Source: Verrucomicrobia subdivision 6 bacterium (GTDB taxonomy: Bacteria > Verrucomicrobiota > Verrucomicrobiia > Methylacidiphilales > Verrucolacustridaceae). From it: DNA of 60,015 bases. The notes beneath the pieces are model-generated. The model saw only the letters and a list, made by a program, of their open reading frames with translations. It was not told the DNA's origin and did not search any database. Below, piece after piece: positions 1 through 60,015 of the stretch (positions within the stretch are counted from its first letter, which is position 1; each line of letters opens with the position of its first letter). The DNA lies in assembly GCA_945874125.1 (NCBI GenBank), contig CAMCFB010000004.1, forward strand, positions 1 through 60,015. Direction: 5' to 3'. The position numbers were made by a program, and so were the translations under genes.

Positions 1-831
1 ATCCCGATTGGGCCGTTTGCGATTCAGCCGGGGGAAATGTTGAAGCTGGCTACGGTGGTGATGGCGGCGGCATGGGTAAAGTGGAAAGGGCCGAAAATGA
101 AAAATAGTTGGGAAGGTCTCTTCCTGCCTTTTCTGATTCTCATCGTGCCTGTCCTGCTGTTGGTGAAGCAACCCGATCTGGGCTCGGCCGCATTTGTCAT
201 GGTGGCGGCGGCGGTGGTGCTTTTTGTGGGCGGGGCGCCGATTCTTCCCCTGATGGGGGTCGGGGTGTTGGGTTTGGTGGGAGTGGGGTTGGTCGCCCTG
301 AGCATGCCTGAGCGGATGGATCGTTTGGTGGCCTTTATGAATCCGGAGGAGCACAAGCAGGGGGGTGGATATCAGGTGACACAGGCTTTGATTGCGTTGG
401 GTTCAGGGGGCACGCGGGGGGTGGGGTTAGGGCAAAGCATCCAGAAGATGTTTTATCTGCCTGAAGCTCACACCGATTTTATTTTTCCGATTTTGGGAGA
501 GGAGTTGGGCCTATTTGCCACGTTGAGCGTGGTCTTGCTCTTTCTCGTGATGACCCTGTGCGGGGGGTCGATTGCGGGGCACGCGGCCGATCTGCCAACG
601 ATGGCGTTGGGCATGGGGGCAACCGCTTTAGTAGGAATGCAGGCGATCGCGAATTTGGCCGTGGTGACAGGTTTACTACCCCCCAAGGGTGTGGGGCTGC
701 CCTTTATCAGCTACGGTGGATCGAACTTAGTTTTATGTTTGGGGGCAGTCGGAATTCTCCTGTCCTTGCATCGTGAGGCGAAGTATCCCGTGGAGGCCCG
801 TCACCGTCGTTTGGTGGGTGGGGGCCAGTGA
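1..831 (+). CDS. ftsW: FtsW/RodA-family SEDS glycosyltransferase, 5' truncated by window edge
   Basis: C-terminal part of an integral-membrane SEDS protein that polymerises lipid II into peptidoglycan, here probably at the division septum. The frame is open from base 1, so the true start lies outside the window; ATG 37 is internal. Family motifs seen are IPIGPFAIQPGE at the left edge, PEAHTDFIFPILGEELG in the middle and GVGLPFISYGGSNL near the end, separated by several hydrophobic helices. The TGA at 829-831 overlaps the GTG start of murG. The dcw context (murG, murC/B, ddl, ftsQ, ftsA, ftsZ) favours FtsW over RodA; sequence alone does not separate them well. Confidence 0.93.
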   Translation: MPIGPFAIQPGEMLKLATVVMAAAWVKWKGPKMKNSWEGLFLPFLILIVPVLLLVKQPDLGSAAFVMVAAAVVLFVGGAPILPLMGVGVLGLVGVGLVALSMPERMDRLVAFMNPEEHKQGGGYQVTQALIALGSGGTRGVGLGQSIQKMFYLPEAHTDFIFPILGEELGLFATLSVVLLFLVMTLCGGSIAGHAADLPTMALGMGATALVGMQAIANLAVVTGLLPPKGVGLPFISYGGSNLVLCLGAVGILLSLHREAKYPVEARHRRLVGGGQ

Positions 832-1922
832 TCGGTATGGGACAGTTGGCCATTGCGTGTGGGGGGACGGGAGGACATCTCTTTCCGGGGCTGGCGGTGG
901 CGGAAGCGGTCCGAAAACGCGGGCATGAGGTGAGCTTTCTGATTTCCCCCAAAGCGGTGGATCGACGGGCATTAGCGGGAGCAGGCGAGGAGAGAAATGG
1001 GGTGGAGATCCCGGCGGTGGGTTGGAGCGGATGGTTGGGGGCAGGGCAATTTGCGGTACAGTTTCTCTCGGCTGTGCGAAAAGCGGGAGATGAGATGGCG
1101 AAGAGGAAAGTGGGAGCTCTTCTGGGCATGGGGGGATTTGTTTCGGGTGCGGCGAGTGTGGCGGCCAGGTGGAAAAAAGTTCCCTACTTCTTGCACGAGT
1201 CGAATGCGATTCCGGGTCGGGCGACCCAGCTATTCGCGAAGGGAGCTCGTCAGGTATTTGTCGGCTTTCCCCAGTGTGAGGCGGCGATGGGCGGTGTGAA
1301 AGTGACGGTCAGTGGCACGCCCGTTCGTAGTCGATTGGGGGGATTAGGCAAAGAGGAGGCGTTGCGAAAGCTGGGGCTGCATCCGCAGCGGCACTTGATC
1401 GCGGTTTTGGGTGGAAGCCAAGGCGCCCGGGGATTGAACGAAGCGATGTTGCGGGGATTAGCGGCCCTCAAAAGTGAGTCGTCGCGGATGCAGATTCTTC
1501 ATTTGGCCGGGGAGGCCCACGCCGAAAAAGTTCGCCAAGGCTATGAGGGTTCCGGTTTTCATGCGGTGGTGATGGGATTTTGCGATGAGATGGAGGCGGT
1601 CTATGCCGCGGCCGAGGTGGTGGTGGCGAGGGCGGGTGCGGGAACTTTGGCGGAGTTGGCGGCGTGTCGGGTTCCCGCCATTTTGGTGCCTTTTCCCGCG
1701 GCGGCAGGGGATCACCAAATGGCGAATGCCCGGGCGTATGCGCAGGAAGGGGCGGCGGAGGTGATCGCGGAGAAGTATTTGGATGGGACGGAATTGGGGC
1801 AACGGATCGCCCGAATGCTCGGGGATCGAGTTCGTTGTGATCGAATGAAGATGTGGGCCCAGGCACAAAATCGGCCGAACGCGGCTGAAACGATCGCGGA
1901 GGTAATTTCCCATGAGCTTTGA
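828..1922 (+). CDS. murG: UDP-GlcNAc:lipid I N-acetylglucosaminyltransferase MurG
   Basis: Adds GlcNAc to undecaprenyl-PP-MurNAc-pentapeptide (lipid I) to make lipid II at the inner face of the cytoplasmic membrane. The N-terminus carries the glycine-rich GGTGGHLFPGLAVAEAV loop of the family; the second half has GGSQGARGLNEA and the nucleotide-sugar region ARAGAGTLAELAA followed by PFPAAAGDHQMANA. At 364 residues it has normal MurG length (about 355 in E. coli). The GTG at 828 overlaps the ftsW stop; ATG 837 is an alternative start three codons in. It overlaps murC/B by 11 bases, so translational coupling is likely. Confidence 0.96.
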   Translation: MIGMGQLAIACGGTGGHLFPGLAVAEAVRKRGHEVSFLISPKAVDRRALAGAGEERNGVEIPAVGWSGWLGAGQFAVQFLSAVRKAGDEMAKRKVGALLGMGGFVSGAASVAARWKKVPYFLHESNAIPGRATQLFAKGARQVFVGFPQCEAAMGGVKVTVSGTPVRSRLGGLGKEEALRKLGLHPQRHLIAVLGGSQGARGLNEAMLRGLAALKSESSRMQILHLAGEAHAEKVRQGYEGSGFHAVVMGFCDEMEAVYAAAEVVVARAGAGTLAELAACRVPAILVPFPAAAGDHQMANARAYAQEGAAEVIAEKYLDGTELGQRIARMLGDRVRCDRMKMWAQAQNRPNAAETIAEVISHEL

Positions 1923-4188
1923 TGCCGCGCGATGGAATCAGGGAAAGCTCCGGGTTCACCTCATCGGGGTGGCGGGATCGGGCATGACCCCTTTAGCCGA
2001 AATTCTCTTAGATCTTGGTCATGAGGTGACTGGATCCGATTTGAAGCCGGCCCCGGCACGAATTATTCAGAGAGGGGTGGGATTTTCTTTGGGGCAGGCC
2101 CCCGGAGGAATCGGGCCAGTGGATGTGGTGGTGGCGTCGGCCGCCATCCCGGACGAAAATGTGGAGTGGATGGAGGCGAAGAAACGCGGATTGGTGCGCC
2201 TGCGTCGAGCGGAAGTGTTGGGACAGCTGGCCCGAGGGAAAAAATTGCTCGCGGTGTTGGGATCGCACGGAAAAACCACGACCGCCACCATGGTGGCGCA
2301 GATCTTTCACGAGGCGGGAGAGAATCCATCGTTCTATCTGGGGGGATATGCCCCGGCTCTGGGCGCATCGGGCCGATGGGGGAAGGGAGATTGGTTGATT
2401 GCGGAGGTGGATGAAAGTGAGGGGGCGCCCACCCAACTCAAGCCTTGGGCGGCGCTGCTCTTGAATGCGGATTACGAGCATGTGGATCGTTACGCGAATG
2501 AGAAAGCGGTCATCGCCGCCTACCAGCAGATTTTAGGAAATGTGGCTGGGCCTGTCATCGTGGTGGCGAAAGAGGAGACGGCCGCGATGGATGCGGCGGG
2601 CAGCGTGAAGCAGAAAGTGACCTTTGGCTGGGAAAAGAGTGAGGCGGACTATCTCGGAAGTTGGGAGGGGGAAAACGCGGAGGGGATTCGGTTTGGGGTG
2701 AAAGGCAAAGGAAAGGATTTGGGGACTTTTGCGGTGGCGGCGACGGGGCGGCACAATGGGGGGAACGCGTTAGGGGGACTCGCCATGGCGGTGGAACTGG
2801 GGATTGCCCCAGAAAAGATTCGGCAGGGATTACGGGCGTTTCGGCGGGCGGAGCGACGATTTGAGATTCTGGTAAGCGAGCCGGCTTTGGAGGTGGTGGA
2901 CGATTACGCGCACCACCCCAAAGAGGTGGTGGCGACGTGGAAGGCGGCCCAGGCACGAGGGCGGGCTCGAATTGTGGCGATTTTTCAACCGCACCGTTAC
3001 ACCCGATTGGCGACCTTTATGACGGCATTTGCGGAGGCTTTAGCGAAAGCCGATCTGGTGGTGTTACTGCCCGTGTACGCGGCGGGGGAGCGGGAGATGG
3101 AGGGACTTGGAGTGGCGGAGTTGGCGGCGAAGATTGGGGAGTTGGGAGGAAAGGTGGAAGTGGCGGGGTCGATGCCCGAGTGCCGGACGATTTTGGGCAA
3201 GGTGTGGCAGGAGGGAGATCTATTTTTGTTTATGGGGGCAGGGGATGTGACGCAGTTGGCCAAAAAGGTGGCACGAGATTTTGGCACGTTCCGCGCGGTG
3301 CGGGATTTAGTGAAGGGGGAGGGAGTGGTGAAGTGGTATGAGCCGATGAATAAACATACCACCATACGAATTGGAGGCCCGGCTCAGGTTTGGTTTGAGC
3401 CGGAAAGTGAGGAGGCGCTGGGACGGGTGGTCCGGTGGTGCGGCAAGGAGGGTGTCCCTCTCACCGTGGTCGGTCGGGGAAGTAATTTACTGGTGAGAGA
3501 CGGGGGAATTGGCGGGGTGTGTGTTCATTTTGGGCAACCAGGCATGAGCAAGATCGAGGCGGAGGGTGGCAAGATACGCGCGGGTGCGGGAGCACGTCTC
3601 AAGCAGATTGTGTCGGTGGCGAAAGCCAACGGGATCATGGGACTGGAGTTTATGGAGGGAATTCCGGGGGCACTGGGCGGGGCGATGCGCATGAATGCGG
3701 GGGCGATGGAGTCGTGGACGTTTGAGGCGGTGGAGAGCGTGCGGGTGATGAATCGGGAGGGGAAAGTGAGCGAGGTGGCGAGAGGTGATTTTGAAGTGAA
3801 GTACCGAAAAGTACCGCGATTGGTAGAAGACATCGCCGTCGGGGCGGTTTTGCACGGGAAGCCGGGAAAGCCGGAGGAGATTGCGGAAAAACTGAAGCAG
3901 TATAGTCGGAAGCGTTGGGATTCGCAGCCGGCCGCACCCAGTGCGGGTTGTATTTTCAAAAATGCGGAGAAGATTCCGGCGGGTAGGTTAATCGAAGAGC
4001 TGGGGTTAAAAGACACCTCGGTGGGAGGGGCACGGATCTCCCCGGTGCACGGAAACTTTATCGTGAATCAGGGCGGGGCGAAGGCGGTAGATGTCTTGCG
4101 GTTGATGGAAAAGGTGCAAGCCAGAGCCAGAAAAGATCGGGGCATCGATCTGGAGCCCGAGGTCATCGTGGTGGGGGAGGACGAATGA
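1912..4188 (+). CDS. murC/murB: MurC-MurB fusion: UDP-MurNAc-L-alanine ligase and UDP-MurNAc dehydrogenase
   Basis: One 758-residue chain joins two cytoplasmic steps of peptidoglycan precursor synthesis. Residues 1 to about 455 are MurC: dinucleotide-like loop GVAGSGMTPLAE near residue 20, ATP loop GSHGKTTTATM at 117-127, and AEVDESEG at 164-171. From about residue 475 the chain is MurB: NKHTTIRIGGPAQVWFEPES, then VVGRGSNLLVRDGG (FAD binding), GIPGALGGAMRMNAG, YRK and SAGCIFKN. Cys680 stands at the position of the catalytic Ser/Cys proton donor. The reductase reaction (MurB) precedes the ligase reaction (MurC), although the domain order is reversed. No stop or start separates the halves. It overlaps ddl by 4 nt. 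Confidence 0.95.
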   Translation: MSFDAARWNQGKLRVHLIGVAGSGMTPLAEILLDLGHEVTGSDLKPAPARIIQRGVGFSLGQAPGGIGPVDVVVASAAIPDENVEWMEAKKRGLVRLRRAEVLGQLARGKKLLAVLGSHGKTTTATMVAQIFHEAGENPSFYLGGYAPALGASGRWGKGDWLIAEVDESEGAPTQLKPWAALLLNADYEHVDRYANEKAVIAAYQQILGNVAGPVIVVAKEETAAMDAAGSVKQKVTFGWEKSEADYLGSWEGENAEGIRFGVKGKGKDLGTFAVAATGRHNGGNALGGLAMAVELGIAPEKIRQGLRAFRRAERRFEILVSEPALEVVDDYAHHPKEVVATWKAAQARGRARIVAIFQPHRYTRLATFMTAFAEALAKADLVVLLPVYAAGEREMEGLGVAELAAKIGELGGKVEVAGSMPECRTILGKVWQEGDLFLFMGAGDVTQLAKKVARDFGTFRAVRDLVKGEGVVKWYEPMNKHTTIRIGGPAQVWFEPESEEALGRVVRWCGKEGVPLTVVGRGSNLLVRDGGIGGVCVHFGQPGMSKIEAEGGKIRAGAGARLKQIVSVAKANGIMGLEFMEGIPGALGGAMRMNAGAMESWTFEAVESVRVMNREGKVSEVARGDFEVKYRKVPRLVEDIAVGAVLHGKPGKPEEIAEKLKQYSRKRWDSQPAAPSAGCIFKNAEKIPAGRLIEELGLKDTSVGGARISPVHGNFIVNQGGAKAVDVLRLMEKVQARARKDRGIDLEPEVIVVGEDE

Positions 4189-5093
4189 AGCCTGAAAAAA
4201 TGAAGGTGGCTGTATTGGCGGGGGGAATCTCCAGAGAGCGTGAGGTTTCCTTGCGCAGTGGCGCGGCGGTGGCGAAAGCTTTGCGATCGGTGGGGGTCAA
4301 GGTGTTGGAGGTGGATGTGAAGGAGCGTGGGGTCAAGGTTCCTCAAGGAACGGATATCTGCTTTCTCTGTTTGCACGGGACGTATGGGGAGGACGGAGAG
4401 ATCCAAGCGGAGTTGGAGGCGGCGCAGATGCCATTTACGGGGAGCGGATCGGTCGCGAGCGCCTTGGCTTTTGACAAGTTAAAGGCGAAGGAGGCGATGG
4501 TGGGGGCGGGAGTTCCGATGGCGGAGAGTAGGGAGTGGAGCCGAGACCACGATTGGAAACCGCCTTATGTCTGCAAGCCAGTGGCGGATGGTTCCAGTTT
4601 TGGGGTCTACCTCGTGCGGGAGGAAAAAGACGTGGCGGCCGTGAAGAAGAGTGTGGAGAAGTGGAAGGGTAGAATGATGATGGAGCGTCTGGTAGAGGGA
4701 ACAGAGATGACGGTGGGGATTTTGGGGGAGACGGCCCTTCCCGTGGTGGAGATTCGGCCGGCCAAGGGATTCTATGATTATCAGAATAAGTACACCGTAG
4801 GGGCGACGCAGTACCTTTGCCCGGCCCCGATTCCGAAAGAGAAGGCGGAGGAGCTGCAGTGCATCGCACGGAGTGCTCATTGCGCCTTGGGTTGTGAGGT
4901 GCTGTCGCGGGTCGATCTGATTTTGGACGCGGAGGGGCGGACGACCGTGTTGGAGGTGAATACTTTGCCCGGCATGACCGACTTAAGCTTGCTGCCGAAA
5001 GCGGGGCGGACGGCGGGAATCGATTTTGCCTCTTTGTGCTTAAAGATTTTAGAGCTGTCTTGGGAAAAGACAAAGAAAGGGGTCGCCAAATGA
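4185..5093 (+). CDS. ddl: D-alanine--D-alanine ligase
   Basis: ATP-grasp enzyme that makes the D-Ala-D-Ala dipeptide used by MurF. Visible family motifs are LHGTYGEDGEIQ, PFTGSGSVASALAFDKLKAK, CKPVADGSSFGVYLV, VVEIRPAKGFYDYQNKY and the metal-binding end VLEVNTLPGMTDLSL. The 302-residue length is normal. The ATG at 4185 overlaps the murC/B stop (ATGA) and a GGGGGAGG Shine-Dalgarno lies just upstream. Position and overlap show that it is the fourth gene of the dcw transcript. The residues around the active site look intact, so a normal D-Ala-D-Ala product is expected rather than D-Ala-D-Lac, but specificity was not modelled. Confidence 0.96.
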   Translation: MKPEKMKVAVLAGGISREREVSLRSGAAVAKALRSVGVKVLEVDVKERGVKVPQGTDICFLCLHGTYGEDGEIQAELEAAQMPFTGSGSVASALAFDKLKAKEAMVGAGVPMAESREWSRDHDWKPPYVCKPVADGSSFGVYLVREEKDVAAVKKSVEKWKGRMMMERLVEGTEMTVGILGETALPVVEIRPAKGFYDYQNKYTVGATQYLCPAPIPKEKAEELQCIARSAHCALGCEVLSRVDLILDAEGRTTVLEVNTLPGMTDLSLLPKAGRTAGIDFASLCLKILELSWEKTKKGVAK

Positions 5094-5977
5094 GAATCGA
5101 TCGAATGTTTTCGCGTATGGGGAAAAGACAGAGGGCACGCAGCCGGCGAGCTCGGCATGTCTTGGCCGCCAAGATGTCGGGAAAAGGGGGGGCGCAAGAA
5201 TTCAGTCGACGGCTGGGGGCGATTCTCCTGCTGGCGGGATCTCTGGCGACAGCGGCGCTGGTGACCTCGATCGGGATGGATGCGATTTTGGGTGCGCTCC
5301 TCTACCGTAACCAAGATTTCACCCTTCGCCGTTTTGTGATCGAGCCAGCCAACAAAATTGGGAAAGGGGAGTTGGTGGGGGCGAGCGGGGTCAAGCTGGG
5401 TCAAAATCTTCTGCAGATGTCGCTGGATGAAATTCGGCGTTCGATTGAGAAAATTCCCCACGTGGCATCGGTTCGGGTGGAGCGTCACCTGCCCGACACG
5501 TTGTACCTTTGGGTGGAAGAGCGGCGTCCGGTCGCGCTTTTGGCGCCTACCCCATCGGCCGGGATGCAGTTGGCGCAATCGATGTACTATATCGATTCGA
5601 GGGGTTTTGTTTTGAAACCAAAGCCCGGGGAGAAGCTGATGGCACTGCCGGTTATCTGTGGGATTTCATCGGATGAGGTGGTGGAGGGGGAGTTGACCCA
5701 GCATCCGGATGTGAAAGCGGCCTTGCTCTTTTTGCGGGAGTCCCTGCTGGCGACCGTACGAGATGGGTTAGATTGCTCCAAGATTGTCTTAGAGGGGCCG
5801 GGAAGATTTCAGGTGTCCACCCCACGGGGAGGAAAGATTCGTTTTCGGACAACCGATTTATCCGAGCAGTTCGCGCGGCTCAGTGTGATTTTTGAGTATG
5901 CCGAAACTAAGGGCCAGGTCGTGCAGACAATCGACCTGACCCCTGATCGGAATGTACCCGTGACATTCCTCAACTAG
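5090..5977 (+). CDS. ftsQ: Cell division protein FtsQ (POTRA domain)
   Basis: Bitopic membrane protein of the divisome. The short basic cytoplasmic head (KRQRARSRRARH) precedes one hydrophobic segment (GAILLLAGSLATAALVTS) and a periplasmic POTRA-type domain with FTLRRFVIEPANKIGKGELV, then IPHVASVRVERHLPDTLYLW and VEERRPVALL. Length is 295 residues. ATG 5090 is chosen because it overlaps the ddl stop (ATGA), as elsewhere in this cluster; an in-frame start at 5036 would lie inside ddl. It is followed after 20 bp by ftsA. FtsQ is poorly conserved, so the identification rests on topology, POTRA pattern and position. Confidence 0.88.
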   Translation: MRIDRMFSRMGKRQRARSRRARHVLAAKMSGKGGAQEFSRRLGAILLLAGSLATAALVTSIGMDAILGALLYRNQDFTLRRFVIEPANKIGKGELVGASGVKLGQNLLQMSLDEIRRSIEKIPHVASVRVERHLPDTLYLWVEERRPVALLAPTPSAGMQLAQSMYYIDSRGFVLKPKPGEKLMALPVICGISSDEVVEGELTQHPDVKAALLFLRESLLATVRDGLDCSKIVLEGPGRFQVSTPRGGKIRFRTTDLSEQFARLSVIFEYAETKGQVVQTIDLTPDRNVPVTFLN

Positions 5978-5997
5978 AAAAAACGGAGAAAACCACC

Positions 5998-7248
5998 ATG
6001 ATCATGCGAAGAACACCCACCCAAGAAATTTTGATTGCGACCGATTTGGGTACGCAATCGATGAAAGTGGCTGTAGCCGAAATGTCGGAGGACGGCGCAT
6101 TGACCTTATTGGGGGTGGGGGAATCGGTCTCGGCCGGGATGAGGAAGGCGGAGGTGACCGATTTTGGATATGCCCAAGCTGCGGCGAGGATGGCGTTAGC
6201 GGAGGCGGAGCGCAGAACACAGGCGGAAATTACGGAGGTGTATCTCACCTTGAGTGGAACGCATCTGCAGGCCAAGAACGAATCAGTTCGAGGGGCGACG
6301 GTGGCGGAGGATGACCATCGGGTGACGGAAGGAACGATTGAGGAGTTGCAGAAACTGGCGGCCCACTTACCGCTTCCGCGGGATCATGCGATTTTGCATG
6401 AGGTTTTACGGGGATACTCGCTGGATCGAGGAGTAGGATCGGCTCAACCGCTGGGGGTTCATACCGAACAGATCGAGGCGCACTACCATTTGGTTACAGG
6501 GAAAAGGACAAAGTTGCAGACTTCGGTGCAGTGTGTGGCGGATCAGAAGATTCGGGTGAAGGGCTGCACATTTTCGGCCTATGCGTCGGGGCGGGCGGTC
6601 TTGAGTGATGAGGCGAGGAAGCGTGGGGTGGTGGTGGTGGATTTGGGTGCAGGGGTAACGGACGTGGCGGTCTGGCGGGATGATGCGGTGGTTCACTCCG
6701 CGGTGCACGGGGTGGGTGGGGATCATTTGACCCAAGATCTCTCGATTGGCCTTGAAATTCCTTATGCCCGGGCGGAGCGGCTGAAAAAGGAGATGGGATC
6801 GGTGGTACTCGAGCCGATGGAGAAGGATGAGAAGGTCACGCTGGCACGGGAGATTAGCTTCGATGGGCGAACCTTTTTCAAAGAGGCGATGGTGCAGATC
6901 TTACAGGCTCGGATGTCGGAAATTTGGCAGATCATTCAGGCGGACTTGGAAGAGCAGAACCTGTGGAGCGCGATTGAAGGCGAGGTGGTGGTGACGGGAG
7001 GTGGAGCCAGGCTCAAGGGATTGAGCCGACTCGCTTCGGAAATCTTACCCAGGCCGGTGCGAGTCGGTCGGGCCCGCGATTTTCTGGGCGAGCAGAGTGA
7101 TCTGGAGCGGCCCGAATTCTCCGCCGTCCTGGGAACCTTGAAGTATGCGGCCGAAACCGAGCGGCGGGAGGCCAACCAAGTCAAAGGGTGGAGAAAATTA
7201 CAAAAGTCGATTGGTAAAGTCGTCTCCGGAATGCGCTTTTTAGCGTAA
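5998..7248 (+). CDS. ftsA: Cell division protein FtsA, actin-like
   Basis: Actin-family ATPase that tethers FtsZ to the membrane. The phosphate-1 loop reads ATDLGTQSMKVAVAEM near the N-terminus, the phosphate-2 region is VVDLGAGVTDVAVW and the adenosine motif VVTGGGARLKGL lies late in the chain. The C-terminus (KSIGKVVSGMRFLA) is compatible with the usual membrane-binding amphipathic tail. At 416 residues it has normal length. A GGAG sequence lies about 9 bases before ATG 5998. It is followed after 15 bp by the divergent ftsZ, so partner and membrane anchor are made from the same transcript. Confidence 0.95.
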   Translation: MIMRRTPTQEILIATDLGTQSMKVAVAEMSEDGALTLLGVGESVSAGMRKAEVTDFGYAQAAARMALAEAERRTQAEITEVYLTLSGTHLQAKNESVRGATVAEDDHRVTEGTIEELQKLAAHLPLPRDHAILHEVLRGYSLDRGVGSAQPLGVHTEQIEAHYHLVTGKRTKLQTSVQCVADQKIRVKGCTFSAYASGRAVLSDEARKRGVVVVDLGAGVTDVAVWRDDAVVHSAVHGVGGDHLTQDLSIGLEIPYARAERLKKEMGSVVLEPMEKDEKVTLAREISFDGRTFFKEAMVQILQARMSEIWQIIQADLEEQNLWSAIEGEVVVTGGGARLKGLSRLASEILPRPVRVGRARDFLGEQSDLERPEFSAVLGTLKYAAETERREANQVKGWRKLQKSIGKVVSGMRFLA

Positions 7249-7263
7249 GGAAAGGTAATCCAT

Positions 7264-8457
7264 ATGAACCCAAACCATGATCCCATAGCTTCGGTCGCCA
7301 TCCTCGCGGTCGGGGGTACAGGAGCGGCGGTCCTCGATAATCTGGCGGTGGCGTGTGAGGGTGAACATCGAACCCTTTGCATCGACACCGATGCCTTGGC
7401 TTTGCGAGGCACGGTGGCCGGGAAAAAGATTTTGGTCGCCCCCGAACGAGTGCATGGCATGGGCACGGGGGGTGAGGCGGAGTTGCTGGAGGGATTAAGT
7501 TTGGAGGAGGGCGATAGTTTAGACCCCCTCTTGGCAGGAATTCGCACGGCGATGGTTGTGTTATCGGTCAGTGGAGGAACAGGTTCGGCCCTGGGCCCTA
7601 GTTTAGTGCGCCGTTTGAAGAAGCAGGGTTCCGAGGTGGTGGTTTTGGCGGTGACTCCCTTTGGTTTTGAAGGCAGAAAAAGGAAGGAACGATCGGAAAA
7701 AGCGTTGCGGGAGCTACGGCAAGTAGCCGATGTCGTTTTGGTTTTTAGCAATGAGAGGTTGTTAGAATCGTCGATGGCGAAGGATTTGCGAGAGGGACAA
7801 AGGGCTTTGGATCGGGCCTTAGCGAAAACAGTTCATGGGCTGGCGCATGTGATGGAGAAAGGTGGGTTGGTGCATCTGGGCGTGGCGGAGCTTAAAGAAG
7901 CGGTCGGGCAGGGTGCCGACGCGGTGGGCTGCCTAGAAAACGCCTGGGCGGGAGTGGCCGAAGCCACCGGAGAAGGGCGAGAGGAGGCGGCGATTGAGGC
8001 GGTGGTGGAGGACATCTTGCTCGAGGACGGAAGAGCTTGGAAAGATGGGAATCGCGTCTTGGTCAGTGTGATTACGGGGCCTGAGACCTCGTTGCAAGAT
8101 TTCCACGGTTTACTGGAAAAGATTCGTCGTCGACTACCGGTGGATTTGCCGATTTCGGCGGGGGCGGCGGTGGATCCGGAGAGAAGTGAATCGCTTAGTC
8201 TAACGGTTTTGGTCACCCGAAGGTGCGAGGAGACGTTACTGCGCCAAGTGGAGAAAACGGAAAAAGTGGAAAAGCGTGTCGCCATGGAAAGTTCGGAAAG
8301 TAAGGGGAAACGAAAGAGAAAAATTGTGGCGGCCCAAGGGGAGTTGGAGTTCGACCAAACACCCAGCCGCTTTCTGCGCTCCAGTCCGAGTGTCCGCGGG
8401 GCGGAGGATCTGGATCGCCCCACATTTCAGAGGAAGGGAATTGTCTTACGGTCCTAA
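7264..8457 (+). CDS. ftsZ: Divergent FtsZ, tubulin-like division GTPase
   Basis: Expected to form the cytokinetic ring with FtsA. Recognisable FtsZ features are LAVGGTGAAVLDNL at the N-terminus, CIDTDALALR, GMGTGGEAE, the G-box SGGTGSALG (103-111), TPFGFEGRKRKER and FSNERLL. The last residues DLDRPTFQRKGIVL match the conserved C-terminal peptide that binds FtsA. The chain departs strongly from standard FtsZ: the G-box begins with Ser instead of Gly, and the T7 catalytic loop, normally N-x-D-x-x-D, reads H204-L-G206-V-A-E209. A linker of basic and charged residues precedes the tail. Position after ftsA supports the call. AAGGAAAGG serves as Shine-Dalgarno. Confidence 0.85.
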   Translation: MNPNHDPIASVAILAVGGTGAAVLDNLAVACEGEHRTLCIDTDALALRGTVAGKKILVAPERVHGMGTGGEAELLEGLSLEEGDSLDPLLAGIRTAMVVLSVSGGTGSALGPSLVRRLKKQGSEVVVLAVTPFGFEGRKRKERSEKALRELRQVADVVLVFSNERLLESSMAKDLREGQRALDRALAKTVHGLAHVMEKGGLVHLGVAELKEAVGQGADAVGCLENAWAGVAEATGEGREEAAIEAVVEDILLEDGRAWKDGNRVLVSVITGPETSLQDFHGLLEKIRRRLPVDLPISAGAAVDPERSESLSLTVLVTRRCEETLLRQVEKTEKVEKRVAMESSESKGKRKRKIVAAQGELEFDQTPSRFLRSSPSVRGAEDLDRPTFQRKGIVLRS

Positions 8458-8524
8458 TTGGAAGAAGCACTTTTTTTATTCCTTCGGGGTGGTCTCGGCT
8501 GGGTGAACTGGGTTAACTTCCTGT

Positions 8525-9892
8525 ATGAAAGTTCGCATTGGATTCTTGGGGTTGTTTGCTTTTTTGAGTTTTACTCAAGCGCAGGAGACGAATGTATCGT
8601 TGTTTCGACTAGGAATTGATGTGTTGGCGGAGCGCGGTTTTCGAGATTTAAAGGGGAAGAGAGTTGGGCTGGTGACGAATCCCTCTGGGGTGGATGGGCA
8701 AGGGAAGCCGAGTTGGAAAAGGCTGCGGGAGTCGCCCGAGGTGAACCTGGTGGCGTTATATGGCCCCGAACATGGGGTTTTTGGGAAGGTGGGTGCAGGG
8801 AAGCATGTTTCGGGGGAGAGACACGGCGAGGACCGCAACAGCGACGGCAAGATTTCCAAAGATGAGGAGACGGGAATTCGGATTTTTTCGCTCTATGGGG
8901 CGACGCGCAAGCCCACGCCCAAGATGTTGGATGGGTTGGATGTAATCGTGTACGACCTGCAGGATGTGGGCTGCCGCTCCTACACTTACATCAGTACGCT
9001 GGGGCTGGTGATGGAGGCGGCGCAGGAGAAGGGAATCGAGGTGATGGTACTGGATCGGCCTAATCCATTGGGAAATTTTCGAGTGGAGGGGCCCCGCCCC
9101 CAAGGAGAGTTGGTCATTCCATCCTTTATTGGGCAGTACGACATTCCTTACGTGTATGGGCTTACGGTAGGAGAGCTGGCGAAATGGATTAATGAAGTAC
9201 ATTTGAGGCGCCCGTGTAGGTTGTCAGTGATTCCCATGAAGGGGTGGAATCAGAAGATGACTTGGGAGGATACCGGACTGAAGTGGGTGGCCACTTCACC
9301 CAACATTCCGATCACTCGGTGTGCGCGAGGGTACGTCGCAACTGGATTCTTTGGGGAGTTGGGCGTTAGCAATGGAGCCAATCCAACGGGAGTACCCACG
9401 ACGGGATTGGATGGAACCGTGGTTCAGCCGTTTGATATTTTTGCGCTGGAGAATGTGGATGCGGAGGAGCTTTGTCGGAAAATGACCGATTGGGGATTCA
9501 ACGGGGTTAAGTTCACTCCGTTCCGCTTCAAACCGCCGACGGGTAAGTATCGCTCGGTGGTGATGTCGGGGGCGCGAGTTAACACCGACCCGAAGGCCCC
9601 GGCGAATCTGACGGCGATCAATGTCGCCGGGATTGAGATTCTCAAAAAAATGTTGCCCAAGAAAAACTTTTTCGCCGATGCGGAAAACGTGGTGATGTTC
9701 GACAAACTGAATCGCTCGCGCCAGACCCGACAAATGGTGCAATCGGGGGTTGCCGCTCGTCAGATCGTGGCGTCGTGGGATGCGGGGGTGGCGAAGTGGA
9801 GGGAAGAGAGAAAGCCTTACCTGCTCTACCCGGAGAGCGAGGAGCCAAGCCGCAAAGCACCGGTCAGCGGGGCGGCTCGTCTGAAGCCGTGA
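8525..9892 (+). CDS. Secreted DUF1343/NamZ-family exo-N-acetylmuramidase
   Basis: DUF1343 proteins include NamZ, which removes terminal MurNAc from peptidoglycan fragments; the role here is inferred from family. A signal peptide is visible (MKVRIGFLGLFAFLSFTQA). The mature part starts with RLGIDVLAERGFRDLKGKRV and continues with the family signatures GLVTNPSGVD, LYGPEHGVFG, DVIVYDLQDVGCRSYTY and DRPNPLG. Residues 103-114 (DRNSDGKISKDE) form a perfect EF-hand calcium loop, where I recall a short glycine-rich turn in relatives. Length is 455. It follows ftsZ after 67 bp and may have its own promoter. Location next to the dcw cluster fits cell-wall recycling or turnover. Confidence 0.85.
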   Translation: MKVRIGFLGLFAFLSFTQAQETNVSLFRLGIDVLAERGFRDLKGKRVGLVTNPSGVDGQGKPSWKRLRESPEVNLVALYGPEHGVFGKVGAGKHVSGERHGEDRNSDGKISKDEETGIRIFSLYGATRKPTPKMLDGLDVIVYDLQDVGCRSYTYISTLGLVMEAAQEKGIEVMVLDRPNPLGNFRVEGPRPQGELVIPSFIGQYDIPYVYGLTVGELAKWINEVHLRRPCRLSVIPMKGWNQKMTWEDTGLKWVATSPNIPITRCARGYVATGFFGELGVSNGANPTGVPTTGLDGTVVQPFDIFALENVDAEELCRKMTDWGFNGVKFTPFRFKPPTGKYRSVVMSGARVNTDPKAPANLTAINVAGIEILKKMLPKKNFFADAENVVMFDKLNRSRQTRQMVQSGVAARQIVASWDAGVAKWREERKPYLLYPESEEPSRKAPVSGAARLKP

Positions 9893-9922
9893 CCTTTCTT
9901 TACCGCTTCGTAAATTAAGTTT

Positions 9923-10621
9923 TTAGGGCCGTGGAAGGCCAGCGGGCCAAGAGACGCGGCGGCGAATGAGCCAACCGACTCCAATGAGATCTTGCAGGCC
10001 GACCCAGGCGCGTCCGGCAATGGTGTACTTGGAGGTGCCGGCACGTCGGGGGCGGTGGTGCACGGGGAGTTCCCCTAATCGGAGGCCAGCTGCGCCCAAA
10101 AGAGCGGGAAGGTATCGGTGCATTCCTTTGAAGGGAACAAGGAATCGGGAGTCTTCTCTGCGAATAATTTTAAGAGAGCAACCTGTGTCATGTGCCCCGT
10201 CCATAAGAACGGTGCGTCGGATCGAATTTGCAATTTTGGATGCGATCTTTTTTTGCCATGAATCCATGCGAGGAGTTCGGATTCCACAAGCAAAGTCCGC
10301 TTGATTGTTTTGAAGGAGTTGGAGGAGGGCGGGCAGATCGGCTGGGTTATTCTGACCATCTCCATCCATCATGGCCGCAAAGGGACGTGTGGCGGCCAGA
10401 AGTCCGGCGTAGAGGGCGGGGCCTTGGCCGAGATTCTTTGGAAAGTGGATGACGCGGATATCTTTTTCCTGGTCTAGAAGCACAGGGGTACGGTCTTTGC
10501 TTCCGTCGTCCACCGCAATGATTTCGGCCTCGGGCACAGCCGAGCGCGCCTCGGCAATGACGGCCGAGACATTCTCCTCTTCGTTGTAAAAAGGGATAAT
10601 GAGGGAGAGTTGGGCAGACAT
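9923..10621 (-). CDS. Family 2 glycosyltransferase, DPM1/DPG-like
   Basis: Predicted cytoplasmic GT-A enzyme that transfers a sugar from a nucleotide donor, probably to a polyprenyl phosphate or envelope glycolipid. The N-terminus LSLIIPFYNEEENVSAV and AVDDGSKDRT are classic GT2 signatures. MMDGDGQNNPADLP holds the DxD-type metal site, and HRPRRAGTSKYTI is the arginine-rich motif of dolichyl-phosphate mannosyltransferase relatives. There are no C-terminal transmembrane helices, so it is the short soluble form (232 residues). The start lies 3 bp after the stop of the upstream PAP2 gene, so the two are probably co-transcribed and may act on the same lipid carrier. Confidence 0.9.
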   Translation of the reverse strand: MSAQLSLIIPFYNEEENVSAVIAEARSAVPEAEIIAVDDGSKDRTPVLLDQEKDIRVIHFPKNLGQGPALYAGLLAATRPFAAMMDGDGQNNPADLPALLQLLQNNQADFACGIRTPRMDSWQKKIASKIANSIRRTVLMDGAHDTGCSLKIIRREDSRFLVPFKGMHRYLPALLGAAGLRLGELPVHHRPRRAGTSKYTIAGRAWVGLQDLIGVGWLIRRRVSWPAGLPRP

Positions 10622-10624
10622 ACT

Positions 10625-11284
10625 TTATCTGGAATGAAGGAAAGAGGGCAGGCGGGCAAATAGTTTTGGAAACAGTCGGGGGCCGATCTTTTTCCAGAGA
10701 AGATTTGTGATCTGGGCGATGACCCAAGTGTAGAGAATGGAAAGGGGGATCGAGGCAAGGACATCGGTAGGGTAGTGGTCACCCGTATAGACGCGTCCGA
10801 GGGCGGCGAGGGCGACGAGGATCCAAGGCCAACGCATGGATGGACCCCAGACCAAGCGAGCGGAAGTGGCCGCGGCGACGGCGTTGGCGACATGAGAGGA
10901 GGGGAAGGAGCGCCCGTTCGAAACATCGCCTTCGGGAATGCCGGACAGACGGACGGCAGGGGTCCAGCGGTTTTGGCCGGAGCCAGGGCTGACCTCGCGA
11001 ACTCCCTCGACCGACTGGTAGGGCCGGGGCCGATGAAAGTAGTGTTTCAACGGGTTGGAAATCAGGGGATCCCCGATGGCGATCGCGAGGATCGCCAGAA
11101 TAACCCATGCTTTTGTCCGGTCTTTTCCCCGGAGGAGTAAAAAGACGGCGGCGAGAAGAAGAAAGGGAGTCCAAAGGCGACCATCGGCCAGCAGGTTACA
11201 GAATTGATCAAGGATCGGGTGATTGAATCCCCGATTGAGGAGGCGGAAGACCCTGAGGTCCAACGAATAAACTTGGGAGATCAA
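10625..11284 (-). CDS. PAP2-family membrane phosphatase
   Basis: Integral-membrane acid phosphatase, possibly for undecaprenyl-PP or lipid A/phosphatidate. The three PAP2 motifs are seen in order: KHYFHRPRPY (K-x6-RP), SFPSSHVANA (PSxH) and GRVYTGDHYPTDVLA (R-x5-H-x3-D). Several hydrophobic helices surround them. Start TTG 11284 is uncertain; it overlaps antisense with unused DNA upstream of the next + gene. It is co-oriented and almost contiguous with the GT2 gene, which suggests a shared lipid-linked sugar pathway. Substrate cannot be told from sequence. Confidence 0.88.
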   Translation of the reverse strand: MISQVYSLDLRVFRLLNRGFNHPILDQFCNLLADGRLWTPFLLLAAVFLLLRGKDRTKAWVILAILAIAIGDPLISNPLKHYFHRPRPYQSVEGVREVSPGSGQNRWTPAVRLSGIPEGDVSNGRSFPSSHVANAVAAATSARLVWGPSMRWPWILVALAALGRVYTGDHYPTDVLASIPLSILYTWVIAQITNLLWKKIGPRLFPKLFARLPSFLHSR

Positions 11285-11308
11285 CCCCGTGAGGATAAAT
11301 TAGCAAAA

Positions 11309-12052
11309 ATGGTACGACAAGTCGCATACCTTGCTCTTTCTTTGGCGTGTCTGGGCGCGGGATGGTCGGAGGAGAAAAAAAACATCCGCTCCCCCTCCAA
11401 GGATAGCGATGAGGAGATCACGCCGACGCCGAGGCAAATGCAGAACTTCCTTTGGAAGACATTAGTCATGAAGGACTTAAAGCTCACGGGGAGGGTCCAA
11501 TCGGGGGATAGGAAGATCCCGGTGGTGGTGCGGACAAAGGAGCGTCTTTTGCAATTCGAATTTCAGGATCGGCCATTACAAATTCGGGTTCGCTTCGCCC
11601 CAGAGGGGAGTTTGATCCAGCATCGCAAAAAGGCGGATGCCGAGTGGCAAGTGGTGACGGGGAAGGAGAAAACGAAGTCGGTGGCGGGAACCGATTTGGC
11701 CTATGAGGATCTGGGCATCGATTTTTTGCGGTGGCCCGACCCGCAACCCAAAGGCGAGGACCATGTCATGATGTTAGAGTGTTGGGTGTATGAAGTGACC
11801 CCACCCGTGGAGAGTAATTATGCCAAAGTGCGCTACTGGATCAGTAAAGGATACAAAACGATGATTCGGGCGGATGGGTTGAATGCGAAGGGGCAGGCGA
11901 TCAAGCGGTTTACCTTCAACAGTGTGATTGAGGCGGAGGACACGGTGGTGATTGGTGAAATGAAGGTGGCCAAATTAACTCCGGGGACTGACTTGTCGGT
12001 GACGCGGACCTTTGTCCAGATTGAAACGGTGGAGAAGAATTCGGGACTGTAG
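11309..12052 (+). CDS. Secreted LolA-like outer-membrane lipoprotein-sorting family protein
   Basis: The protein starts with a signal peptide (MVRQVAYLALSLACLGAGWS) followed by about 225 residues of mixed beta structure. The pattern of short strands, LTGRVQSGDRKIPVVVRTK, then LIQHRKKADAEW, DLAYEDLGIDFLRWP and YAKVRYWISKGY, resembles the periplasmic LolA-like proteins (often called outer membrane lipoprotein-sorting protein) common in Verrucomicrobiota. ATG 11309 was chosen because it gives a clean signal peptide; an upstream in-frame start at 11204 would overlap the divergent PAP2 gene. The function is inferred from this loose similarity only. It is followed 13 bp later by the PHP gene. Confidence 0.6.
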   Translation: MVRQVAYLALSLACLGAGWSEEKKNIRSPSKDSDEEITPTPRQMQNFLWKTLVMKDLKLTGRVQSGDRKIPVVVRTKERLLQFEFQDRPLQIRVRFAPEGSLIQHRKKADAEWQVVTGKEKTKSVAGTDLAYEDLGIDFLRWPDPQPKGEDHVMMLECWVYEVTPPVESNYAKVRYWISKGYKTMIRADGLNAKGQAIKRFTFNSVIEAEDTVVIGEMKVAKLTPGTDLSVTRTFVQIETVEKNSGL

Positions 12053-12065
12053 GATCGGCCAGATC

Positions 12066-12782
12066 ATGAAATATCGAATCGATCTCCACTGTCACTCCCG
12101 CTTTTCGTCCGATGGGGTGAGTGAACCCGAAGAGATGGTGGCGGCGGCGAAGGAGCGCGGGTTGCACGGCTTTGCCATCACCGATCACAACACCTCGGCC
12201 TGCGTGGACTACTTTCTATCGATTGGATTGATGCGAGAAGATGGCCAGCCGGTGAACGGTTTCCTGATTTTGCCCGGGCAGGAGATCACGACAGCCGCCG
12301 GGCATCTATTGGCCCTGGGAGTGCGCTTGCCCGATCTGAAGGGGATCACCCCAGACGAAGCGATGAAGTTGGTTCATTCGGCCGGCGGGTTGGCGGTGCC
12401 GCCCCATCCGTACGACAATTTTCGCGCGGGAATTCGAGAATCGATTCTGAACGAGTTGCCCCTCGAGGCGATTGAGGTATTCAATGCGGCCGTGACCTTT
12501 AAGAGAGCCAACCAGCGATCCTTTGAGTATGCCCAGGCGAGAAAATTGGCGATGACGGCCGGCAGCGATGCCCATCACGTCGAGGCGATTGGCACCGCCT
12601 GTACCGTTTTGGAAATGGAAGAGCTGACGGTGGCGAATACCTTGGCGGCCATTCGCCGAGGAGCGACTGCTCTCGAACAAAAGTATATGAGCCGAACCCA
12701 AGCTTTACGCAAAACTTGGAGTAATGTGTTTCGGTTACGTTCGAAGAAGAAACTTTTCCTACCTCCCCGCACTCCCTTGTGA
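12066..12782 (+). CDS. PHP-domain metal-dependent phosphoesterase
   Basis: A polymerase-and-histidinol-phosphatase fold enzyme of the YciV/RNase AM type or a nucleotide phosphoesterase. Metal ligand motifs are all present: IDLHCHSRFSSDG at residues 4-16, GFAITDHNTS, LPGQEITTAAGHLLALG, PPHPY, AIEVFNA and TAGSDAHHVEA. At 238 residues it is a bare catalytic domain. ATG 12066 was chosen because it begins exactly at the conserved H-x-H strand; the longer frame back to 12012 would overlap the preceding gene. Its TGA overlaps the GTG start of the rhomboid gene. Exact substrate is unknown. Confidence 0.87.
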   Translation: MKYRIDLHCHSRFSSDGVSEPEEMVAAAKERGLHGFAITDHNTSACVDYFLSIGLMREDGQPVNGFLILPGQEITTAAGHLLALGVRLPDLKGITPDEAMKLVHSAGGLAVPPHPYDNFRAGIRESILNELPLEAIEVFNAAVTFKRANQRSFEYAQARKLAMTAGSDAHHVEAIGTACTVLEMEELTVANTLAAIRRGATALEQKYMSRTQALRKTWSNVFRLRSKKKLFLPPRTPL

Positions 12783-13615
12783 AGCATTCTGCTCCGGTCA
12801 CGCGGGCGATTATCTACGGCAACATTGGCGTGGCCGTTTTAGATGTTTTGCTCACCTTAAGATCTTCTCAATCGGACTCCCTGATCCGACAAATCCTCTC
12901 CCTTTCCGCCGCCAATCTCTTGGATGGGGCCTGGTGGGAACCGTTCACCTACATGTGGCTCCATGCGCCGCCGATTGGGTTTTGGGTCACGCACATTCTT
13001 TTCAATATGCTGACCCTTTCGATTTTTGGAAAACCGATGGAGGCGCGACTCGGCCCGCGTCGGTTTGTTGCCCTTTATTTGCTGGGAGGCTTGGCGGCGG
13101 CTGCTGCTTTTTTGGGTCAAGCTTGGTGGGAGGGGGGAGGAACCTTGGCCGGATTACAGGCCAACACGCAAGAAATTGAGGGTGCCAGCGGGGCGGTTTT
13201 GGCAGTGGTGGCGGCCTTCGCCGTTTTTTTTCCGGATGCACGGCTCTTTATTTTTCCTTTTCCCTTTCCCGTTCGGGCGAGTCGGGCGGTGCGGGTCTTC
13301 ATCGGGCTGAGTATTGCCATGATGTTTATTCCCGCCCTCTCGTTCATCGGGCACAGCGCCCATATTGGGGGACTCTTGGCGGGGTTCTTCCTGGCGCGGG
13401 CTTGGCATAAGGCGGCCCCTCAACCCCCTGTCCTTGGTTCAAAGGCGGGAAGAGGAATGGAGGAGATGGCGGCTACTTTGGCTGTTTCCCAGTTGAATGA
13501 GGTGGAGTTTCGGCGCGAGGTGCGACAACTCTTGGGTGAGTTAGGCAAGGGACACTGGCGGCCGTTGACCCCACGGGAGCGGGCCCTTCTGCGGCGAGCG
13601 CATTTGTTGGTGTAA
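12779..13615 (+). CDS. Rhomboid-family intramembrane serine protease
   Basis: Membrane protein with about six hydrophobic helices and the rhomboid dyad: GASGAV with Ser137, and SAHIGG with His195 in a later helix. The helix-2 region WEPFTYMWLHAP and HILFNMLTLSIFG also match the family. The protease would cleave transmembrane substrates. A soluble C-terminal extension of about 70 residues, rich in charged residues, ends in the pattern TPRERALLRRAHLLV. GTG 12779 overlaps the PHP stop. Length is 278. Substrates are unknown; the overlap indicates co-expression with the phosphoesterase but not a shared pathway. Confidence 0.9.
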   Translation: MKHSAPVTRAIIYGNIGVAVLDVLLTLRSSQSDSLIRQILSLSAANLLDGAWWEPFTYMWLHAPPIGFWVTHILFNMLTLSIFGKPMEARLGPRRFVALYLLGGLAAAAAFLGQAWWEGGGTLAGLQANTQEIEGASGAVLAVVAAFAVFFPDARLFIFPFPFPVRASRAVRVFIGLSIAMMFIPALSFIGHSAHIGGLLAGFFLARAWHKAAPQPPVLGSKAGRGMEEMAATLAVSQLNEVEFRREVRQLLGELGKGHWRPLTPRERALLRRAHLLV

Positions 13616-13627
13616 GGATCGTCTTTC

Positions 13628-16216
13628 ATGAAGGAAACCCTCTCCCCCGATCGTGCCCGAGGGTTGTGGGAACAGTTTTTGCAATTTTCCCCAGGGAGCG
13701 CCGAGATCGTTGCCCGTAATGAGACCCTGCAAGAGGCGGCTAAGAATCCGGGGCGCCTCCGGCAAGAGGGGGCCAAAGGAAGATATCGGATCGAATGGCA
13801 GGAGAGGGTTGTCCGAGCCGATTCCCCAACGAGACGGTTGGCGGAGTTGCGGGATTGGCAGCGGGCGGAGTTGGTCCGACTGGCCTGGAACTGCTTTGCC
13901 CAACCGATCTCGGCGGAGGAGGCCGCCCGTGGATGGACTGGGTTGGCCGAGTTTACGGTGGAGACGGAGTTGGGGTTAGCCCTGGACAAGGCACCGGAGG
14001 GCGATCGGGGCAAGGGGCAAGGATTCACTATTTTGGCCTTAGGAAAGTTGGGGGCGGGGGATCTCAATTTTTATTCCGACCTCGACCTTATTTTTTTTCG
14101 TGGAGAGAGGGATGAGGAGGGAGCGGTCAATCGACTCGCCCGCTCTGTGGTCGGGGACCTGGATGCACCGGGGGGAGAGAGAATTTATCGGGTAGATCTA
14201 CGTCTTCGCCCGGAAGGGGATCGGGGAGCTCTTGTTCCCGTGCGCAGTGATTTGGAGGAGTACTACGAGGCCTACGGGGAGGTTTGGGAGAGGTGTGCCT
14301 GGATCCGGGGCCGACGAATCGCGGGGAGTGAGGAGGAGGCGTACGAATTCTTTCAATCCCTACAATCCTTTATTTACCCACGGGGATTGAGCCCTTCGGC
14401 GTTGGGAGAGATCTTTCAGCAAAAAAGTCGGGCGGAGGATGAGCTCCTGGCCGACGAGGATCGGGATCGAGAGATCAAAAGGGGACGAGGCGGTTTGCGG
14501 GAAGTGGAATTTCCCGTGTTGGGCCTGCAACTTTTGCACGGGGCGGCCCAACCGACTCTGCAGACCAGCGATCTGCGAAAAGCGATTCGGAATCTTGAGA
14601 TTTTGGGAATTCTGAAAAAAGAGGAAGCGGAGACATTGCGGGGGGGGTATGATTTTTGGCGTCGGCTGGAGGATTTTCTGCAGATGCGGATGATTCGGCA
14701 GACGCATCAACTGCCGTCCTCCGCCGAGGACATGCAGGTGTTGGCTCAAACGATGGGTGTGGGGTCAGGGGGAGTTTTGGAAAAGGAGGTGGAAGGGTGG
14801 AGGGACAGGGTAAGGAAAGTGTATGATTCGGTCTTCGGGGAGCTGAGGCCGCCGACGGTGGCCGGGGTGGATTGGGTGGCGAAGGTGGATTGGGCCGATC
14901 CCGATAGCGCAAAAGAGGCGTGGAGTGGGTTGGAACCGGGCGGGGAGGTGCACTCGACCGCCCGAACAAAAGAGAACTTTCAGAGATGGCAACCATTATT
15001 GCAAAAGGAGCTGGTGGCGTGTGCTCGACCCGACGTGGCTTTGATTGGCGTGGCCAACTTTGTCAATGCGTATGGATCTCGTTCGCTGTTGTACGAGAGT
15101 TTGTGCGTCAGCCCGAAGGCGTTGAACTTGCTCGTGCGGTTTTTTGAGAGCAGTAAAGATCTCGGGGCCGCGCTCGTGGCTCGGCCGGAACTGTTTGAGG
15201 CGGTCGCCCAGTCGGAGTTAGATACGCCCAGGGGGGTGGCTTTTCACCGACAGGCATTCGCACTTCCGCCCGGGCAAGAGGAGGCGATGGACGCGGCTCG
15301 GGTGTACGTCAGAGGAGAGGAGCTACGCATTGCCATCCGGAGTTTGTTGGGTTTGGGAACGATTGCGGATTTTCAGCGGGAGCTAAGTGCTTTGGCCGAG
15401 GTCTGTTTGGAGTGGGCTTGGAAATTTGCGGGGAAGCCCGACTGGGCTTGGGTTGGTTTAGGCAAACTGGGAGGGGAGGCTCTGAGTTTCGGTTCCGATC
15501 TGGATCTTCTGGTCGTGGGCGAGGGGGAGGCGGAGGTGCAACGAGCGGTCAAGTTTCTGACCGCGGAGCGGGTCTCGGGCGCGCTATTCAAAGTAGATTT
15601 TCGGCTGCGTCCGTATGCCGAGGGGGCTTTGGCGGTGCCGGCCCAGCGGTACGCCGAGTACTATGAAAAAGAGGCGCAAACGTGGGAGGTGCAGGCCTTA
15701 TGCCGGGCGCGGGTTTTAGCCGGTGCGGCGAAAGTCGGTCGGGAGTTTTGGCCGGCGGTGGAGCCTTGGTGGGTCAAGTGCGGAAAGGGGGAAACGCTTT
15801 TCCCTGAAATTCGGGAGATGCGAGAGCGGATTGCGACGGAGCGTGTGCGAGAAGGGGAGGAGGAGCGCTCCTACAAGACGGGTCGAGGGGGATTGATCGA
15901 TGTTGAGTTTGCCTCGCAAGGGTGGCAGATGCGTCACGATCTGCGGGAGTGCCGAACGGACGAGGTTTTGCGAAAGATGAAAAAATCGGCGCCGGTCGAG
16001 GCGCAGAGTTTGCGTCAGGGGCTGGAGTTCTGGTCGAGAATCGAGTGGTGGATTCGGCTCAGTGAGGGGCGAGCAGGAAGCATCATTCCGGCCGCAGGGC
16101 GAGATGTAGAGTGGCTGGCGAGAAAGTGTGGGGAAACGGATGGAGTAAGATTCAGGCAGAAGGTGCACGATACATTCGAGTCGGTTCGCCGAGCGTATGA
16201 GGGAGTCTTGGGGTAA
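13628..16216 (+). CDS. glnE: Bifunctional glutamine synthetase adenylyltransferase/deadenylase GlnE
   Basis: Regulates glutamine synthetase by adding and removing AMP. Two nucleotidyltransferase domains are visible. The first has LGKLGAGDLNFYSDLDLIFF and then RVDLRLRPEGDRGALV. The second has LGKLGGEALSFGSDLDLLVV and FKVDFRLRPYAEGALAV. Each is followed by a helical GlnE-type region with an RGGL-(R/I)-(E/D)-VEF motif (GRGGLREVEF and GRGGLIDVEF). Both D-x-D metal pairs are kept, so both activities are expected. At 862 residues it is a little shorter than the E. coli enzyme (946). AAGGATCG lies just before ATG 13628. No glnA or glnB is in the window. Confidence 0.93.
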   Translation: MKETLSPDRARGLWEQFLQFSPGSAEIVARNETLQEAAKNPGRLRQEGAKGRYRIEWQERVVRADSPTRRLAELRDWQRAELVRLAWNCFAQPISAEEAARGWTGLAEFTVETELGLALDKAPEGDRGKGQGFTILALGKLGAGDLNFYSDLDLIFFRGERDEEGAVNRLARSVVGDLDAPGGERIYRVDLRLRPEGDRGALVPVRSDLEEYYEAYGEVWERCAWIRGRRIAGSEEEAYEFFQSLQSFIYPRGLSPSALGEIFQQKSRAEDELLADEDRDREIKRGRGGLREVEFPVLGLQLLHGAAQPTLQTSDLRKAIRNLEILGILKKEEAETLRGGYDFWRRLEDFLQMRMIRQTHQLPSSAEDMQVLAQTMGVGSGGVLEKEVEGWRDRVRKVYDSVFGELRPPTVAGVDWVAKVDWADPDSAKEAWSGLEPGGEVHSTARTKENFQRWQPLLQKELVACARPDVALIGVANFVNAYGSRSLLYESLCVSPKALNLLVRFFESSKDLGAALVARPELFEAVAQSELDTPRGVAFHRQAFALPPGQEEAMDAARVYVRGEELRIAIRSLLGLGTIADFQRELSALAEVCLEWAWKFAGKPDWAWVGLGKLGGEALSFGSDLDLLVVGEGEAEVQRAVKFLTAERVSGALFKVDFRLRPYAEGALAVPAQRYAEYYEKEAQTWEVQALCRARVLAGAAKVGREFWPAVEPWWVKCGKGETLFPEIREMRERIATERVREGEEERSYKTGRGGLIDVEFASQGWQMRHDLRECRTDEVLRKMKKSAPVEAQSLRQGLEFWSRIEWWIRLSEGRAGSIIPAAGRDVEWLARKCGETDGVRFRQKVHDTFESVRRAYEGVLG

Positions 16217-16234
16217 AGCACAACTCTCTCTCGA

Positions 16235-16247
16235 CGATTTGAAATCG
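16235..16247. promoter_or_regulatory. Perfect 6+1+6 palindrome before pdhC
   Basis: CGATTT-G-AAATCG lies 30 bp before the pdhC start in the 61-bp gap after glnE. It could be an operator for the pdhC-lpd transcript. Palindromes of this size occur by chance about fifteen times in 60 kb, so position is the only real support. Confidence 0.25.
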
Positions 16248-16277
16248 GTACGGCATAGTCCTACCTTCTAACTTCTT

Positions 16278-17516
16278 ATGGCTAAAGAGATCACCATGCC
16301 CGCCCTGAGTCCCTCGATGACCGAGGGAGTCTTGGCCAAGTGGCATAAAAAAGTGGGGGATACGATCAAGCCGGGCGAAGTGATTGCGGAAGTGGAAACC
16401 GATAAGGCCACGATGGATCTGGAGGCGTACGACAAAGGGACCATTTTGCAGATTTCGGCCCCGGAGGGTTCCAAAGTGGCGATCAACGGCCGGATCGCCA
16501 TCGTGGGAGAGCCGGGGGAGAAGGTGGATTCGCTCAGTGCCCCCGCTCCCGTAGCTTCGGCGACACCAGCGGCGAAGACGGTGACAAGCAGTGCGCCGGC
16601 GCCGACGGTTGCTGTGGCTCCTGTCGTGGCCCCGGTGAACATGGGCCGAGTAAAGATTTCCCCGTTGGCCAAGAAGGTGGCGGCAGAGAAGGGGGTGGAT
16701 GTTTCGGGGGTGGCCGGGTCAGGACCGGGGGGGAGAATTGTGCGACGGGATGTGGAGAGTGCCCAAGGAGGCGGCTCGGTCCGTTCCAGTGCTGGAATTT
16801 TTGGCGGCAAGCCGATTGCGCAAGATGGGGTTCGTCCGGTTTCACAAATGCGGGCGGCGATTGCCCGTCGTTTGGTCGAGAGCAAGACCACCGCTCCCCA
16901 TTTCTATGTGGAGCGGGAGGTGGATGCGGCTCCCTTGGCTAAGTTGCGGGCATCGGCCAATGCGGCGCTGGAAATGGCGGGTGAGAAGTTGAAGCTGAGC
17001 GTGAACGATTTTGTTTTAAAGGCGTCGGTGGAGGCACTTCGGAGAGTACCGGCGGTAAACTCCTCTTGGGAGGGGGCCTCGATTCGACAGCACGGGGCGG
17101 TGCATTTGGCCTTTGCGGTGGCGTTGCCCGATGGATTGATCACACCGGTGATCCGTAATGCCCATGCGAAGGATTTTCGGACGATCGCCCGGGAAGCGAA
17201 GGATCTGGGGGCGAAGGCAAAGGCGGGAAAGTTGCAACCGGAAGAGTACACGGGCGGTACCTTTACCGTGAGTAACCTCGGGATGATTGGAGTGGAGAGA
17301 TTTTCGGCAATTTTGAATCCTCCCCAAGCGGCAATTCTGGCGGTGGGGGCGACGGTGAAGAAACCGGTGGTGGCGGCGAACGGGGCGATTGTGCCGGGCG
17401 AAAGAATGAGTCTGACCGTTTCGGCCGATCACCGGGTTGTGGATGGTCTGATGGCGGGAGAGTTTCTCAAAGCGCTGGTGGAAGTGTTGGAAAGTCCCGG
17501 CGTCCTTTTGATGTAA
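16278..17516 (+). CDS. pdhC: Dihydrolipoamide acetyltransferase, E2 of pyruvate dehydrogenase
   Basis: Core subunit of the pyruvate dehydrogenase complex. An N-terminal lipoyl domain carries the lipoylated Lys43 in ETDKATMD; the start MPALSPSMTEGVLAKWHKK is typical of PDH E2. An Ala/Pro/Val-rich linker leads to a peripheral subunit-binding domain (KISPLAKKVAAEKGVDVSGV) at about 118-155, then the catalytic domain with the active-site SADHRVVDG (His385, Asp389). Length is 412. The only good start is ATG 16278, without an obvious Shine-Dalgarno. The E3 gene follows after 10 bp; E1 subunits are not in the window and must be encoded elsewhere. Confidence 0.95.
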   Translation: MAKEITMPALSPSMTEGVLAKWHKKVGDTIKPGEVIAEVETDKATMDLEAYDKGTILQISAPEGSKVAINGRIAIVGEPGEKVDSLSAPAPVASATPAAKTVTSSAPAPTVAVAPVVAPVNMGRVKISPLAKKVAAEKGVDVSGVAGSGPGGRIVRRDVESAQGGGSVRSSAGIFGGKPIAQDGVRPVSQMRAAIARRLVESKTTAPHFYVEREVDAAPLAKLRASANAALEMAGEKLKLSVNDFVLKASVEALRRVPAVNSSWEGASIRQHGAVHLAFAVALPDGLITPVIRNAHAKDFRTIAREAKDLGAKAKAGKLQPEEYTGGTFTVSNLGMIGVERFSAILNPPQAAILAVGATVKKPVVAANGAIVPGERMSLTVSADHRVVDGLMAGEFLKALVEVLESPGVLLM

Positions 17517-17526
17517 GGGGGATTGT

Positions 17527-18915
17527 ATGGCGACTTATGATCTGGCGGTTTTAGGGGGTGGACCGGCGGGGTACGTCGGAGCGATTCGGGCGGCGCAGTT
17601 GGGCAAAAAGGTAATGGTCATCGAGAAGGAGCGTGCGGGGGGAACCTGCCTGAACTGGGGATGTATTCCCTCGAAGTCCCTTCTGAAGAATGCGGAGATT
17701 TACCAGCATATACTACACGCGGAAGAGTATGGGATCAGTACGGGGAAGATCTCCTTTGATTTTGCGAAAGTGATGGGGAGAAGTCGGAATGTTTCCGATC
17801 GGATTGCGAAGGGCGTTGAGTTTCTGCTCAAGGCCAAGAAGGTGGATTATCTGGTTGGAGAGGGAAAGTTGGGGGTGGATCGCAAGATCAAGGTGAAGAC
17901 GGCGGATGGGAAAAGTCAGGTAATTGAGGCAACGAATGTGATGTTGGCGACGGGGTGTGTGCCTCGAGTTCTGCCTGGAATGAAGGTGGACGGTAAAGTG
18001 GTCATGACCAGTCGCGAGGCGCTGGAGATGAAGAAACAGCCCAAGAGCATCGTCATTCTGGGGGCGGGTGCGATCGGGGTGGAGTTTGCCTATTTTCTAA
18101 ACTCTTTTGGGACGAAGGTGACGCTGGTGGAGATGAAACCGCGGGTCTTGCCGGTCGAGGACGAGGAGATTTCTGACATGTTGGGGAAAATTTTAGCGAA
18201 GCAAGGGATCGAGATTTTAACAGAAAGTAAAATGGAAAGTGTCACCGCCTCGTCCACGGGAGTGAAGGTAAAGTTGGCCGGAAAAAATGCCAAGACGATC
18301 GAAGCGGATGCGTTGCTCTGTGCGGTCGGGGTTCAAGCGAATTTAGAGGGGGCGCTGGATGCGGGAGTGAAGCTGGAGTTGGACAAGGGCTATGTGAAGA
18401 CGGATGCTCGGTATAGGTCTTCCATGGCGGGGGTTTTTGCGGCGGGGGACATTATTGGACCGCCTTGGCTGGCGCATGTGGCCTCGTTTGAGGCGATTGA
18501 GGCGGTGAACGGAATCTTTGATGCGAAGTACCAACCGAAGAAGGTCGGGATTTTCCCTGGTTGTACTTACTGCCAACCGCAGGTGGCGAGCATTGGGCTG
18601 ACGGAAGCGGCGGCGAAGGAGAAGAAGCTAAAGTTCAAGGTCGGTCGTTTCCCGTATCGGGCAAGTGGGCGGGCGGTGGCGAGTGGGGATTCGGAAGGGA
18701 TGGTGAAGATTCTCATTGGCGAGCCTCACGGGGAGATCCTGGGGGCGCATATTATTGGGGCAGAGGCGACGGAGTTGATTGCCGAGGTGGGATTGGGAAT
18801 GACGTTGGAGGCGACGGCGGACGAGATTGCTGGGACGATTCACGCTCATCCGACGCTGACCGAGATGATCAAGGAAGCAACCGAAGCGGCGGTCGGCCAC
18901 GCGATCCATATTTAA
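17527..18915 (+). CDS. lpdA: Dihydrolipoyl dehydrogenase (E3)
   Basis: Flavoprotein that reoxidises dihydrolipoamide and reduces NAD+. The N-terminus has the FAD loop LAVLGGGPAGYVGAIRAAQ and the redox disulfide in GGTCLNWGCIPSK (Cys41, Cys46). The NAD loop ILGAGAIGVEFAYFLNSFG follows, then AAGDIIGPPWLAHVA, and the interface motif HAHPTLTE with His441 and Glu446. The length of 462 is standard. GGGGGATT just before ATG 17527 is the likely ribosome site. It forms a two-gene unit with pdhC and would serve PDH and perhaps other lipoyl complexes. Confidence 0.97.
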   Translation: MATYDLAVLGGGPAGYVGAIRAAQLGKKVMVIEKERAGGTCLNWGCIPSKSLLKNAEIYQHILHAEEYGISTGKISFDFAKVMGRSRNVSDRIAKGVEFLLKAKKVDYLVGEGKLGVDRKIKVKTADGKSQVIEATNVMLATGCVPRVLPGMKVDGKVVMTSREALEMKKQPKSIVILGAGAIGVEFAYFLNSFGTKVTLVEMKPRVLPVEDEEISDMLGKILAKQGIEILTESKMESVTASSTGVKVKLAGKNAKTIEADALLCAVGVQANLEGALDAGVKLELDKGYVKTDARYRSSMAGVFAAGDIIGPPWLAHVASFEAIEAVNGIFDAKYQPKKVGIFPGCTYCQPQVASIGLTEAAAKEKKLKFKVGRFPYRASGRAVASGDSEGMVKILIGEPHGEILGAHIIGAEATELIAEVGLGMTLEATADEIAGTIHAHPTLTEMIKEATEAAVGHAIHI

Positions 18916-18948
18916 TAACGGCCTGCTGGACGTCGGGCCTTCCCCGTG

Positions 18949-19737
18949 ATGATTCGAAAAGTTTCGGTTGCGCTGACTATTGCCGGATCGGATAACTCGG
19001 GCGGAGCGGGAATTCAGGCGGATCTAAAAACTTTTACGCGATTAGGGGTGTATGGAACCTCGGCTTTGACCTGTGTCGTGGCGGAGCATCCGGGAAGAGT
19101 TTCAAGAATTGCGGCGGTTGAGCCAGGAATGGTAGCGGAGCAGATCAAGTTGGTCTTTGAGGCTTTTCCAGTGGGAGCGGTAAAGACGGGGATGCTGTTT
19201 TCTTCTGCAATCATAAGAGAGGTGGCGAAGCAGTTGGGCAAGAGAAGGGGGCTGAAGTTGGTGGTGGATCCGGTGATGGTGGCGACGAGCGGGGCGGCAC
19301 TGCTCAAGCCGGATGCGGAGCGGGCGATGGCCAGGTTTCTCTTTCCCAGAGCGGCTTTGGTGACTCCGAATTTGGATGAGTCGGCCCGATTGGTGGGAAG
19401 AAGCCTAAAAAATCCGGAACAGGCGAAGGAGGCGGCTCGGGAGTTGGCCAAAAAATGGAAAGTGCCGTTTTTGGTGAAGGGGGGACATCTCGAATTGGCA
19501 AAAGCGGAAGATTATCTGGCTTGGCCAAACGGGAAATTAAAGATCTTTTCGGCGAAACGGTGTAAGGGGGTAGAGACGCATGGAACGGGGTGCACCTACT
19601 CGGCAGCGATCTGTGCGGGTTTGGCCATGGGGTTTTCTTTGGAGAAGGCGGTTGGAAATGGAAAAAAGTTTATTACTCGGGCGATCCGGAATCATCTGAG
19701 ATTGGGCCGATATACACCTCTTAATCACCTAGTTTAA
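18949..19737 (+). CDS. thiD: Hydroxymethylpyrimidine/phosphomethylpyrimidine kinase ThiD
   Basis: Phosphorylates HMP and HMP-P in thiamine biosynthesis. Ribokinase-like family motifs are ALTIAGSDNSGGAGIQADLK near the start, GVYGTSALTCVVAEHP, KTGMLFS, VVDPVMVATSG, TPNLDESARLVGR and the anion hole/catalytic GTGCTYSAAICAGLA. Length is 262. ATG 18949 is preferred over the adjoining GTG 18946, but both are possible. It lies 33 bp after lpd; thiamine diphosphate is the cofactor of the PDH E1 subunit, so co-location with pdhC-lpd may be functional, though this is inference. Confidence 0.94.
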   Translation: MIRKVSVALTIAGSDNSGGAGIQADLKTFTRLGVYGTSALTCVVAEHPGRVSRIAAVEPGMVAEQIKLVFEAFPVGAVKTGMLFSSAIIREVAKQLGKRRGLKLVVDPVMVATSGAALLKPDAERAMARFLFPRAALVTPNLDESARLVGRSLKNPEQAKEAARELAKKWKVPFLVKGGHLELAKAEDYLAWPNGKLKIFSAKRCKGVETHGTGCTYSAAICAGLAMGFSLEKAVGNGKKFITRAIRNHLRLGRYTPLNHLV

Positions 19738-19741
19738 GGGC

Positions 19742-19816
19742 ACCTACGACCCCAATTCTCAAAAAACGGCTTGTAAATCATTGACCAGTAGAGGTTTATA
19801 TGACCTACGACCCCAA
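19742..19816. repeat. 14-bp direct repeat pair in the thiD-comEC gap
   Basis: ACCTACGACCCCAA occurs exactly twice, at 19742-19755 and 19803-19816, 61 bp apart, in the 159-bp stretch between thiD and comEC. The DNA between is AT-richer than the neighbouring genes. It could be a duplicated site left by an excised element or a regulatory repeat. Nothing else is recognised in this gap. Confidence 0.5.
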
Positions 19817-19896
19817 GCAAGTTGTTGTCGGGCAATGGGTTATGAGGGGGGGTTTGGAGGGTTGAGGATATTGGGACACTGGATAGGTTGTTTTTG

Positions 19897-22218
19897 ATGA
19901 AAACGAGTTGGCCGATGAGACGGCCGCTTTTCCCGGTGGCGGTGGCGGCTCTACTTGGCACGGTATTGGGACTGGGGTGGGGAGAGAGCGGGTGGATTTG
20001 GGTGGGTGGGGTTGGGGTGGCGGTAGCGGGGCTGGTTTTTTCACTTTGGGGGCCGAAGCGTTGGAAAACTCCATCAATCTGGATCTTTGTTTTTGGGGTG
20101 TTTGCTCTTTCTGCGGGGACACGAGCGTATGCACCGCCCCGAGATTCGTTGCGGGCTCGGGCGGGGGAGGAGGGCGGGACGGTGATCCTGCAGGGTTGGA
20201 TGGCGGAGCTACCCACCGAGCGAATTTGGCAGAATGGAGAGAAATCGTTGGAAAGCGAGTTGGAGGCCATCTCGATCTTGGGGGACAAGGGTTGGGAGAA
20301 AACAAGCGGAAGGGTTTTATTGCGGGTGGATCCAGCGCCCGAAAAGGTACCGAAGGTGGGTGAGATCGTCCGACTAGCGGGATATTTGGCTCTGCCAGAA
20401 AAGCCCCGAAATCCGGGCGAGTTTGATCGAGTTCAACACCTGCGCGCGAGAGGTTTGGATTATGTTCTAAAAGTCCGTCTCGAGGAGTTGGAGATCGTGG
20501 GGGAGCAGAGGGGGATCCCTCTGGCGAAAATGGCGGCGGCTCTGCGGTCTCACATGATCGCGGCGACCTCGTTGGGATTGGAGAGTGATCCGGAGGCGTC
20601 TGGGTTAATTGCGGCGATGCTTTTTGGATATCGCGATGGCGTGGGGGCGGAGCTACGGGAGGCTTTCCGAAATACGGGCACGCTGCATCTCTTTGCGGTC
20701 AGCGGCCAGAATCTGGCGGTGGTGGCGGGGATGTTGCTTTGGGTTTTGGCTTTGAGCGGGGCGGTGAAGTGGAGATGGGCGTGGACGACATTACCGGCGG
20801 TGTTTCTTTTTTGTTTGGCGACGGGAATGGAGGCAAGTGCCGCTCGGGCGTTTGTCATGACGGGGGTGCTGTATCTGGGATGGATTTTGGGGCGGCCGAT
20901 GGATTCGGCCAACTGGTTGGGGGCGGCGCTGCTCGCTTTGCTGATTTGGGATCCGCGACAGGTGGGAGATGTGGGTTTCCAGCTTTCGTTCCTTGTGGTG
21001 GCGGGATTGATGATTTTTGCCAGTCCGATTCACCACAAGTTGGGGCAGTGGGGTAGGCCGGATGCGTGGATTCCCTTCCGCTTAGTGGCACCGTGGCGGA
21101 GAGCGGGGCAAAAAGTGTGGATGGTGCTAGTCACGCTGGTGGCGGCGTCTTCGGCGGCGTGGTTAGGATCCTTGCTTCCAGCGATTTTTCTTTTTCATCA
21201 AATTACCCCAGTGGCCTTGGCGGCGAATGTGGTGGCGGCTCCGCTGGCGGGTGCGGTGACGGTTTTGGCCGCCGTCTCTTCGGTCGTAGCGCCTTTCGCT
21301 TCGATTGGAGCGATCGGGATCAATCTGCTCAATGCCCGTTTGGTGCATCTGTTGGCTGGGGCCATGGGGTGGATGGCGACGTGGCCGGGGGGTCACTTGG
21401 CCGTGGCGGATCCGAGGGTGTGGTTCGAGCGGAGGCCTGCGGTGGAGGTGATGGCGGTGGAGGGGGCGGCGCCGACGTTTGTGCGGGGAGGTGGAGGAAA
21501 GTGGTTGATTGAAACCGGATCGAAAAGTGAGTGGGCGAATGTCGTCCGGCCCTTTTTACATTTTTTCGGGGTAAATGATTTGGAAGGGGTGATTTTGACG
21601 GCGGGATTGGGCCAGCGTTCGGGGAGTGCCCAAGAGGTGTTGGAGGGTGTTCGGGTGGGGTGGTGGGGGGAGTCGGGCCTGGGTGGGAGATCTCCCCTTT
21701 TGAAAAAGTGGAGAGAGGAGTTAGCCGTTCGAAAAAAAGGCAGGAGATTTTTGCGAAGCGGGGACCGATTGAAGTTGGGTCAGGATTGGATAGCAGAAGT
21801 GCTTTGGCCACCGGAAGGGGAGGGAGTGGGTCGGGGGGAGGAGGACGGAGTGGTGCTGCGGCTGCAGTGTGGTGAGGCACGACTGCTTTGGGCGGGATCG
21901 ATTCCCGGCGATGTGGAAATGAAACTGGTGGAAAAGTATGGAGAGGAGTTGAGATCGGGTGTCTTGGTGGAAGGACCAGCGAAGAGTTTGAATCTAACCC
22001 AGGAGTGGTTGCGGGCGGTCCGACCAAGCTATCTGATTCGATCTTGGAAAGCTCTGGAGGATGATCCTTCCCTGTCGGTCGATTTCGATTCACTGGCACA
22101 GGAGTTGGGGATCACAGTGGTGAAGTTGAAGCATCGCGGAGCGGTACGATTGGGGGTGGAGGCGTCCAGTGGAGAGTGGGCCTTTCGGACTTGGAGAAAA
22201 GAGGCAGAGAAAAATTAG
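19897..22218 (+). CDS. comEC: ComEC/Rec2-family DNA uptake channel with degenerate C-terminal domain
   Basis: Predicted inner-membrane channel for single-stranded DNA in natural transformation. The N-terminal helices and OB-like region (LRVDPAPEKVPKVGEIVRLA) are followed by the competence domain: AMLFGYRDGV, FRNTGTLHLFAVSGQNLAVV and many membrane helices. After about residue 520 comes a beta-lactamase-like region that keeps the fold pattern (GGGGKWLIETGS, GVILTAG, GEARLLWAGSIPG) but has lost the H-x-H-x-D-H, GD and HHGS metal motifs. Length 773. ATG 19897 is used; TTG 19888 is less likely. Nuclease activity of the last domain is therefore not expected. The call rests on the competence domain. 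Confidence 0.85.
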   Translation: MKTSWPMRRPLFPVAVAALLGTVLGLGWGESGWIWVGGVGVAVAGLVFSLWGPKRWKTPSIWIFVFGVFALSAGTRAYAPPRDSLRARAGEEGGTVILQGWMAELPTERIWQNGEKSLESELEAISILGDKGWEKTSGRVLLRVDPAPEKVPKVGEIVRLAGYLALPEKPRNPGEFDRVQHLRARGLDYVLKVRLEELEIVGEQRGIPLAKMAAALRSHMIAATSLGLESDPEASGLIAAMLFGYRDGVGAELREAFRNTGTLHLFAVSGQNLAVVAGMLLWVLALSGAVKWRWAWTTLPAVFLFCLATGMEASAARAFVMTGVLYLGWILGRPMDSANWLGAALLALLIWDPRQVGDVGFQLSFLVVAGLMIFASPIHHKLGQWGRPDAWIPFRLVAPWRRAGQKVWMVLVTLVAASSAAWLGSLLPAIFLFHQITPVALAANVVAAPLAGAVTVLAAVSSVVAPFASIGAIGINLLNARLVHLLAGAMGWMATWPGGHLAVADPRVWFERRPAVEVMAVEGAAPTFVRGGGGKWLIETGSKSEWANVVRPFLHFFGVNDLEGVILTAGLGQRSGSAQEVLEGVRVGWWGESGLGGRSPLLKKWREELAVRKKGRRFLRSGDRLKLGQDWIAEVLWPPEGEGVGRGEEDGVVLRLQCGEARLLWAGSIPGDVEMKLVEKYGEELRSGVLVEGPAKSLNLTQEWLRAVRPSYLIRSWKALEDDPSLSVDFDSLAQELGITVVKLKHRGAVRLGVEASSGEWAFRTWRKEAEKN

Positions 22219-22856
22219 GGAAGCAGAGCACACCCCGCGGTGGGGGCTTTGGGAATTTCGGAGAAGCCAGGCAGATCGGGCGAAAGTGGGGGAAGTTGGA
22301 GTCGGGAGAAGAGATCATTTAGACCGGCGAGAGAAGTTCCGGGCCAGATGGCGGAAACTAGGCCATCCGGCTGGACGAGACTGAAGCACCCCGATTTGGT
22401 AATTCCCAAGCGATGGCCCAGCTGGGAATGAGGATCCCGAAGAGCGGGCAGTTTTTTTCCAGCTTTTGTCATGAACTGATGAATCTGATCCGGTGTTCCC
22501 GCAAAAAGAAAAAACCAGAGGGCTTTTGTTTTACTCCTTTCCATCGCAACAGAAAAATATTTGGCAAACTCGATGCTGCAGTCGCAATCGTGAGAAAAGA
22601 AAACAAGTACCACGGGCTTTTCTTTCGCGAGGGAAGACCAGGGGACGACGCGGTCATCCATGCGATAGAGGAGGCTCTGGGCGATGTTTTGGCCCGTCGA
22701 TTGGTTGAGTGAGATGAGGTCGACCGGAGGTGAGGGATGTCGGCTGGAGATTTTTTCTGTTCGAACGGCGGGGAGATTGGAATTGGGTAAGGTAAGTCCG
22801 TAGATGAGGGCGGCGAGAGCGACCAACAGGAGGGCGATGGGCCAGGGGGATTTCAT
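22215..22856 (-). CDS. Membrane-anchored redoxin-like protein with Cys-X-Cys site
   Basis: An N-terminal signal anchor (WPIALLLVALAALIYGLTL) precedes a thioredoxin/AhpC-like domain. VVLVFFSHDCDCSIEF places Cys91 and Cys93 (C-D-C) where redoxins have their reactive cysteine or CxxC; LVQPDGLVSAIWPG is a typical late strand. A CxC pair can be a low-potential dithiol or a metal site. ATG 22856 was chosen: it follows the ABC gene stop by 5 bp and has AAGAG upstream; an earlier in-frame start would run into that gene. It is the last gene of the propeller-permease-ATPase block. Function is unknown. It could serve copper or disulfide handling for the propeller protein. Confidence 0.6.
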   Translation of the reverse strand: MKSPWPIALLLVALAALIYGLTLPNSNLPAVRTEKISSRHPSPPVDLISLNQSTGQNIAQSLLYRMDDRVVPWSSLAKEKPVVLVFFSHDCDCSIEFAKYFSVAMERSKTKALWFFLFAGTPDQIHQFMTKAGKKLPALRDPHSQLGHRLGITKSGCFSLVQPDGLVSAIWPGTSLAGLNDLFSRLQLPPLSPDLPGFSEIPKAPTAGCALLP

Positions 22857-22861
22857 TTCTC

Positions 22862-24274
22862 TTAGTGGGATGGCATGGCGATCCACGGAGGAACAACGCT
22901 GCCCGAAACCCAGCCGTTAAGCCGGCGAATTTCGTCGGCCGAAAGCCGCGGATCTTTCAGATAAATGTAGTAGTCGTCCTGGCGTTCAAAGAGGTCGCCC
23001 TGAGCCTCCTTCGTTTCACTAATCACCATGGTGCTGGTGATGCGAATATGGAAATAGCCACGGATGAGTTCATCATACTTCGCGGGTAGAAGTTGAAACT
23101 GGAAGGGGATGAGGGTTTTGGTGGGGATCACTTCCCGGATCTTGGTGTCGGAGCCTTCGGTCGTTTCTTGAGGAACGGAGTCCCAGCGCCCGTCCGTCTG
23201 AACAAAAACAAGAATGGAAGGGCCAAGGATAAAGAATCGACGCGATGAGTCATAGTTCTGGAGGAACAGATTTGCATGGACGTTGCCGTCGCCCTTGGCC
23301 TCGAAGGAGTCCACATCGGCCCGGAGTTGGCGAAAGGCGATTTCCTCGGTGATGCGTTTCTTTTCCTGTTTCGCCCAAAGTTGGCGTCCTTGGGACCAGG
23401 CGATGATCCGGTCAGTCGAGTAGAGGAGGGATGCTCCCAAAAGCAGGCTGGCCAGGAAGAAGGAGGCGGGTCCCCGCCAATCCCCGACGGGAGCGGGTTT
23501 GGGTTTCTCTTCGGTAGCCAGGCCCTGGGGGGCTTTTTCGAAAACCGGCCCCTGTCTTTGGATCAGGGAAGAGCGAACAGTTTCGGCGGGGGGTTTTTCC
23601 GTGAGAGCCAGTTGTCCGGCGGACATTTGAAATACCCGGTCAGCGAGGGAGGCGAGTTGGTTGCCATGAGTAACGGCGAGGATGGCAAGTTTCCGTTCGT
23701 CCCGAAGTTCACGCATGACTGTGAGAATTTCTTCCTCGGCCAATGGGTCAAGGTTGCTGGTGGGTTCGTCCAGCAGCAGAAGAGCGGGTTCATGTTGGAG
23801 GGCGCGTGCGAGAGAGACTCGGCGTTGTTGGCCACCGGAAAGTTCATTGGGAAAGGCATCCCAACGGTCCCCCATCCCCAGACGGGTGAGAAGTTTTTGG
23901 GCGCGGGAATAGGCCTGATGTTGGGATTCACCGGCCAGCAGTCCGGGAAGGGCAGCATTATCTAGGGCGGTGAGTCCGGGAAGGAGGGAGTTGGTTTGGA
24001 GCATGAAGCCTATCCGGTGGGCGCGGAGATGGGCGAGTTTTCGGGGCGAGAGTTGAAGGAGGTCGATGCCTTCAAGATAGAGGGTGCCGTGGTCGGGTCG
24101 GGCGAGTGCTCCCAAGAGGGCCATCAGGGTGGATTTTCCCGACCCAGAACGACCACAGATGGCGACGAATTCGCCCGACTGGATTCCGATGGAAACCTGG
24201 CGGACGGCCGCGATGGAACCTCGCCGGGCGGGATAGATACGGCTGAGATTTTGGGCGTCGAGGATCACGCTCAT
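22862..24274 (-). CDS. ABC transporter ATPase (LolD/MacB type) fused to membrane-anchored extracytoplasmic domain
   Basis: The first 225 residues are a complete ATPase of the LolD/MacB/FtsE class: Walker A GRSGSGKST (41-49), signature LSGGQQRR (S146 region), Walker B LLLLDEPTSNLD and VTHGN. A linker leads to one transmembrane helix at about 270-287 (SFFLASLLLGASLLYSTD), then about 180 residues of unknown fold, presumably periplasmic. Such an appendage is not usual for an ABC ATPase. ATG 24274 overlaps the permease stop (ATGA); a longer frame to 24547 is an antisense-like extension over the permease and lacks family similarity. It works with the permease upstream. Confidence 0.85.
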   Translation of the reverse strand: MSVILDAQNLSRIYPARRGSIAAVRQVSIGIQSGEFVAICGRSGSGKSTLMALLGALARPDHGTLYLEGIDLLQLSPRKLAHLRAHRIGFMLQTNSLLPGLTALDNAALPGLLAGESQHQAYSRAQKLLTRLGMGDRWDAFPNELSGGQQRRVSLARALQHEPALLLLDEPTSNLDPLAEEEILTVMRELRDERKLAILAVTHGNQLASLADRVFQMSAGQLALTEKPPAETVRSSLIQRQGPVFEKAPQGLATEEKPKPAPVGDWRGPASFFLASLLLGASLLYSTDRIIAWSQGRQLWAKQEKKRITEEIAFRQLRADVDSFEAKGDGNVHANLFLQNYDSSRRFFILGPSILVFVQTDGRWDSVPQETTEGSDTKIREVIPTKTLIPFQFQLLPAKYDELIRGYFHIRITSTMVISETKEAQGDLFERQDDYYIYLKDPRLSADEIRRLNGWVSGSVVPPWIAMPSH

Positions 24275-25500
24275 TCGCCGCTTCCTCGGAGAAGTTGATA
24301 GACCTCGCGACCCGCCAGCCGCCAAGAGGGAATGAGGGCGCCGAGTCCGGCCACCAGAGAGCCAAGCAGGAGGCTGAGCCAGGCGGCAAAAATTTGGGAG
24401 GAGATAGAGGGGAGTTCGAAGGTGATACCACGGGAAGTGAGAAGATAACCGAAGGTTCGGACGAAGACCGATAGGCCGATCGCGCCGAGGAGAACTCCGA
24501 AAAGCGCGCCGAGGAAAGCGCAAAGAGCGGCTTCCATCGATAGCCATAAGGAGAGCCCGACTCGGGAAAGGCCCATGGCGAGGAGTAATCCGAGCTCCGC
24601 TTTGCGTTCGGCGACAATTCCGGCGTAGACAACCATGATCAGGAGTCCGGCCATTCCTAGGCCAACGAGGGGGAACGCGATCGAGCCAGCAAGGATGGTT
24701 CGGATCGATTGGCGGACCTGAATCCCGAGTCCGGAGCCGCTAATGATCTGAACTTCAGGGACAGAGGAGAGGGCGAAGCGGACATGACCCGCCCCTGCGC
24801 CCGGCGACAAGCGGAGGAGAAGGGCGGAGGGGGCACCCGTCATCGAGGAAGTTCCGAAGGTTTGGATTCCGTGGGATTTGGCCTCATGGGCAAGTTCATT
24901 CACGGTGGAAAAAGAGGCAAAGACCGATCGTTCGGTGGGGCCGACACCCGTTCGCTCAAGTTTTCCCCAGACGAGCAAACTCTGGCCAAAGAAATTGATG
25001 GTTGAGCCCAGAGGTTCTGGGCGACGTCCCCCGACCAAGACATCGTTTTGGGAAAAGGGGCGGGGCAGGTGTTCTCGAATCCAGGGTTGTAAGGTGAAAT
25101 CGGTCGAAGGATCGAAAGCGATCAGATCGGTTTCGCCATGGCCTTCATCCGAGGGAATGGAAAAGTGGCGTTGGGGGGAGATTTTTTCCAAACCGGGGAG
25201 AGATTCGATTCTTTGAAAAACCGATGGGTCGAGCTGAGGGGCATTGGGTTCCCCGGCCAGAAGGGCGGCGGTGAGGTTGTGGGTGATTCCTTTGGGGAGG
25301 ATGAGGAGATCCGCTCCCAAACGATCGAGGGAGGTTTCGAGGCCACGGCGAATCGAATCGCGGACGACCAAAGTGAGAAAGATCGAAGCGGAACCGATGG
25401 CGACGGCGAGGGCCAGAAGGAGGTAGCGGCCAGGACTTCGTCGGGTCTCTTGCAGGAGGAGGCGAAACGCCAGCGAGAGAAGGCGGTATCGGTGAAGCAG
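24271..25500 (-). CDS. ABC transporter permease, FtsX/MacB/LolE family, start unclear
   Basis: Four-helix MacB-type permease with a large extracytoplasmic domain between helices 1 and 2. The core region IRRGLETSLDRLGADLLILP and the C-terminal helices (VGLGMAGLLIMVVYAGIVAE, ERKAELGLLLAMGLSR, WLSLLLGSLVAGLGALIPSW) match the family, whose members move lipoproteins, peptides or metals or act as mechanotransmitters. The first usual start codon is TTG 25371, but this cuts helix 1: the frame is open further, and LLLALAVAIGSASIFLTLVV is encoded just upstream, as far as 25518. No ATG, GTG or TTG exists there, so a CTG near 25500 is drawn as a provisional start. It overlaps the ATPase gene by 4 nt. Confidence 0.8.
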   Translation of the reverse strand: MLHRYRLLSLAFRLLLQETRRSPGRYLLLALAVAIGSASIFLTLVVRDSIRRGLETSLDRLGADLLILPKGITHNLTAALLAGEPNAPQLDPSVFQRIESLPGLEKISPQRHFSIPSDEGHGETDLIAFDPSTDFTLQPWIREHLPRPFSQNDVLVGGRRPEPLGSTINFFGQSLLVWGKLERTGVGPTERSVFASFSTVNELAHEAKSHGIQTFGTSSMTGAPSALLLRLSPGAGAGHVRFALSSVPEVQIISGSGLGIQVRQSIRTILAGSIAFPLVGLGMAGLLIMVVYAGIVAERKAELGLLLAMGLSRVGLSLWLSMEAALCAFLGALFGVLLGAIGLSVFVRTFGYLLTSRGITFELPSISSQIFAAWLSLLLGSLVAGLGALIPSWRLAGREVYQLLRGSGE

Positions 25501-25505
25501 ATGGG

Positions 25506-27101
25506 TTAGACCGTGCAGCTACGACTGTATTTCATTTCTTCCACCTTGGAAGGAACGATGACGCAGTCGTGGTGTCCGCCGAAGTTGGGCATGTAGCCGA
25601 CCTGTTCGAGGGTGTCCTGGCGAAAGACAAAGGCACCGGATTCCATGCGTTGGAATCCCGAAAAGATCACCAAGGCATATTTGCCGTCATAGGTGGTGGC
25701 GGTGGTCTGGGTATCAACGCCGACATTGCGGAACTTTTTGATAACTTTCCAATCCTTGGTGCTCACGACATAAACATCTGACTTCATCGGCTTTGGTCGA
25801 AGGACGGTGAAGAAGCATTTGGAACCATCGATGGAGAAGTTAACGTGGAAAGGGGATGGGTATTCGCCCTGCCACTCCTTATCCTTGACGAAAGTGATCC
25901 TTTTCCATGCTCGGGGATCGTCGCTGGAGGTGTCGAATACGGCAACGTTGTTGGCGCGGAGATTGTTCATCATCACCAGGTGATTCCCGGAAGGGTTGAA
26001 GCCGGTCTCGTGGATGGGGTTCCCGACTGAGGGAAGGGTCACCTCCCAAGTGTCTGGGCTGTTGGAGACTTTTTTCACGGGCCAGTTATCGGCGAGACCT
26101 TCATTGGCCATCACGTAGCAAACGGGCTCCATGGAGGTACGGTCGATAATAAAACCGCCTCCGCACATGCGAAGACCGGCGATGGAGTAGCGGTTGCGCG
26201 GGTCGTGCAGGCAAAAATCCAGACCCGTCAGGGTGTGGGGGCTTGCCCCGGGAGTTTGACCTTTCTCGACCAGGAGTTCGGCCATGGGAGCCATCTCGTA
26301 GTTCAGTTTGTTTCCCTTGGTCCCGTAGTAGTCGTATTTCCCGTCTTTTCCCGGGGCCAGTTTGATGAGACGAATGGTTCCCCCCTTCGTCCAAGTTTCG
26401 GCCAGAACCTTCGAGTTCGGCACCCAATCGCCCCGGAAGGCGGTGAGGACTTTCGTTTTGTCCTGGCCGCGGGCACGGGAGAAAAACCCCACGACATCCT
26501 TTTGACCGTCGGCGCAAGCAAAGCCCTGGCCATCTGGGAAAGGGACCGTATGAACGCCTAAACCCACTCCCGTTGTTTCGGAAACATCCTCGAGGAGTTC
26601 CATCTGATTCGATTTTCCATCGTAGCCGACGCGGTAGATGTGGTTTCCCATTCCGTATTGGTCGAGCATGCCGTGCTCTTTGATCTTGGTTTTGAGGCCG
26701 TACATCAGGACATTATCGCCCCCTTGGGTGGAGTTAATAAATTCAAAGCCTTTATAGGGGTCTCCGCTATCGGCATAGAAAGCGGCTAAATGGTGGGAGA
26801 TCGGGCAGGAGTCCCCGTAGTTCCAGTAGGAGATCCAAGCGAGGGTTTTTTGGGTTCCCAAATCGACGGCATGGGTTCCCCCGCCCAGCTTTTGTGGGGT
26901 GAGGTAGATGTATTTTCCGAGGGACTCGCGAATGCCTTGGTAGACGGCATCTTCGATCAGGATCCCGTCTTCTTTTTTGGCGGCAAAGGAGGTGCCCGGG
27001 AGGTAGCGGGTGAGGCCGGCACCGGTCAGGCCAGCTAAGCCAGCAAATCCGTACGAAAAGAAGCGACGGCGACTGATTTTTTCCAGGTGGGCCTTCGACA
27101 T
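25506..27101 (-). CDS. Tat-exported NosZ-like beta-propeller protein without CuA domain
   Basis: A twin-arginine signal (SRRRFFSYGFAGLAGLTGAG) heads a 531-residue protein of repeated propeller strands. The pattern resembles the N-terminal propeller of nitrous oxide reductase: a His pair in ISHHLAAFYAD (103-104), GNHIYRVG (154), IHETGFNPSGNH (364), SPFHVNFSIDG (419), then DGKYALVIFSGF, and GGHHDCVIVP (510-511). Most copper-Z type His positions seem kept, but one (the PGH loop, here VGVDTQTTAT) is not, and there is no C-terminal cupredoxin. A copper-binding methanethiol-oxidase-like propeller is the main alternative. It begins the block with the ABC permease, ATPase and CxC redoxin. Activity is unknown. 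Confidence 0.6.
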   Translation of the reverse strand: MSKAHLEKISRRRFFSYGFAGLAGLTGAGLTRYLPGTSFAAKKEDGILIEDAVYQGIRESLGKYIYLTPQKLGGGTHAVDLGTQKTLAWISYWNYGDSCPISHHLAAFYADSGDPYKGFEFINSTQGGDNVLMYGLKTKIKEHGMLDQYGMGNHIYRVGYDGKSNQMELLEDVSETTGVGLGVHTVPFPDGQGFACADGQKDVVGFFSRARGQDKTKVLTAFRGDWVPNSKVLAETWTKGGTIRLIKLAPGKDGKYDYYGTKGNKLNYEMAPMAELLVEKGQTPGASPHTLTGLDFCLHDPRNRYSIAGLRMCGGGFIIDRTSMEPVCYVMANEGLADNWPVKKVSNSPDTWEVTLPSVGNPIHETGFNPSGNHLVMMNNLRANNVAVFDTSSDDPRAWKRITFVKDKEWQGEYPSPFHVNFSIDGSKCFFTVLRPKPMKSDVYVVSTKDWKVIKKFRNVGVDTQTTATTYDGKYALVIFSGFQRMESGAFVFRQDTLEQVGYMPNFGGHHDCVIVPSKVEEMKYSRSCTV

Positions 27102-27176
27102 AGGATCAATTTGTGTTTTGGAGGTATAAGATCAAGAGTTAAAATCGTCCGGTGGTCCGGATATTTTCGAAGTGTC

Positions 27177-28187
27177 TTACTGGCGAAAAAAGAGGTGGGT
27201 GGAGAGATAGTAAAGTTTTCCGGCTTGAAGGTGGAAGGATTCGGGGACAAGGCTGACTTGGACTTTGGGGTTGGTGTCCTGCTTTTGGCCGAGGAATCGG
27301 AAAAGTCGGCTGAAGTGGAAGGGGGCGTTGTAGCGAATGACGGGAGCGTTCTCAGGGAGCTTGGCAATTTCACGGGCATCGGCGATGGCGTCCTGCAGAT
27401 ATCCCGTGGCATCGATTAATTTTAGATCAAGGGCCTGCTTTCCTGAAACAATCCGGCCATCCGCCACCTCGGTGGGTAATTTCTGGTCAGGAAAATCACG
27501 TTCGGTCGCGACGATGGAGGAGAACTTTTCGAACGTCTCCGCCACCATGTCTTGAACCAGTTTCTTTTCCGCCTCGGAGGCGGGACGGGACGGGTTGAGG
27601 AGATCTTTGAGGGCGCCGCTTTTGAAAGTGAGGGTGGAAAGGCCGAGGATTTTGGAAAGGCCCTCGTAGTTGATCGCCTGCATGATGACCCCGATACTGC
27701 CCGTGAGACAAAGTTCATGAGCCATGATGTGGGACCCGCCCATGGCGGTGTAGTAGCCCCCGGATGCACCGACGGAGTCGAGATAGACGATGACGGGTTT
27801 GTTTAGGCGAACGAGAGTGAGTTCGTGATAGAGATTGTCGCTGGCGGTGACTTCACCTCCCGGGCTGTCGATATGAAGGAGAATGGCGGCGATGGAATCG
27901 TCATCGGCCGCTTGGCGAATCTGAAGGATGAGATCATCGACCATGCTGGCGCCAATTTGACCGGGGATCTCCTGAGCGATCACCCCGAAGAGATCGATTT
28001 TAGCGATGCGACTTTTTTGCGAATCGTCCCCCTCGACCAGCTCCTCTTCAAAGTAAGGTGCGGGCTGGATACGGGGGGAGTTGGTGAGCAGATGATGATC
28101 TTGAGAGAGGAAGAGGAGATTGGCGAGGAGGCTGCTTCCGAGCAGAATCAGTCCCACGATGAAAAGGAGTTTCGAGCGGCGGAGCAT
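27177..28187 (-). CDS. sppA: SppA-type signal peptide peptidase, S49 family
   Basis: Membrane-anchored serine protease that clears cleaved signal peptides. An N-terminal anchor (LLFIVGLILLGSSLLANLLF) precedes the S49 domain with HIDSPGGEV, YLDSVGASGGYY (catalytic Ser142) and FKSGALKDLLNP (Lys194). The Ser-Lys spacing of 52 residues equals that I recall for Bacillus SppA. At 336 residues it is the short single-domain form, which should assemble as a ring. It is divergent from tilS, 13 bp apart, and lies 75 bp upstream of the propeller gene in the same direction, so it may head that transcript. Confidence 0.92.
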   Translation of the reverse strand: MLRRSKLLFIVGLILLGSSLLANLLFLSQDHHLLTNSPRIQPAPYFEEELVEGDDSQKSRIAKIDLFGVIAQEIPGQIGASMVDDLILQIRQAADDDSIAAILLHIDSPGGEVTASDNLYHELTLVRLNKPVIVYLDSVGASGGYYTAMGGSHIMAHELCLTGSIGVIMQAINYEGLSKILGLSTLTFKSGALKDLLNPSRPASEAEKKLVQDMVAETFEKFSSIVATERDFPDQKLPTEVADGRIVSGKQALDLKLIDATGYLQDAIADAREIAKLPENAPVIRYNAPFHFSRLFRFLGQKQDTNPKVQVSLVPESFHLQAGKLYYLSTHLFFRQ

Positions 28188-28200
28188 GGGGGTGGTAAGA

Positions 28201-29169
28201 ATGCGTCAGATTGAGGCGCGGGGCAAGGGGATGTGGGCTCGGGTGATGGAGGCGGTGGGGAGGGCGGGTCGAGCGAGGAAAGTGGCGGTGGGGTTGTCGG
28301 GTGGGGCGGATAGTGTGGTTTTGGCGGAAGCGGTGTGGCTGAGTGGGGCGAAACCGATTCTTTTTCATTTTAATCACCGCTGGCGGGGGCGGGTGGGGGA
28401 TGCGGATGCGAAGTGGGTGGAGGCGTGGGGAAAAAAGAGGGGTCTGCGGGTGGTGGTGGGGCGGGCGCCGAGAGCGGGACGAACGGGGGAGGGGGAGGCA
28501 CGGGAGTTGCGGTGGAATTTTTTTCGCCAGGCGGCGAAGAGGTGCGGGGTCAAGGAGCTTTGGTTAGCCCAGCAGGCGGATGATCAGGCGGAGACGGTGT
28601 TGATGCAGCTGTTGCGCGGGGCGGGGCCGGATGGTTTGGCGGGAATGGGGGAACGATCAATTCAAGCGGGGTTGGTGGTGGTGCGACCTTTGTTGGGGTT
28701 GACGAGAGAAGAGGTGAGGAGGGCGGCGAAGGAGGAGAGTTTGGATTGGAGAGAGGATACGACGAACGAGGATGGGAGAGGATGGAGATCGCGAGTTCGG
28801 AGAAAGGTTTTGCCTTACTTAGCGAAGAGTTATGGGCGGGAGGTGCGGGGGGCTTTGTGTCGGGTGGCGGAAATCTTTGCGGGGGAGAGGGAGCACTGGA
28901 AAAAAGAGTTGGGTAAGATTGCGGTGCGGCCGGATGTGCGGGAGTGGAGAAAAAAAACGGTGGCGTGGCAAAGGCGGGCCGTGCGAAGTTGGTTGGAGCG
29001 GATGGCGTACTGGGGTGCGAATCATTTTGAAATTGAGGGAGTGAGGAAATTAGTTGAGGCGGGGAGCACGGCGTGTTGGCAGCTGCGAGGAGGATGGGTG
29101 AAAAGGTCGAAAAATAAGCTATTCTGGGTCAGGGAGATGGGTCGGATTGCAAAGAGGGTAAGAAGGTGA
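28201..29169 (+). CDS. tilS: tRNA(Ile)-lysidine synthetase TilS, short form
   Basis: Modifies C34 of the tRNA-Ile CAU anticodon to lysidine so that it reads AUA. The PP-loop reads VGLSGGADSVVLAEAVW, and FHFNHRWRG and AQQADDQAETVLMQLLRG match the N-terminal domain; the usual His in the last motif (AQHxDDQ in many) is Gln. Length 322, similar to short TilS forms that lack the C-terminal tRNA domain. ATG 28201 is chosen for the GGGGGTGGTAAGA ribosome site; an upstream frame to 28120 would overlap the divergent sppA. It is essential in most bacteria. Confidence 0.9.
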   Translation: MRQIEARGKGMWARVMEAVGRAGRARKVAVGLSGGADSVVLAEAVWLSGAKPILFHFNHRWRGRVGDADAKWVEAWGKKRGLRVVVGRAPRAGRTGEGEARELRWNFFRQAAKRCGVKELWLAQQADDQAETVLMQLLRGAGPDGLAGMGERSIQAGLVVVRPLLGLTREEVRRAAKEESLDWREDTTNEDGRGWRSRVRRKVLPYLAKSYGREVRGALCRVAEIFAGEREHWKKELGKIAVRPDVREWRKKTVAWQRRAVRSWLERMAYWGANHFEIEGVRKLVEAGSTACWQLRGGWVKRSKNKLFWVREMGRIAKRVRR

Positions 29170-29190
29170 TACTCTTTCAGACTGAATCCT

Positions 29191-31272
29191 ATGCCCAATC
29201 CTCGATCTTCTTCTCGTAAACCCCCCAAGTTGCCAAGACCGCCGGTGCGTCGGACCGATCCCAGTAAAGGGGATGGCCCCAACTGGCGCGGGGTGGTGCT
29301 GTTTCTGATTTCTGCCTCGATCCTGCTCCTCGCGTTTTATGCTCACCAAAGCCAAAATGCGGCCTCGGTGAAGGAGCTCTCTTTTGCGGAGTTCGAGGGT
29401 TATTTGAAGGATGGGAAAGTGAAGGATGTGACCCTGAATGTTGAGCCGGCGGCGGGAATTCGTTGGTTGTCGGGAAAATTTGAGCCGAATGATGTCTTAA
29501 AAAAGAGTATGCGGTTAGATCCGCAAGGGAACAGCGGGTATCGGGTGACGGTGGATCTGGAGTTTAAGCGGGATTTGGACAAGGTGCTGGCGGCGAACGG
29601 ATTTCCGCAGGTGAGCCAAAAAGTAATTGATAACTCCGCTTGGCAGGCGCTGGCGGGGACGTTGCCCTTTGTGCTGTTTGTTTTGATCATGTACTTCTTT
29701 TTCCGGCAGCAGATTCGGATGGCAGGAAAGTCGGCCTTTAGTTTTGGTAAGAGCAAGGCGCGGATTCTTTCCAAGGAGAAAAACAAGGTCACCTTCGCGG
29801 ATGTGGCCGGGGTGGAAGAGGCGAAGGATGAGGTGAGTGAGATTGTGGAATTTTTGCGGGATCCAAAAAAGTTTCAGAAGTTGGGCGGGCGTATTCCGAA
29901 GGGGATTTTAATGGTGGGACCTCCGGGCACCGGGAAAACTCTTTTGGCCAAGGCGATTGCGGGGGAGGCGGATGTGCCTTTTTACGGCATCAGCGGATCC
30001 GATTTTGTGGAGATGTTTGTCGGGGTGGGTGCGTCCCGAGTTCGGGATATGTTTGAGCAGGGAAAGAAGACGGCGCCCTGTTTGATCTTCATCGATGAGA
30101 TTGATGCGGTGGGACGAAGTCGGGGGCACGGGGTGGGAGGGGGTCACGATGAGCGGGAGCAGACGTTGAACGCTCTGTTGGTGGAGATGGATGGGATCGA
30201 TACGGCGGAGGGGGTGATTATTATTGCGGCGACGAATCGGAAAGATGTTTTGGATCCGGCGCTGCTTCGGCCTGGGCGATTTGATCGAGAGGTACACATT
30301 AATTTGCCCGATGTGAAGGGGCGGGAAGAGATTTTGAAAGTGCACGCCAAGAAGGTGAAGGCGATGGAGAATGTTTCCTGGGCGACCTTGGCCCGGAGCA
30401 CTCCCGGGTTTTCGGGGGCGGAATTGGCCAATGTGATCAATGAGGCGGCTTTGATGGCGGCGCGAAGGGATGCGGAGGCGATCACACAGGCGGATTTGGA
30501 GGAGGCACGGGATAAGGTGCGTTTTGGCCGAGAGCGCCGGAGTTTGGCGATGAGTGATGAACAGAAAAAGCTGACGGCGTATCATGAGGCAGGTCATGCC
30601 ATGTTGAACCTTGCCCTCGAGCACACCGACCCCTTGCACAAAGTGTCGATTATCCCGCGGGGACCGGCGTTAGGGGTGACGATGATGTTGCCGATTGAAG
30701 ATCGGTATGGGTACGGCAAGAAAAAGGTGTTGGACGATCTTTGTGTGGCGATGGGGGGAAGAGTGGCGGAGGAGATGTTTCTGGGAGATATTTCCAGCGG
30801 GGCGAGCGGAGATATTAAGATGGCCACCTGGTATGCGAAGAAGATGGTCTGTGAGTGGGGAATGAGCGGAAAGATGGGCATGATCGAGTACGGGGAGCAT
30901 GAAGATTACGTCTTTTTAGGTCGGGATATCGGCCGCTCGCGGGGTTATAGCGAAAAAACGGCCCGGGAGATTGACGAGGAGGTGCATCAGATCGTGAGTG
31001 GGGCGCACGAGCGGGCCAAGAAAGTCTTGGAGGAGAATCGGGCGAAGGTGGAGTTGATTGCCTCAGCCTTGTTGGAGTATGAGACCTTGGATGGAGCGCA
31101 AGTGGAGGAGATTGTAAAATTTGGTAAAATGATGAATCCGCCACCGAAAGGGATTTCGGCTCCCAGCACGCCGACCCCGAGCGAGCCTCTGCCGGCGAAC
31201 CGACCGATTGAAAAGGTGAAGGACAAGGGGGGGATTTTGCCAGGGTTGGAAGGTGCTCCCGCGGGGGCGTAA
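29191..31272 (+). CDS. ftsH: ATP-dependent zinc metalloprotease FtsH
   Basis: Membrane-bound AAA+ protease for membrane-protein quality control and lipid A regulation. A Pro/Arg-rich head precedes helix 1, followed by a periplasmic domain and helix 2 ([14 protein letters not shown]). The AAA domain has Walker [14 protein letters not shown] at about residue 243, Walker [14 protein letters not shown] and the second region of homology [20 protein letters not shown]. The zinc site is HEAGH at 465-469. The C-terminus is Pro-rich. Length 693. The single good start is ATG 29191, without a clear Shine-Dalgarno, 21 bp after tilS. folP follows 11 bp downstream. Confidence 0.97.
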
Positions 31273-31283
31273 GTTTTTTTTCG

Positions 31284-32120
31284 ATGAGTCGTTTCCCTGC
31301 CACTCAGGGGTGGCAGTGCGGGGCAAAGAGGATTGAAATTCAGGCCGCCCGCCCTTTTTTGCTGGGTATTTTGAATGTCACGCCTGATTCGTTTTCGGAT
31401 GGGGGAAGGTTTACTCAGGTCGGCGCAGCGGTGAGGCATGGGGTCCAATTATGTGAGGTAGCGGATGGAGTGGATGTCGGGGGGGAATCGACCAGGCCTG
31501 GGGCGGTGGAGATTAGTGCGAAAGAGGAGAGGGCGCGGGTGATTCCGGTGCTGCGTGAGATCCGGAAAGAGAGGCCGGAGGCTTTTTTATCGGTGGATAC
31601 TTATAAGGTGGAGGTGGCACGGGCGGCGGTGGAGGAGGCGGGGGTGGATGTGGTGAATGATGTGGGAGGAGGAAGATGGGAGGAGGGGATGTGGGAGTGG
31701 GTCGCCGGGGCTGGGGTGGGGTATGTCTGTATGCATGCGGGGGGGAGGCCCCAAGAGATGCAAAAGAGTCCCAGCTACGGGGACGTGGTTCAGGAGGTGC
31801 AAGAGTTTTTGCAAGAGAGACTCGGTGGAATGGAAAGGGTGGGCATTGCGGCCAATCGGGTGGTGCTGGATGTGGGGATCGGATTTGGGAAATTGGCGGA
31901 GCATAACCGGGCGTTGTTGGAGGGAGATTGGTCGGGGCTGGGTCGACCTTTGCTGTGGGGATTATCGCGAAAATCGTTTCTGGGGGTGACGGAGAGGGAG
32001 AAGGGATTGAGGAGTAGGGAGGATGCTTTGGACTTTTGGCATCGGGAGTTGTGGCAAAGGGGCGGCCCGATGATTTGGAGAGTGCACGATCCGGTTCGAG
32101 TGAGGGAAGTTTTTCGGTGA
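31284..32120 (+). CDS. folP: Dihydropteroate synthase FolP
   Basis: Joins pterin diphosphate and p-aminobenzoate in folate synthesis. Family signatures are FLLGILNVTPDSFSDGGRF near the start, VDVGGESTRPGAVEI, DVVNDVGGGRW, VCMHAGGRPQEMQ, DVGIGFGKLAEHN and GLSRKSFLG. At 278 residues it is full length. ATG 31284 is 11 bp after ftsH. The TilS-FtsH-FolP order is seen in many bacteria, which supports a common transcript. It is the target family of sulfonamides; no resistance insertion near the pABA loop is recognised. Confidence 0.95.
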   Translation: MSRFPATQGWQCGAKRIEIQAARPFLLGILNVTPDSFSDGGRFTQVGAAVRHGVQLCEVADGVDVGGESTRPGAVEISAKEERARVIPVLREIRKERPEAFLSVDTYKVEVARAAVEEAGVDVVNDVGGGRWEEGMWEWVAGAGVGYVCMHAGGRPQEMQKSPSYGDVVQEVQEFLQERLGGMERVGIAANRVVLDVGIGFGKLAEHNRALLEGDWSGLGRPLLWGLSRKSFLGVTEREKGLRSREDALDFWHRELWQRGGPMIWRVHDPVRVREVFR

Positions 32121-32164
32121 AAGAAGGATTTTCTGGTGGGCGGGGAACGAGGGAGGGCTAGGGT

Positions 32165-32710
32165 GTGAGGATGAGTGATGAGATTCAACTGAAGCGGGAG
32201 GTGGAAGCGACCGCGATTCCGGCGGGGACAAAAAAGAGGCTTTCCCAAGGCACAGCAGTGGTGGTGACCCAAGATTTAGGTGGAACATTTACTATCCATG
32301 CAACGGCGGAGGGTGGGTTGTTTCGGATTGAGGGGAAGGATGCGGATGCATTGGGTAGAAAAGTGTCGGAGACAGGGGTGATCGATTCGAACAAGGAGGC
32401 GGGGGAGGAGGATGTTTGGGGGGTGCTGAAGACCTGTTACGATCCAGAGATTCCCGTCAATATTGTGGATCTGGGGCTGATTTACAGCATGGAGCTGAAG
32501 AAGACGGATGGGGGCGGGAGGAGAGCGGAGGTGAAGATGACGTTGACGGCGCAGGGGTGCGGGATGGGACCATCAATCGCGGCGGATGCTCGGCAAAAGA
32601 TCCTGTCCCTCTCGGGAATTGAGGAGGCGCAAGTGGATGTGGTGTGGGAACCGCCTTGGGGGCCGCAAATGATCACCCCGGACGGGCGCAAGAAGTTGGG
32701 GATGGATTAA
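32165..32710 (+). CDS. sufT: SufT-like Fe-S assembly protein (MIP18/DUF59 domain)
   Basis: An accessory factor for iron-sulfur cluster maturation. The N-terminal part (about 80 residues: TKKRLSQGTAVVVTQDLGG and TIHATAEGGLFRIEG) matches stand-alone SufT. The C-terminal MIP18 domain has VLKTCYDPEIPVNIVDLGLI, MTLTAQGCGMGPSI with its conserved Cys and VVWEPPWGP. Length 181 equals that of typical SufT. GTG 32165 stands 7 bases behind GGGAGGG; ATG 32171 is the alternative. No other suf genes are near. A toxin-antitoxin pair follows. Confidence 0.88.
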   Translation: MRMSDEIQLKREVEATAIPAGTKKRLSQGTAVVVTQDLGGTFTIHATAEGGLFRIEGKDADALGRKVSETGVIDSNKEAGEEDVWGVLKTCYDPEIPVNIVDLGLIYSMELKKTDGGGRRAEVKMTLTAQGCGMGPSIAADARQKILSLSGIEEAQVDVVWEPPWGPQMITPDGRKKLGMD

Positions 32711-32742
32711 CCACATTCTGCTGGGTGAGAGAGCCGGTGCGT

Positions 32743-32784
32743 TGTGACACATCGATTGACAAATGTGACACATTGATTATGGTG
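32743..32784 (+). promoter_or_regulatory. Promoter/operator of the first antitoxin-toxin pair
   Basis: Two near-identical 15-mers, TGTGACACATCGATT (32743-32757) and TGTGACACATTGATT (32764-32778), repeat at a 21-bp period, two helical turns. The second lies inside a perfect palindrome AATGTG-A-CACATT (32762-32774). A consensus TTGACA at 32756-32761 and TATGGT at 32778-32783 (16-bp spacer) form a likely promoter with the second repeat between the boxes. Start of transcription would fall at or next to the GTG of the antitoxin, so the mRNA may be leaderless and the repeats may be the autorepression site. Confidence 0.55.
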
Positions 32785-32789
32785 GCAGG

Positions 32790-33083
32790 GTGAAAGAGTG
32801 GATATCGATTCGGGAGTTACACCACCGTACGGGGCATTTTGTTCGTCAGGCTGGGCGGGAGGTGCTGGTGGTAACCGATCGTGGGCGGCCGATTGCTGAA
32901 ATACGGCCATTGGGCTCGGTTTCGCCAGGGGGAGTGGCAGAGACTCCTGGTTCTTATTGGGCGAACCGAAAACTTTTGCCAAAATTCCGCCAGATGGTGG
33001 CGGGGGGTCAATTGGCTTGGCGGCCGGGGCAAAAATCGGTGGATGAAGTTCTGGATGAAGTGAAGGGCGATTCACCGGCTTGA
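32790..33083 (+). CDS. Phd/YefM-type antitoxin
   Basis: The 97-residue protein starts with a Phd-like DNA-binding domain: ISIRELHHRTGHFVRQAGRE and VLVVTDRGRPIAEIRPL follow the prevent-host-death pattern of two helices and a beta hairpin. The C-terminal half (KLLPKFRQMVAGGQLAW) is less ordered and would wrap the toxin. GTG 32790 is the only start that fits. Its TGA overlaps the TTG start of the PIN gene, as expected for a toxin-antitoxin operon. Repeats just upstream are probably its own operator. It interrupts the gap between sufT and hisA. Confidence 0.85.
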   Translation: MKEWISIRELHHRTGHFVRQAGREVLVVTDRGRPIAEIRPLGSVSPGGVAETPGSYWANRKLLPKFRQMVAGGQLAWRPGQKSVDEVLDEVKGDSPA

Positions 33084-33517
33084 ACTATTTTGACGTAAGT
33101 TATCTGGTCCGGTTGTATTTTGAGGAGCCGGGATCGCACGAAGTCCGGCAGCTGAGAACGGCGGAACCTTGGGCGTGTGGGTGGATGGGAAAGATCGAGA
33201 TGCAGGCGGCTTTTCACCGAAAGTTTCGCGAACGAAAGGTCGAGCGCACTTACTATCAAGCCCTTCTGGCTCAGTTTCGAGAGGATTGTCGGAGAGGGGA
33301 GTTTTGTTGGCTTTCTTTAGGCATCGAACTGGCCGAGGAGACGGAGGAGTTGTTTCAGGGTATGCCCCCAGACCTTTTTTTGCGTTCGGCGGATGCCCTT
33401 CATTTGGCCTGCGCGCGGCACCATGGGTATCGGGTAATCTATTCGAACGATCGCAATCTGTTAGCAGCGGCGAAGTACTTCGGCTTGCAAGGGCGGAATG
33501 TGATCGCAACCTCCTAA
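33080..33517 (+). CDS. PIN-domain toxin (VapC-like ribonuclease)
   Basis: Partner of the antitoxin just upstream. The acidic residues of the PIN fold are present: NYFDVSYLVRLYFEE at the start (Asp5), GKIEMQAAFHRK with a Glu, and LRSADALHLACARHHG followed by YSNDRNLLAAA. Such toxins cleave tRNA or rRNA with Mg2+/Mn2+. Length 145. The TTG 33080 start lies in the TTGA overlap with the antitoxin stop. The TAA at 33515-33517 touches the hisA start (TAATGATG), so hisA may depend partly on this transcript. Confidence 0.85.
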   Translation: MNYFDVSYLVRLYFEEPGSHEVRQLRTAEPWACGWMGKIEMQAAFHRKFRERKVERTYYQALLAQFREDCRRGEFCWLSLGIELAEETEELFQGMPPDLFLRSADALHLACARHHGYRVIYSNDRNLLAAAKYFGLQGRNVIATS

Positions 33518-34239
33518 TGATGTTCGTGATTCCTTCAATTGATCTGATGGCGGGGGAGGTGGTGCGCTTGGCGCAGGGCAAAGCGACGGAGAAGAAGGTT
33601 TACAGTAAGGACCCGATGGCGATGGCACGTCGGTGGGAGAAGGTGGATGGGAAGGTGCTGCACTTGGTGGATTTGGAGGGGGCGTTTGAGGGGAAGATGA
33701 GAAACTTGGAGATGATTGGCCAGATTGCTCGCTCGGTGAAGATGCCGTGCCAGGTGGGGGGTGGAATTCGGGATCTGGCGGTAGCGGAACAGATTTTAAA
33801 AGCGGGGGCGCATCGGGTGATTTTTGGCAGTGTGGCCTGCGATTCGCCGGAGACGATGGATGAGGCGGTGCGAAAGTTTGGTCCCGAAAGGGTGGTGGTA
33901 GGGATCGATGCGAGAGATGGAGTGGTGGAGACAAGAGGCTGGACAAAGCCGAGCGGGTGGAAAGCGGTGGATCTGGCGGCACGGATGGCCAAGGGCGGTG
34001 TCATCCGGATTATTTATACGGATGTGGTGAGAGATGGGATGATGACGGGCCCGAATATTCCCGCGGTGCAGGAGATGATTCGGGCGTTTCCCGGAAAGGT
34101 GATTTCTTCGGGGGGGATCAGCGGGTTGAAAGATTTACAGGCGTTGGATCGGGCGGGCGGGGTGGAGGGGGTGATTGTCGGTCGGGCTCTTTATGAAGGG
34201 GCCATGGAGGATGAAGTGTGTCGGTTGAGTACGTTTTAA
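33517..34239 (+). CDS. hisA: ProFAR isomerase HisA
   Basis: TIM-barrel isomerase of histidine biosynthesis. Motifs are VIPSIDLMAGEVVRLAQG with the catalytic Asp at residue 9 or 8, HLVDLEGAFEG, QVGGGIRDL, VVGIDARDGVVETRGW with the second Asp, YTDVVRDGMMTGPN and SSGGISGLKDLQAL. The frame is open to 33169, but the domain begins at the double ATG 33517/33520, which overlaps the toxin stop; length is then 240. No Shine-Dalgarno is clear. No other his genes are in the window. The helicase gene starts inside its 3' end. Confidence 0.95.
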   Translation: MMFVIPSIDLMAGEVVRLAQGKATEKKVYSKDPMAMARRWEKVDGKVLHLVDLEGAFEGKMRNLEMIGQIARSVKMPCQVGGGIRDLAVAEQILKAGAHRVIFGSVACDSPETMDEAVRKFGPERVVVGIDARDGVVETRGWTKPSGWKAVDLAARMAKGGVIRIIYTDVVRDGMMTGPNIPAVQEMIRAFPGKVISSGGISGLKDLQALDRAGGVEGVIVGRALYEGAMEDEVCRLSTF

Positions 34240-36194
34240 GGGAGGTGCCTCGATCGGGAGAGGGTCCGACGATTGACTATGCCCAAGAGCTGAATGCGGA
34301 GCAGTTGGAGGCGGTCACGGCACCTCCTGGACCGATGCTGGTGATTGCGGGGGCGGGTAGCGGAAAGACGCGCACCTTAACCTACCGAGTGGCCTGGCTG
34401 GTGGAACATGGGGTAGCGCCCGAGAGCATTCTGCTACTGACTTTTACGAACAAGGCTTCGAAGGAGATGTTGGCCCGAGTCGGGTCTTTGTTGCCGCACG
34501 ATCTGTCGAGGCTGTGGGGAGGAACATTTCATCATGTCGGCAATCGGATTTTGCGGCGTCATGCGGATCGGGTGGGGTATCCGAAAGATTTCACGATTTT
34601 AGATCGGGAGGATGCGGAGGATCTTATCTCGGCCAGTTTGGGAGAGGCGGGGGTGGATCCGAAAGATAAGCGTTTTCCCAAGCCTCAAGTTTTGGCCGAG
34701 ATCTTTAGTTTAGCGGCAAATCACCGAACGAACTGTGGGTCGATCCTGAAAAGTCAGTTCGGTTACTTCACCGAGTTCGAAAGTTGGATTACGAAGGTGG
34801 GGGAGATTTATTTGCGCCGAAAAAGGGATAGTTCTTCGATGGACTATGATGATTTGTTAACCCTGCCACTCCGGCTGCTGGAGGAGGAGGGGGAGTTACG
34901 GGATGGGTACCGGGCCCGATTTCAGCATGTGCTGGTGGATGAGTATCAGGATACGAATCGTTTGCAGACCGACTTTGTCGATGCGATCGGGGGCGGGCAC
35001 CACCAGATCATGGCGGTGGGGGACGATGCCCAGAGCATTTATTCGTGGAGAGGGGCCAAGGTGGAGCACATCCTGAGTTTCCCCGAAAGACATCCCGGGA
35101 CGAAGATGGTCAGACTGGAGACGAATTATCGCAGCATTCCCCAGATCTTGGATTTGGCGAACCACTCGATCTCCCATAATCCAAAACAGTTTCCCAAGAA
35201 TCTGAAAGCGGTGCGGGAGGCTGGGGTGAAACCGGCGGTGGTGACTTTGGAGGATGGGGGCCAACAGGCCACTTTTGTGGCGCAGCGGATTTTGGAGCTA
35301 CATGAGGAGGGGGCGAGTCTTTCCGATATGGCGATTCTGTACCGGGCGCACTTTCACGCGATGGAGATGCAGTTGGAGCTCACGCGCAGGAATATTCCGT
35401 ACACGATTACCTCGGGGCTCCGATTCTTTGAGCAGGCCCACATCAAGGACGTCGCTGCGCATTTGCGACTATCTTTGAATCCGAGGGATGAGGTGGCGTT
35501 TCATCGGATGGCCAAGTTGTTACCGGGGGTGGGGCCGAGGTCGGCGACGAAGATGTGGCAAGAGGTACAGGCGGGGAAGGGGTTGGGTCAGCTAAAAGTG
35601 CCGGAGAAGGGGGCGAAGGGGTGGAGTCAGATGGTGCAGACGTTGATTCAGCTGAAGGGAAAAGAGCCGTCGGAACAGGTGAAAATTGTAGTGGAGGGAA
35701 GTTACGGAGATTATGTGAAAGCGAAGTATGCCAATGCGGCCAATCGGTTAGATGATTTGCGACAGTTGGAAGACTACGCTTCGGGCTACACTGATATGGC
35801 GGAGTTTTTGGGACAGCTGGCCCTGCTAGGAAATACGGAGGCGGAGGTGGCGCAGAGGTCGCGGGACGAGGGGGGGGAGGCGGTGAAGTTGAGCACGATT
35901 CACCAGGCCAAGGGGCTGGAGTATGGAACGGTGTTTGTCATTATGTTGTGTGAGGGAATGTTTCCTTCGAGCCGATCGATGGAGACGCCGGAGGGGGAAG
36001 AGGAGGAGCGGCGGCTCTTTTATGTGGCGGCGACAAGAGCCAAGGATGAGCTTTATTTAACCCATCCGAGATTACGAATGGGAAAGGGGGGGGATGCGTG
36101 GCAGAGCCCGTCGCGTTTTTTGAATGAGCTTTCGAAGGAGTTGGTCAATGTCTGGCGGGTCAAAGGAGCGGCCGGAGCGGGAGATTGGAGTTAG
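34218..36194 (+). CDS. UvrD/Rep/PcrA-family SF1 DNA helicase
   Basis: ATP-dependent 3'-5' helicase for repair or replication restart. Superfamily 1A motifs seen are LNAEQLEAVTAPPGP (Q motif), AGAGSGKTRTLTYRV (I), LTFTNKAS (Ia), FHHVGNRI, HVLVDEYQDTNRLQ (II), VGDDAQSIYSWRGA (III), LETNYRS (IV), STIHQAKGLEY (V) and RRLFYVAATRAKDELYL (VI). The 658-residue length is a bit short because the 2B region is brief. GTG 34218 has GGAGG 7 bases upstream and overlaps hisA. Whether it is UvrD, Rep or PcrA cannot be decided. Confidence 0.93.
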   Translation: MSVEYVLREVPRSGEGPTIDYAQELNAEQLEAVTAPPGPMLVIAGAGSGKTRTLTYRVAWLVEHGVAPESILLLTFTNKASKEMLARVGSLLPHDLSRLWGGTFHHVGNRILRRHADRVGYPKDFTILDREDAEDLISASLGEAGVDPKDKRFPKPQVLAEIFSLAANHRTNCGSILKSQFGYFTEFESWITKVGEIYLRRKRDSSSMDYDDLLTLPLRLLEEEGELRDGYRARFQHVLVDEYQDTNRLQTDFVDAIGGGHHQIMAVGDDAQSIYSWRGAKVEHILSFPERHPGTKMVRLETNYRSIPQILDLANHSISHNPKQFPKNLKAVREAGVKPAVVTLEDGGQQATFVAQRILELHEEGASLSDMAILYRAHFHAMEMQLELTRRNIPYTITSGLRFFEQAHIKDVAAHLRLSLNPRDEVAFHRMAKLLPGVGPRSATKMWQEVQAGKGLGQLKVPEKGAKGWSQMVQTLIQLKGKEPSEQVKIVVEGSYGDYVKAKYANAANRLDDLRQLEDYASGYTDMAEFLGQLALLGNTEAEVAQRSRDEGGEAVKLSTIHQAKGLEYGTVFVIMLCEGMFPSSRSMETPEGEEEERRLFYVAATRAKDELYLTHPRLRMGKGGDAWQSPSRFLNELSKELVNVWRVKGAAGAGDWS

Positions 36195-36196
36195 AT

Positions 36197-36233
36197 TTGA
36201 CGATGATCATATCTGTGCATAGTCTATGCATAG
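36197..36233 (+). promoter_or_regulatory. Promoter/operator of the second antitoxin-toxin pair
   Basis: A perfect inverted repeat TGCATAG-T-CTATGCA (36216-36230) is followed by a third TGCATAG copy at 36227-36233 that ends directly at the antitoxin ATG (36234). TTGACG at 36197-36202 can be a -35 box, with a weak TAGTCT at 36220-36225 (17-bp spacer) inside the repeat. There is no Shine-Dalgarno, so the mRNA may be leaderless. Position and symmetry suggest autorepression by the antitoxin. Confidence 0.5.
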
Positions 36234-36479
36234 ATGAGTTCGAAAACCATATCGATCGAGTTAGATGTGTACCGCAGGCTAAATAAGGCGAAACAGGCAC
36301 GCGGGTTATCTTTTTCTGAATTGTTGCGCACGATTCCGCTGCCACAAGAAAGTGCGCCGGTGGACGAATTTTTAGATGGCTTAAGCTCTTTGTTGCAAAG
36401 GGAGCCCCTTTCTGAGGAGACCTTTCAACTATGGGAGCGGGCCCAAAAAGAGGATGCAGCTCCAGAGGTTTCGCATTGA
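36234..36479 (+). CDS. VapB-like antitoxin
   Basis: An 81-residue protein whose first half, KTISIELDVYRRLNKAKQAR, then GLSFSELLRT, looks like a ribbon-helix-helix DNA-binding domain of the VapB/antitoxin kind. The acidic C-terminal half (VDEFLDGLSSLLQREPLSEE) would bind the toxin. The ATG abuts the inverted repeat described upstream. Its TGA overlaps the TTG of the PIN gene (TTGA), the same arrangement as in the first pair 3.2 kb away, but the antitoxins are of different families. Confidence 0.8.
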   Translation: MSSKTISIELDVYRRLNKAKQARGLSFSELLRTIPLPQESAPVDEFLDGLSSLLQREPLSEETFQLWERAQKEDAAPEVSH

Positions 36480-36862
36480 TCAGTTTGGATACGACATTTC
36501 TGATCGACCTTCAGCGAGAAATGCGCGGACTTGGTGTGGGGCCGGCCTCGCAATGGATGAAAGAAAATGAAGTTGCTTGTGGTGTGAGCGCAATTTGTAT
36601 TGGGGAGTTGGTGGAGGGCTTGCCGAATCCTGATCACCCGGTGTTGGATTATTTTCTCCATCGATTTGTGTTTTTGCCGGTGGATCGGGCGGTGGCGACG
36701 AGCTACGGCAAGTTGGTCAAGGGCCTGCGAGCCAAGGGGCAACTGATTGGGACCAATGATCTTTGGATTGCGGCCACTGCCTTGGCTCAAGGAGTGCCCC
36801 TGCTGACGCGGAATATCCAAGAGCTAGGTCGTGTCCCCGGTCTGCGATTGATGACTTATTAG
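36476..36862 (+). CDS. VapC-family PIN toxin
   Basis: A 128-residue PIN nuclease with the canonical acidic positions: LISLDTTFLIDLQRE at the start, ICIGELVEGL with Glu, and GTNDLWIAATALAQGVPLLTRN with Asp near residue 97. TTG 36476 is chosen because it overlaps the antitoxin stop and has AGAGG upstream; the open frame back to 36431 is inside the antitoxin. It probably cleaves RNA when free of its partner. miaA begins 2 bp after the stop. Confidence 0.88.
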   Translation: MISLDTTFLIDLQREMRGLGVGPASQWMKENEVACGVSAICIGELVEGLPNPDHPVLDYFLHRFVFLPVDRAVATSYGKLVKGLRAKGQLIGTNDLWIAATALAQGVPLLTRNIQELGRVPGLRLMTY

Positions 36863-36864
36863 AT

Positions 36865-37788
36865 ATGCCAATTTTCCTTCTCGGCCCGACGGCGGTGGGA
36901 AAATCACGCTTGGCGATGGCAGTGGCTCAGCAGGTGGGGGCGGAAATTGCTTCGGTCGATGCCTTTCAGATCTATCGGGGTTTGGATATTGGCACGGGAA
37001 AGCCGACGAGGGAGGAGCAGGGGAAAGTTCGGCATCATCTGATCGACCTGGTCGATCCGGCGGACGAGTTCTCATCGGCTCGGTACGCGAAAGAGGCGGA
37101 GCGGGTTGGTTTGGATCTTGCGCAGAGAAAAGTTTCTTCTTTATGGGTGGGAGGCACCGGTTTGTATCATCGGGTGTTGACGCGGGGATTGTCCAAGGCT
37201 CCTGCTACTGATGCGGTTGTGGGGCAGAGGCTGGAGCAGAAAGGAACGGGGGAGCTGGCGGAGGAGGTGATGAGGGTCGATCCGAGGTGGGCGCAGGGGG
37301 CCGATTTAAAAAACAGGAGAAGGGTAATTCGGGCGCTGGCGGTGTGGGAGCAGACGGGAAGAAGATTGTCGGATTGGCAGGAAAAGGAGACGACGAAGGG
37401 TGGAATGGCTGAGGTGGAGTGCTGGTATCTTGTGCCTTCGATCGAAATCTTAATGGGGGTGATCCGAAAGAGGGTGGAGGGAATGTTCCGCGATGGATGG
37501 GTGGAGGAGGTGAAGGGATTGATGGGTCGGCCTAGTTGGGAAGGGTGTCCGGGATCGCGTGCAATTGGGTATCGGGAGGTGGGAGAGTTGGTGAAGGGAA
37601 AGTTGGGGAGGAGTGAGGCGTGTGACAAAATTGTGGCAGCGACGCGGGGGTACGCGAAGCGTCAATTGACCTGGTTTCAAGGAATTCCTAATATCCAAAG
37701 TATCGAGATCGATCCCCGAGAGCCCTTGCCGCGTGCTGGGGTGGAGAAGCTGGTGCGAGCGCTGGAGCGGGGGGCTATTTCCACATGA
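36865..37788 (+). CDS. miaA: tRNA dimethylallyltransferase MiaA
   Basis: Adds a prenyl group to A37 of tRNAs reading UNN codons. The P-loop [18 protein letters not shown] is followed by [19 protein letters not shown] (usually D-S-x-Q-V-Y), [25 protein letters not shown] and the C-terminal [13 protein letters not shown] and [13 protein letters not shown]. Length 307. ATG 36865 starts right at the P-loop strand, 2 bp after the toxin gene; a frame to 36763 would overlap it. The stop overlaps hflX by 4 nt, and miaA-hflX is a widespread gene order. Confidence 0.95.
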
Positions 37789-39185
37789 TGGTGAGCACAG
37801 GACGGGACAAGCCGATGGAGCGGGCTTTCCTGGTGGGGCTGGAGACCCAGAAATCGGGTCGCTATGAGGTGGGAGAGTCGCTGGATGAGTTGGCCTTGCT
37901 GGTGCACAGTGCGGGGGGTGAGGTGGCGGATCGGGCGACGCAAAAATTAGATCATCCGGTAGCTCCGACCTATATTGGGAGTGGCAAGGCGGCGGAGCTT
38001 TCGGTAGCGGCGAAGGGAAAGAAGGCGGACACGATTATATTTGATGATGAGTTGAGCCCCGCCCAAGCGAGAAATTTAGAGGGTATCTTTTCCTGCAAGG
38101 TGCTGGATCGAACTCAGCTAATTTTAGATATCTTTGCCCAGCGGGCGAAGTCGAAAGAGGGAAAGTTGCAGATTGAGTTGGCCCAGTTGGTTTATCTCTT
38201 GCCGAGGTTGACGGGGATGTGGACTCACTTATCGAGGCAGTCGGGGGGAATCGGTATGCGGGGGCCGGGAGAGACTCAGCTGGAGGTGGATCGGCGACGA
38301 GTGCAGGAGAGGATTACTCGATTGGAGCGGGATTTGGCCGAGGTGCGGAAGCATCGGATGATTCAGAGAGAGGGACGGATGCGGCAACATTGGCCGGTGG
38401 CCGCGCTGGTCGGCTATACCAATGCGGGAAAATCGACCCTGATGAATCGGCTGACCCGTTCGGAGGTGGTGGCGGAGGATCGGCTCTTTGCAACGTTGGA
38501 TCCAACGATACGGCAGTTTCGCATGCCGAATGGAGTGCGGGTGCTGCTGGGGGATACGGTGGGTTTTTTAAAAAAATTGCCCACGCATCTGGTGGAGTCG
38601 TTCCAATCGACGCTGGAGGAGGTGGCTTTTGCGGATGTTTTGATTCACGTGGTGGATGCGAGTCATCCGCAGAGGGAGGAGCAGAGAAAAGCGGTGGATG
38701 AGGTGCTGCAAAAAATTGGGGCGGGTGAGAAGCACACGCTGACGGTGTGGAATAAGGCGGACCGTTTGGAAAATTGGACGACCTTAGAGTGGGAGGCGAG
38801 AAGTGCGCCCCACGGGGTGGTGATTTCGGCGAAGACGGGTCAGGGGATGGAGGGCTTTTTGTCGGAGTTGGCTTCGATGTTGACCGCGTGGAGCATGAGG
38901 GTGCATGTGCGGGTACCGCAAAGTGAGGGATCGCTTTTGGCGCTGCTTTCGAGGGCGGGAAGAATCCTCGAAAAGAGATACGAGGGGAACGACGTGGTTT
39001 TGGTGGCGCACATTCCTCCTTTCTTGAGGGGGAAGGTGGCTCCGTTTATCCTGCCTGAGAATGGCAAGGATCAGGGAATTACCGTCGGGGGAGCGTCCGA
39101 GGGAGCGGCTGATGAGTCAGGGCCCGGAGGCCTTGGGGGCAGCGGAACTGCTGGCGATCCTGTTGCGGACGGGTTTGCCGGGTAA
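37785..39185 (+). CDS. hflX: GTPase HflX
   Basis: Ribosome-splitting GTPase. The N-terminal glycine-rich domain has [25 protein letters not shown] and [20 protein letters not shown]; the coiled-coil is marked by [18 protein letters not shown], and the GTPase by [33 protein letters not shown] and ISAKTGQG. Family similarity ends near [11 protein letters not shown]; the last 42 residues (Gly/Ala-rich) read through the start of radC in another frame, a 125-nt overlap. A lost stop or a frameshift is possible. ATG 37785 overlaps miaA. Length 466. Confidence 0.93.
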
Positions 39186-39756
39186 GTCGGCGATCGAGTT
39201 AGCGGCGGATATTTTGGGGTCGAGGGAGGGGTTGGGTGGGTTGGCACGGATTACGCCAAAGACATTGCAAAAGGATTTTAAGGGGTTGGGTGTGGCCAAG
39301 GCGTGTCAGGTGGCGGCGGCGATTGAGTTAGGCAGGCGGGTGGGTGTGGCGGAGGTGTCGGGTGGATTGATGGATACACCCGCTCGGGTGGAGGAGTTGA
39401 TGGGGCCGGAACTGAGGCGAAAGGATCGGGAGGAGGTGTGGGTTCTTTTATTAAATACGAAGCTGAGGCTTTTGCGGCGGGCGCAGGTGAGTCGGGGTTC
39501 GGTCAATGAGACGGCCGTGCAGCCGCAGGAGATTTTGCGGGAGGCGTTGGGGTCGGAGGCGGTCTATGCCTTGATCGTGGTGCATAATCATCCGTCGGGG
39601 GACCCTGCGCCGAGCCCGGCGGATTTGGATTTTACGAGGAGAGTGCGGGATGGGGCGAAGACGGTGGGGATTGTGCTCCAGGACCATGTGATTATCGGCG
39701 TCGCGCGGGAAGGCCGATCCGGGTACTATAGTTTTAAGGAGGCAGGCTATCTGTGA
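39061..39756 (+). CDS. radC: RadC family JAB/MPN-domain protein
   Basis: RadC proteins have an N-terminal helix-hairpin-helix region and a C-terminal JAB1/MPN metalloprotease-like domain; despite the old name, a repair role is uncertain. Seen here are [40 protein letters not shown], then [18 protein letters not shown], the zinc site H-x-H-P-S-G-D-x7-D. ATG 39061 is chosen because the ERPRERL block is conserved, even though it lies inside hflX. Length 231. Stop overlaps the GTG of lpxA. Confidence 0.93.
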
Positions 39757-40562
39757 GTGAAATTCATCCGACGGCTATCGTGGAAAAAGGGGCCAAACTG
39801 GGGAAGGGGTGCGTGGTGGGGCCGGGGGCGATTGTGGGGCCAGAGGTGGAGTTGGGGGATGGGTGTTTGGTGGGGCCGAGGGCGGTGTTGGAGGGGAGAG
39901 TGGTGATGGGAGAAAAGAATCGGATCGGAGTGGGGGCGGTGATTGGCGGGGAACCTCAGGATATGGCGTATCAGGGGGCGAAGAGTGGGGTGAGGGTAGG
40001 GGAGGGAAATGTTTTTCGAGAGTATGTGACCGTTCATCGTGGGACAAAGGAGGGAACGGATACGGTGATTGGCAGCGGGTGTTTTCTGATGGTGGGGGCA
40101 CATGTGGCCCACAACTGCCGATTGGCGGACGGGGTGACGTTGGTGAACGGGGTCATGTTGGCGGGGTATGTGGAGGTGGAGGAGAAGGCTTTTTTGGGTG
40201 GGGCGGTGGTGGTGCATCAGTTTGTCCGGATTGGAAAGTTGGCCATGGTGCGTGGTCAGACTCGGATTGGGATGGATCTACCGCCGTACTGTATGGGGGT
40301 GGCCACGAATGCGGTGTGCGGTTTAAATTTGGTGGGAATTCGAAGATCGGGAGTAGGGGTAGAGGGAAGAAAGGCGTTGGAGCGCGCTTACGAGGAGTTT
40401 TTCTTTGGGGGGAAGAATCGGGTTCAGGCGATGGAGGCGATTCGAAGCGGGAAGGATATCAAGGAGAAGGAGGTGAAGGAGTTTTGTGAATTTGTGGAAA
40501 AGACGAAGAGGGGGATCTGCCACGGGTTACGGGCAGGGGATTTACGGGAAGAGGAGAATTAG
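39753..40562 (+). CDS. lpxA: UDP-GlcNAc O-acyltransferase LpxA
   Basis: First enzyme of lipid A synthesis; it shows that the cell makes lipopolysaccharide. The N-terminal 190 residues form a left-handed beta helix with hexapeptide repeats (IHPTAIVEKGAKLGKGCVVG, then PGAIVGPEVELGDG). The catalytic-His region reads MVGAHVAHNCRLADGV, and QFVRIGKLAMVRGQT, PPYCMGVATNAVCGLNLVG and RRSGV follow, with a helical C-terminus. Length 269. GTG 39753 overlaps radC. It is convergent with the barrel gene, whose stop codon shares bases with that of lpxA. Confidence 0.95.
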   Translation: MSEIHPTAIVEKGAKLGKGCVVGPGAIVGPEVELGDGCLVGPRAVLEGRVVMGEKNRIGVGAVIGGEPQDMAYQGAKSGVRVGEGNVFREYVTVHRGTKEGTDTVIGSGCFLMVGAHVAHNCRLADGVTLVNGVMLAGYVEVEEKAFLGGAVVVHQFVRIGKLAMVRGQTRIGMDLPPYCMGVATNAVCGLNLVGIRRSGVGVEGRKALERAYEEFFFGGKNRVQAMEAIRSGKDIKEKEVKEFCEFVEKTKRGICHGLRAGDLREEEN

Positions 40563-41809
40563 AATCGGGACTGAATACCGGCTTCGAGGGCGAAGTTGTA
40601 GCTGTTTTCGAAGTCGTAGTTACCGATTCGGGGGGTGAAGGCACCGAGGAGTTTGAAGACTCCGTAAAAGTCGACCCCAGGGGCCACGGTATAGTTGGCG
40701 CCTAACTGAGCGTTGTAGCCAAATTGGAAGGCGCTACGGCAGTAGTTGGCTTGGATGTTTGAGGTGCCCAAGGTAATGTTGTTAACATCCAATTGCTGCC
40801 AGATCGCTCCTACACCTCCGCCAATAAAAGGCTTGAAGGCCGTTTTTCCAGGCCAGCGGAGAATTCCGTCGATTTGGATGGGCACTTGGAGCAATTCTCC
40901 ATCGGCAGGAAGTTGGTAGGAACCAGCATTATAAGATTGGCCATTAAATGAAAATGGGGTCGAGACGGATACGTTGTATTGGTCCAAGGCATTATAGATG
41001 ACACCGCTTTGCAGGCTGACTGCGAGCCAGTCGTAAATATTGTAGCCAAATTCAACGTCGAACCTAAAGCCGGGTTCAAAAGTAAAGTTTTCAGCGGTAA
41101 TTGTTTCGCCACTAAGCAAACCTGATGTTGGGGTGTAGGGATACGCCTGCATATTGTTGCCGTTGAACACGCGGCGAGCGGTGAGCTGGCCTTGAATCGA
41201 GCCACCGACGGAGGTGTTCATAAAAAAGTCATCATACGTGCCAAGGTCGGCAGTGCCGACGCCCCCATCGGAGAGGGGTGCGGGTTTTCCTGATACAGTT
41301 TGCAGTGGAGTTGGTGTTGTTGGGGCACCGGAGAGCGGATCAACGGGAGATGAACCTCCCATGGGATCTGAATTTGCCATGGGAATTTGGATCGTACTGT
41401 CCACTGCGGATGGAAGTGGTACAGATGCGGTCGCAGGTGTTGTCGCATCGCCAATTGGGGCAATCGAAAGTTTGGGGGCTGTAGGTGGGGCGGGGATGGC
41501 GGAGTTTGGAACGACGGAAAGTTGCGGAGGGCCACCGAAGTTTTCCCCATCGTCACGGAAATTCAGTGAGCTGAGAGGGACGATTCGCTTGGTTCCATCG
41601 GGATAGGTTTTTAAAACTTGATCCTCTTGGGGGGAGGTAGTTTGAGTCACCGGTTGCGGGGTTGGGGTAGAGGTAGCAACGGAGGAAGAGATTGGAGTTG
41701 AGCTGGGCAGATTCAGTCTTTGGGCATGTAGGAGGGGTTGGGTGAGGAGAGCAAAGCAGAGTAAAAGCGTAGAGAGGAAGAAGGCGGATGGGGTTGTTGC
41801 TCTCATCAA
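40559..41809 (-). CDS. Outer-membrane beta-barrel protein with Pro/Thr-rich N-terminal region (paralogue 1)
   Basis: Signal peptide (FFLSTLLLCFALLTQPLLHA), a Pro/Ser/Thr-rich segment of about 180 residues, then a barrel of about 210 residues ending in aromatic Phe (SYNFALEAGIQSRF), the signal for BAM insertion. LKTYPDGTKRIVPLSSL and SIAPIGDATTP recur in modified form in the gene 1 kb upstream. Alternating strands such as FRFDVEFGYNIYDWLAVSLQ and FKPFIGGGVGAIWQQL are typical of OmpW/Opa-like 8-strand barrels. Function unknown. It is last of three tandem minus-strand paralogues. Confidence 0.75.
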   Translation of the reverse strand: MMRATTPSAFFLSTLLLCFALLTQPLLHAQRLNLPSSTPISSSVATSTPTPQPVTQTTSPQEDQVLKTYPDGTKRIVPLSSLNFRDDGENFGGPPQLSVVPNSAIPAPPTAPKLSIAPIGDATTPATASVPLPSAVDSTIQIPMANSDPMGGSSPVDPLSGAPTTPTPLQTVSGKPAPLSDGGVGTADLGTYDDFFMNTSVGGSIQGQLTARRVFNGNNMQAYPYTPTSGLLSGETITAENFTFEPGFRFDVEFGYNIYDWLAVSLQSGVIYNALDQYNVSVSTPFSFNGQSYNAGSYQLPADGELLQVPIQIDGILRWPGKTAFKPFIGGGVGAIWQQLDVNNITLGTSNIQANYCRSAFQFGYNAQLGANYTVAPGVDFYGVFKLLGAFTPRIGNYDFENSYNFALEAGIQSRF

Positions 41810-41894
41810 GATATGTCAGACTGTGCACAATATATAGTGGGTGCAAAGAAAAGGACTCAACTTATAGTGAAGTTATTCACATAGTTGTTTGGAT

Positions 41895-41945
41895 GGGGTC
41901 AGACCCCGGGATGGGGGTAGAGGGTCAGAGGTAGGGTCAGACCCC
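41895..41945. repeat. GGGGTCAGACCCC palindromes between barrel genes
   Basis: A perfect hairpin GGGGTC-A-GACCCC (41895-41907) is followed by a GGGTCAGA partial copy (41922-41929) and a second hairpin GGGTC-A-GACCC (41934-41944) that ends 3 bp before the stop of the next barrel gene. Short GC-rich units of this kind resemble REP/BIME sequences mobilised by RAYT transposases, and hairpins may also end transcription. No transposase is in the window. Confidence 0.6.
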
Positions 41946-41947
41946 AG

Positions 41948-42808
41948 TTAGAAGCGCCAGGTGAGGCCCAGCTCAGCGGTGTGGTTAAACAGGGCGTGGC
42001 TGGTACCGAAATCGGCAAAGTTTGGATTGGGCATCGAGAGGCACTTGTAACCGATATCGAGGTCGAATCCTGGCTGGATGGTGTAGGTGAATCCGGTGGT
42101 GAACTGCCAAGCAAAGTTCCACTGGTAGGAGGTGTAGGTACCGACTTCGGTCAGGGCGGTGCCTGACTGGTAGACCATCCAGTTGGCGCCAGCTCCACCG
42201 CCGACATAGCCACGAAAAGGGCCCTGGGAGAGGTAGTGGTAAGTCGCGTTAAAAAGGACGGGGATTTGATAGAGAGAGCCAGTGCCATAGCGGGTATCAT
42301 TTCCCCAGACGACAGAGTGGATCGAGTTATAGAGGAAGTCGCCTTCAACCGAGAGGCGGAGTTGAGGGAGGACATTGTAGCCAGCTTCGAGATCGTAACG
42401 GATTCCGGGATTGAAAACGGTTTTGCTGTAGATGGACTGATTCCCAAAACGGGTGCTCCAGGGTTGGAGCAGGTTCACACCGACGGCGGTGCGAAAGACA
42501 GGGCCCTCGTTGGGGCCATAAAAATCTTCAAGTGAGCGAGGGAGGTCCTCGGTGGTCTCGAGTGGGATGGGTTCTGAGGTGGTGACAGCTGGTGTTGGGG
42601 TATTGGCTCCAATAGGAACGATGCCAACGTCTGCAAGGCTAGGTGAGGGGGAGGGGGTGGTTAGAGCGGGCCCTGAAGAATCGGATGTAGCAGTCCGAAG
42701 AGTAACAGCCTCAGAGTTGGTTTGGGCGAAAGCAGGGGAACTGAATATCAGAGCGATCAATAAAAAGCCCCCCGAAAAAGGGAGTTGAATTCGCGATTGG
42801 CGCATCAC
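41948..42808 (-). CDS. Outer-membrane beta-barrel protein (paralogue 2)
   Basis: A 286-residue protein with signal peptide (LPFSGGFLLIALIFSSPAFA), a Ser/Pro/Thr-rich linker that contains GIVPIGANTPTP, then a barrel with GIRYDLEAGYNVLPQLRLSV, GPFRGYVGGGAGANWM and a C-terminal Phe (HTAELGLTWRF). Strand pattern and the PIG motif link it to the genes on both sides, but the YPDGTK block is missing. An outer-membrane role is inferred from the barrel pattern; no ligand can be named. GGGTCAGACCC hairpins follow its stop. Confidence 0.75.
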   Translation of the reverse strand: MMRQSRIQLPFSGGFLLIALIFSSPAFAQTNSEAVTLRTATSDSSGPALTTPSPSPSLADVGIVPIGANTPTPAVTTSEPIPLETTEDLPRSLEDFYGPNEGPVFRTAVGVNLLQPWSTRFGNQSIYSKTVFNPGIRYDLEAGYNVLPQLRLSVEGDFLYNSIHSVVWGNDTRYGTGSLYQIPVLFNATYHYLSQGPFRGYVGGGAGANWMVYQSGTALTEVGTYTSYQWNFAWQFTTGFTYTIQPGFDLDIGYKCLSMPNPNFADFGTSHALFNHTAELGLTWRF

Positions 42809-42840
42809 AAAACAGGTTCAGGAATTAACACAGCTAAACT

Positions 42841-43854
42841 TCAGAAGTTAAGCGTGCAATTAAACATGACATTTTGAGAGTATGAACCTTTCGTGTTCAA
42901 ACCCTGAAAACTTCCACCAAAATTTTGGTTGCCAGTGCCTGTAAAAATATATTTCAAACCAAGGCTTACTTCATCGGTAAATTTATAATCAAATCCTGCA
43001 ATGCCTTGATACGCTAAGCTCCAGCAGCTTCCATCAAGGGTGAGGTCTGAAGAAACTCCGCTTCCAAAATCAATCTGTGTCAAATTCATATAGGTGTAGC
43101 TAGCACCGATGCCGCCACCAAGGTAAGGAACCCATGGGCTATCTGTGGGAATCTTGAATATAAAATTTATGACTAAGGGTACTTGGTAGTAACCGCCATC
43201 AAGGTCTCCTCTTCCACTAACCGACTGCTGTGGACCCCCATTGATTGATACGCTCCCTGATCCGTTCAAATAGTCTAGTTGGTTCCAGATAATTCCAGGG
43301 GCGAATTCTACGGCAAACCAATCGACGGGCTGGTAGCCAATAGGAAGGTTGAATCTAACTCCCGGACTCATTGTTAAACTGCCACCTGCACTGCCTAACA
43401 CATCGACGCCCAAGATTCTCGTAACGATATTAACGTCTTGCAAGTTTACGTCTTGCTGAAAAGCTAAGCCCAACTCGGGTCCAAAATAGAAACCTGAGAG
43501 TTCAATAGGACTCTCTTTATTTGCGTTGCTCACAAAAGTTGAGCTTGAAACAGATGATGTAGGGGGTTGTGACACCATTGGTGCAACGTTGCCGGCTCCC
43601 ACCGGTTGGCCGATCGGCACGATCCCCTCTTTCACTGGGTCGTAGGCGATAATACGGGGTGCACCGCCGTGCTTTTCTCCGTTATCGATCGCTTTTCCGA
43701 TCTCGCTCCAACGAACCACGATCTTCGTACCGTCTGGATAAACCTTCATGACCATTGGATCGTTGGTTGATGTAGACACCGCCGGCTCAGCCGAGGCAAC
43801 CAGCGGGGCCGTAAAGGCAAGGATCACAGTTATATATATTACGCATTTATGCAT
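42841..43854 (-). CDS. Outer-membrane beta-barrel protein (paralogue 3), atypical composition
   Basis: The mature start follows a signal peptide (CVIYITVILAFTAPLVASA). VMKVYPDGTKIVVRWSEIG and EGIVPIGQPVGAG match paralogue 1; the barrel contains VRFNLPIGYQPVDWFAVEFA, VPYLGGGIGASYTYMNL and ends in Phe (MFNCTLNF). ATG 43854 is preferred to 43884 because it gives a standard signal peptide. The gene is AT-richer than its surroundings, and the + strand G excess seen almost everywhere else is lost here, which suggests a recent arrival or inversion. Function unknown. Confidence 0.75.
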   Translation of the reverse strand: MHKCVIYITVILAFTAPLVASAEPAVSTSTNDPMVMKVYPDGTKIVVRWSEIGKAIDNGEKHGGAPRIIAYDPVKEGIVPIGQPVGAGNVAPMVSQPPTSSVSSSTFVSNANKESPIELSGFYFGPELGLAFQQDVNLQDVNIVTRILGVDVLGSAGGSLTMSPGVRFNLPIGYQPVDWFAVEFAPGIIWNQLDYLNGSGSVSINGGPQQSVSGRGDLDGGYYQVPLVINFIFKIPTDSPWVPYLGGGIGASYTYMNLTQIDFGSGVSSDLTLDGSCWSLAYQGIAGFDYKFTDEVSLGLKYIFTGTGNQNFGGSFQGLNTKGSYSQNVMFNCTLNF

Positions 43855-44098
43855 GATTAGTCTCCAATTAAGGTTAAGAGCCAAATTCGGCTAATAAACG
43901 ACGAGTGGCGTCTCATGCGCTCTATTTGATCTATATATGGTATGAGTCAACAAAAATGTTAATAACTTCTAAATAACATATTACGTACTATATAGTATTA
44001 ATATTCTGATTAAGCCAAGAAGTAGCTGGAGATTTAGATCTGAAGAGTTGATCTGTAGCGAATCCGAGAAACTGACTCGGATATAGTTTGGTGCGCCG
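43855..44098 (-). promoter_or_regulatory. AT-rich intergenic region, presumed promoter of paralogue 3, with a stem-loop
   Basis: This 244-bp stretch is the longest gap in the window and is strongly AT-rich. On the minus strand a TTGACT (43945-43950) lies about 95 bp before the ATG and AT runs follow it, but no good -10 box at 17 bp is seen. At 44062-44082 an inverted repeat ATCCGAG-7 nt-CTCGGAT forms a 7-bp stem just after the HAD gene, without a T-run, so it is at best a weak terminator. No small ORF is convincing. Confidence 0.35.
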
Positions 44099-44722
44099 TT
44101 AGGCTTTATTGATTCCTGAAATCTGGAAAGTTAGCAGCTCTTTTTCGAGATCGGTTCCGGGTGGCAAGTGTAGTGTTCTCCATCCTGCTTTCGCGGGTGT
44201 TTCTAGGTTTTCCGCAAGGTCATCGATAAACAGGGATGTTTCCGGGGTTGCTCCCGCTTCTTTCAGGGCCTTTTTGTAGATATCAGGGTGCGGTTTTCGA
44301 CATCCCGCTTGGTGAGAGTAGATCCGATGCTGGAAAAGAGGGAAGAAGTCGAATGTGGATTCGAGGTGCCTGATATGGGAGGCGCAGGTGTTCGAGATCA
44401 AGGCAAGTGGGTAGTCTTTTGCAAGTTGACGAGCCAAGGCCACCCGTTCGGGAAGGGGATAAAAGATATCGCAGAAGGCCTCTTGCAGTTCTTGCTGTGC
44501 CTGGGCGAGATCGAGGTCTTCGGCGAGGAGGGCAAAGTACTCATCGCAAGTATGGCGACCTCGTTCGTAGTCGTGCGCGCGTTCATGAGACCAGATCTTA
44601 TTGCAAAAAGCCTCTACGCTTTCCCCTTGGCGCTGTGCGAGGGCTTTGAGTTTTTCGCCTGAACGAAGGCCTACGAGGACGTTGCCAAGATCAAAAAAAA
44701 TGTGGGTGATCGGCCGGCTCAT
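44099..44722 (-). CDS. HAD-superfamily phosphatase, YihX-like
   Basis: Cytoplasmic hydrolase with the HAD motifs ITHIFFDLGNVLVGL (I), LALISNTCASHIRHLE (II), CRKPHPDIYKKALKEAG (III) and FIDDLAENLETPAKAGW (IV). The FDLGNV form of motif I and the small helical cap fit the YihX/glucose-1-phosphatase branch, though the substrate is unknown. Length 207. ATG 44722 lies 21 bp after the stop of the cyclase gene, same strand, so it may be on the cyclase transcript. Confidence 0.87.
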   Translation of the reverse strand: MSRPITHIFFDLGNVLVGLRSGEKLKALAQRQGESVEAFCNKIWSHERAHDYERGRHTCDEYFALLAEDLDLAQAQQELQEAFCDIFYPLPERVALARQLAKDYPLALISNTCASHIRHLESTFDFFPLFQHRIYSHQAGCRKPHPDIYKKALKEAGATPETSLFIDDLAENLETPAKAGWRTLHLPPGTDLEKELLTFQISGINKA

Positions 44723-44743
44723 CTCGATTCGGTAGTCCGGCGA

Positions 44744-46843
44744 CTATTTCGAAGTCTGAATATATTCTCCTGCCCAGGAATCGGGGGGAGGGGATTTGAG
44801 GAATCCTTCGCAAATCTTTTTATAAGCCTTGGATGGCCCATCGTTGGCATCGACGGCCAAAGCCTCGTCGAACTTGGCGATGGCCTGCGGGAACTTTTTC
44901 GCGGCATGGAGTTTCCAGCCCTCCTCAAACAGTTGCACCACCCGAGCTTTGGTCTCGGAGAGTTCGCCTTTTTTGGCCAAGAGCTCATAGCAGGGGACGG
45001 GTTCGGTCTTTCCCTTGACGATCATGTTGGCAAGGAAACGAGCCTCGATTTTGTCCTTTGCCATTTCGTAGGTTTTCCCGCCGATCATGATGTGGGTGTC
45101 GAAGGGTTTATTGGCGGGCTCAAAACGGGCGGCTTGATTCACGGCGTCGCCCATCACGGTGTACTGAAACTTTTTGTCGGAGCCCATGTTGCCGGCGGCC
45201 ACCTCTCCAGTGTTGATGCCCATTCGGGCGTCGATATCACAACCGTACTCCGCCTTGAGCTCCTGTTTGAGGGATTGAAGACGTTCCTGCTGTTCGAGGG
45301 CAGACCAGCAGGCTTTCCAAGCGTGGGAGTTGGGGTCGGGATCGACCCAGACGGGAACCCCGAAATCGGCCATGATGGCGTCGCCCGAGTACTTATCGAT
45401 GTAGCCCCCGTATTTGGTGACGAGATCGCTCATCGGAGTGAGGTAACGATTGAGAATTTTGGCCAGATCTTCGGCCGAAACGGATTCGGAAATGGTGGTG
45501 AAACCGGCAAGGTCGGAGAAAAAGATCGTGACCATACGTTTTTCGCCGGTGAGGCGGAAGCGGTCGGGATCGGCCTGCATGTAGGAGAGAACTTCCGGAC
45601 TGACCATGGTGGAAAACATGCCGCTGACGCGTCGTTTTTCGCGCTGTTCGAGGACGAACTCGTAGCCCAGACAACCGATTCCGCCAAAGAGCAAAGTGAG
45701 GACGGGGTTCACCGCCGGAAGAATCAGGCTGAGTTTGTCCTGAATGAAAAAGGTGAGCACGGCATAGCCCAACCCGATCGCAACAAGGAGGATGAGACGC
45801 AGGATCGGTTGTTTGGTGGCAAGGATGAGAAGAAAGGCGAGGAGGGCGGCGGACGCGATCAGGGCGGGGGTGGTCCACAAGGGCGGCAGGGTAAGGAAAC
45901 TACCGGAGAGAGCGGCTCCGAGGGCGGCGAGGTGGACCTCGGGTCCAGGCATAGGATTGGGATAAGGGGTGCGGATGACATCTTTCGACCAGTTGCCGTA
46001 CGGTCCGACTAAGACGATCTTGTCTTTCAGTTTGGCGCCGTTTTCAAAAACTTTTTCCCAGGTAGCGGGGACGAAGAGTTGGTAAATGGGGATGGCCTTG
46101 TAGTTGAAGTTGGGTGGGCCGGCAAAGCGGAGAATGCCCGATCCGCCCGCGGGGATGCGATCGGCGTAGCCCGCCTTTTCCAGCATACGACAGGCGAGGG
46201 AGACAGCAGGAATATCTTGAAATTGGCGCTGATAATCGGCCGAGCGGACGATTCCATCTTTTTCCGGCCAAAGATTCACGAAACCAACTCGTCCGGCAGG
46301 GTTTTCCTTTGATATTTCAGGAGCGCCGATGGAGGCCAGAGCGGCGGGAAGGGTAAGTTGGACGGAGGTGCGACCGGCGTTGCTCACCTCTTCAAACGTT
46401 CCGCCTAAGACGGCCCGGCCGCCCTCTTGGTCCATGATTTGCAGAAGTTCCTGATCCCCGTCCTTGGGAGTGGGAAACATGAGGTCGAGGCCGACCACCT
46501 TCGCACCCGCTTGGGAGATTCGTTGGATGACGCTGGCCCAGACGGATCGGCGCCAAGGCCAAGAACCGGTCGACATTTCCGCCAGAGCGGGGTCGGCCGC
46601 GATCTCCTCTTCCGAGAGGATATCTTTGTAAGTGGGTTTATCGATGGTGATGAAGACGATTTCGGGCGAAAGGGGCGCGGTTTGACCGAAGCGGACGCGG
46701 AGATCACGGGTGTAGAGCTCAGCCTCGAGAAGCGGCTTAAATTGAATGAGGTTGAGCAGGCCGAGGAGCAGTCCCGCGCCGACGCAAATTCCGATGAGAA
46801 TGAGACGTCGCGTCGCGGCTTCTTTTTTGGCGGTTTTGGCCAT
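44744..46843 (-). CDS. CHASE2-domain adenylate/guanylate cyclase with C-terminal TPR-like tail
   Basis: Membrane signalling enzyme that makes a cyclic nucleotide. Helix 1 (LILIGICVGAGLLLGLLNLI) leads to an extracytoplasmic CHASE2 sensor (about 40-320; VGLDLMFPTP and GRVGFVNLWPEKDGIVR are typical). Three helices at about 326-394 follow, then a class III cyclase domain: FFSDLAGFTTISE with metal Asp444, YIDKYSGDAIMADFG with Asp488, MGINTGEVAAGNMGS and VMGDAVNQAARFE. The last 70 residues (HAAKKFPQAIAKFDEALAV) look like TPR helices. Length 699. It follows the glycine-zipper gene by 8 bp. Confidence 0.92.
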   Translation of the reverse strand: MAKTAKKEAATRRLILIGICVGAGLLLGLLNLIQFKPLLEAELYTRDLRVRFGQTAPLSPEIVFITIDKPTYKDILSEEEIAADPALAEMSTGSWPWRRSVWASVIQRISQAGAKVVGLDLMFPTPKDGDQELLQIMDQEGGRAVLGGTFEEVSNAGRTSVQLTLPAALASIGAPEISKENPAGRVGFVNLWPEKDGIVRSADYQRQFQDIPAVSLACRMLEKAGYADRIPAGGSGILRFAGPPNFNYKAIPIYQLFVPATWEKVFENGAKLKDKIVLVGPYGNWSKDVIRTPYPNPMPGPEVHLAALGAALSGSFLTLPPLWTTPALIASAALLAFLLILATKQPILRLILLVAIGLGYAVLTFFIQDKLSLILPAVNPVLTLLFGGIGCLGYEFVLEQREKRRVSGMFSTMVSPEVLSYMQADPDRFRLTGEKRMVTIFFSDLAGFTTISESVSAEDLAKILNRYLTPMSDLVTKYGGYIDKYSGDAIMADFGVPVWVDPDPNSHAWKACWSALEQQERLQSLKQELKAEYGCDIDARMGINTGEVAAGNMGSDKKFQYTVMGDAVNQAARFEPANKPFDTHIMIGGKTYEMAKDKIEARFLANMIVKGKTEPVPCYELLAKKGELSETKARVVQLFEEGWKLHAAKKFPQAIAKFDEALAVDANDGPSKAYKKICEGFLKSPPPDSWAGEYIQTSK

Positions 46844-46851
46844 ATTTCGTT

Positions 46852-48186
46852 TTAGTTGTGAGGGGTGGGGCGAGCGAGAGTCGATTCCTGCTTATTCTTA
46901 TCCTGATCGAGCTCATTTTCGAACGACTGCATCTGTTTGCGCTGGTATTCGATCACCTCACGCTCGATGGCGGAGACCGCGGCGCGTCGGGCGGCCCGCT
47001 CCTGCTCCAGCCGTTTTTCCTGTTCGGAGTTGGCGATGATGGCACCGATGAGCATTCCGGCGAGGGCGCCGGCTCCGGCACCGATGGCGGCCCCGTCACC
47101 GCCGCCGGCCATCGCCCCGATGCTTGCCCCGGTGGCGGCCCCGCCCACCATCCCAACGCCCGCGCCGGTGGGAACGCCGCTGCCCGCACCGATTCCTTTG
47201 CTTTTGGCGGAGGCGGGGGCGGAGGCCATGAGCTGGGCACGGTACTGTTTCACGTCGGCACGGATGGCGGCGAGTCGATCGTCGAGTGACTGGATGGCGG
47301 CACGCTGTTTGGCGTCGTTATTTTCCAGTTCACCTCGGGAGCGGAGGAGGGCGGGTGCGGGGGTGGTGGATTCGCGAACGAAGATCGATTCAAGCGCGGG
47401 CACGCGGGTGAAGGGCAGAAGGTCGGCCTCGAGAGCGACCCAACGGCCGGAGCGGCGGGTGGCGTGGCGGAGTGTCCACCCGCCTTCGAAGGTGGTGCCG
47501 GCGGGAAGAATATTTTTGGCCGTCGCAAAATCGAAGACTTTTCCGGGGGGAAGATCGTAGGCGAAAAGGATTTTCGGAATGAGGCGACGATGATCCTCGG
47601 AGAGATTCTTCTGGGTAGGGGCCGAAATGACGGGGGCGAGGAGGATATCTTCTTTGGCGCGAAGCGTGATGGCGTAGTCGATGGAGACGTGGTCGTCTTC
47701 GAGGCGAAGGCGGCGGGGTTGGAGGGTGAGGAGTTGGATTTGCTGGGGAAGACGGCGGGCGAGAACTGAGCGGGCGAGGCCCTCGGGGGGGAGGTAGCGC
47801 CAGCGCAGCCACGGACGGAGGGAGGCGGGATCTGGGGCGGGTGCGGGAGGGAGGATGGGGAGGGCGGTGGGGGTGGGGCTGGAGGACAGGCGGATTAAGT
47901 CACGCAGGGAGGCGCTCCATCGGGAGTAGTCGGCTTGAAGGATTTTCGGGGAGCGGATTTCGTCATCAATTCTGGAGAAGAGGGAGCCTTGAAAGATCAG
48001 AGCAAAGGAGAGGATGGACAGCCCGAGAAGAAGGACGACTGCTCCGGCCCAGACCACTCGAGTGCGCCAAGGCTGCAGAACGGGTGGGGAGAATGGTGGG
48101 GGCGGTGGGGCGGGATCCTTTGTCGGGGGTGGGGAAACGGGCTGAAGGGAGGGCTGAATGCGGCGGGGAGGGCCGGATCGGAACAT
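46852..48186 (-). CDS. Membrane protein with glycine-zipper segment, function unknown
   Basis: I do not recognise this family. A Pro-rich cytoplasmic head (PPPTKDPAPPPPPFSPP) is followed by one helix (VVWAGAVVLLLGLSILSFAL), about 220 residues of extracytoplasmic domain, and then a glycine-zipper block in which GAGVGMVGGAATGASIGAMA and IGAGAGALAGMLIGAIIA resemble outer-membrane or pore-forming zipper proteins. A charged coiled coil (EQEKRLEQERAARRAAVSAI) ends the chain. Length 444. It is 8 bp upstream of the CHASE2 cyclase, so it is likely a partner or input of that sensor. High proline reflects the G-rich + strand. Confidence 0.6.
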   Translation of the reverse strand: MFRSGPPRRIQPSLQPVSPPPTKDPAPPPPPFSPPVLQPWRTRVVWAGAVVLLLGLSILSFALIFQGSLFSRIDDEIRSPKILQADYSRWSASLRDLIRLSSSPTPTALPILPPAPAPDPASLRPWLRWRYLPPEGLARSVLARRLPQQIQLLTLQPRRLRLEDDHVSIDYAITLRAKEDILLAPVISAPTQKNLSEDHRRLIPKILFAYDLPPGKVFDFATAKNILPAGTTFEGGWTLRHATRRSGRWVALEADLLPFTRVPALESIFVRESTTPAPALLRSRGELENNDAKQRAAIQSLDDRLAAIRADVKQYRAQLMASAPASAKSKGIGAGSGVPTGAGVGMVGGAATGASIGAMAGGGDGAAIGAGAGALAGMLIGAIIANSEQEKRLEQERAARRAAVSAIEREVIEYQRKQMQSFENELDQDKNKQESTLARPTPHN

Positions 48187-48195
48187 GCTTTTGTT

Positions 48196-49023
48196 CTAGC
48201 AGTCGGGAGAAGCGAGAGGAAGGGGAGTTGAAGGTTGGCACGTGGGGCACCAGCAGGTGGTGCGTCCGCCGATCGGAGCGCGACTGAGACGACGTTGGCA
48301 TCGAGGGCAGTATCCGCCCGACCTCCAGCGATGACGGTAGAGCCAAGTTTTCGGCGGATCGGAGTAATCGTGCCCAATCAGGCGGAGCGAAGTACGGCAA
48401 ATTTGGCGAAGGCGTTGATGTAGCTGGGCAATCGAGGCGGAGGAGAGAACACCCGAGAGAGTGCGAGGGCAAAGTTGTGTCTGCCAAAGAATTTCATCCG
48501 CCATCCAGTTTCCGATACCTGGGAAAAATTGTTGCATGAGTAGAAGAGCCTTGAGGGGAGAGCGAGCCCGCCGGGTGCAAATTTTGCGAAGGTAAGGCAC
48601 GGTGAATTTGGGGGAGTGAATGGGGGGAGGAAGGTTCGACCACCAAGAGGGAGGGCGAGGAGAGACGGCGAAGCGAACACGGCCAAAGAGGCGGGGATCG
48701 CGAAAGATCAAGGAGTGGCTGGCCGTGCGGAGGATGAGATGGTCGGAGGAGCTGGGTCGATGAAGAGAGGAGGCGGCGAGGAGCCGACCGGTCATGCCCA
48801 GGTGAATGCCGAGCCAAGCATCCGAGCCAAAGCGGAAAAGCATCTGTTTGCCGTGGGCGTGGGAGGAGTGGAAAGAGCGGCCGCGAATTTTTCGAGTGAG
48901 GAGGGTGGTGGAGGTTTGGCGAAAAACACGTTTCTTGGGCTGGAGATGGATGGAGACAATTTTATGAGCCAAGCCAACGTTCCATTTTTTACGAAAATAT
49001 TCAACTTCAGCAAGTTCGGGCAT
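48196..49023 (-). CDS. mutM: Formamidopyrimidine-DNA glycosylase MutM/Fpg family
   Basis: Base-excision repair enzyme for oxidised purines or, if Nei-like, pyrimidines. The N-terminus is PELAEVEYFRKKW with catalytic Pro2-Glu3 (most Fpg read PELPEVE). HSSHAHGKQMLFRFGS holds the conserved Lys, and GIHLGMTGRLL and FPGIGNWMADEILWQT match the helix-two-turn-helix. The zinc finger is complete: GYCPRCQRRL then RTTCWCPTCQ. Length 275. Fpg and Nei cannot be told apart safely, but the Lys and finger favour Fpg. Its start overlaps nothing; the pterin dehydratase gene is divergent. Confidence 0.9.
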   Translation of the reverse strand: MPELAEVEYFRKKWNVGLAHKIVSIHLQPKKRVFRQTSTTLLTRKIRGRSFHSSHAHGKQMLFRFGSDAWLGIHLGMTGRLLAASSLHRPSSSDHLILRTASHSLIFRDPRLFGRVRFAVSPRPPSWWSNLPPPIHSPKFTVPYLRKICTRRARSPLKALLLMQQFFPGIGNWMADEILWQTQLCPRTLSGVLSSASIAQLHQRLRQICRTSLRLIGHDYSDPPKTWLYRHRWRSGGYCPRCQRRLSRAPIGGRTTCWCPTCQPSTPLPLASPDC

Positions 49024-49114
49024 GGTGGGAGAAAACTTGGCGGGAAGTTGGTCGAAGGCAAGCGGAGCTCTGTTTCAGGCTTGGGTGCGGGTGAATTTTC
49101 GGCATATTGCCTTG

Positions 49115-49417
49115 ATGGCAGTGAAGTTAACGGGTCATCAGGTTGAGGTTGTGCTGGCTACTTTAGATGGCTGGAAGTTGGAGCATGGTCAGATCGTCCG
49201 GGAGTATGAATTTGCGGATTTTATTGCAGCGTCGATGTTTGTCACGGGGGTGAATATGGAGGCGGAGAAGGCCAATCATCACCCCGAACTTCTCCAACGC
49301 TTTGGAAAAGTGAAGATTCAGTTAACGACGCACGATGTGGGAGGGATTAGTGAGCTGGATTTGCGTTTGGCGAAGAAGTTGGATGCGAGGGCGAAATCGC
49401 TAGTGGAAAAGGAGTAA
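49115..49417 (+). CDS. 4a-hydroxytetrahydrobiopterin dehydratase (PCD/DCoH)
   Basis: Small cytoplasmic enzyme that recycles oxidised pterin cofactors. The pattern [20 protein letters not shown], the active-site ANHHPELLQ with paired His and [20 protein letters not shown] is complete for the family. Length 100, equal to PhhB. ATG 49115 is the likely start; the open frame to 49022 adds non-family residues. No phenylalanine hydroxylase is in the window, so the role may be in molybdopterin or another pterin pathway. gmd starts 5 bp after it. Confidence 0.9.
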
Positions 49418-49422
49418 GGGGT

Positions 49423-50433
49423 ATGGCGAAGAAGGCGTTGATCACGGGTATTACGGGTCAGGATGGATCCTATTTGGCAGAGTTGCTGCTGCAAAAGGGG
49501 TATGAGGTGCATGGGATCATTCGGCGCTCCTCGAGCTTTAATACCGAGCGGCTCGATTCGATTTATCGGGATCGACACGAGAAGGGGACAAAGATCTTTT
49601 TACATTTCGGGGATTTGAGCGATCCGAGTTCGATGATCAAAATCCTGGGGGAGACGCAGCCGGACGAGATTTATAATTTGGCGGCTCAGAGTCATGTGAG
49701 GGTGAGTTTCGATATTCCGGAGTTTACGGGGGACGTGACGGGTTTGGGGACAGTTCGGTTGCTGGATGCAATGCGGGAGGTGACACCGAAGGCGAGATTT
49801 TATCAGGCTTCGAGTTCGGAGATGTATGGGTTGGTGCAGGAAGTGCCGCAAAAGGAGACCACTCCATTTTATCCGCGGAGTCCGTATGCGGCGGCGAAGG
49901 TGTATTCGTACTGGATCACGGTGAACTACCGGGAAAGCTACGGGCTGCATGCCTCGAACGGGATTTTGTTTAATCATGAAAGTCCGCGACGAGGGGAGAC
50001 CTTTGTCACGAGAAAGGTTACGCGGGCGGTGGCACGGATTCAGGCGGGGTTGCAGGAAAAACTATTTTTAGGAAACTTGGAATCGAAGCGAGATTGGGGA
50101 TATGCCCCGGAGTATGTGGAGGGGATGTGGCGGATGTTGCAGCAGGAAAAAGCGGATGATTATGTTTTGGCGACGGGGGAAACGCACAGCGTACAGGAGT
50201 TTGTCGAGGTGGCGTTTGCCCGAGCGAAGCTGGATTGGAAAAAGCATGTGGCGTTCGATGAGAGATATTTACGGCCAGCCGAGGTGGATCTGCTGATTGG
50301 CGATGCATCGAAAGCGAAGAAGCAGTTGGGGTGGGTGCCGAAGGTGAAGTTCAAGGAGTTGACGGAGATCATGGTGGATGCGGATATCGAGCAGTTGGCG
50401 GAGGAGCGGGCAGGGAAGCGGATTCGGGATTAG
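49423..50433 (+). CDS. gmd: GDP-mannose 4,6-dehydratase
   Basis: Makes GDP-4-keto-6-deoxymannose, the first step to GDP-L-fucose. Extended SDR features: [20 protein letters not shown] with the NADP loop, [73 protein letters not shown] (the Y-x3-K pair) and [18 protein letters not shown]. Length 336. AAGGGGT lies before ATG 49423. The fcl gene begins 2 bp after its stop, so the pair makes GDP-fucose for surface glycans. Confidence 0.97.
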
Positions 50434-50435
50434 CG

Positions 50436-51365
50436 ATGAAGATTTTTGTGGCCGGTCACCGAGGGATGGTGGGCTCGGCGGTGGTGCGGGCCCTTGAAAA
50501 AAGGGGCGGATATCAGATTTTGACCCGAACAAGGGCGGAGCTGGATTTGACGGATCCCAAGGCGGTCTCGAACTGGTTTGAGAAGGAGAAGCCCGACCAG
50601 GTGATTGACGCGGCGGCGCGGGTGGGAGGGATTTTAGAGAATTCAAAGCGGCCGGTGGAATTTTTGCTGGAGAACTTACGGATGCAGAACAATTTGATGG
50701 AGTCGGCCTTTGGGAATGGTTGTCGCAAATTTCTTTTTTTGGGGAGTTCCTGTATTTATCCAAAGCACGCGGAGCAGCCGATTCGGGAAGATTCCTTGTT
50801 GAGTGGTCCGTTGGAGCCGACGAACGATGCGTATGCGCTGGCGAAGATTGCCGGGGTGAGGTTGGCTCAGGCGTATCGGGACGAGTATGGGAAGAGTGCG
50901 ATTTCCGCGATGCCGACAAATCTGTATGGTCCGGGGGATAATTTCGATCCGGAGAGTTCCCATGCTTTGCCTGGGATGATCACAAAGTTTCATCGAGCCA
51001 AGGTCCGAGGCGAGAAGGAGGTAGTGTTGTGGGGTACGGGCTCCCCGAGAAGAGAGTGGTTGTATGTGGAGGATTTAGCGGATGGATTGCTGATGTTATT
51101 GGAGAAGTACGATGGGCGGGAGATTGTGAATGTGGGGGTGGGGGAGGACTCGACGATTGCGGAGTTGGCGGAGAACGTGAAAAAGGCGGTGGGTTTTCTT
51201 GGGGGGATCCGTTGGGACAGGAGTAAACCGGACGGGACGCCTCGAAAACTTTTAGATGTAACGAAGATACGTGGGATGGGTTGGAGGCCGAAGGTTACGA
51301 CTGAGGATGGAATTGCTTCAACCTACGATTGGTTCTTGAAGAACGCTCCTGAAGCGAAAGGCTGA
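50436..51365 (+). CDS. fcl: GDP-L-fucose synthase
   Basis: Bifunctional epimerase/reductase that completes GDP-L-fucose. Family marks are KIFVAGHRGMVGSAVVRALE, ARVGGILENSKRPVEFLLEN, FLGSSCIYPKHAEQPIRED (catalytic Cys/Ser), EPTNDAYALAKIAG (Y-x3-K) and PTNLYGPGDNFDPESSHALP. Length 309. ATG 50436 is used; an open frame to 50331 would overlap gmd. Together with gmd it supplies fucose for capsule or O-antigen; the transferases using it are not near. Confidence 0.97.
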   Translation: MKIFVAGHRGMVGSAVVRALEKRGGYQILTRTRAELDLTDPKAVSNWFEKEKPDQVIDAAARVGGILENSKRPVEFLLENLRMQNNLMESAFGNGCRKFLFLGSSCIYPKHAEQPIREDSLLSGPLEPTNDAYALAKIAGVRLAQAYRDEYGKSAISAMPTNLYGPGDNFDPESSHALPGMITKFHRAKVRGEKEVVLWGTGSPRREWLYVEDLADGLLMLLEKYDGREIVNVGVGEDSTIAELAENVKKAVGFLGGIRWDRSKPDGTPRKLLDVTKIRGMGWRPKVTTEDGIASTYDWFLKNAPEAKG

Positions 51366-51425
51366 GTTAGTGAATTTGCCCCGATTTTCATAGTATTCGA
51401 CGATACGAAAAAAGGTGTGGGCTTT

Positions 51426-52124
51426 TTATCTGGCGACAGACGGGTTCCAGAGGTTGTTCGTTCGAGAGATAAATGTTTGCGATAGAGCCATCGCCTCAAT
51501 ATGACCATCTGCAAAAAGATAGTTTGCGCGACCTTTGTGTCGGCCAGCTGCAACTGCATTGCTTGCTCCGCGGATGTTTGACCATTGGTGACACATAAAA
51601 TGGTCGGCTCCCTCCGTTTCAGGTAGTTCAGCGAGCAAGATCGTTCGGGAGGGTTTTGGGATCGCGATCGTTTTTCGCCACTGCGTTGGGCTGCCAAGAT
51701 AGTCGTCGCCCTCTGGGTCGAGTTCGAAATAAACATTCAACCCATAACTGAAATCATAAGGTCCATGGCGGCGATCGCTGGGACAGCGGTGGTATTGGTT
51801 GACGACCTGTTGCCAACCTTCGGTGGAAGACGGCAACGGAATGTTCAGGTAAGGCAGAACTGACTCCGTCCATCCTGACTCACGGTAGGTGGATGCGCTA
51901 TGAGAGCTTCGAGGAAACTCCCCGTCATGGTCCTGCGTATAAAGCTGGATTCCCATGCCCAGATTCTTCATTCGTTCCATGCAAGTAGAACGTAGGGATT
52001 TCTCCCTTGAAGATGCGACCGCTGGTATCAGGAAAGACGCGAGCGCCCCCAGAATCGTGATCCCGACCAGCAACTCCAGTAGGGAAAATCCTGCAATGTC
52101 CTGCTTAAGAAGCCGGATTCGCAC
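51426..52124 (-). CDS. Prepilin-type pseudopilin with H-X9-DG motif
   Basis: N-terminal prepilin cleavage/methylation site: DIAGFSLLELLVGITILGAL, with Gly before Phe (the cleavage point) and Glu at +5. The domain ends in GRHKGRANYLFADGHIEA, which contains His, nine residues and Asp-Gly, the H-X9-DG motif. Such proteins are abundant in Planctomycetes, Verrucomicrobia and Lentisphaerae and depend on a type II/IV-like secretion apparatus. GTG 52124 overlaps the preceding PEP-CTERM gene by 20 bp. Length 232. Function unknown. Confidence 0.85.
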   Translation of the reverse strand: MRIRLLKQDIAGFSLLELLVGITILGALASFLIPAVASSREKSLRSTCMERMKNLGMGIQLYTQDHDGEFPRSSHSASTYRESGWTESVLPYLNIPLPSSTEGWQQVVNQYHRCPSDRRHGPYDFSYGLNVYFELDPEGDDYLGSPTQWRKTIAIPKPSRTILLAELPETEGADHFMCHQWSNIRGASNAVAAGRHKGRANYLFADGHIEAMALSQTFISRTNNLWNPSVAR

Positions 52125-52923
52125 GGGTTCTTTGGCTTGTCCGAAAACGAACCCATACGGCTAAGGCGCAACTCAAGCCCAGCAAATGCATGAGGCATGG
52201 TTCAGGGATGACCGCCCAAGTGTAGGTCACGGAGGCGGGATTGAAATTCGGATCTGCCTGTGCATTCAATGCGGTAGAGTCGTATTGCGCGAACCCCGTC
52301 GTGCTATTAAACGGGGTATTGGCGATAAAGATTTCAAATGTCGCGCTATAGGTTCCCGCAGGAGCAGTTGCAGGAAGGGTGAAAAAATTGTGCCACATGC
52401 TTCCGTTCCATAGGACTTGCGATCCTTCTTCTGTAAATACACGATCCCAGCGGTTGCTACCTGAGGAGTAGTTATAAGACTCAAGGAAGGGAGAGGACCA
52501 GTCGTTCAGGCGAATTGCGAGCGATTTACCGATCGGTATTTTTCCCGTTCCCATACTCATGAACATAAATCCATACTGGTTGTTAAAGAGGTCTCCTTGA
52601 CCGGCACTTTCAACGGGAGTTCCTGCGGTGCCGGCTGGAGAGCCTAGGTCTTGTCTCCAGGCGGCATCCTGTGAGAACCAGCTTCCCGGGCTCCATTCCT
52701 GCAACCCTTGGAGAAGAGGGACATGGCTGTTATTGAAGACGATCGAGATGTTTCCACGGGTTGGGTTATTGATATTGTCGTAGTTCGTGATGGTTACCAT
52801 GGGCATCAACATTCCACCTTGATCGTCCGGACCTGGGACAGAGGTAATTAGTTGGGCATTCGAGAGTTCCACAATCGCTAGAACGAGACAAGCCACCAAA
52901 GTAAATTTTGTAATCCAGTTCAT
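52105..52923 (-). CDS. PEP-CTERM surface-anchored protein
   Basis: The signal peptide NWITKFTLVACLVLAIVELS is followed by about 210 residues without recognised domain (beta-rich, many Asn, Ser, Gly) and a C-terminal PEP-CTERM tail: VIPEPCLMHLLGLSCALAV, then the basic end RFRTSQRTR. The tail is the sorting signal of exosortase (XrtA/EpsH) systems. ATG 52923 has a good GGGAGG upstream; an in-frame start at 53127 would add non-secreted residues. Length 272. The exosortase itself is not in the window. Composition is AT-richer than neighbours. Confidence 0.85.
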   Translation of the reverse strand: MNWITKFTLVACLVLAIVELSNAQLITSVPGPDDQGGMLMPMVTITNYDNINNPTRGNISIVFNNSHVPLLQGLQEWSPGSWFSQDAAWRQDLGSPAGTAGTPVESAGQGDLFNNQYGFMFMSMGTGKIPIGKSLAIRLNDWSSPFLESYNYSSGSNRWDRVFTEEGSQVLWNGSMWHNFFTLPATAPAGTYSATFEIFIANTPFNSTTGFAQYDSTALNAQADPNFNPASVTYTWAVIPEPCLMHLLGLSCALAVWVRFRTSQRTRANPAS

Positions 52924-53044
52924 ATCTTTCTTCTTTCCTCCCGGACGAGCCGGGAAATCTGATCCAAGGATTCGGACCAGCGGGTTAAATCTCAAATGGA
53001 AGCCAACGCGCAGGCGTGGTTTCCAGGAACCAAGTAGTTGAGAT

Positions 53045-53422
53045 TTAGGCTCGGGGAGGGGGGAGGAGTGGAGAGGCGCGATCCGCGCCGAACAGATATT
53101 CAGTTGAGGAAAAGTGAGAAACCTCACGGGAGTTGGATATGCGGCCGGTGACGGTTTCCAGAACCCAAAGAAAATCAGCCGGTAGCGTGGAAAGCGCGGA
53201 AAGGGTCGTTGGCGTGGAGACGGGGCGGGTTTGGGCGATGCGCTCGCACAGACCGCAAGGGTGTTGTCCGTCGAAAGTTTTCTTTAGCCCTTCGCCGAAA
53301 CCGGATTCTTGGGAGTAGGAGGTGAGCATCCAGCCCCAGGCGACCGTTTGCAGGAGCCCTTGCGGCAGACCGATCTGCCAAGCCAGGGCCAAGGTCATAA
53401 CAAGGGCACAAAGACGTTTCAC
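53045..53422 (-). CDS. Small secreted/membrane protein with H-P-C-x-x-C motif, unknown
   Basis: A 125-residue product with hydrophobic start (LCALVMTLALAWQIGLPQGL) and a short motif FDGQHPCGLCERIAQ, where His54, Cys56 and Cys59 could hold a metal or disulfide. I recall similar small proteins in Verrucomicrobia and Bacteroidetes, with no known function. GTG 53422 is the only start. The rest is Ser/Thr/Pro-rich. It stands alone after the PEP-CTERM gene on the same strand. Confidence 0.6.
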   Translation of the reverse strand: MKRLCALVMTLALAWQIGLPQGLLQTVAWGWMLTSYSQESGFGEGLKKTFDGQHPCGLCERIAQTRPVSTPTTLSALSTLPADFLWVLETVTGRISNSREVSHFSSTEYLFGADRASPLLPPPRA

Positions 53423-53511
53423 TTAAGTTGTCTTACTCCTATCCACAGAGGTGGTCAACTTATGGGAGAAAGATAGTTGCGGAGTAAGATGCGATTGCGG
53501 ATCGTTTTGGC

Positions 53512-54210
53512 ATGTCTGAAGTTCTTATTATCCAGCACCAAGCGATGGAGGGTCCGGGCACGATCGAGGAGGAGATCGTGAAGGCGGGGCATAAGGTTCG
53601 GAAAGTTCGAATCGATCAGGGGGATCAAGTGCCAAACGAAGTGGGCGGGATGAGTGGTTTGGTCGTGATGGGGGGATCGATGGGGGTGGGGGATCAGGGG
53701 AAATTGAGCCATCTGAAGGATGAGATCGCGCTTTTGAAACAGTTTCATAAAGCGGAGAAGCCAATTTTGGGGATCTGTTTGGGGGCGCAGTTATTGGCCG
53801 CGGCGTTGGGCACCGAAGTGGTGGCGGGAGAAAAAGAGATTGGCTGGTTTCCTGTTCGAAAACTTCCGGACGCCTTCAAAGATTCTGTTTTACGCCGGCT
53901 CCCGGAAAACTTTCCAGCTTTGATGTGGCACGGGGATCATTTTGCCTTACCCAAAGGTGCGGTCCATCTGTTGAGTACAGGGAAGTGTGCCTGTGCGGCT
54001 TTTCGGCATGGGAAAAAAGCGTATGGATTGGTTCCGCATCTGGAGATGACGGCCGCAATGGTGGACGAGATGGTGGCCGGATCGCGCAAAGAGTTGGGCG
54101 CGGCAGGAGTAGAGGTGGCGGGAATTTTGGAGGATACGTGGGAGAACGCGGAGCCGGTGGAGGAGTTGGCCAGGGTGATGTGGCGGGCGTGGGTCGGTTT
54201 GTTGAGTTAG
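53512..54210 (+). CDS. Class I glutamine amidotransferase-like protein
   Basis: GMP-synthase-like GATase domain. The nucleophile elbow LGICLGAQLLAAALG gives Cys89; WHGDHFALP and YGLVPHLEMTA give His176 and Glu178 of the triad. Relatives hydrolyse glutamine or gamma-glutamyl compounds. No synthetase domain is fused (232 residues), so the acceptor is unknown. Start ATG 53512. Its stop overlaps the convergent GT28 gene by 4 nt. Confidence 0.87.
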   Translation: MSEVLIIQHQAMEGPGTIEEEIVKAGHKVRKVRIDQGDQVPNEVGGMSGLVVMGGSMGVGDQGKLSHLKDEIALLKQFHKAEKPILGICLGAQLLAAALGTEVVAGEKEIGWFPVRKLPDAFKDSVLRRLPENFPALMWHGDHFALPKGAVHLLSTGKCACAAFRHGKKAYGLVPHLEMTAAMVDEMVAGSRKELGAAGVEVAGILEDTWENAEPVEELARVMWRAWVGLLS

Positions 54211-55307
54211 GCGTTCATCGAAAGGCAAAGGTCGGCGAGGCGGAAGCAGGCGTCCGGCTTGGAGGCGGCGGCGAGTTTGGCTTTCCACTCTTTCCAGCCC
54301 TTTCCATTTTCGGCAAGGGCCCGGCGAATCACGCCAACGGCTGTCTCACCATTCGGAGTGAGTTGCGCGACCCCAATTTCCTGCAGGAGGGCAAAGTTTC
54401 CCTCTTCTTGGCCGGGGACAACTTGGGTGACGAGAAAGGGAGTGCGGGAGGCGATGGTTTCTTGGGTGAGTGCACCACCCGCTTTACCAATGACGAAGTG
54501 TTGTTGGGCGAGGATGGAGGGCATTTCCGTGGTCCAGCCGAGAAGCTCGACTTTCTTCAGCAGGGGTCCGAGAGCCTGTTCGACGCGACGTGCGATATTT
54601 GGATCCCGTCCGGTCCCAATGGTGACCGACCAGTTGTCTTGGGCGGCGAGTGTTTTGGCCAATTGGGGCCCGCCTTGGAGACCCGAGCTGAGGAGATAGA
54701 GAACACGGGGTTTTTCGCCGGGGGGTTCGTCACCTGGGTGAGGGGCGGGCGCGGCAAAGCGCGGATCGACGGGGAAACCGATGGGATTTATTTTTTCCAT
54801 AGGAATGCCCAGGGCGTGGAGGGACTGGGCGGTGGGGGGGTTGGGGACAATCCAAAGATCGGCTGGGGCAGTGGACCAGAGCCGATGAACGGAGATCGAA
54901 TCGGTCACGATGGTGATGAGTTGGAAGGTGGCGCGGAGATTGCGGGGAAGAAGAGCGATGTAGTGGGAGTAGACGGGAAAGGTGAGGGCGACGACTTTAG
55001 GGCGGTGGGTTTCCAGTAAGTGACGGAGGCGAAAAAAGGCAGGCCGATTGGTAAAAAGCGTCTTTTCAATAATGGGCAGGTGGTGACAAGCAAGGTAGAA
55101 AAGATTCCAGGCGTGAGGATAGCGGTTGATGAGGGTGAGATAGAGGCGGCGAAAAAAGTCGTTCATTTTGGGCCGAGATTCGGCGAAGGGATCGGCCACG
55201 ATGGCAGTGCCTCCCCGTGATTGAATGGCACTGGCCAAGCCGCGGGCGGCGGCATTGTGGCCGTCGCCAAAGGCGGCGGTGAGAATGAGGACGGGGGCGG
55301 AGTTCAC
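54207..55307 (-). CDS. Family 28 glycosyltransferase, MGDG-synthase/UgtP-like
   Basis: Likely membrane-associated diacylglycerol or lipid glycosyltransferase with a GT-B fold. Start LILTAAFGDGHNAAARGLAS equals the N-terminal loop of MGDG synthases (S-A-G-x-G-H type). FQLITIVTDSISVH matches the next block, and FVIGKAGGALTQETIAS with PFLVTQVVPGQEEGNFALL is the nucleotide-sugar site, much as in MurG. Length 366. GTG 55307 overlaps the stop of the small upstream gene (GTGA), so the two are coupled. Lipid substrate unknown. Confidence 0.87.
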   Translation of the reverse strand: MNSAPVLILTAAFGDGHNAAARGLASAIQSRGGTAIVADPFAESRPKMNDFFRRLYLTLINRYPHAWNLFYLACHHLPIIEKTLFTNRPAFFRLRHLLETHRPKVVALTFPVYSHYIALLPRNLRATFQLITIVTDSISVHRLWSTAPADLWIVPNPPTAQSLHALGIPMEKINPIGFPVDPRFAAPAPHPGDEPPGEKPRVLYLLSSGLQGGPQLAKTLAAQDNWSVTIGTGRDPNIARRVEQALGPLLKKVELLGWTTEMPSILAQQHFVIGKAGGALTQETIASRTPFLVTQVVPGQEEGNFALLQEIGVAQLTPNGETAVGVIRRALAENGKGWKEWKAKLAAASKPDACFRLADLCLSMNA

Positions 55308-55687
55308 ATCAAGCCGTCCCGTTCCAGTTCATCCAAGCGGCGGTCGTCCGATTGATCGACGATTTCCGTGACGCCAGAAAGCTCCAGAAGAACGTCGAGA
55401 CTGAGGGCGATCTTTTCGCTGGGAAGGCCGGTTGTTTCGATGACACAGCGGCCGCGGGTCAGGTAGGCCCAGCAAAAGTCGTCTCCTTGAATGATGCGAA
55501 ATTGGAGGTGGTCGGAGGGAAGGAGTTCTTCGGGTGAGGTGAGGGTAACGGTGCTGTTGCCCGCTTGGGCGCCGGGAATGACCTGTTCGACGCGGGAGAA
55601 GCGGTCGAGCCAGGAGGCCACCAGATTCCGAATGGAAGCATCGGAGTGCGGTTGGGCAAAAACGGCAACATACCCACGAGAAATCAT
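55304..55687 (-). CDS. Conserved-looking small protein of unknown function
   Basis: A 127-residue acidic protein without signal peptide or membrane helix. The first 40 residues (ISRGYVAVFAQPHSDASIRN) look like a small alpha/beta unit; FCWAYLTRGRCVIETTG in the middle and a Leu-rich helix (IALSLDVLLELSGV) follow. No family is recognised. Overlap with the glycosyltransferase start and consistent codon use show a real gene, perhaps a partner of that enzyme. ATG 55687 is the only good start, 51 bp after the dnaB stop. Confidence 0.55.
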   Translation of the reverse strand: MISRGYVAVFAQPHSDASIRNLVASWLDRFSRVEQVIPGAQAGNSTVTLTSPEELLPSDHLQFRIIQGDDFCWAYLTRGRCVIETTGLPSEKIALSLDVLLELSGVTEIVDQSDDRRLDELERDGLM

Positions 55688-55737
55688 TGGCGGAGGCTAT
55701 CGAAGGACGGACCGCGTTAAAAGGGGAACTGAGTGGC

Positions 55738-57216
55738 TTAGCGGGCTTCGCGGGGAAGGGAGTCGAACCGGGTAAAGCGGGGTTGAAAGAGGAGACGGAT
55801 CCGATCGGTGGGCCCGTTGCGCTGTTTGGCAATATTGAGTTTGCAGGGAAATCCGCGAACATTGGCGGCCAGGGGTTGAGGTTCGCCCTCCTCGGCCTCG
55901 GCACTGCTTTCGGTCTCGCCCGAGGCGGTTTCCCGGCTGAGAAGAAGGACAAGATCGGCATCCTGTTCGATCGAACCTGACTCGCGAAGGTGGTGCAGGG
56001 CGGGTTCGGCATTATTTTCTTCGGGTTTACGATTGAGCTGAGCGAGGACGACGACCGGAATTTGGAGTTCCATGGCGAGGGCTTTGAGGCCACGGGATAT
56101 TTCGGAAACCTCGACCTGCCGGTTTTCTTTGCCCCGACTGGTGCCGGAGGTGAGAAGCTGGAGGTAATCGATGATCAGAATATCGATGCCGTACTGTTTT
56201 TTGATCCGGCGGGCCCGAGCCCGAAGTTGGCCGATGGTGAGCAGGCTGGACTCATCCAAAAAGAGGGGGAGATCGGAAATTTCGGCGGCCACGCCGCGCA
56301 GGGCGGTGATTTGGCTTTCGCTGAGATGCCCGCGGCGGATCTGCTCCGAATCGAGGCTGGCGTGGGAGGAGAGAAGTCGGAACATGAGCTGTTGGGCGGA
56401 CATTTCCAAAGTGAAGAACGCGACATTGTAGCCCGGGCGGACAAAGTCGTCTTTTTCCAGGTCGTAGCGTTGGCGGAGCATGTGGCGGGCCATGCTGAGG
56501 GCGAGGGCGGTTTTGCCGACACCTGGGCGGGCGGCGAGGACGATCATTTCCCCGGCTTTGAAGCCCGTGGTCAGTTGATCCAGCTCATCAAAACCGGAGG
56601 GAATCCCGCTGTAGTGACCTTTGCCTCGGACAAGATTTTCGATCAGGGTGATCGTTTGGGGAGTGACTTGGGATGCGCGCAGGACCCCTTTCGTTTCGCG
56701 GCGACCGCGAATTTCGAGAATATCGCGCTCCGCTTCGTCGAGGATGGTTTGGACCTCATGGGGACGTTCGTGGGCACCGACCACGATCTGGGCGCAGGCT
56801 TGTTGGAGTTCACGCAGGAGACTTTTGTCCTGGACCTGTTCGAGGTGAGTCTTGGCGGTGAAGACGCTGATGACCCCGGCAGCGAGGTCGCTGATGAGGG
56901 CAGGGCCCCCCGCGGCATCGGCCAGTTTACGGTCGGTCAGCCAAGCGAGAAGGGTTGAGGGGTCAATCGCCTGGCTACTTTCCCGCATTTCGGAGATGCC
57001 ACGGAAAATGATTTGGTGGGCGGGGTGAAAGAAGTCCTCTTCGCGCATTCCTTTTTCGCGGGCGAGGTCCACGACTTGGTCGGGGTCGGCCAGCATGGCA
57101 CCGAGGAGGGAGCGTTCGGCTTCAAGATTGTGGTGAGGGAGAAGGCCTTCCATGGTGATGGGGGCGGGGGCATCCCGACGGACACGGGATTGAAAAGGTT
57201 GGGCGTCGGCGATCAC
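55738..57216 (-). CDS. dnaB: Replicative DNA helicase DnaB
   Basis: Hexameric helicase at the replication fork. N-terminal domain: PHHNLEAERSLLGAMLADPD. C-terminal RecA-like domain: IPSGFDELDQLTTGFKAGEM, Walker A AARPGVGKTALALSMA, AFFTLEMSAQQLMFRL, Walker B DILIIDYLQLL and QLNRKPEE. Length 492. GTG 57216 is taken; ATG 57153 (starting EGLLPHHNLEAE) would give a more usual N-terminus. An acidic insert (SAEAEEGEPQ) lies near the end. Divergent from maf. Confidence 0.96.
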   Translation of the reverse strand: MIADAQPFQSRVRRDAPAPITMEGLLPHHNLEAERSLLGAMLADPDQVVDLAREKGMREEDFFHPAHQIIFRGISEMRESSQAIDPSTLLAWLTDRKLADAAGGPALISDLAAGVISVFTAKTHLEQVQDKSLLRELQQACAQIVVGAHERPHEVQTILDEAERDILEIRGRRETKGVLRASQVTPQTITLIENLVRGKGHYSGIPSGFDELDQLTTGFKAGEMIVLAARPGVGKTALALSMARHMLRQRYDLEKDDFVRPGYNVAFFTLEMSAQQLMFRLLSSHASLDSEQIRRGHLSESQITALRGVAAEISDLPLFLDESSLLTIGQLRARARRIKKQYGIDILIIDYLQLLTSGTSRGKENRQVEVSEISRGLKALAMELQIPVVVLAQLNRKPEENNAEPALHHLRESGSIEQDADLVLLLSRETASGETESSAEAEEGEPQPLAANVRGFPCKLNIAKQRNGPTDRIRLLFQPRFTRFDSLPREAR

Positions 57217-57303
57217 GGAGGCCTATCGTTACGGATAAAGAGCCTGGGACAATCGCGGGACGAAAGTTGTTGGAGAATCTTTTGGGCAAAAGATGGATAA
57301 AGA

Positions 57304-57318
57304 TGAATAACTTATTCA
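57304..57318. promoter_or_regulatory. 15-bp palindrome between dnaB and maf
   Basis: TGAATAA-C-TTATTCA (7+1+7, perfect) sits in the 144-bp divergent gap, 42 bp before the maf ATG and 88 bp before dnaB. It may be an operator for either gene. Nothing else is recognised in the gap; the AT-rich stretch nearby may hold promoters. Confidence 0.35.
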
Positions 57319-57360
57319 CTCGAGGCGTGCCTTCGAGGGGGGTTGGGGCAGGGTGAGGAG

Positions 57361-57948
57361 ATGAGGTTGATCTTGGCTTCGACTTCCCCTCGGCGGGCGG
57401 ATCTTCTGCGGGAGTCAGGAATTTCCTTTCGGGTGGAGAAGCCTGAGGTGGAGGAGTGGGTGGCGGCGGATTTTCCAGAGGTGAGTCCGGGCGAGCTGGC
57501 TCGGGTGAACGCGCGGAGGAAGGCCAAGGCGGTGGCGGAGAGATATCCCGACAAGCCTGTCTTGGCGGCGGACACGTTGGTGGTGTGTGAAAGTCGAGTT
57601 TTAGGAAAGCCGGCGGACGAGAAGATGGCGGAGCAGATGTTGGGGTGGTTGAGTGGAAGAACGCATGAGGTGATCACGGCCACGGTGCTGATTTTGCCTG
57701 GCGGGAAAAAGACCAGGGAGGCGGTGGTTCGGACCAGGGTGCGGTTTCGAAAGTTAGCGGCGGAGGATGTGCGATCGTATGTGCGGGAGTTGGAGGTGTT
57801 GGACAAAGCGGGAGCGTACGCGTTGCAGGATGGCGGGGATCGGATTGTGGAGCAGGTGGAGGGCTCGCGGAGTAACGTGATTGGGCTGCCGATGGAGACG
57901 GTGTTGCCGTGGTGCGAGGATTTGGTGGGGGAGGAAACTGCTTTCTAA
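57361..57948 (+). CDS. maf: Maf/YhdE-family nucleoside triphosphate pyrophosphatase
   Basis: House-cleaning enzyme that hydrolyses non-canonical or canonical NTPs (dTTP/UTP) and can block septation when overproduced. Typical marks: MRLILASTSPRRADLLRESG at the start, NARRKAKAVAERYPDKPVLA, AADTLVVCESRVLGKP, SGRTHEVITATVLI, AYALQDGGDRIVEQVEGS and NVIGLPMETV. Length 195. ATG 57361 is chosen on alignment to the family; TTG 57343 is possible. GGTGAGG lies in front. Its stop overlaps that of the convergent lipoprotein gene. Confidence 0.94.
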   Translation: MRLILASTSPRRADLLRESGISFRVEKPEVEEWVAADFPEVSPGELARVNARRKAKAVAERYPDKPVLAADTLVVCESRVLGKPADEKMAEQMLGWLSGRTHEVITATVLILPGGKKTREAVVRTRVRFRKLAAEDVRSYVRELEVLDKAGAYALQDGGDRIVEQVEGSRSNVIGLPMETVLPWCEDLVGEETAF

Positions 57949-58436
57949 AGATTCTTTTCGATGGCGGAGCGGAGTTCGGCGGGTTTCAGGGGGCCGCGGA
58001 AGCGTTGGAGAATTTTGCCTTGGGGGGTGAGAAGGAGGGTGTAGGGGATGGTCTCGATCGGTTCGAGTTGGTCGAGGGTTTTGGGGCCGGGTCGGACGAG
58101 GGGGTAGTGGAGGCCGTGTCGCTCGGCAAAAATGAGCAGACCAGCAGAGGGGGCTTCATCGAGAGAGACTCCCAAGACAACCAGACCGCGCGGGGCGAAC
58201 TTCTCATGTAGGGCGACAAGTTCGGGAAGCTCTTTGGCGCTGGCGGGGCTCCAGGCGGCCCAGAGATTGAGGAGAACGAGCTTTCCACGGAGGGAGGCGG
58301 TGTCGAAAGGTTGGTCGGTAACAAGATCGGTAAAGGATAGGTCGGGTGGGAGCTGGAGGGCGGGAGGGGTGGAGCGACAGGAGGTCAAAGAGAGGACAAG
58401 GGCGACCGCAAGAATCCGAAAAAAAGGAAAAGGCAC
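57945..58436 (-). CDS. TlpA/ResA-like lipoprotein lacking the CxxC active site
   Basis: Thioredoxin-fold protein with a lipoprotein signal (FRILAVALVLSLTSC, lipobox Leu-Thr-Ser-Cys20). The active-site segment reads LNLWAAWSPASAKELPELVA: Ser63 and Ser66 stand where the family has Cys-x-x-Cys. The cis-Pro region IETIPYTLLLTPQGKIL is kept. Redox chemistry is therefore unlikely; a binding or chaperone role is possible. GTG 58436 puts the lipobox at residue 20; the open frame goes on to TTG 58478. Sequencing should be checked before calling it inactive. Confidence 0.8.
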   Translation of the reverse strand: MPFPFFRILAVALVLSLTSCRSTPPALQLPPDLSFTDLVTDQPFDTASLRGKLVLLNLWAAWSPASAKELPELVALHEKFAPRGLVVLGVSLDEAPSAGLLIFAERHGLHYPLVRPGPKTLDQLEPIETIPYTLLLTPQGKILQRFRGPLKPAELRSAIEKNL

Positions 58437-58552
58437 TGGAAAGAGTAGGGGAGGAGTGTGCGGGCACTCAACGCTCAACTTGTGAGAAGGAGCGGGGAAG
58501 GATAGGGTGAAACCAGTGTTATTCTTGACGATGAAATTGGAGAGAGAGACCG

Positions 58553-59962
58553 ATGAGTCCTAAAAAGAGCTCTCCCGCAGCGCAGCGGATTCTGATTGTG
58601 GATGACGAGGCGGATGTGGCGTATTCGTTTCAGAGGGTATTGGCGGAGGAGCCGGTGGAGGTGGTGGGGGTGACGAGTGGGTTGGAGGGTCTCAAAAGGC
58701 TAAAAAAGGAGGCCTACGATCTGGTTTTACTGGATGTGAGAATTGGGGCGGAGCATGGGATCGAGATTTTTCGGCAAATCCGAAAGGAGAATCCGCGGCA
58801 GTTGGTCATCGTGATGACGGCGCATGGCACGGCGCAAACCGCGATTGAGGCGATGAAGTTGGGCGCGTTTGACTATATTTTGAAGCCGTTCGATGTGCCG
58901 GAACTGCTGTCCATCCTACGGAGGGCGTTGCAGACGGCGGCTTCGATGCGTGAGCTGGTGCCAACCGAAGGGAAGCATGCGCCAGATGAAAAGGCTCCAG
59001 GGTTGATTGGGACCTCCCCGGCGATGCAAAAGATTTATAAATTGGTGGGGCAGGTGGCGCGGTCCGAGGCGTCGGTTCTTCTTTTGGGGGAGAGTGGTAC
59101 GGGGAAGGAGCTGGTGGCTCGGGCGATCTATGCCAACAGTCCGCTGGCCGCTCGGCCCTATGTGGCGATTAACTGTGCGGCCATTCCGGACACCTTACTG
59201 GAGAGTGAGCTGTTTGGGCATGAGCGGGGTGCTTTTACGGGGGCACTGACGCAGAGGATTGGAAAGTTTGAGCGGGCGGACGGGGGAACCATTTTTTTGG
59301 ATGAGATCGGGGATATGCCGCTGGCCTTGCAGGCCAAGCTTCTGCGGGTTTTGCAAAATGGGGAGTTTCAGAGATTGGGCGGGGATCAGACTTTGCGGAC
59401 CAAGGTGAGGGTGATTGCGGCCACGAACAAAGATCTGATGGCGATGGTGAAGGAGAAGACCTTTCGGGAGGATCTTTACTATCGGATTCATGTGGTGCAG
59501 ATCCAACTTCCGCCGTTGCGAGAGAGGTTGGAGGATGTTTTTCCATTGGCGGAGCATTTCTTAAAACGGGCGGGCAAAGATCGTGGGCTCACGTTTTCCA
59601 CGGCCAGCAAAAAGGCCCTGCAGAGTTGGCGTTGGCCGGGGAATGTGAGGGAGTTGGAGAATGCGGTTACGCGGGCGGTGGTATGTGCGGCGGCGGATTC
59701 GATTGAGCCAGGAGATTTGCCACCGGAAGTCGTGGGGGCCGTTTCAGCGAGAGAGGTTGGAGGTGAGACGGGGTGGTGGAGCATGGTGAGTCAGGCCGCG
59801 GGGGGGGGAGGAGATCTGCTGGCCGCTGGGGAAAAGATCTTAATTGAGAACGCGCTGCGAGAGGCCGATGGAAATGTGAAGCGGGCGGCGGAAGTATTGG
59901 GCGTTACGCGGGCGGCGTTAAGAACACGCGTTGAGCGGTATGGGCTGGCCGGGCAGGATTAA
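58553..59962 (+). CDS. NtrC-family sigma-54-dependent response regulator
   Basis: Two-component transcription activator. The receiver domain has VDDEAD (16-21), phospho-acceptor Asp61 in LVLLDVRIG, Thr89 in VMTAHG and Lys111. The AAA+ domain has Walker A GESGTGKE (179-186), the sigma-54 contact loop GAFTGA (226-231), [20 protein letters not shown] and [12 protein letters not shown] Fis-type HTH ([20 protein letters not shown]) ends the chain. Length 469. A GGAGAGAGAG sequence precedes ATG 58553. A partner kinase is not in the window. Confidence 0.95.
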
Positions 59963-60015
59963 GAGACGAGTTTCGCCAGGGGCTTGGGCAGAGGGGAGGT
60001 GAAGCGAAGCTCTTG
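59959..60015 (-). CDS. Possible 3' end of a minus-strand gene cut by the window edge
   Basis: The minus strand is open from the right edge for 18 codons to a TAA that shares bases with the stop of the NtrC gene. This equals the convergent stop-stop overlaps seen at lpxA and maf. The peptide ([14 protein letters not shown] at its end) is too short to identify, and chance is not excluded. Confidence 0.25.
   Translation of the reverse strand, partial: QELRFTSPLPKPLAKLVS

Follow-up and report, generated by a model that had tools for sequence, protein, structure and literature searches.

Which reaction is carried out by the enzyme encoded in a compact block of four genes in a Verrucomicrobia subdivision 6 genome, and what do the ABC-type genes beside it contribute? 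We analyzed a window of 60,015 nt (the whole stretch of DNA under study, positions 1 to 60,015 of contig CAMCFB010000004.1) from an assembly of 1.38 Mb that is 80% complete. As the preliminary description had stated, four closely spaced open reading frames are present on the minus strand at 22215-27101. They are flanked by sppA on the same strand (27177-28187) and by comEC on the opposite strand (19888-22218). The features of the block are the following:

25506..27101, minus strand: seven-bladed beta-propeller of the thiocyanate dehydrogenase (TcDH) family, predicted tri-copper oxidoreductase (531 aa; Tat signal at residues 10-15; phmmer against the PDB)
25707..25709, minus strand: codon of Gln465, the natural counterpart of H482Q (position derived from the ORF start at 27101)
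24271..25518, minus strand: MacB/FtsX-type ABC permease (Pfam FtsX and MacB_PCD; homologues adjoin TcDH in Planctomycetota, Myxococcota and Alphaproteobacteria)
22862..24274, minus strand: LolD/MacB-like ABC ATPase with a C-terminal TM helix, read from the sequence, and an extracytoplasmic beta-sandwich tail (Pfam ABC_tran; tail model)
22865..23395, minus strand: tail domain of the ATPase (alignments; C-terminal motif P-x-[W/F]-[I/M]-x-M-P-x-H)
22215..22856, minus strand: membrane-anchored ResA/TlpA-like redoxin with C-x-C and a C-terminal Cys in T-x-G-C (profile, AF2)

The ATPase begins with the ATG at 24274, which results in a 4-nt ATGA overlap with the end of the permease gene (24271); a longer reading frame starting at 24547 was not used. 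The start of the permease is ambiguous (ATG is absent and TTG at 25518 is one option). For the redoxin, the ATG at 22856 lies 5 nt past the ATPase stop and is probably the start codon, since the residues MKSPW are conserved at that point in the alignment. Counted from this ATG the C-x-C motif comprises residues 91-93, as correctly given in the preliminary description, and counted from the GTG at 22886 it comprises residues 101-103. Promoter and terminator scans yielded site counts no higher than in shuffles. The four genes include no cytochrome or copper-handling gene. In the neighborhoods of homologues we observed the four genes together again in other phyla, in a different gene order, and because of this recurrence the association is far above chance. 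Among the GTDB genome contigs, the nearest named ones are from Verrucomicrobia subdivision 6 BACL9 MAGs, in which the enzyme is 100% identical. BACL9 belongs to the LD19 clade, which is typically found in freshwater, is a sister of Methylacidiphilum and lacks methane monooxygenase genes (PMC4699468).

By its sequence, the propeller is a member of the TcDH family: residues 55-530 match solved TcDH structures in a phmmer search against the PDB with E-values of 1e-111 to 1e-129 (best 9e-129) and identities of 41-46%. No Pfam family was found for it at E<1, and a match to hydrazine synthase beta (E 0.03) was taken as generic propeller similarity. The Tat export assigned to it earlier agrees with the motif S-R-R-R-F-F at residue 10, which is followed by a hydrophobic stretch. 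For TcDH, thirteen active-site residues have been listed, His482 among them (PMC6504805, Figure 4). Twelve of these are identical here (K71, H103, H104, Q126, H184, E269, D295, H364, H419, H511, D512 and R527), while the thirteenth is replaced by Gln465, the loop position at which a missing histidine had already been recognized. Because His482 is not present, we filed the protein as TcDH-family and as an unproven TcDH. In an alignment of 20 TcDH homologues, most of the histidines previously named as candidate site residues held up, with positions 103, 104, 364, 419 and 511 invariant and His510 found in 19 sequences, but His154 occurs in only 7 of them; moreover, the earlier set had missed a site histidine, His184, which is invariant in all 20. 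Within the genus, the enzyme is the best-conserved protein of the block, with 90-100% identity compared to 55-73% for the redoxin at the same loci where both are comparable.

To our analysis of position 482 we added homologues from about 1,800 genomes, GTDB genome contigs and plasmids. All 20 aligned sequences keep the twelve other active-site residues. Gln at position 482 (Q-type) was observed in Verrucomicrobiota, Planctomycetota, two genomes of the Myxococcota search, Alphaproteobacteria (a Methylocella tundrae plasmid), one pseudomonadote (L065) and a further planctomycete (L052); one Methylococcaceae MAG has Glu, and five gammaproteobacteria as well as the two solved enzymes have His. Apart from L052, the Q/E sequences form a single clade in the tree (support 98/95). 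L052 is a deep planctomycete branch whose placement is not fixed, so that His482 may have changed once or twice. The Verrucomicrobia sequences nest with two planctomycete-class genomes (support 99/98) and no TcDH gene was found in other genera of the class among the 171 sampled; for these two reasons the ancestor of the genus likely gained the gene horizontally. Gln also occupies this position in PDB entries 6sji and 8yu5, whereas 5oex, 6uwe and 8q9x have His in an otherwise matching sequence. The former two are presumably engineered mutants, in which case their depositors would have deemed residue 482 important. TcDH has so far been viewed as an enzyme that a few sulfur-oxidizing Proteobacteria possess; family members are now seen in Planctomycetes, on the plasmid of a methanotroph and in the small genomes of freshwater and brackish Verrucomicrobia of the LD19 (BACL9) group, and with the natural change from His482 to Gln nature itself offers a test of the role of this residue.

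Next to the enzyme, the permease matches Pfam FtsX (PF02687; 1e-9) and MacB_PCD (PF12704; 1.7e-6) and has one hydrophobic helix in its N-terminal and three in its C-terminal part. The ATPase matches ABC_tran (1.1e-31), its best NCBIfam matches being MacB and LolD, both under the whole-protein cut-offs. By these matches the pair is a MacB/FtsX-type ABC system, as proposed before. The tail was modeled as a helix and a beta-sandwich (pLDDT 85.5), and its motif is kept throughout the homologues at the very C-terminus. Searches of the tail against Pfam and PDB sequences gave nothing above chance; profile matches to hemagglutinin (E 0.7 or worse) were taken as chance or generic, and fold matches to FlaG/Kir, mostly with TM under 0.5, as chance or generic beta-sandwich similarity. 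As the tail is without a convincing structural relative, the idea that its C-terminus binds copper is a guess. The tail is a standalone gene on the Methylocella plasmid (L031) and fused to the ATPase elsewhere.

We observed permease, ATPase and tail adjoining the enzyme gene in Verrucomicrobia and in nine further loci (L011, L012, L015, L031, L049, L050, L051, L065 and L066), and of the 11 Q-type lineages whose neighborhoods could be read, 10 have ABC genes beside the enzyme gene. The exception is L052 (genome G847), which has no ABC genes beside the enzyme and no tail gene in the genome. Homologues that never occur beside ABC genes, which the preliminary description had named as counterevidence, are therefore not what is found, and both homology and co-occurrence lend good support to its proposal of a Tat-exported, copper-dependent periplasmic enzyme that has ABC machinery of its own. 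When 43 genomes were searched with the tail profile, matches appeared only where a TcDH of the Q-type clade is present (in one tail-positive genome, G959, as a truncated copy) and at a single place per genome, apart from additional ones at the ends of contigs. Within the genus, 12 of 14 TcDH-positive genomes carry the tail, compared to 0 of 7 TcDH-negative ones (one-sided Fisher test, p about 3e-4, calculated by hand); in the two tail-less positive genomes the enzyme match is a fragment (G003) or ends close to a contig end (G017). The gammaproteobacterial His-type loci (L054-L058) have no ABC genes of the MacB/FtsX plus tail kind beside TcDH. The exclusive association of the tail with the Q-type enzyme speaks for a role dedicated to this enzyme.

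For the redoxin, both the profile search against the PDB (1e-13) and the best fold match of the AF2 model (pLDDT 92.4) point to ResA. The thioredoxin fold of the ResA/TlpA family is present, but instead of C-x-x-C the protein has C-x-C and an additional cysteine near the C-terminus, an arrangement shared by 10 of 10 redoxin partners of Q-type enzymes. Iterated profiles tie it to the gammaproteobacterial redoxin encoded directly before TcDH, which is without these cysteines. No redoxin was found beside the enzyme gene in L031 (Methylocella), L065, L066 and L052, and as it is missing beside the first three of these cassettes it cannot be essential everywhere.

Taken together, we lean towards a tri-copper oxidoreductase of the periplasm that acts on thiocyanate or a similar compound and is served by a dedicated ATP-driven maturation complex, a reading drawn from sequence comparison. 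The propeller would be folded in the cytoplasm and exported via Tat, and its central channel would hold three copper ions, as suggested by the identity of the His and Asp ligands with those of TcDH. Two electrons could then pass from thiocyanate, or a close sulfur pseudohalide, to a periplasmic carrier, in a reaction that Gln in place of His482 has probably tuned unlike that of the sulfur-oxidizing bacteria. Permease and ATPase would act as a mechanical ABC machine without a channel, in which ATP hydrolysis moves the extracytoplasmic tail; with Cu(I) held out at its Met-Pro-x-His end, the tail could fill or reshape the copper site, by analogy to NosDFY acting on NosZ. The C-x-C redoxin may keep copper or its ligands reduced, or may take up a zero-valent sulfur product. 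Several observations count against this reading: the loss of His482, a block devoid of cytochrome and copper-handling genes, the redoxin-free cassettes, the L052 lineage, the His-type loci lacking such ABC genes, the tail's want of a structural relative, and the negative cyanase and SoxB searches. With respect to metabolism, no cyanase was found in 11 genomes of the genus, while it was found in the positive control and in the L011 genome, and the genus yielded no SoxB match; a search for flavocytochrome c (PF09242) came back empty, but so did its control, and this result therefore does not speak for absence. Thiocyanate lithotrophy as in Thioalkalivibrio and other sulfur bacteria is unlikely because neither cyanase nor SoxB was found; the absence of cyanase alone is a weak argument, as Thioalkalivibrio itself was reported without it (PMC6504805). 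More likely than lithotrophy are a role in detoxification or in auxiliary electron supply, or else a different substrate; for a thiocyanate-like substrate one of the first two would apply.

The alternative that survives best is that the Q-type clade represents a distinct enzyme whose substrate is another small sulfur or nitrogen compound and not thiocyanate, which we regard as a serious though lesser possibility. It would agree with Gln at 482 across a deep, well-supported clade (Glu in one member), with the lack of detectable cyanase and SoxB in the genus, and with the origin of most clade members from taxa not known as sulfur oxidizers. However, the twelve other active-site residues, unchanged in every complete member, speak against it, and so does L011 (Myxococcales 68-20), which comes from a thiocyanate-reactor metagenome, judging from 'scnpilot' in the name of its record, and has the cyanase mentioned above. 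An extended version, in which a mechanical ABC complex of the FtsX type, with a copper-presenting tail, builds the copper site of this distinct periplasmic tri-copper enzyme with its own substrate, is tentative and somewhat doubtful; if true, it would be a second, independently evolved ABC-driven system of copper-site assembly beside NosDFY. The real reaction of the Gln465 enzyme is a testable question.

Alternatively, the ABC genes could form a true transporter, for copper import or delivery or for export of cyanate or sulfur, which we consider unlikely. FtsX-type permeases such as MacB, LolCDE and FtsEX usually pass force to periplasmic partners, and this favors maturation over transport. 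In addition, the block has no gene for a substrate-binding protein, and the tail is extracytoplasmic and cassette-specific. Nevertheless, the demand for copper is obvious, and in Thioalkalivibrio the ABC genes were suggested by Berben et al. to serve copper uptake (PMC5328954), although these authors did not find P1B copper ATPase motifs. Under the maturation reading, the cassette-specific ABC and tail genes make the building of a periplasmic three-copper site testable. That the protein is a scaffold without catalytic activity or stores copper, as the loss of one catalytic-shell histidine could suggest, is improbable; all other active-site residues are strictly conserved and identity across the genus is high, both of which argue for a working active site. 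Finally, the relation to NosZ suggested in the preliminary description has next to no chance of being correct, for although the two proteins share a beta-propeller fold and a copper site rich in His on its axis, the PDB matches are TcDHs with E-values of 1e-111 or better, conservation does not extend to His154, and no NosZ propeller or CuA homology appeared among Pfam matches at E<1 or PDB sequence matches, nor in a genome search with nos_propeller, which was run without a positive control.

How does the block compare with known systems? The preliminary description knew of no such combination, yet TcDH operons with ABC permease/ATPase pairs have been described in Thioalkalivibrio (PMC5328954, PMC5744179), so that the block is a variant of a known arrangement. 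There, two such pairs and a single-helix anchored protein are upregulated by thiocyanate together with TcDH, and copper acquisition and incorporation were stated to be undetermined (PMC5744179). The operon resembles ours in that TcDH is followed by permease/ATPase genes, with the same one-plus-three helix plan of the permease, and by a membrane-anchored single-helix protein; it differs by two ABC pairs and separate hypothetical genes, compared to a single pair with an ATPase-tail fusion and a C-x-C redoxin here. Thiohalobacter and Guyparkeria, similar to L054-L058, share a thioredoxin-like gene just before TcDH (PMC6504805), linked to ours by the iterated profile, but in loci of this type the redoxin is without cysteines and the enzyme has His482. 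The solved TcDHs (Thioalkalivibrio paradoxus 5f75, 5oex and 6sji; a second group with 8q9x and 8yu5) agree in family, Tat export, 12 of 13 residues and the predicted tri-copper site, and differ by His482 and by lying outside our clade; in addition, copCD, tatA, fccAB and two-component genes are absent from the present block. The published permease tree of the Thioalkalivibrio study contains KRO62015.1, KRP32447.1 and KRP34113.1, accessions of the kind given to the Baltic MAGs, which may correspond to the present permease gene. NosZ with NosDFY/NosL works alike, as a copper-site propeller helped by an ABC complex, but no sequence relation was found and NosY is not an FtsX-type permease. The block thus extends the known TcDH system, and new are the host phyla, the natural Gln482, the fused ABC-tail unit and the C-x-C redoxin.

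Within the genus of the window bacterium (LD19/BACL9 group), the gene for the thiocyanate dehydrogenase (TcDH)-like enzyme and the tail were both missing in 7 of the 21 members compared (G001, G004, G006, G008, G009, G010 and G012). This number is above the expectation from random incompleteness of the genomes, and the negative genomes possibly form a sublineage without the cassette.

In planctomycetes we observed broken TcDH-like genes. In Singulisphaera acidiphila DSM 18658 a 1.76-kb element (L015:8237-9998) splits the gene at about residue 195; it carries 15-bp terminal inverted repeats and a transposase of 489 aa, which by its appearance we take to be IS1380-like. In another planctomycete (L059; G959:C251:52989-53708) the TcDH-like gene ends at residue 195, the same residue as the break in S. 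acidiphila, and runs straight into the final 59 residues of the tail. This arrangement resembles the outcome of a deletion that removed the central part of the cassette.

A Q-type enzyme (Gln at the position of TcDH His482) together with permease, ATPase and tail was also observed on a methanotroph plasmid, Methylocella tundrae plasmid 2 (L031, record 43735-48463), where the tail is a gene of its own, separate from the ATPase, and the existing annotation of the cassette genes reads hypothetical or generic ABC proteins. Among the TcDH homologues compared, only that of Methylococcaceae UBA2778 (L053) has Glu at the His482 position; neither the ABC cassette nor a redoxin gene was found near it, and the tail was not found anywhere in this genome. 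In a gammaproteobacterium, a short extra TcDH-like fragment of 104 aa (L054:11598-11909) lies downstream of the full TcDH gene and resembles the duplicated TcDH fragment reported for Guyparkeria (PMC6504805).
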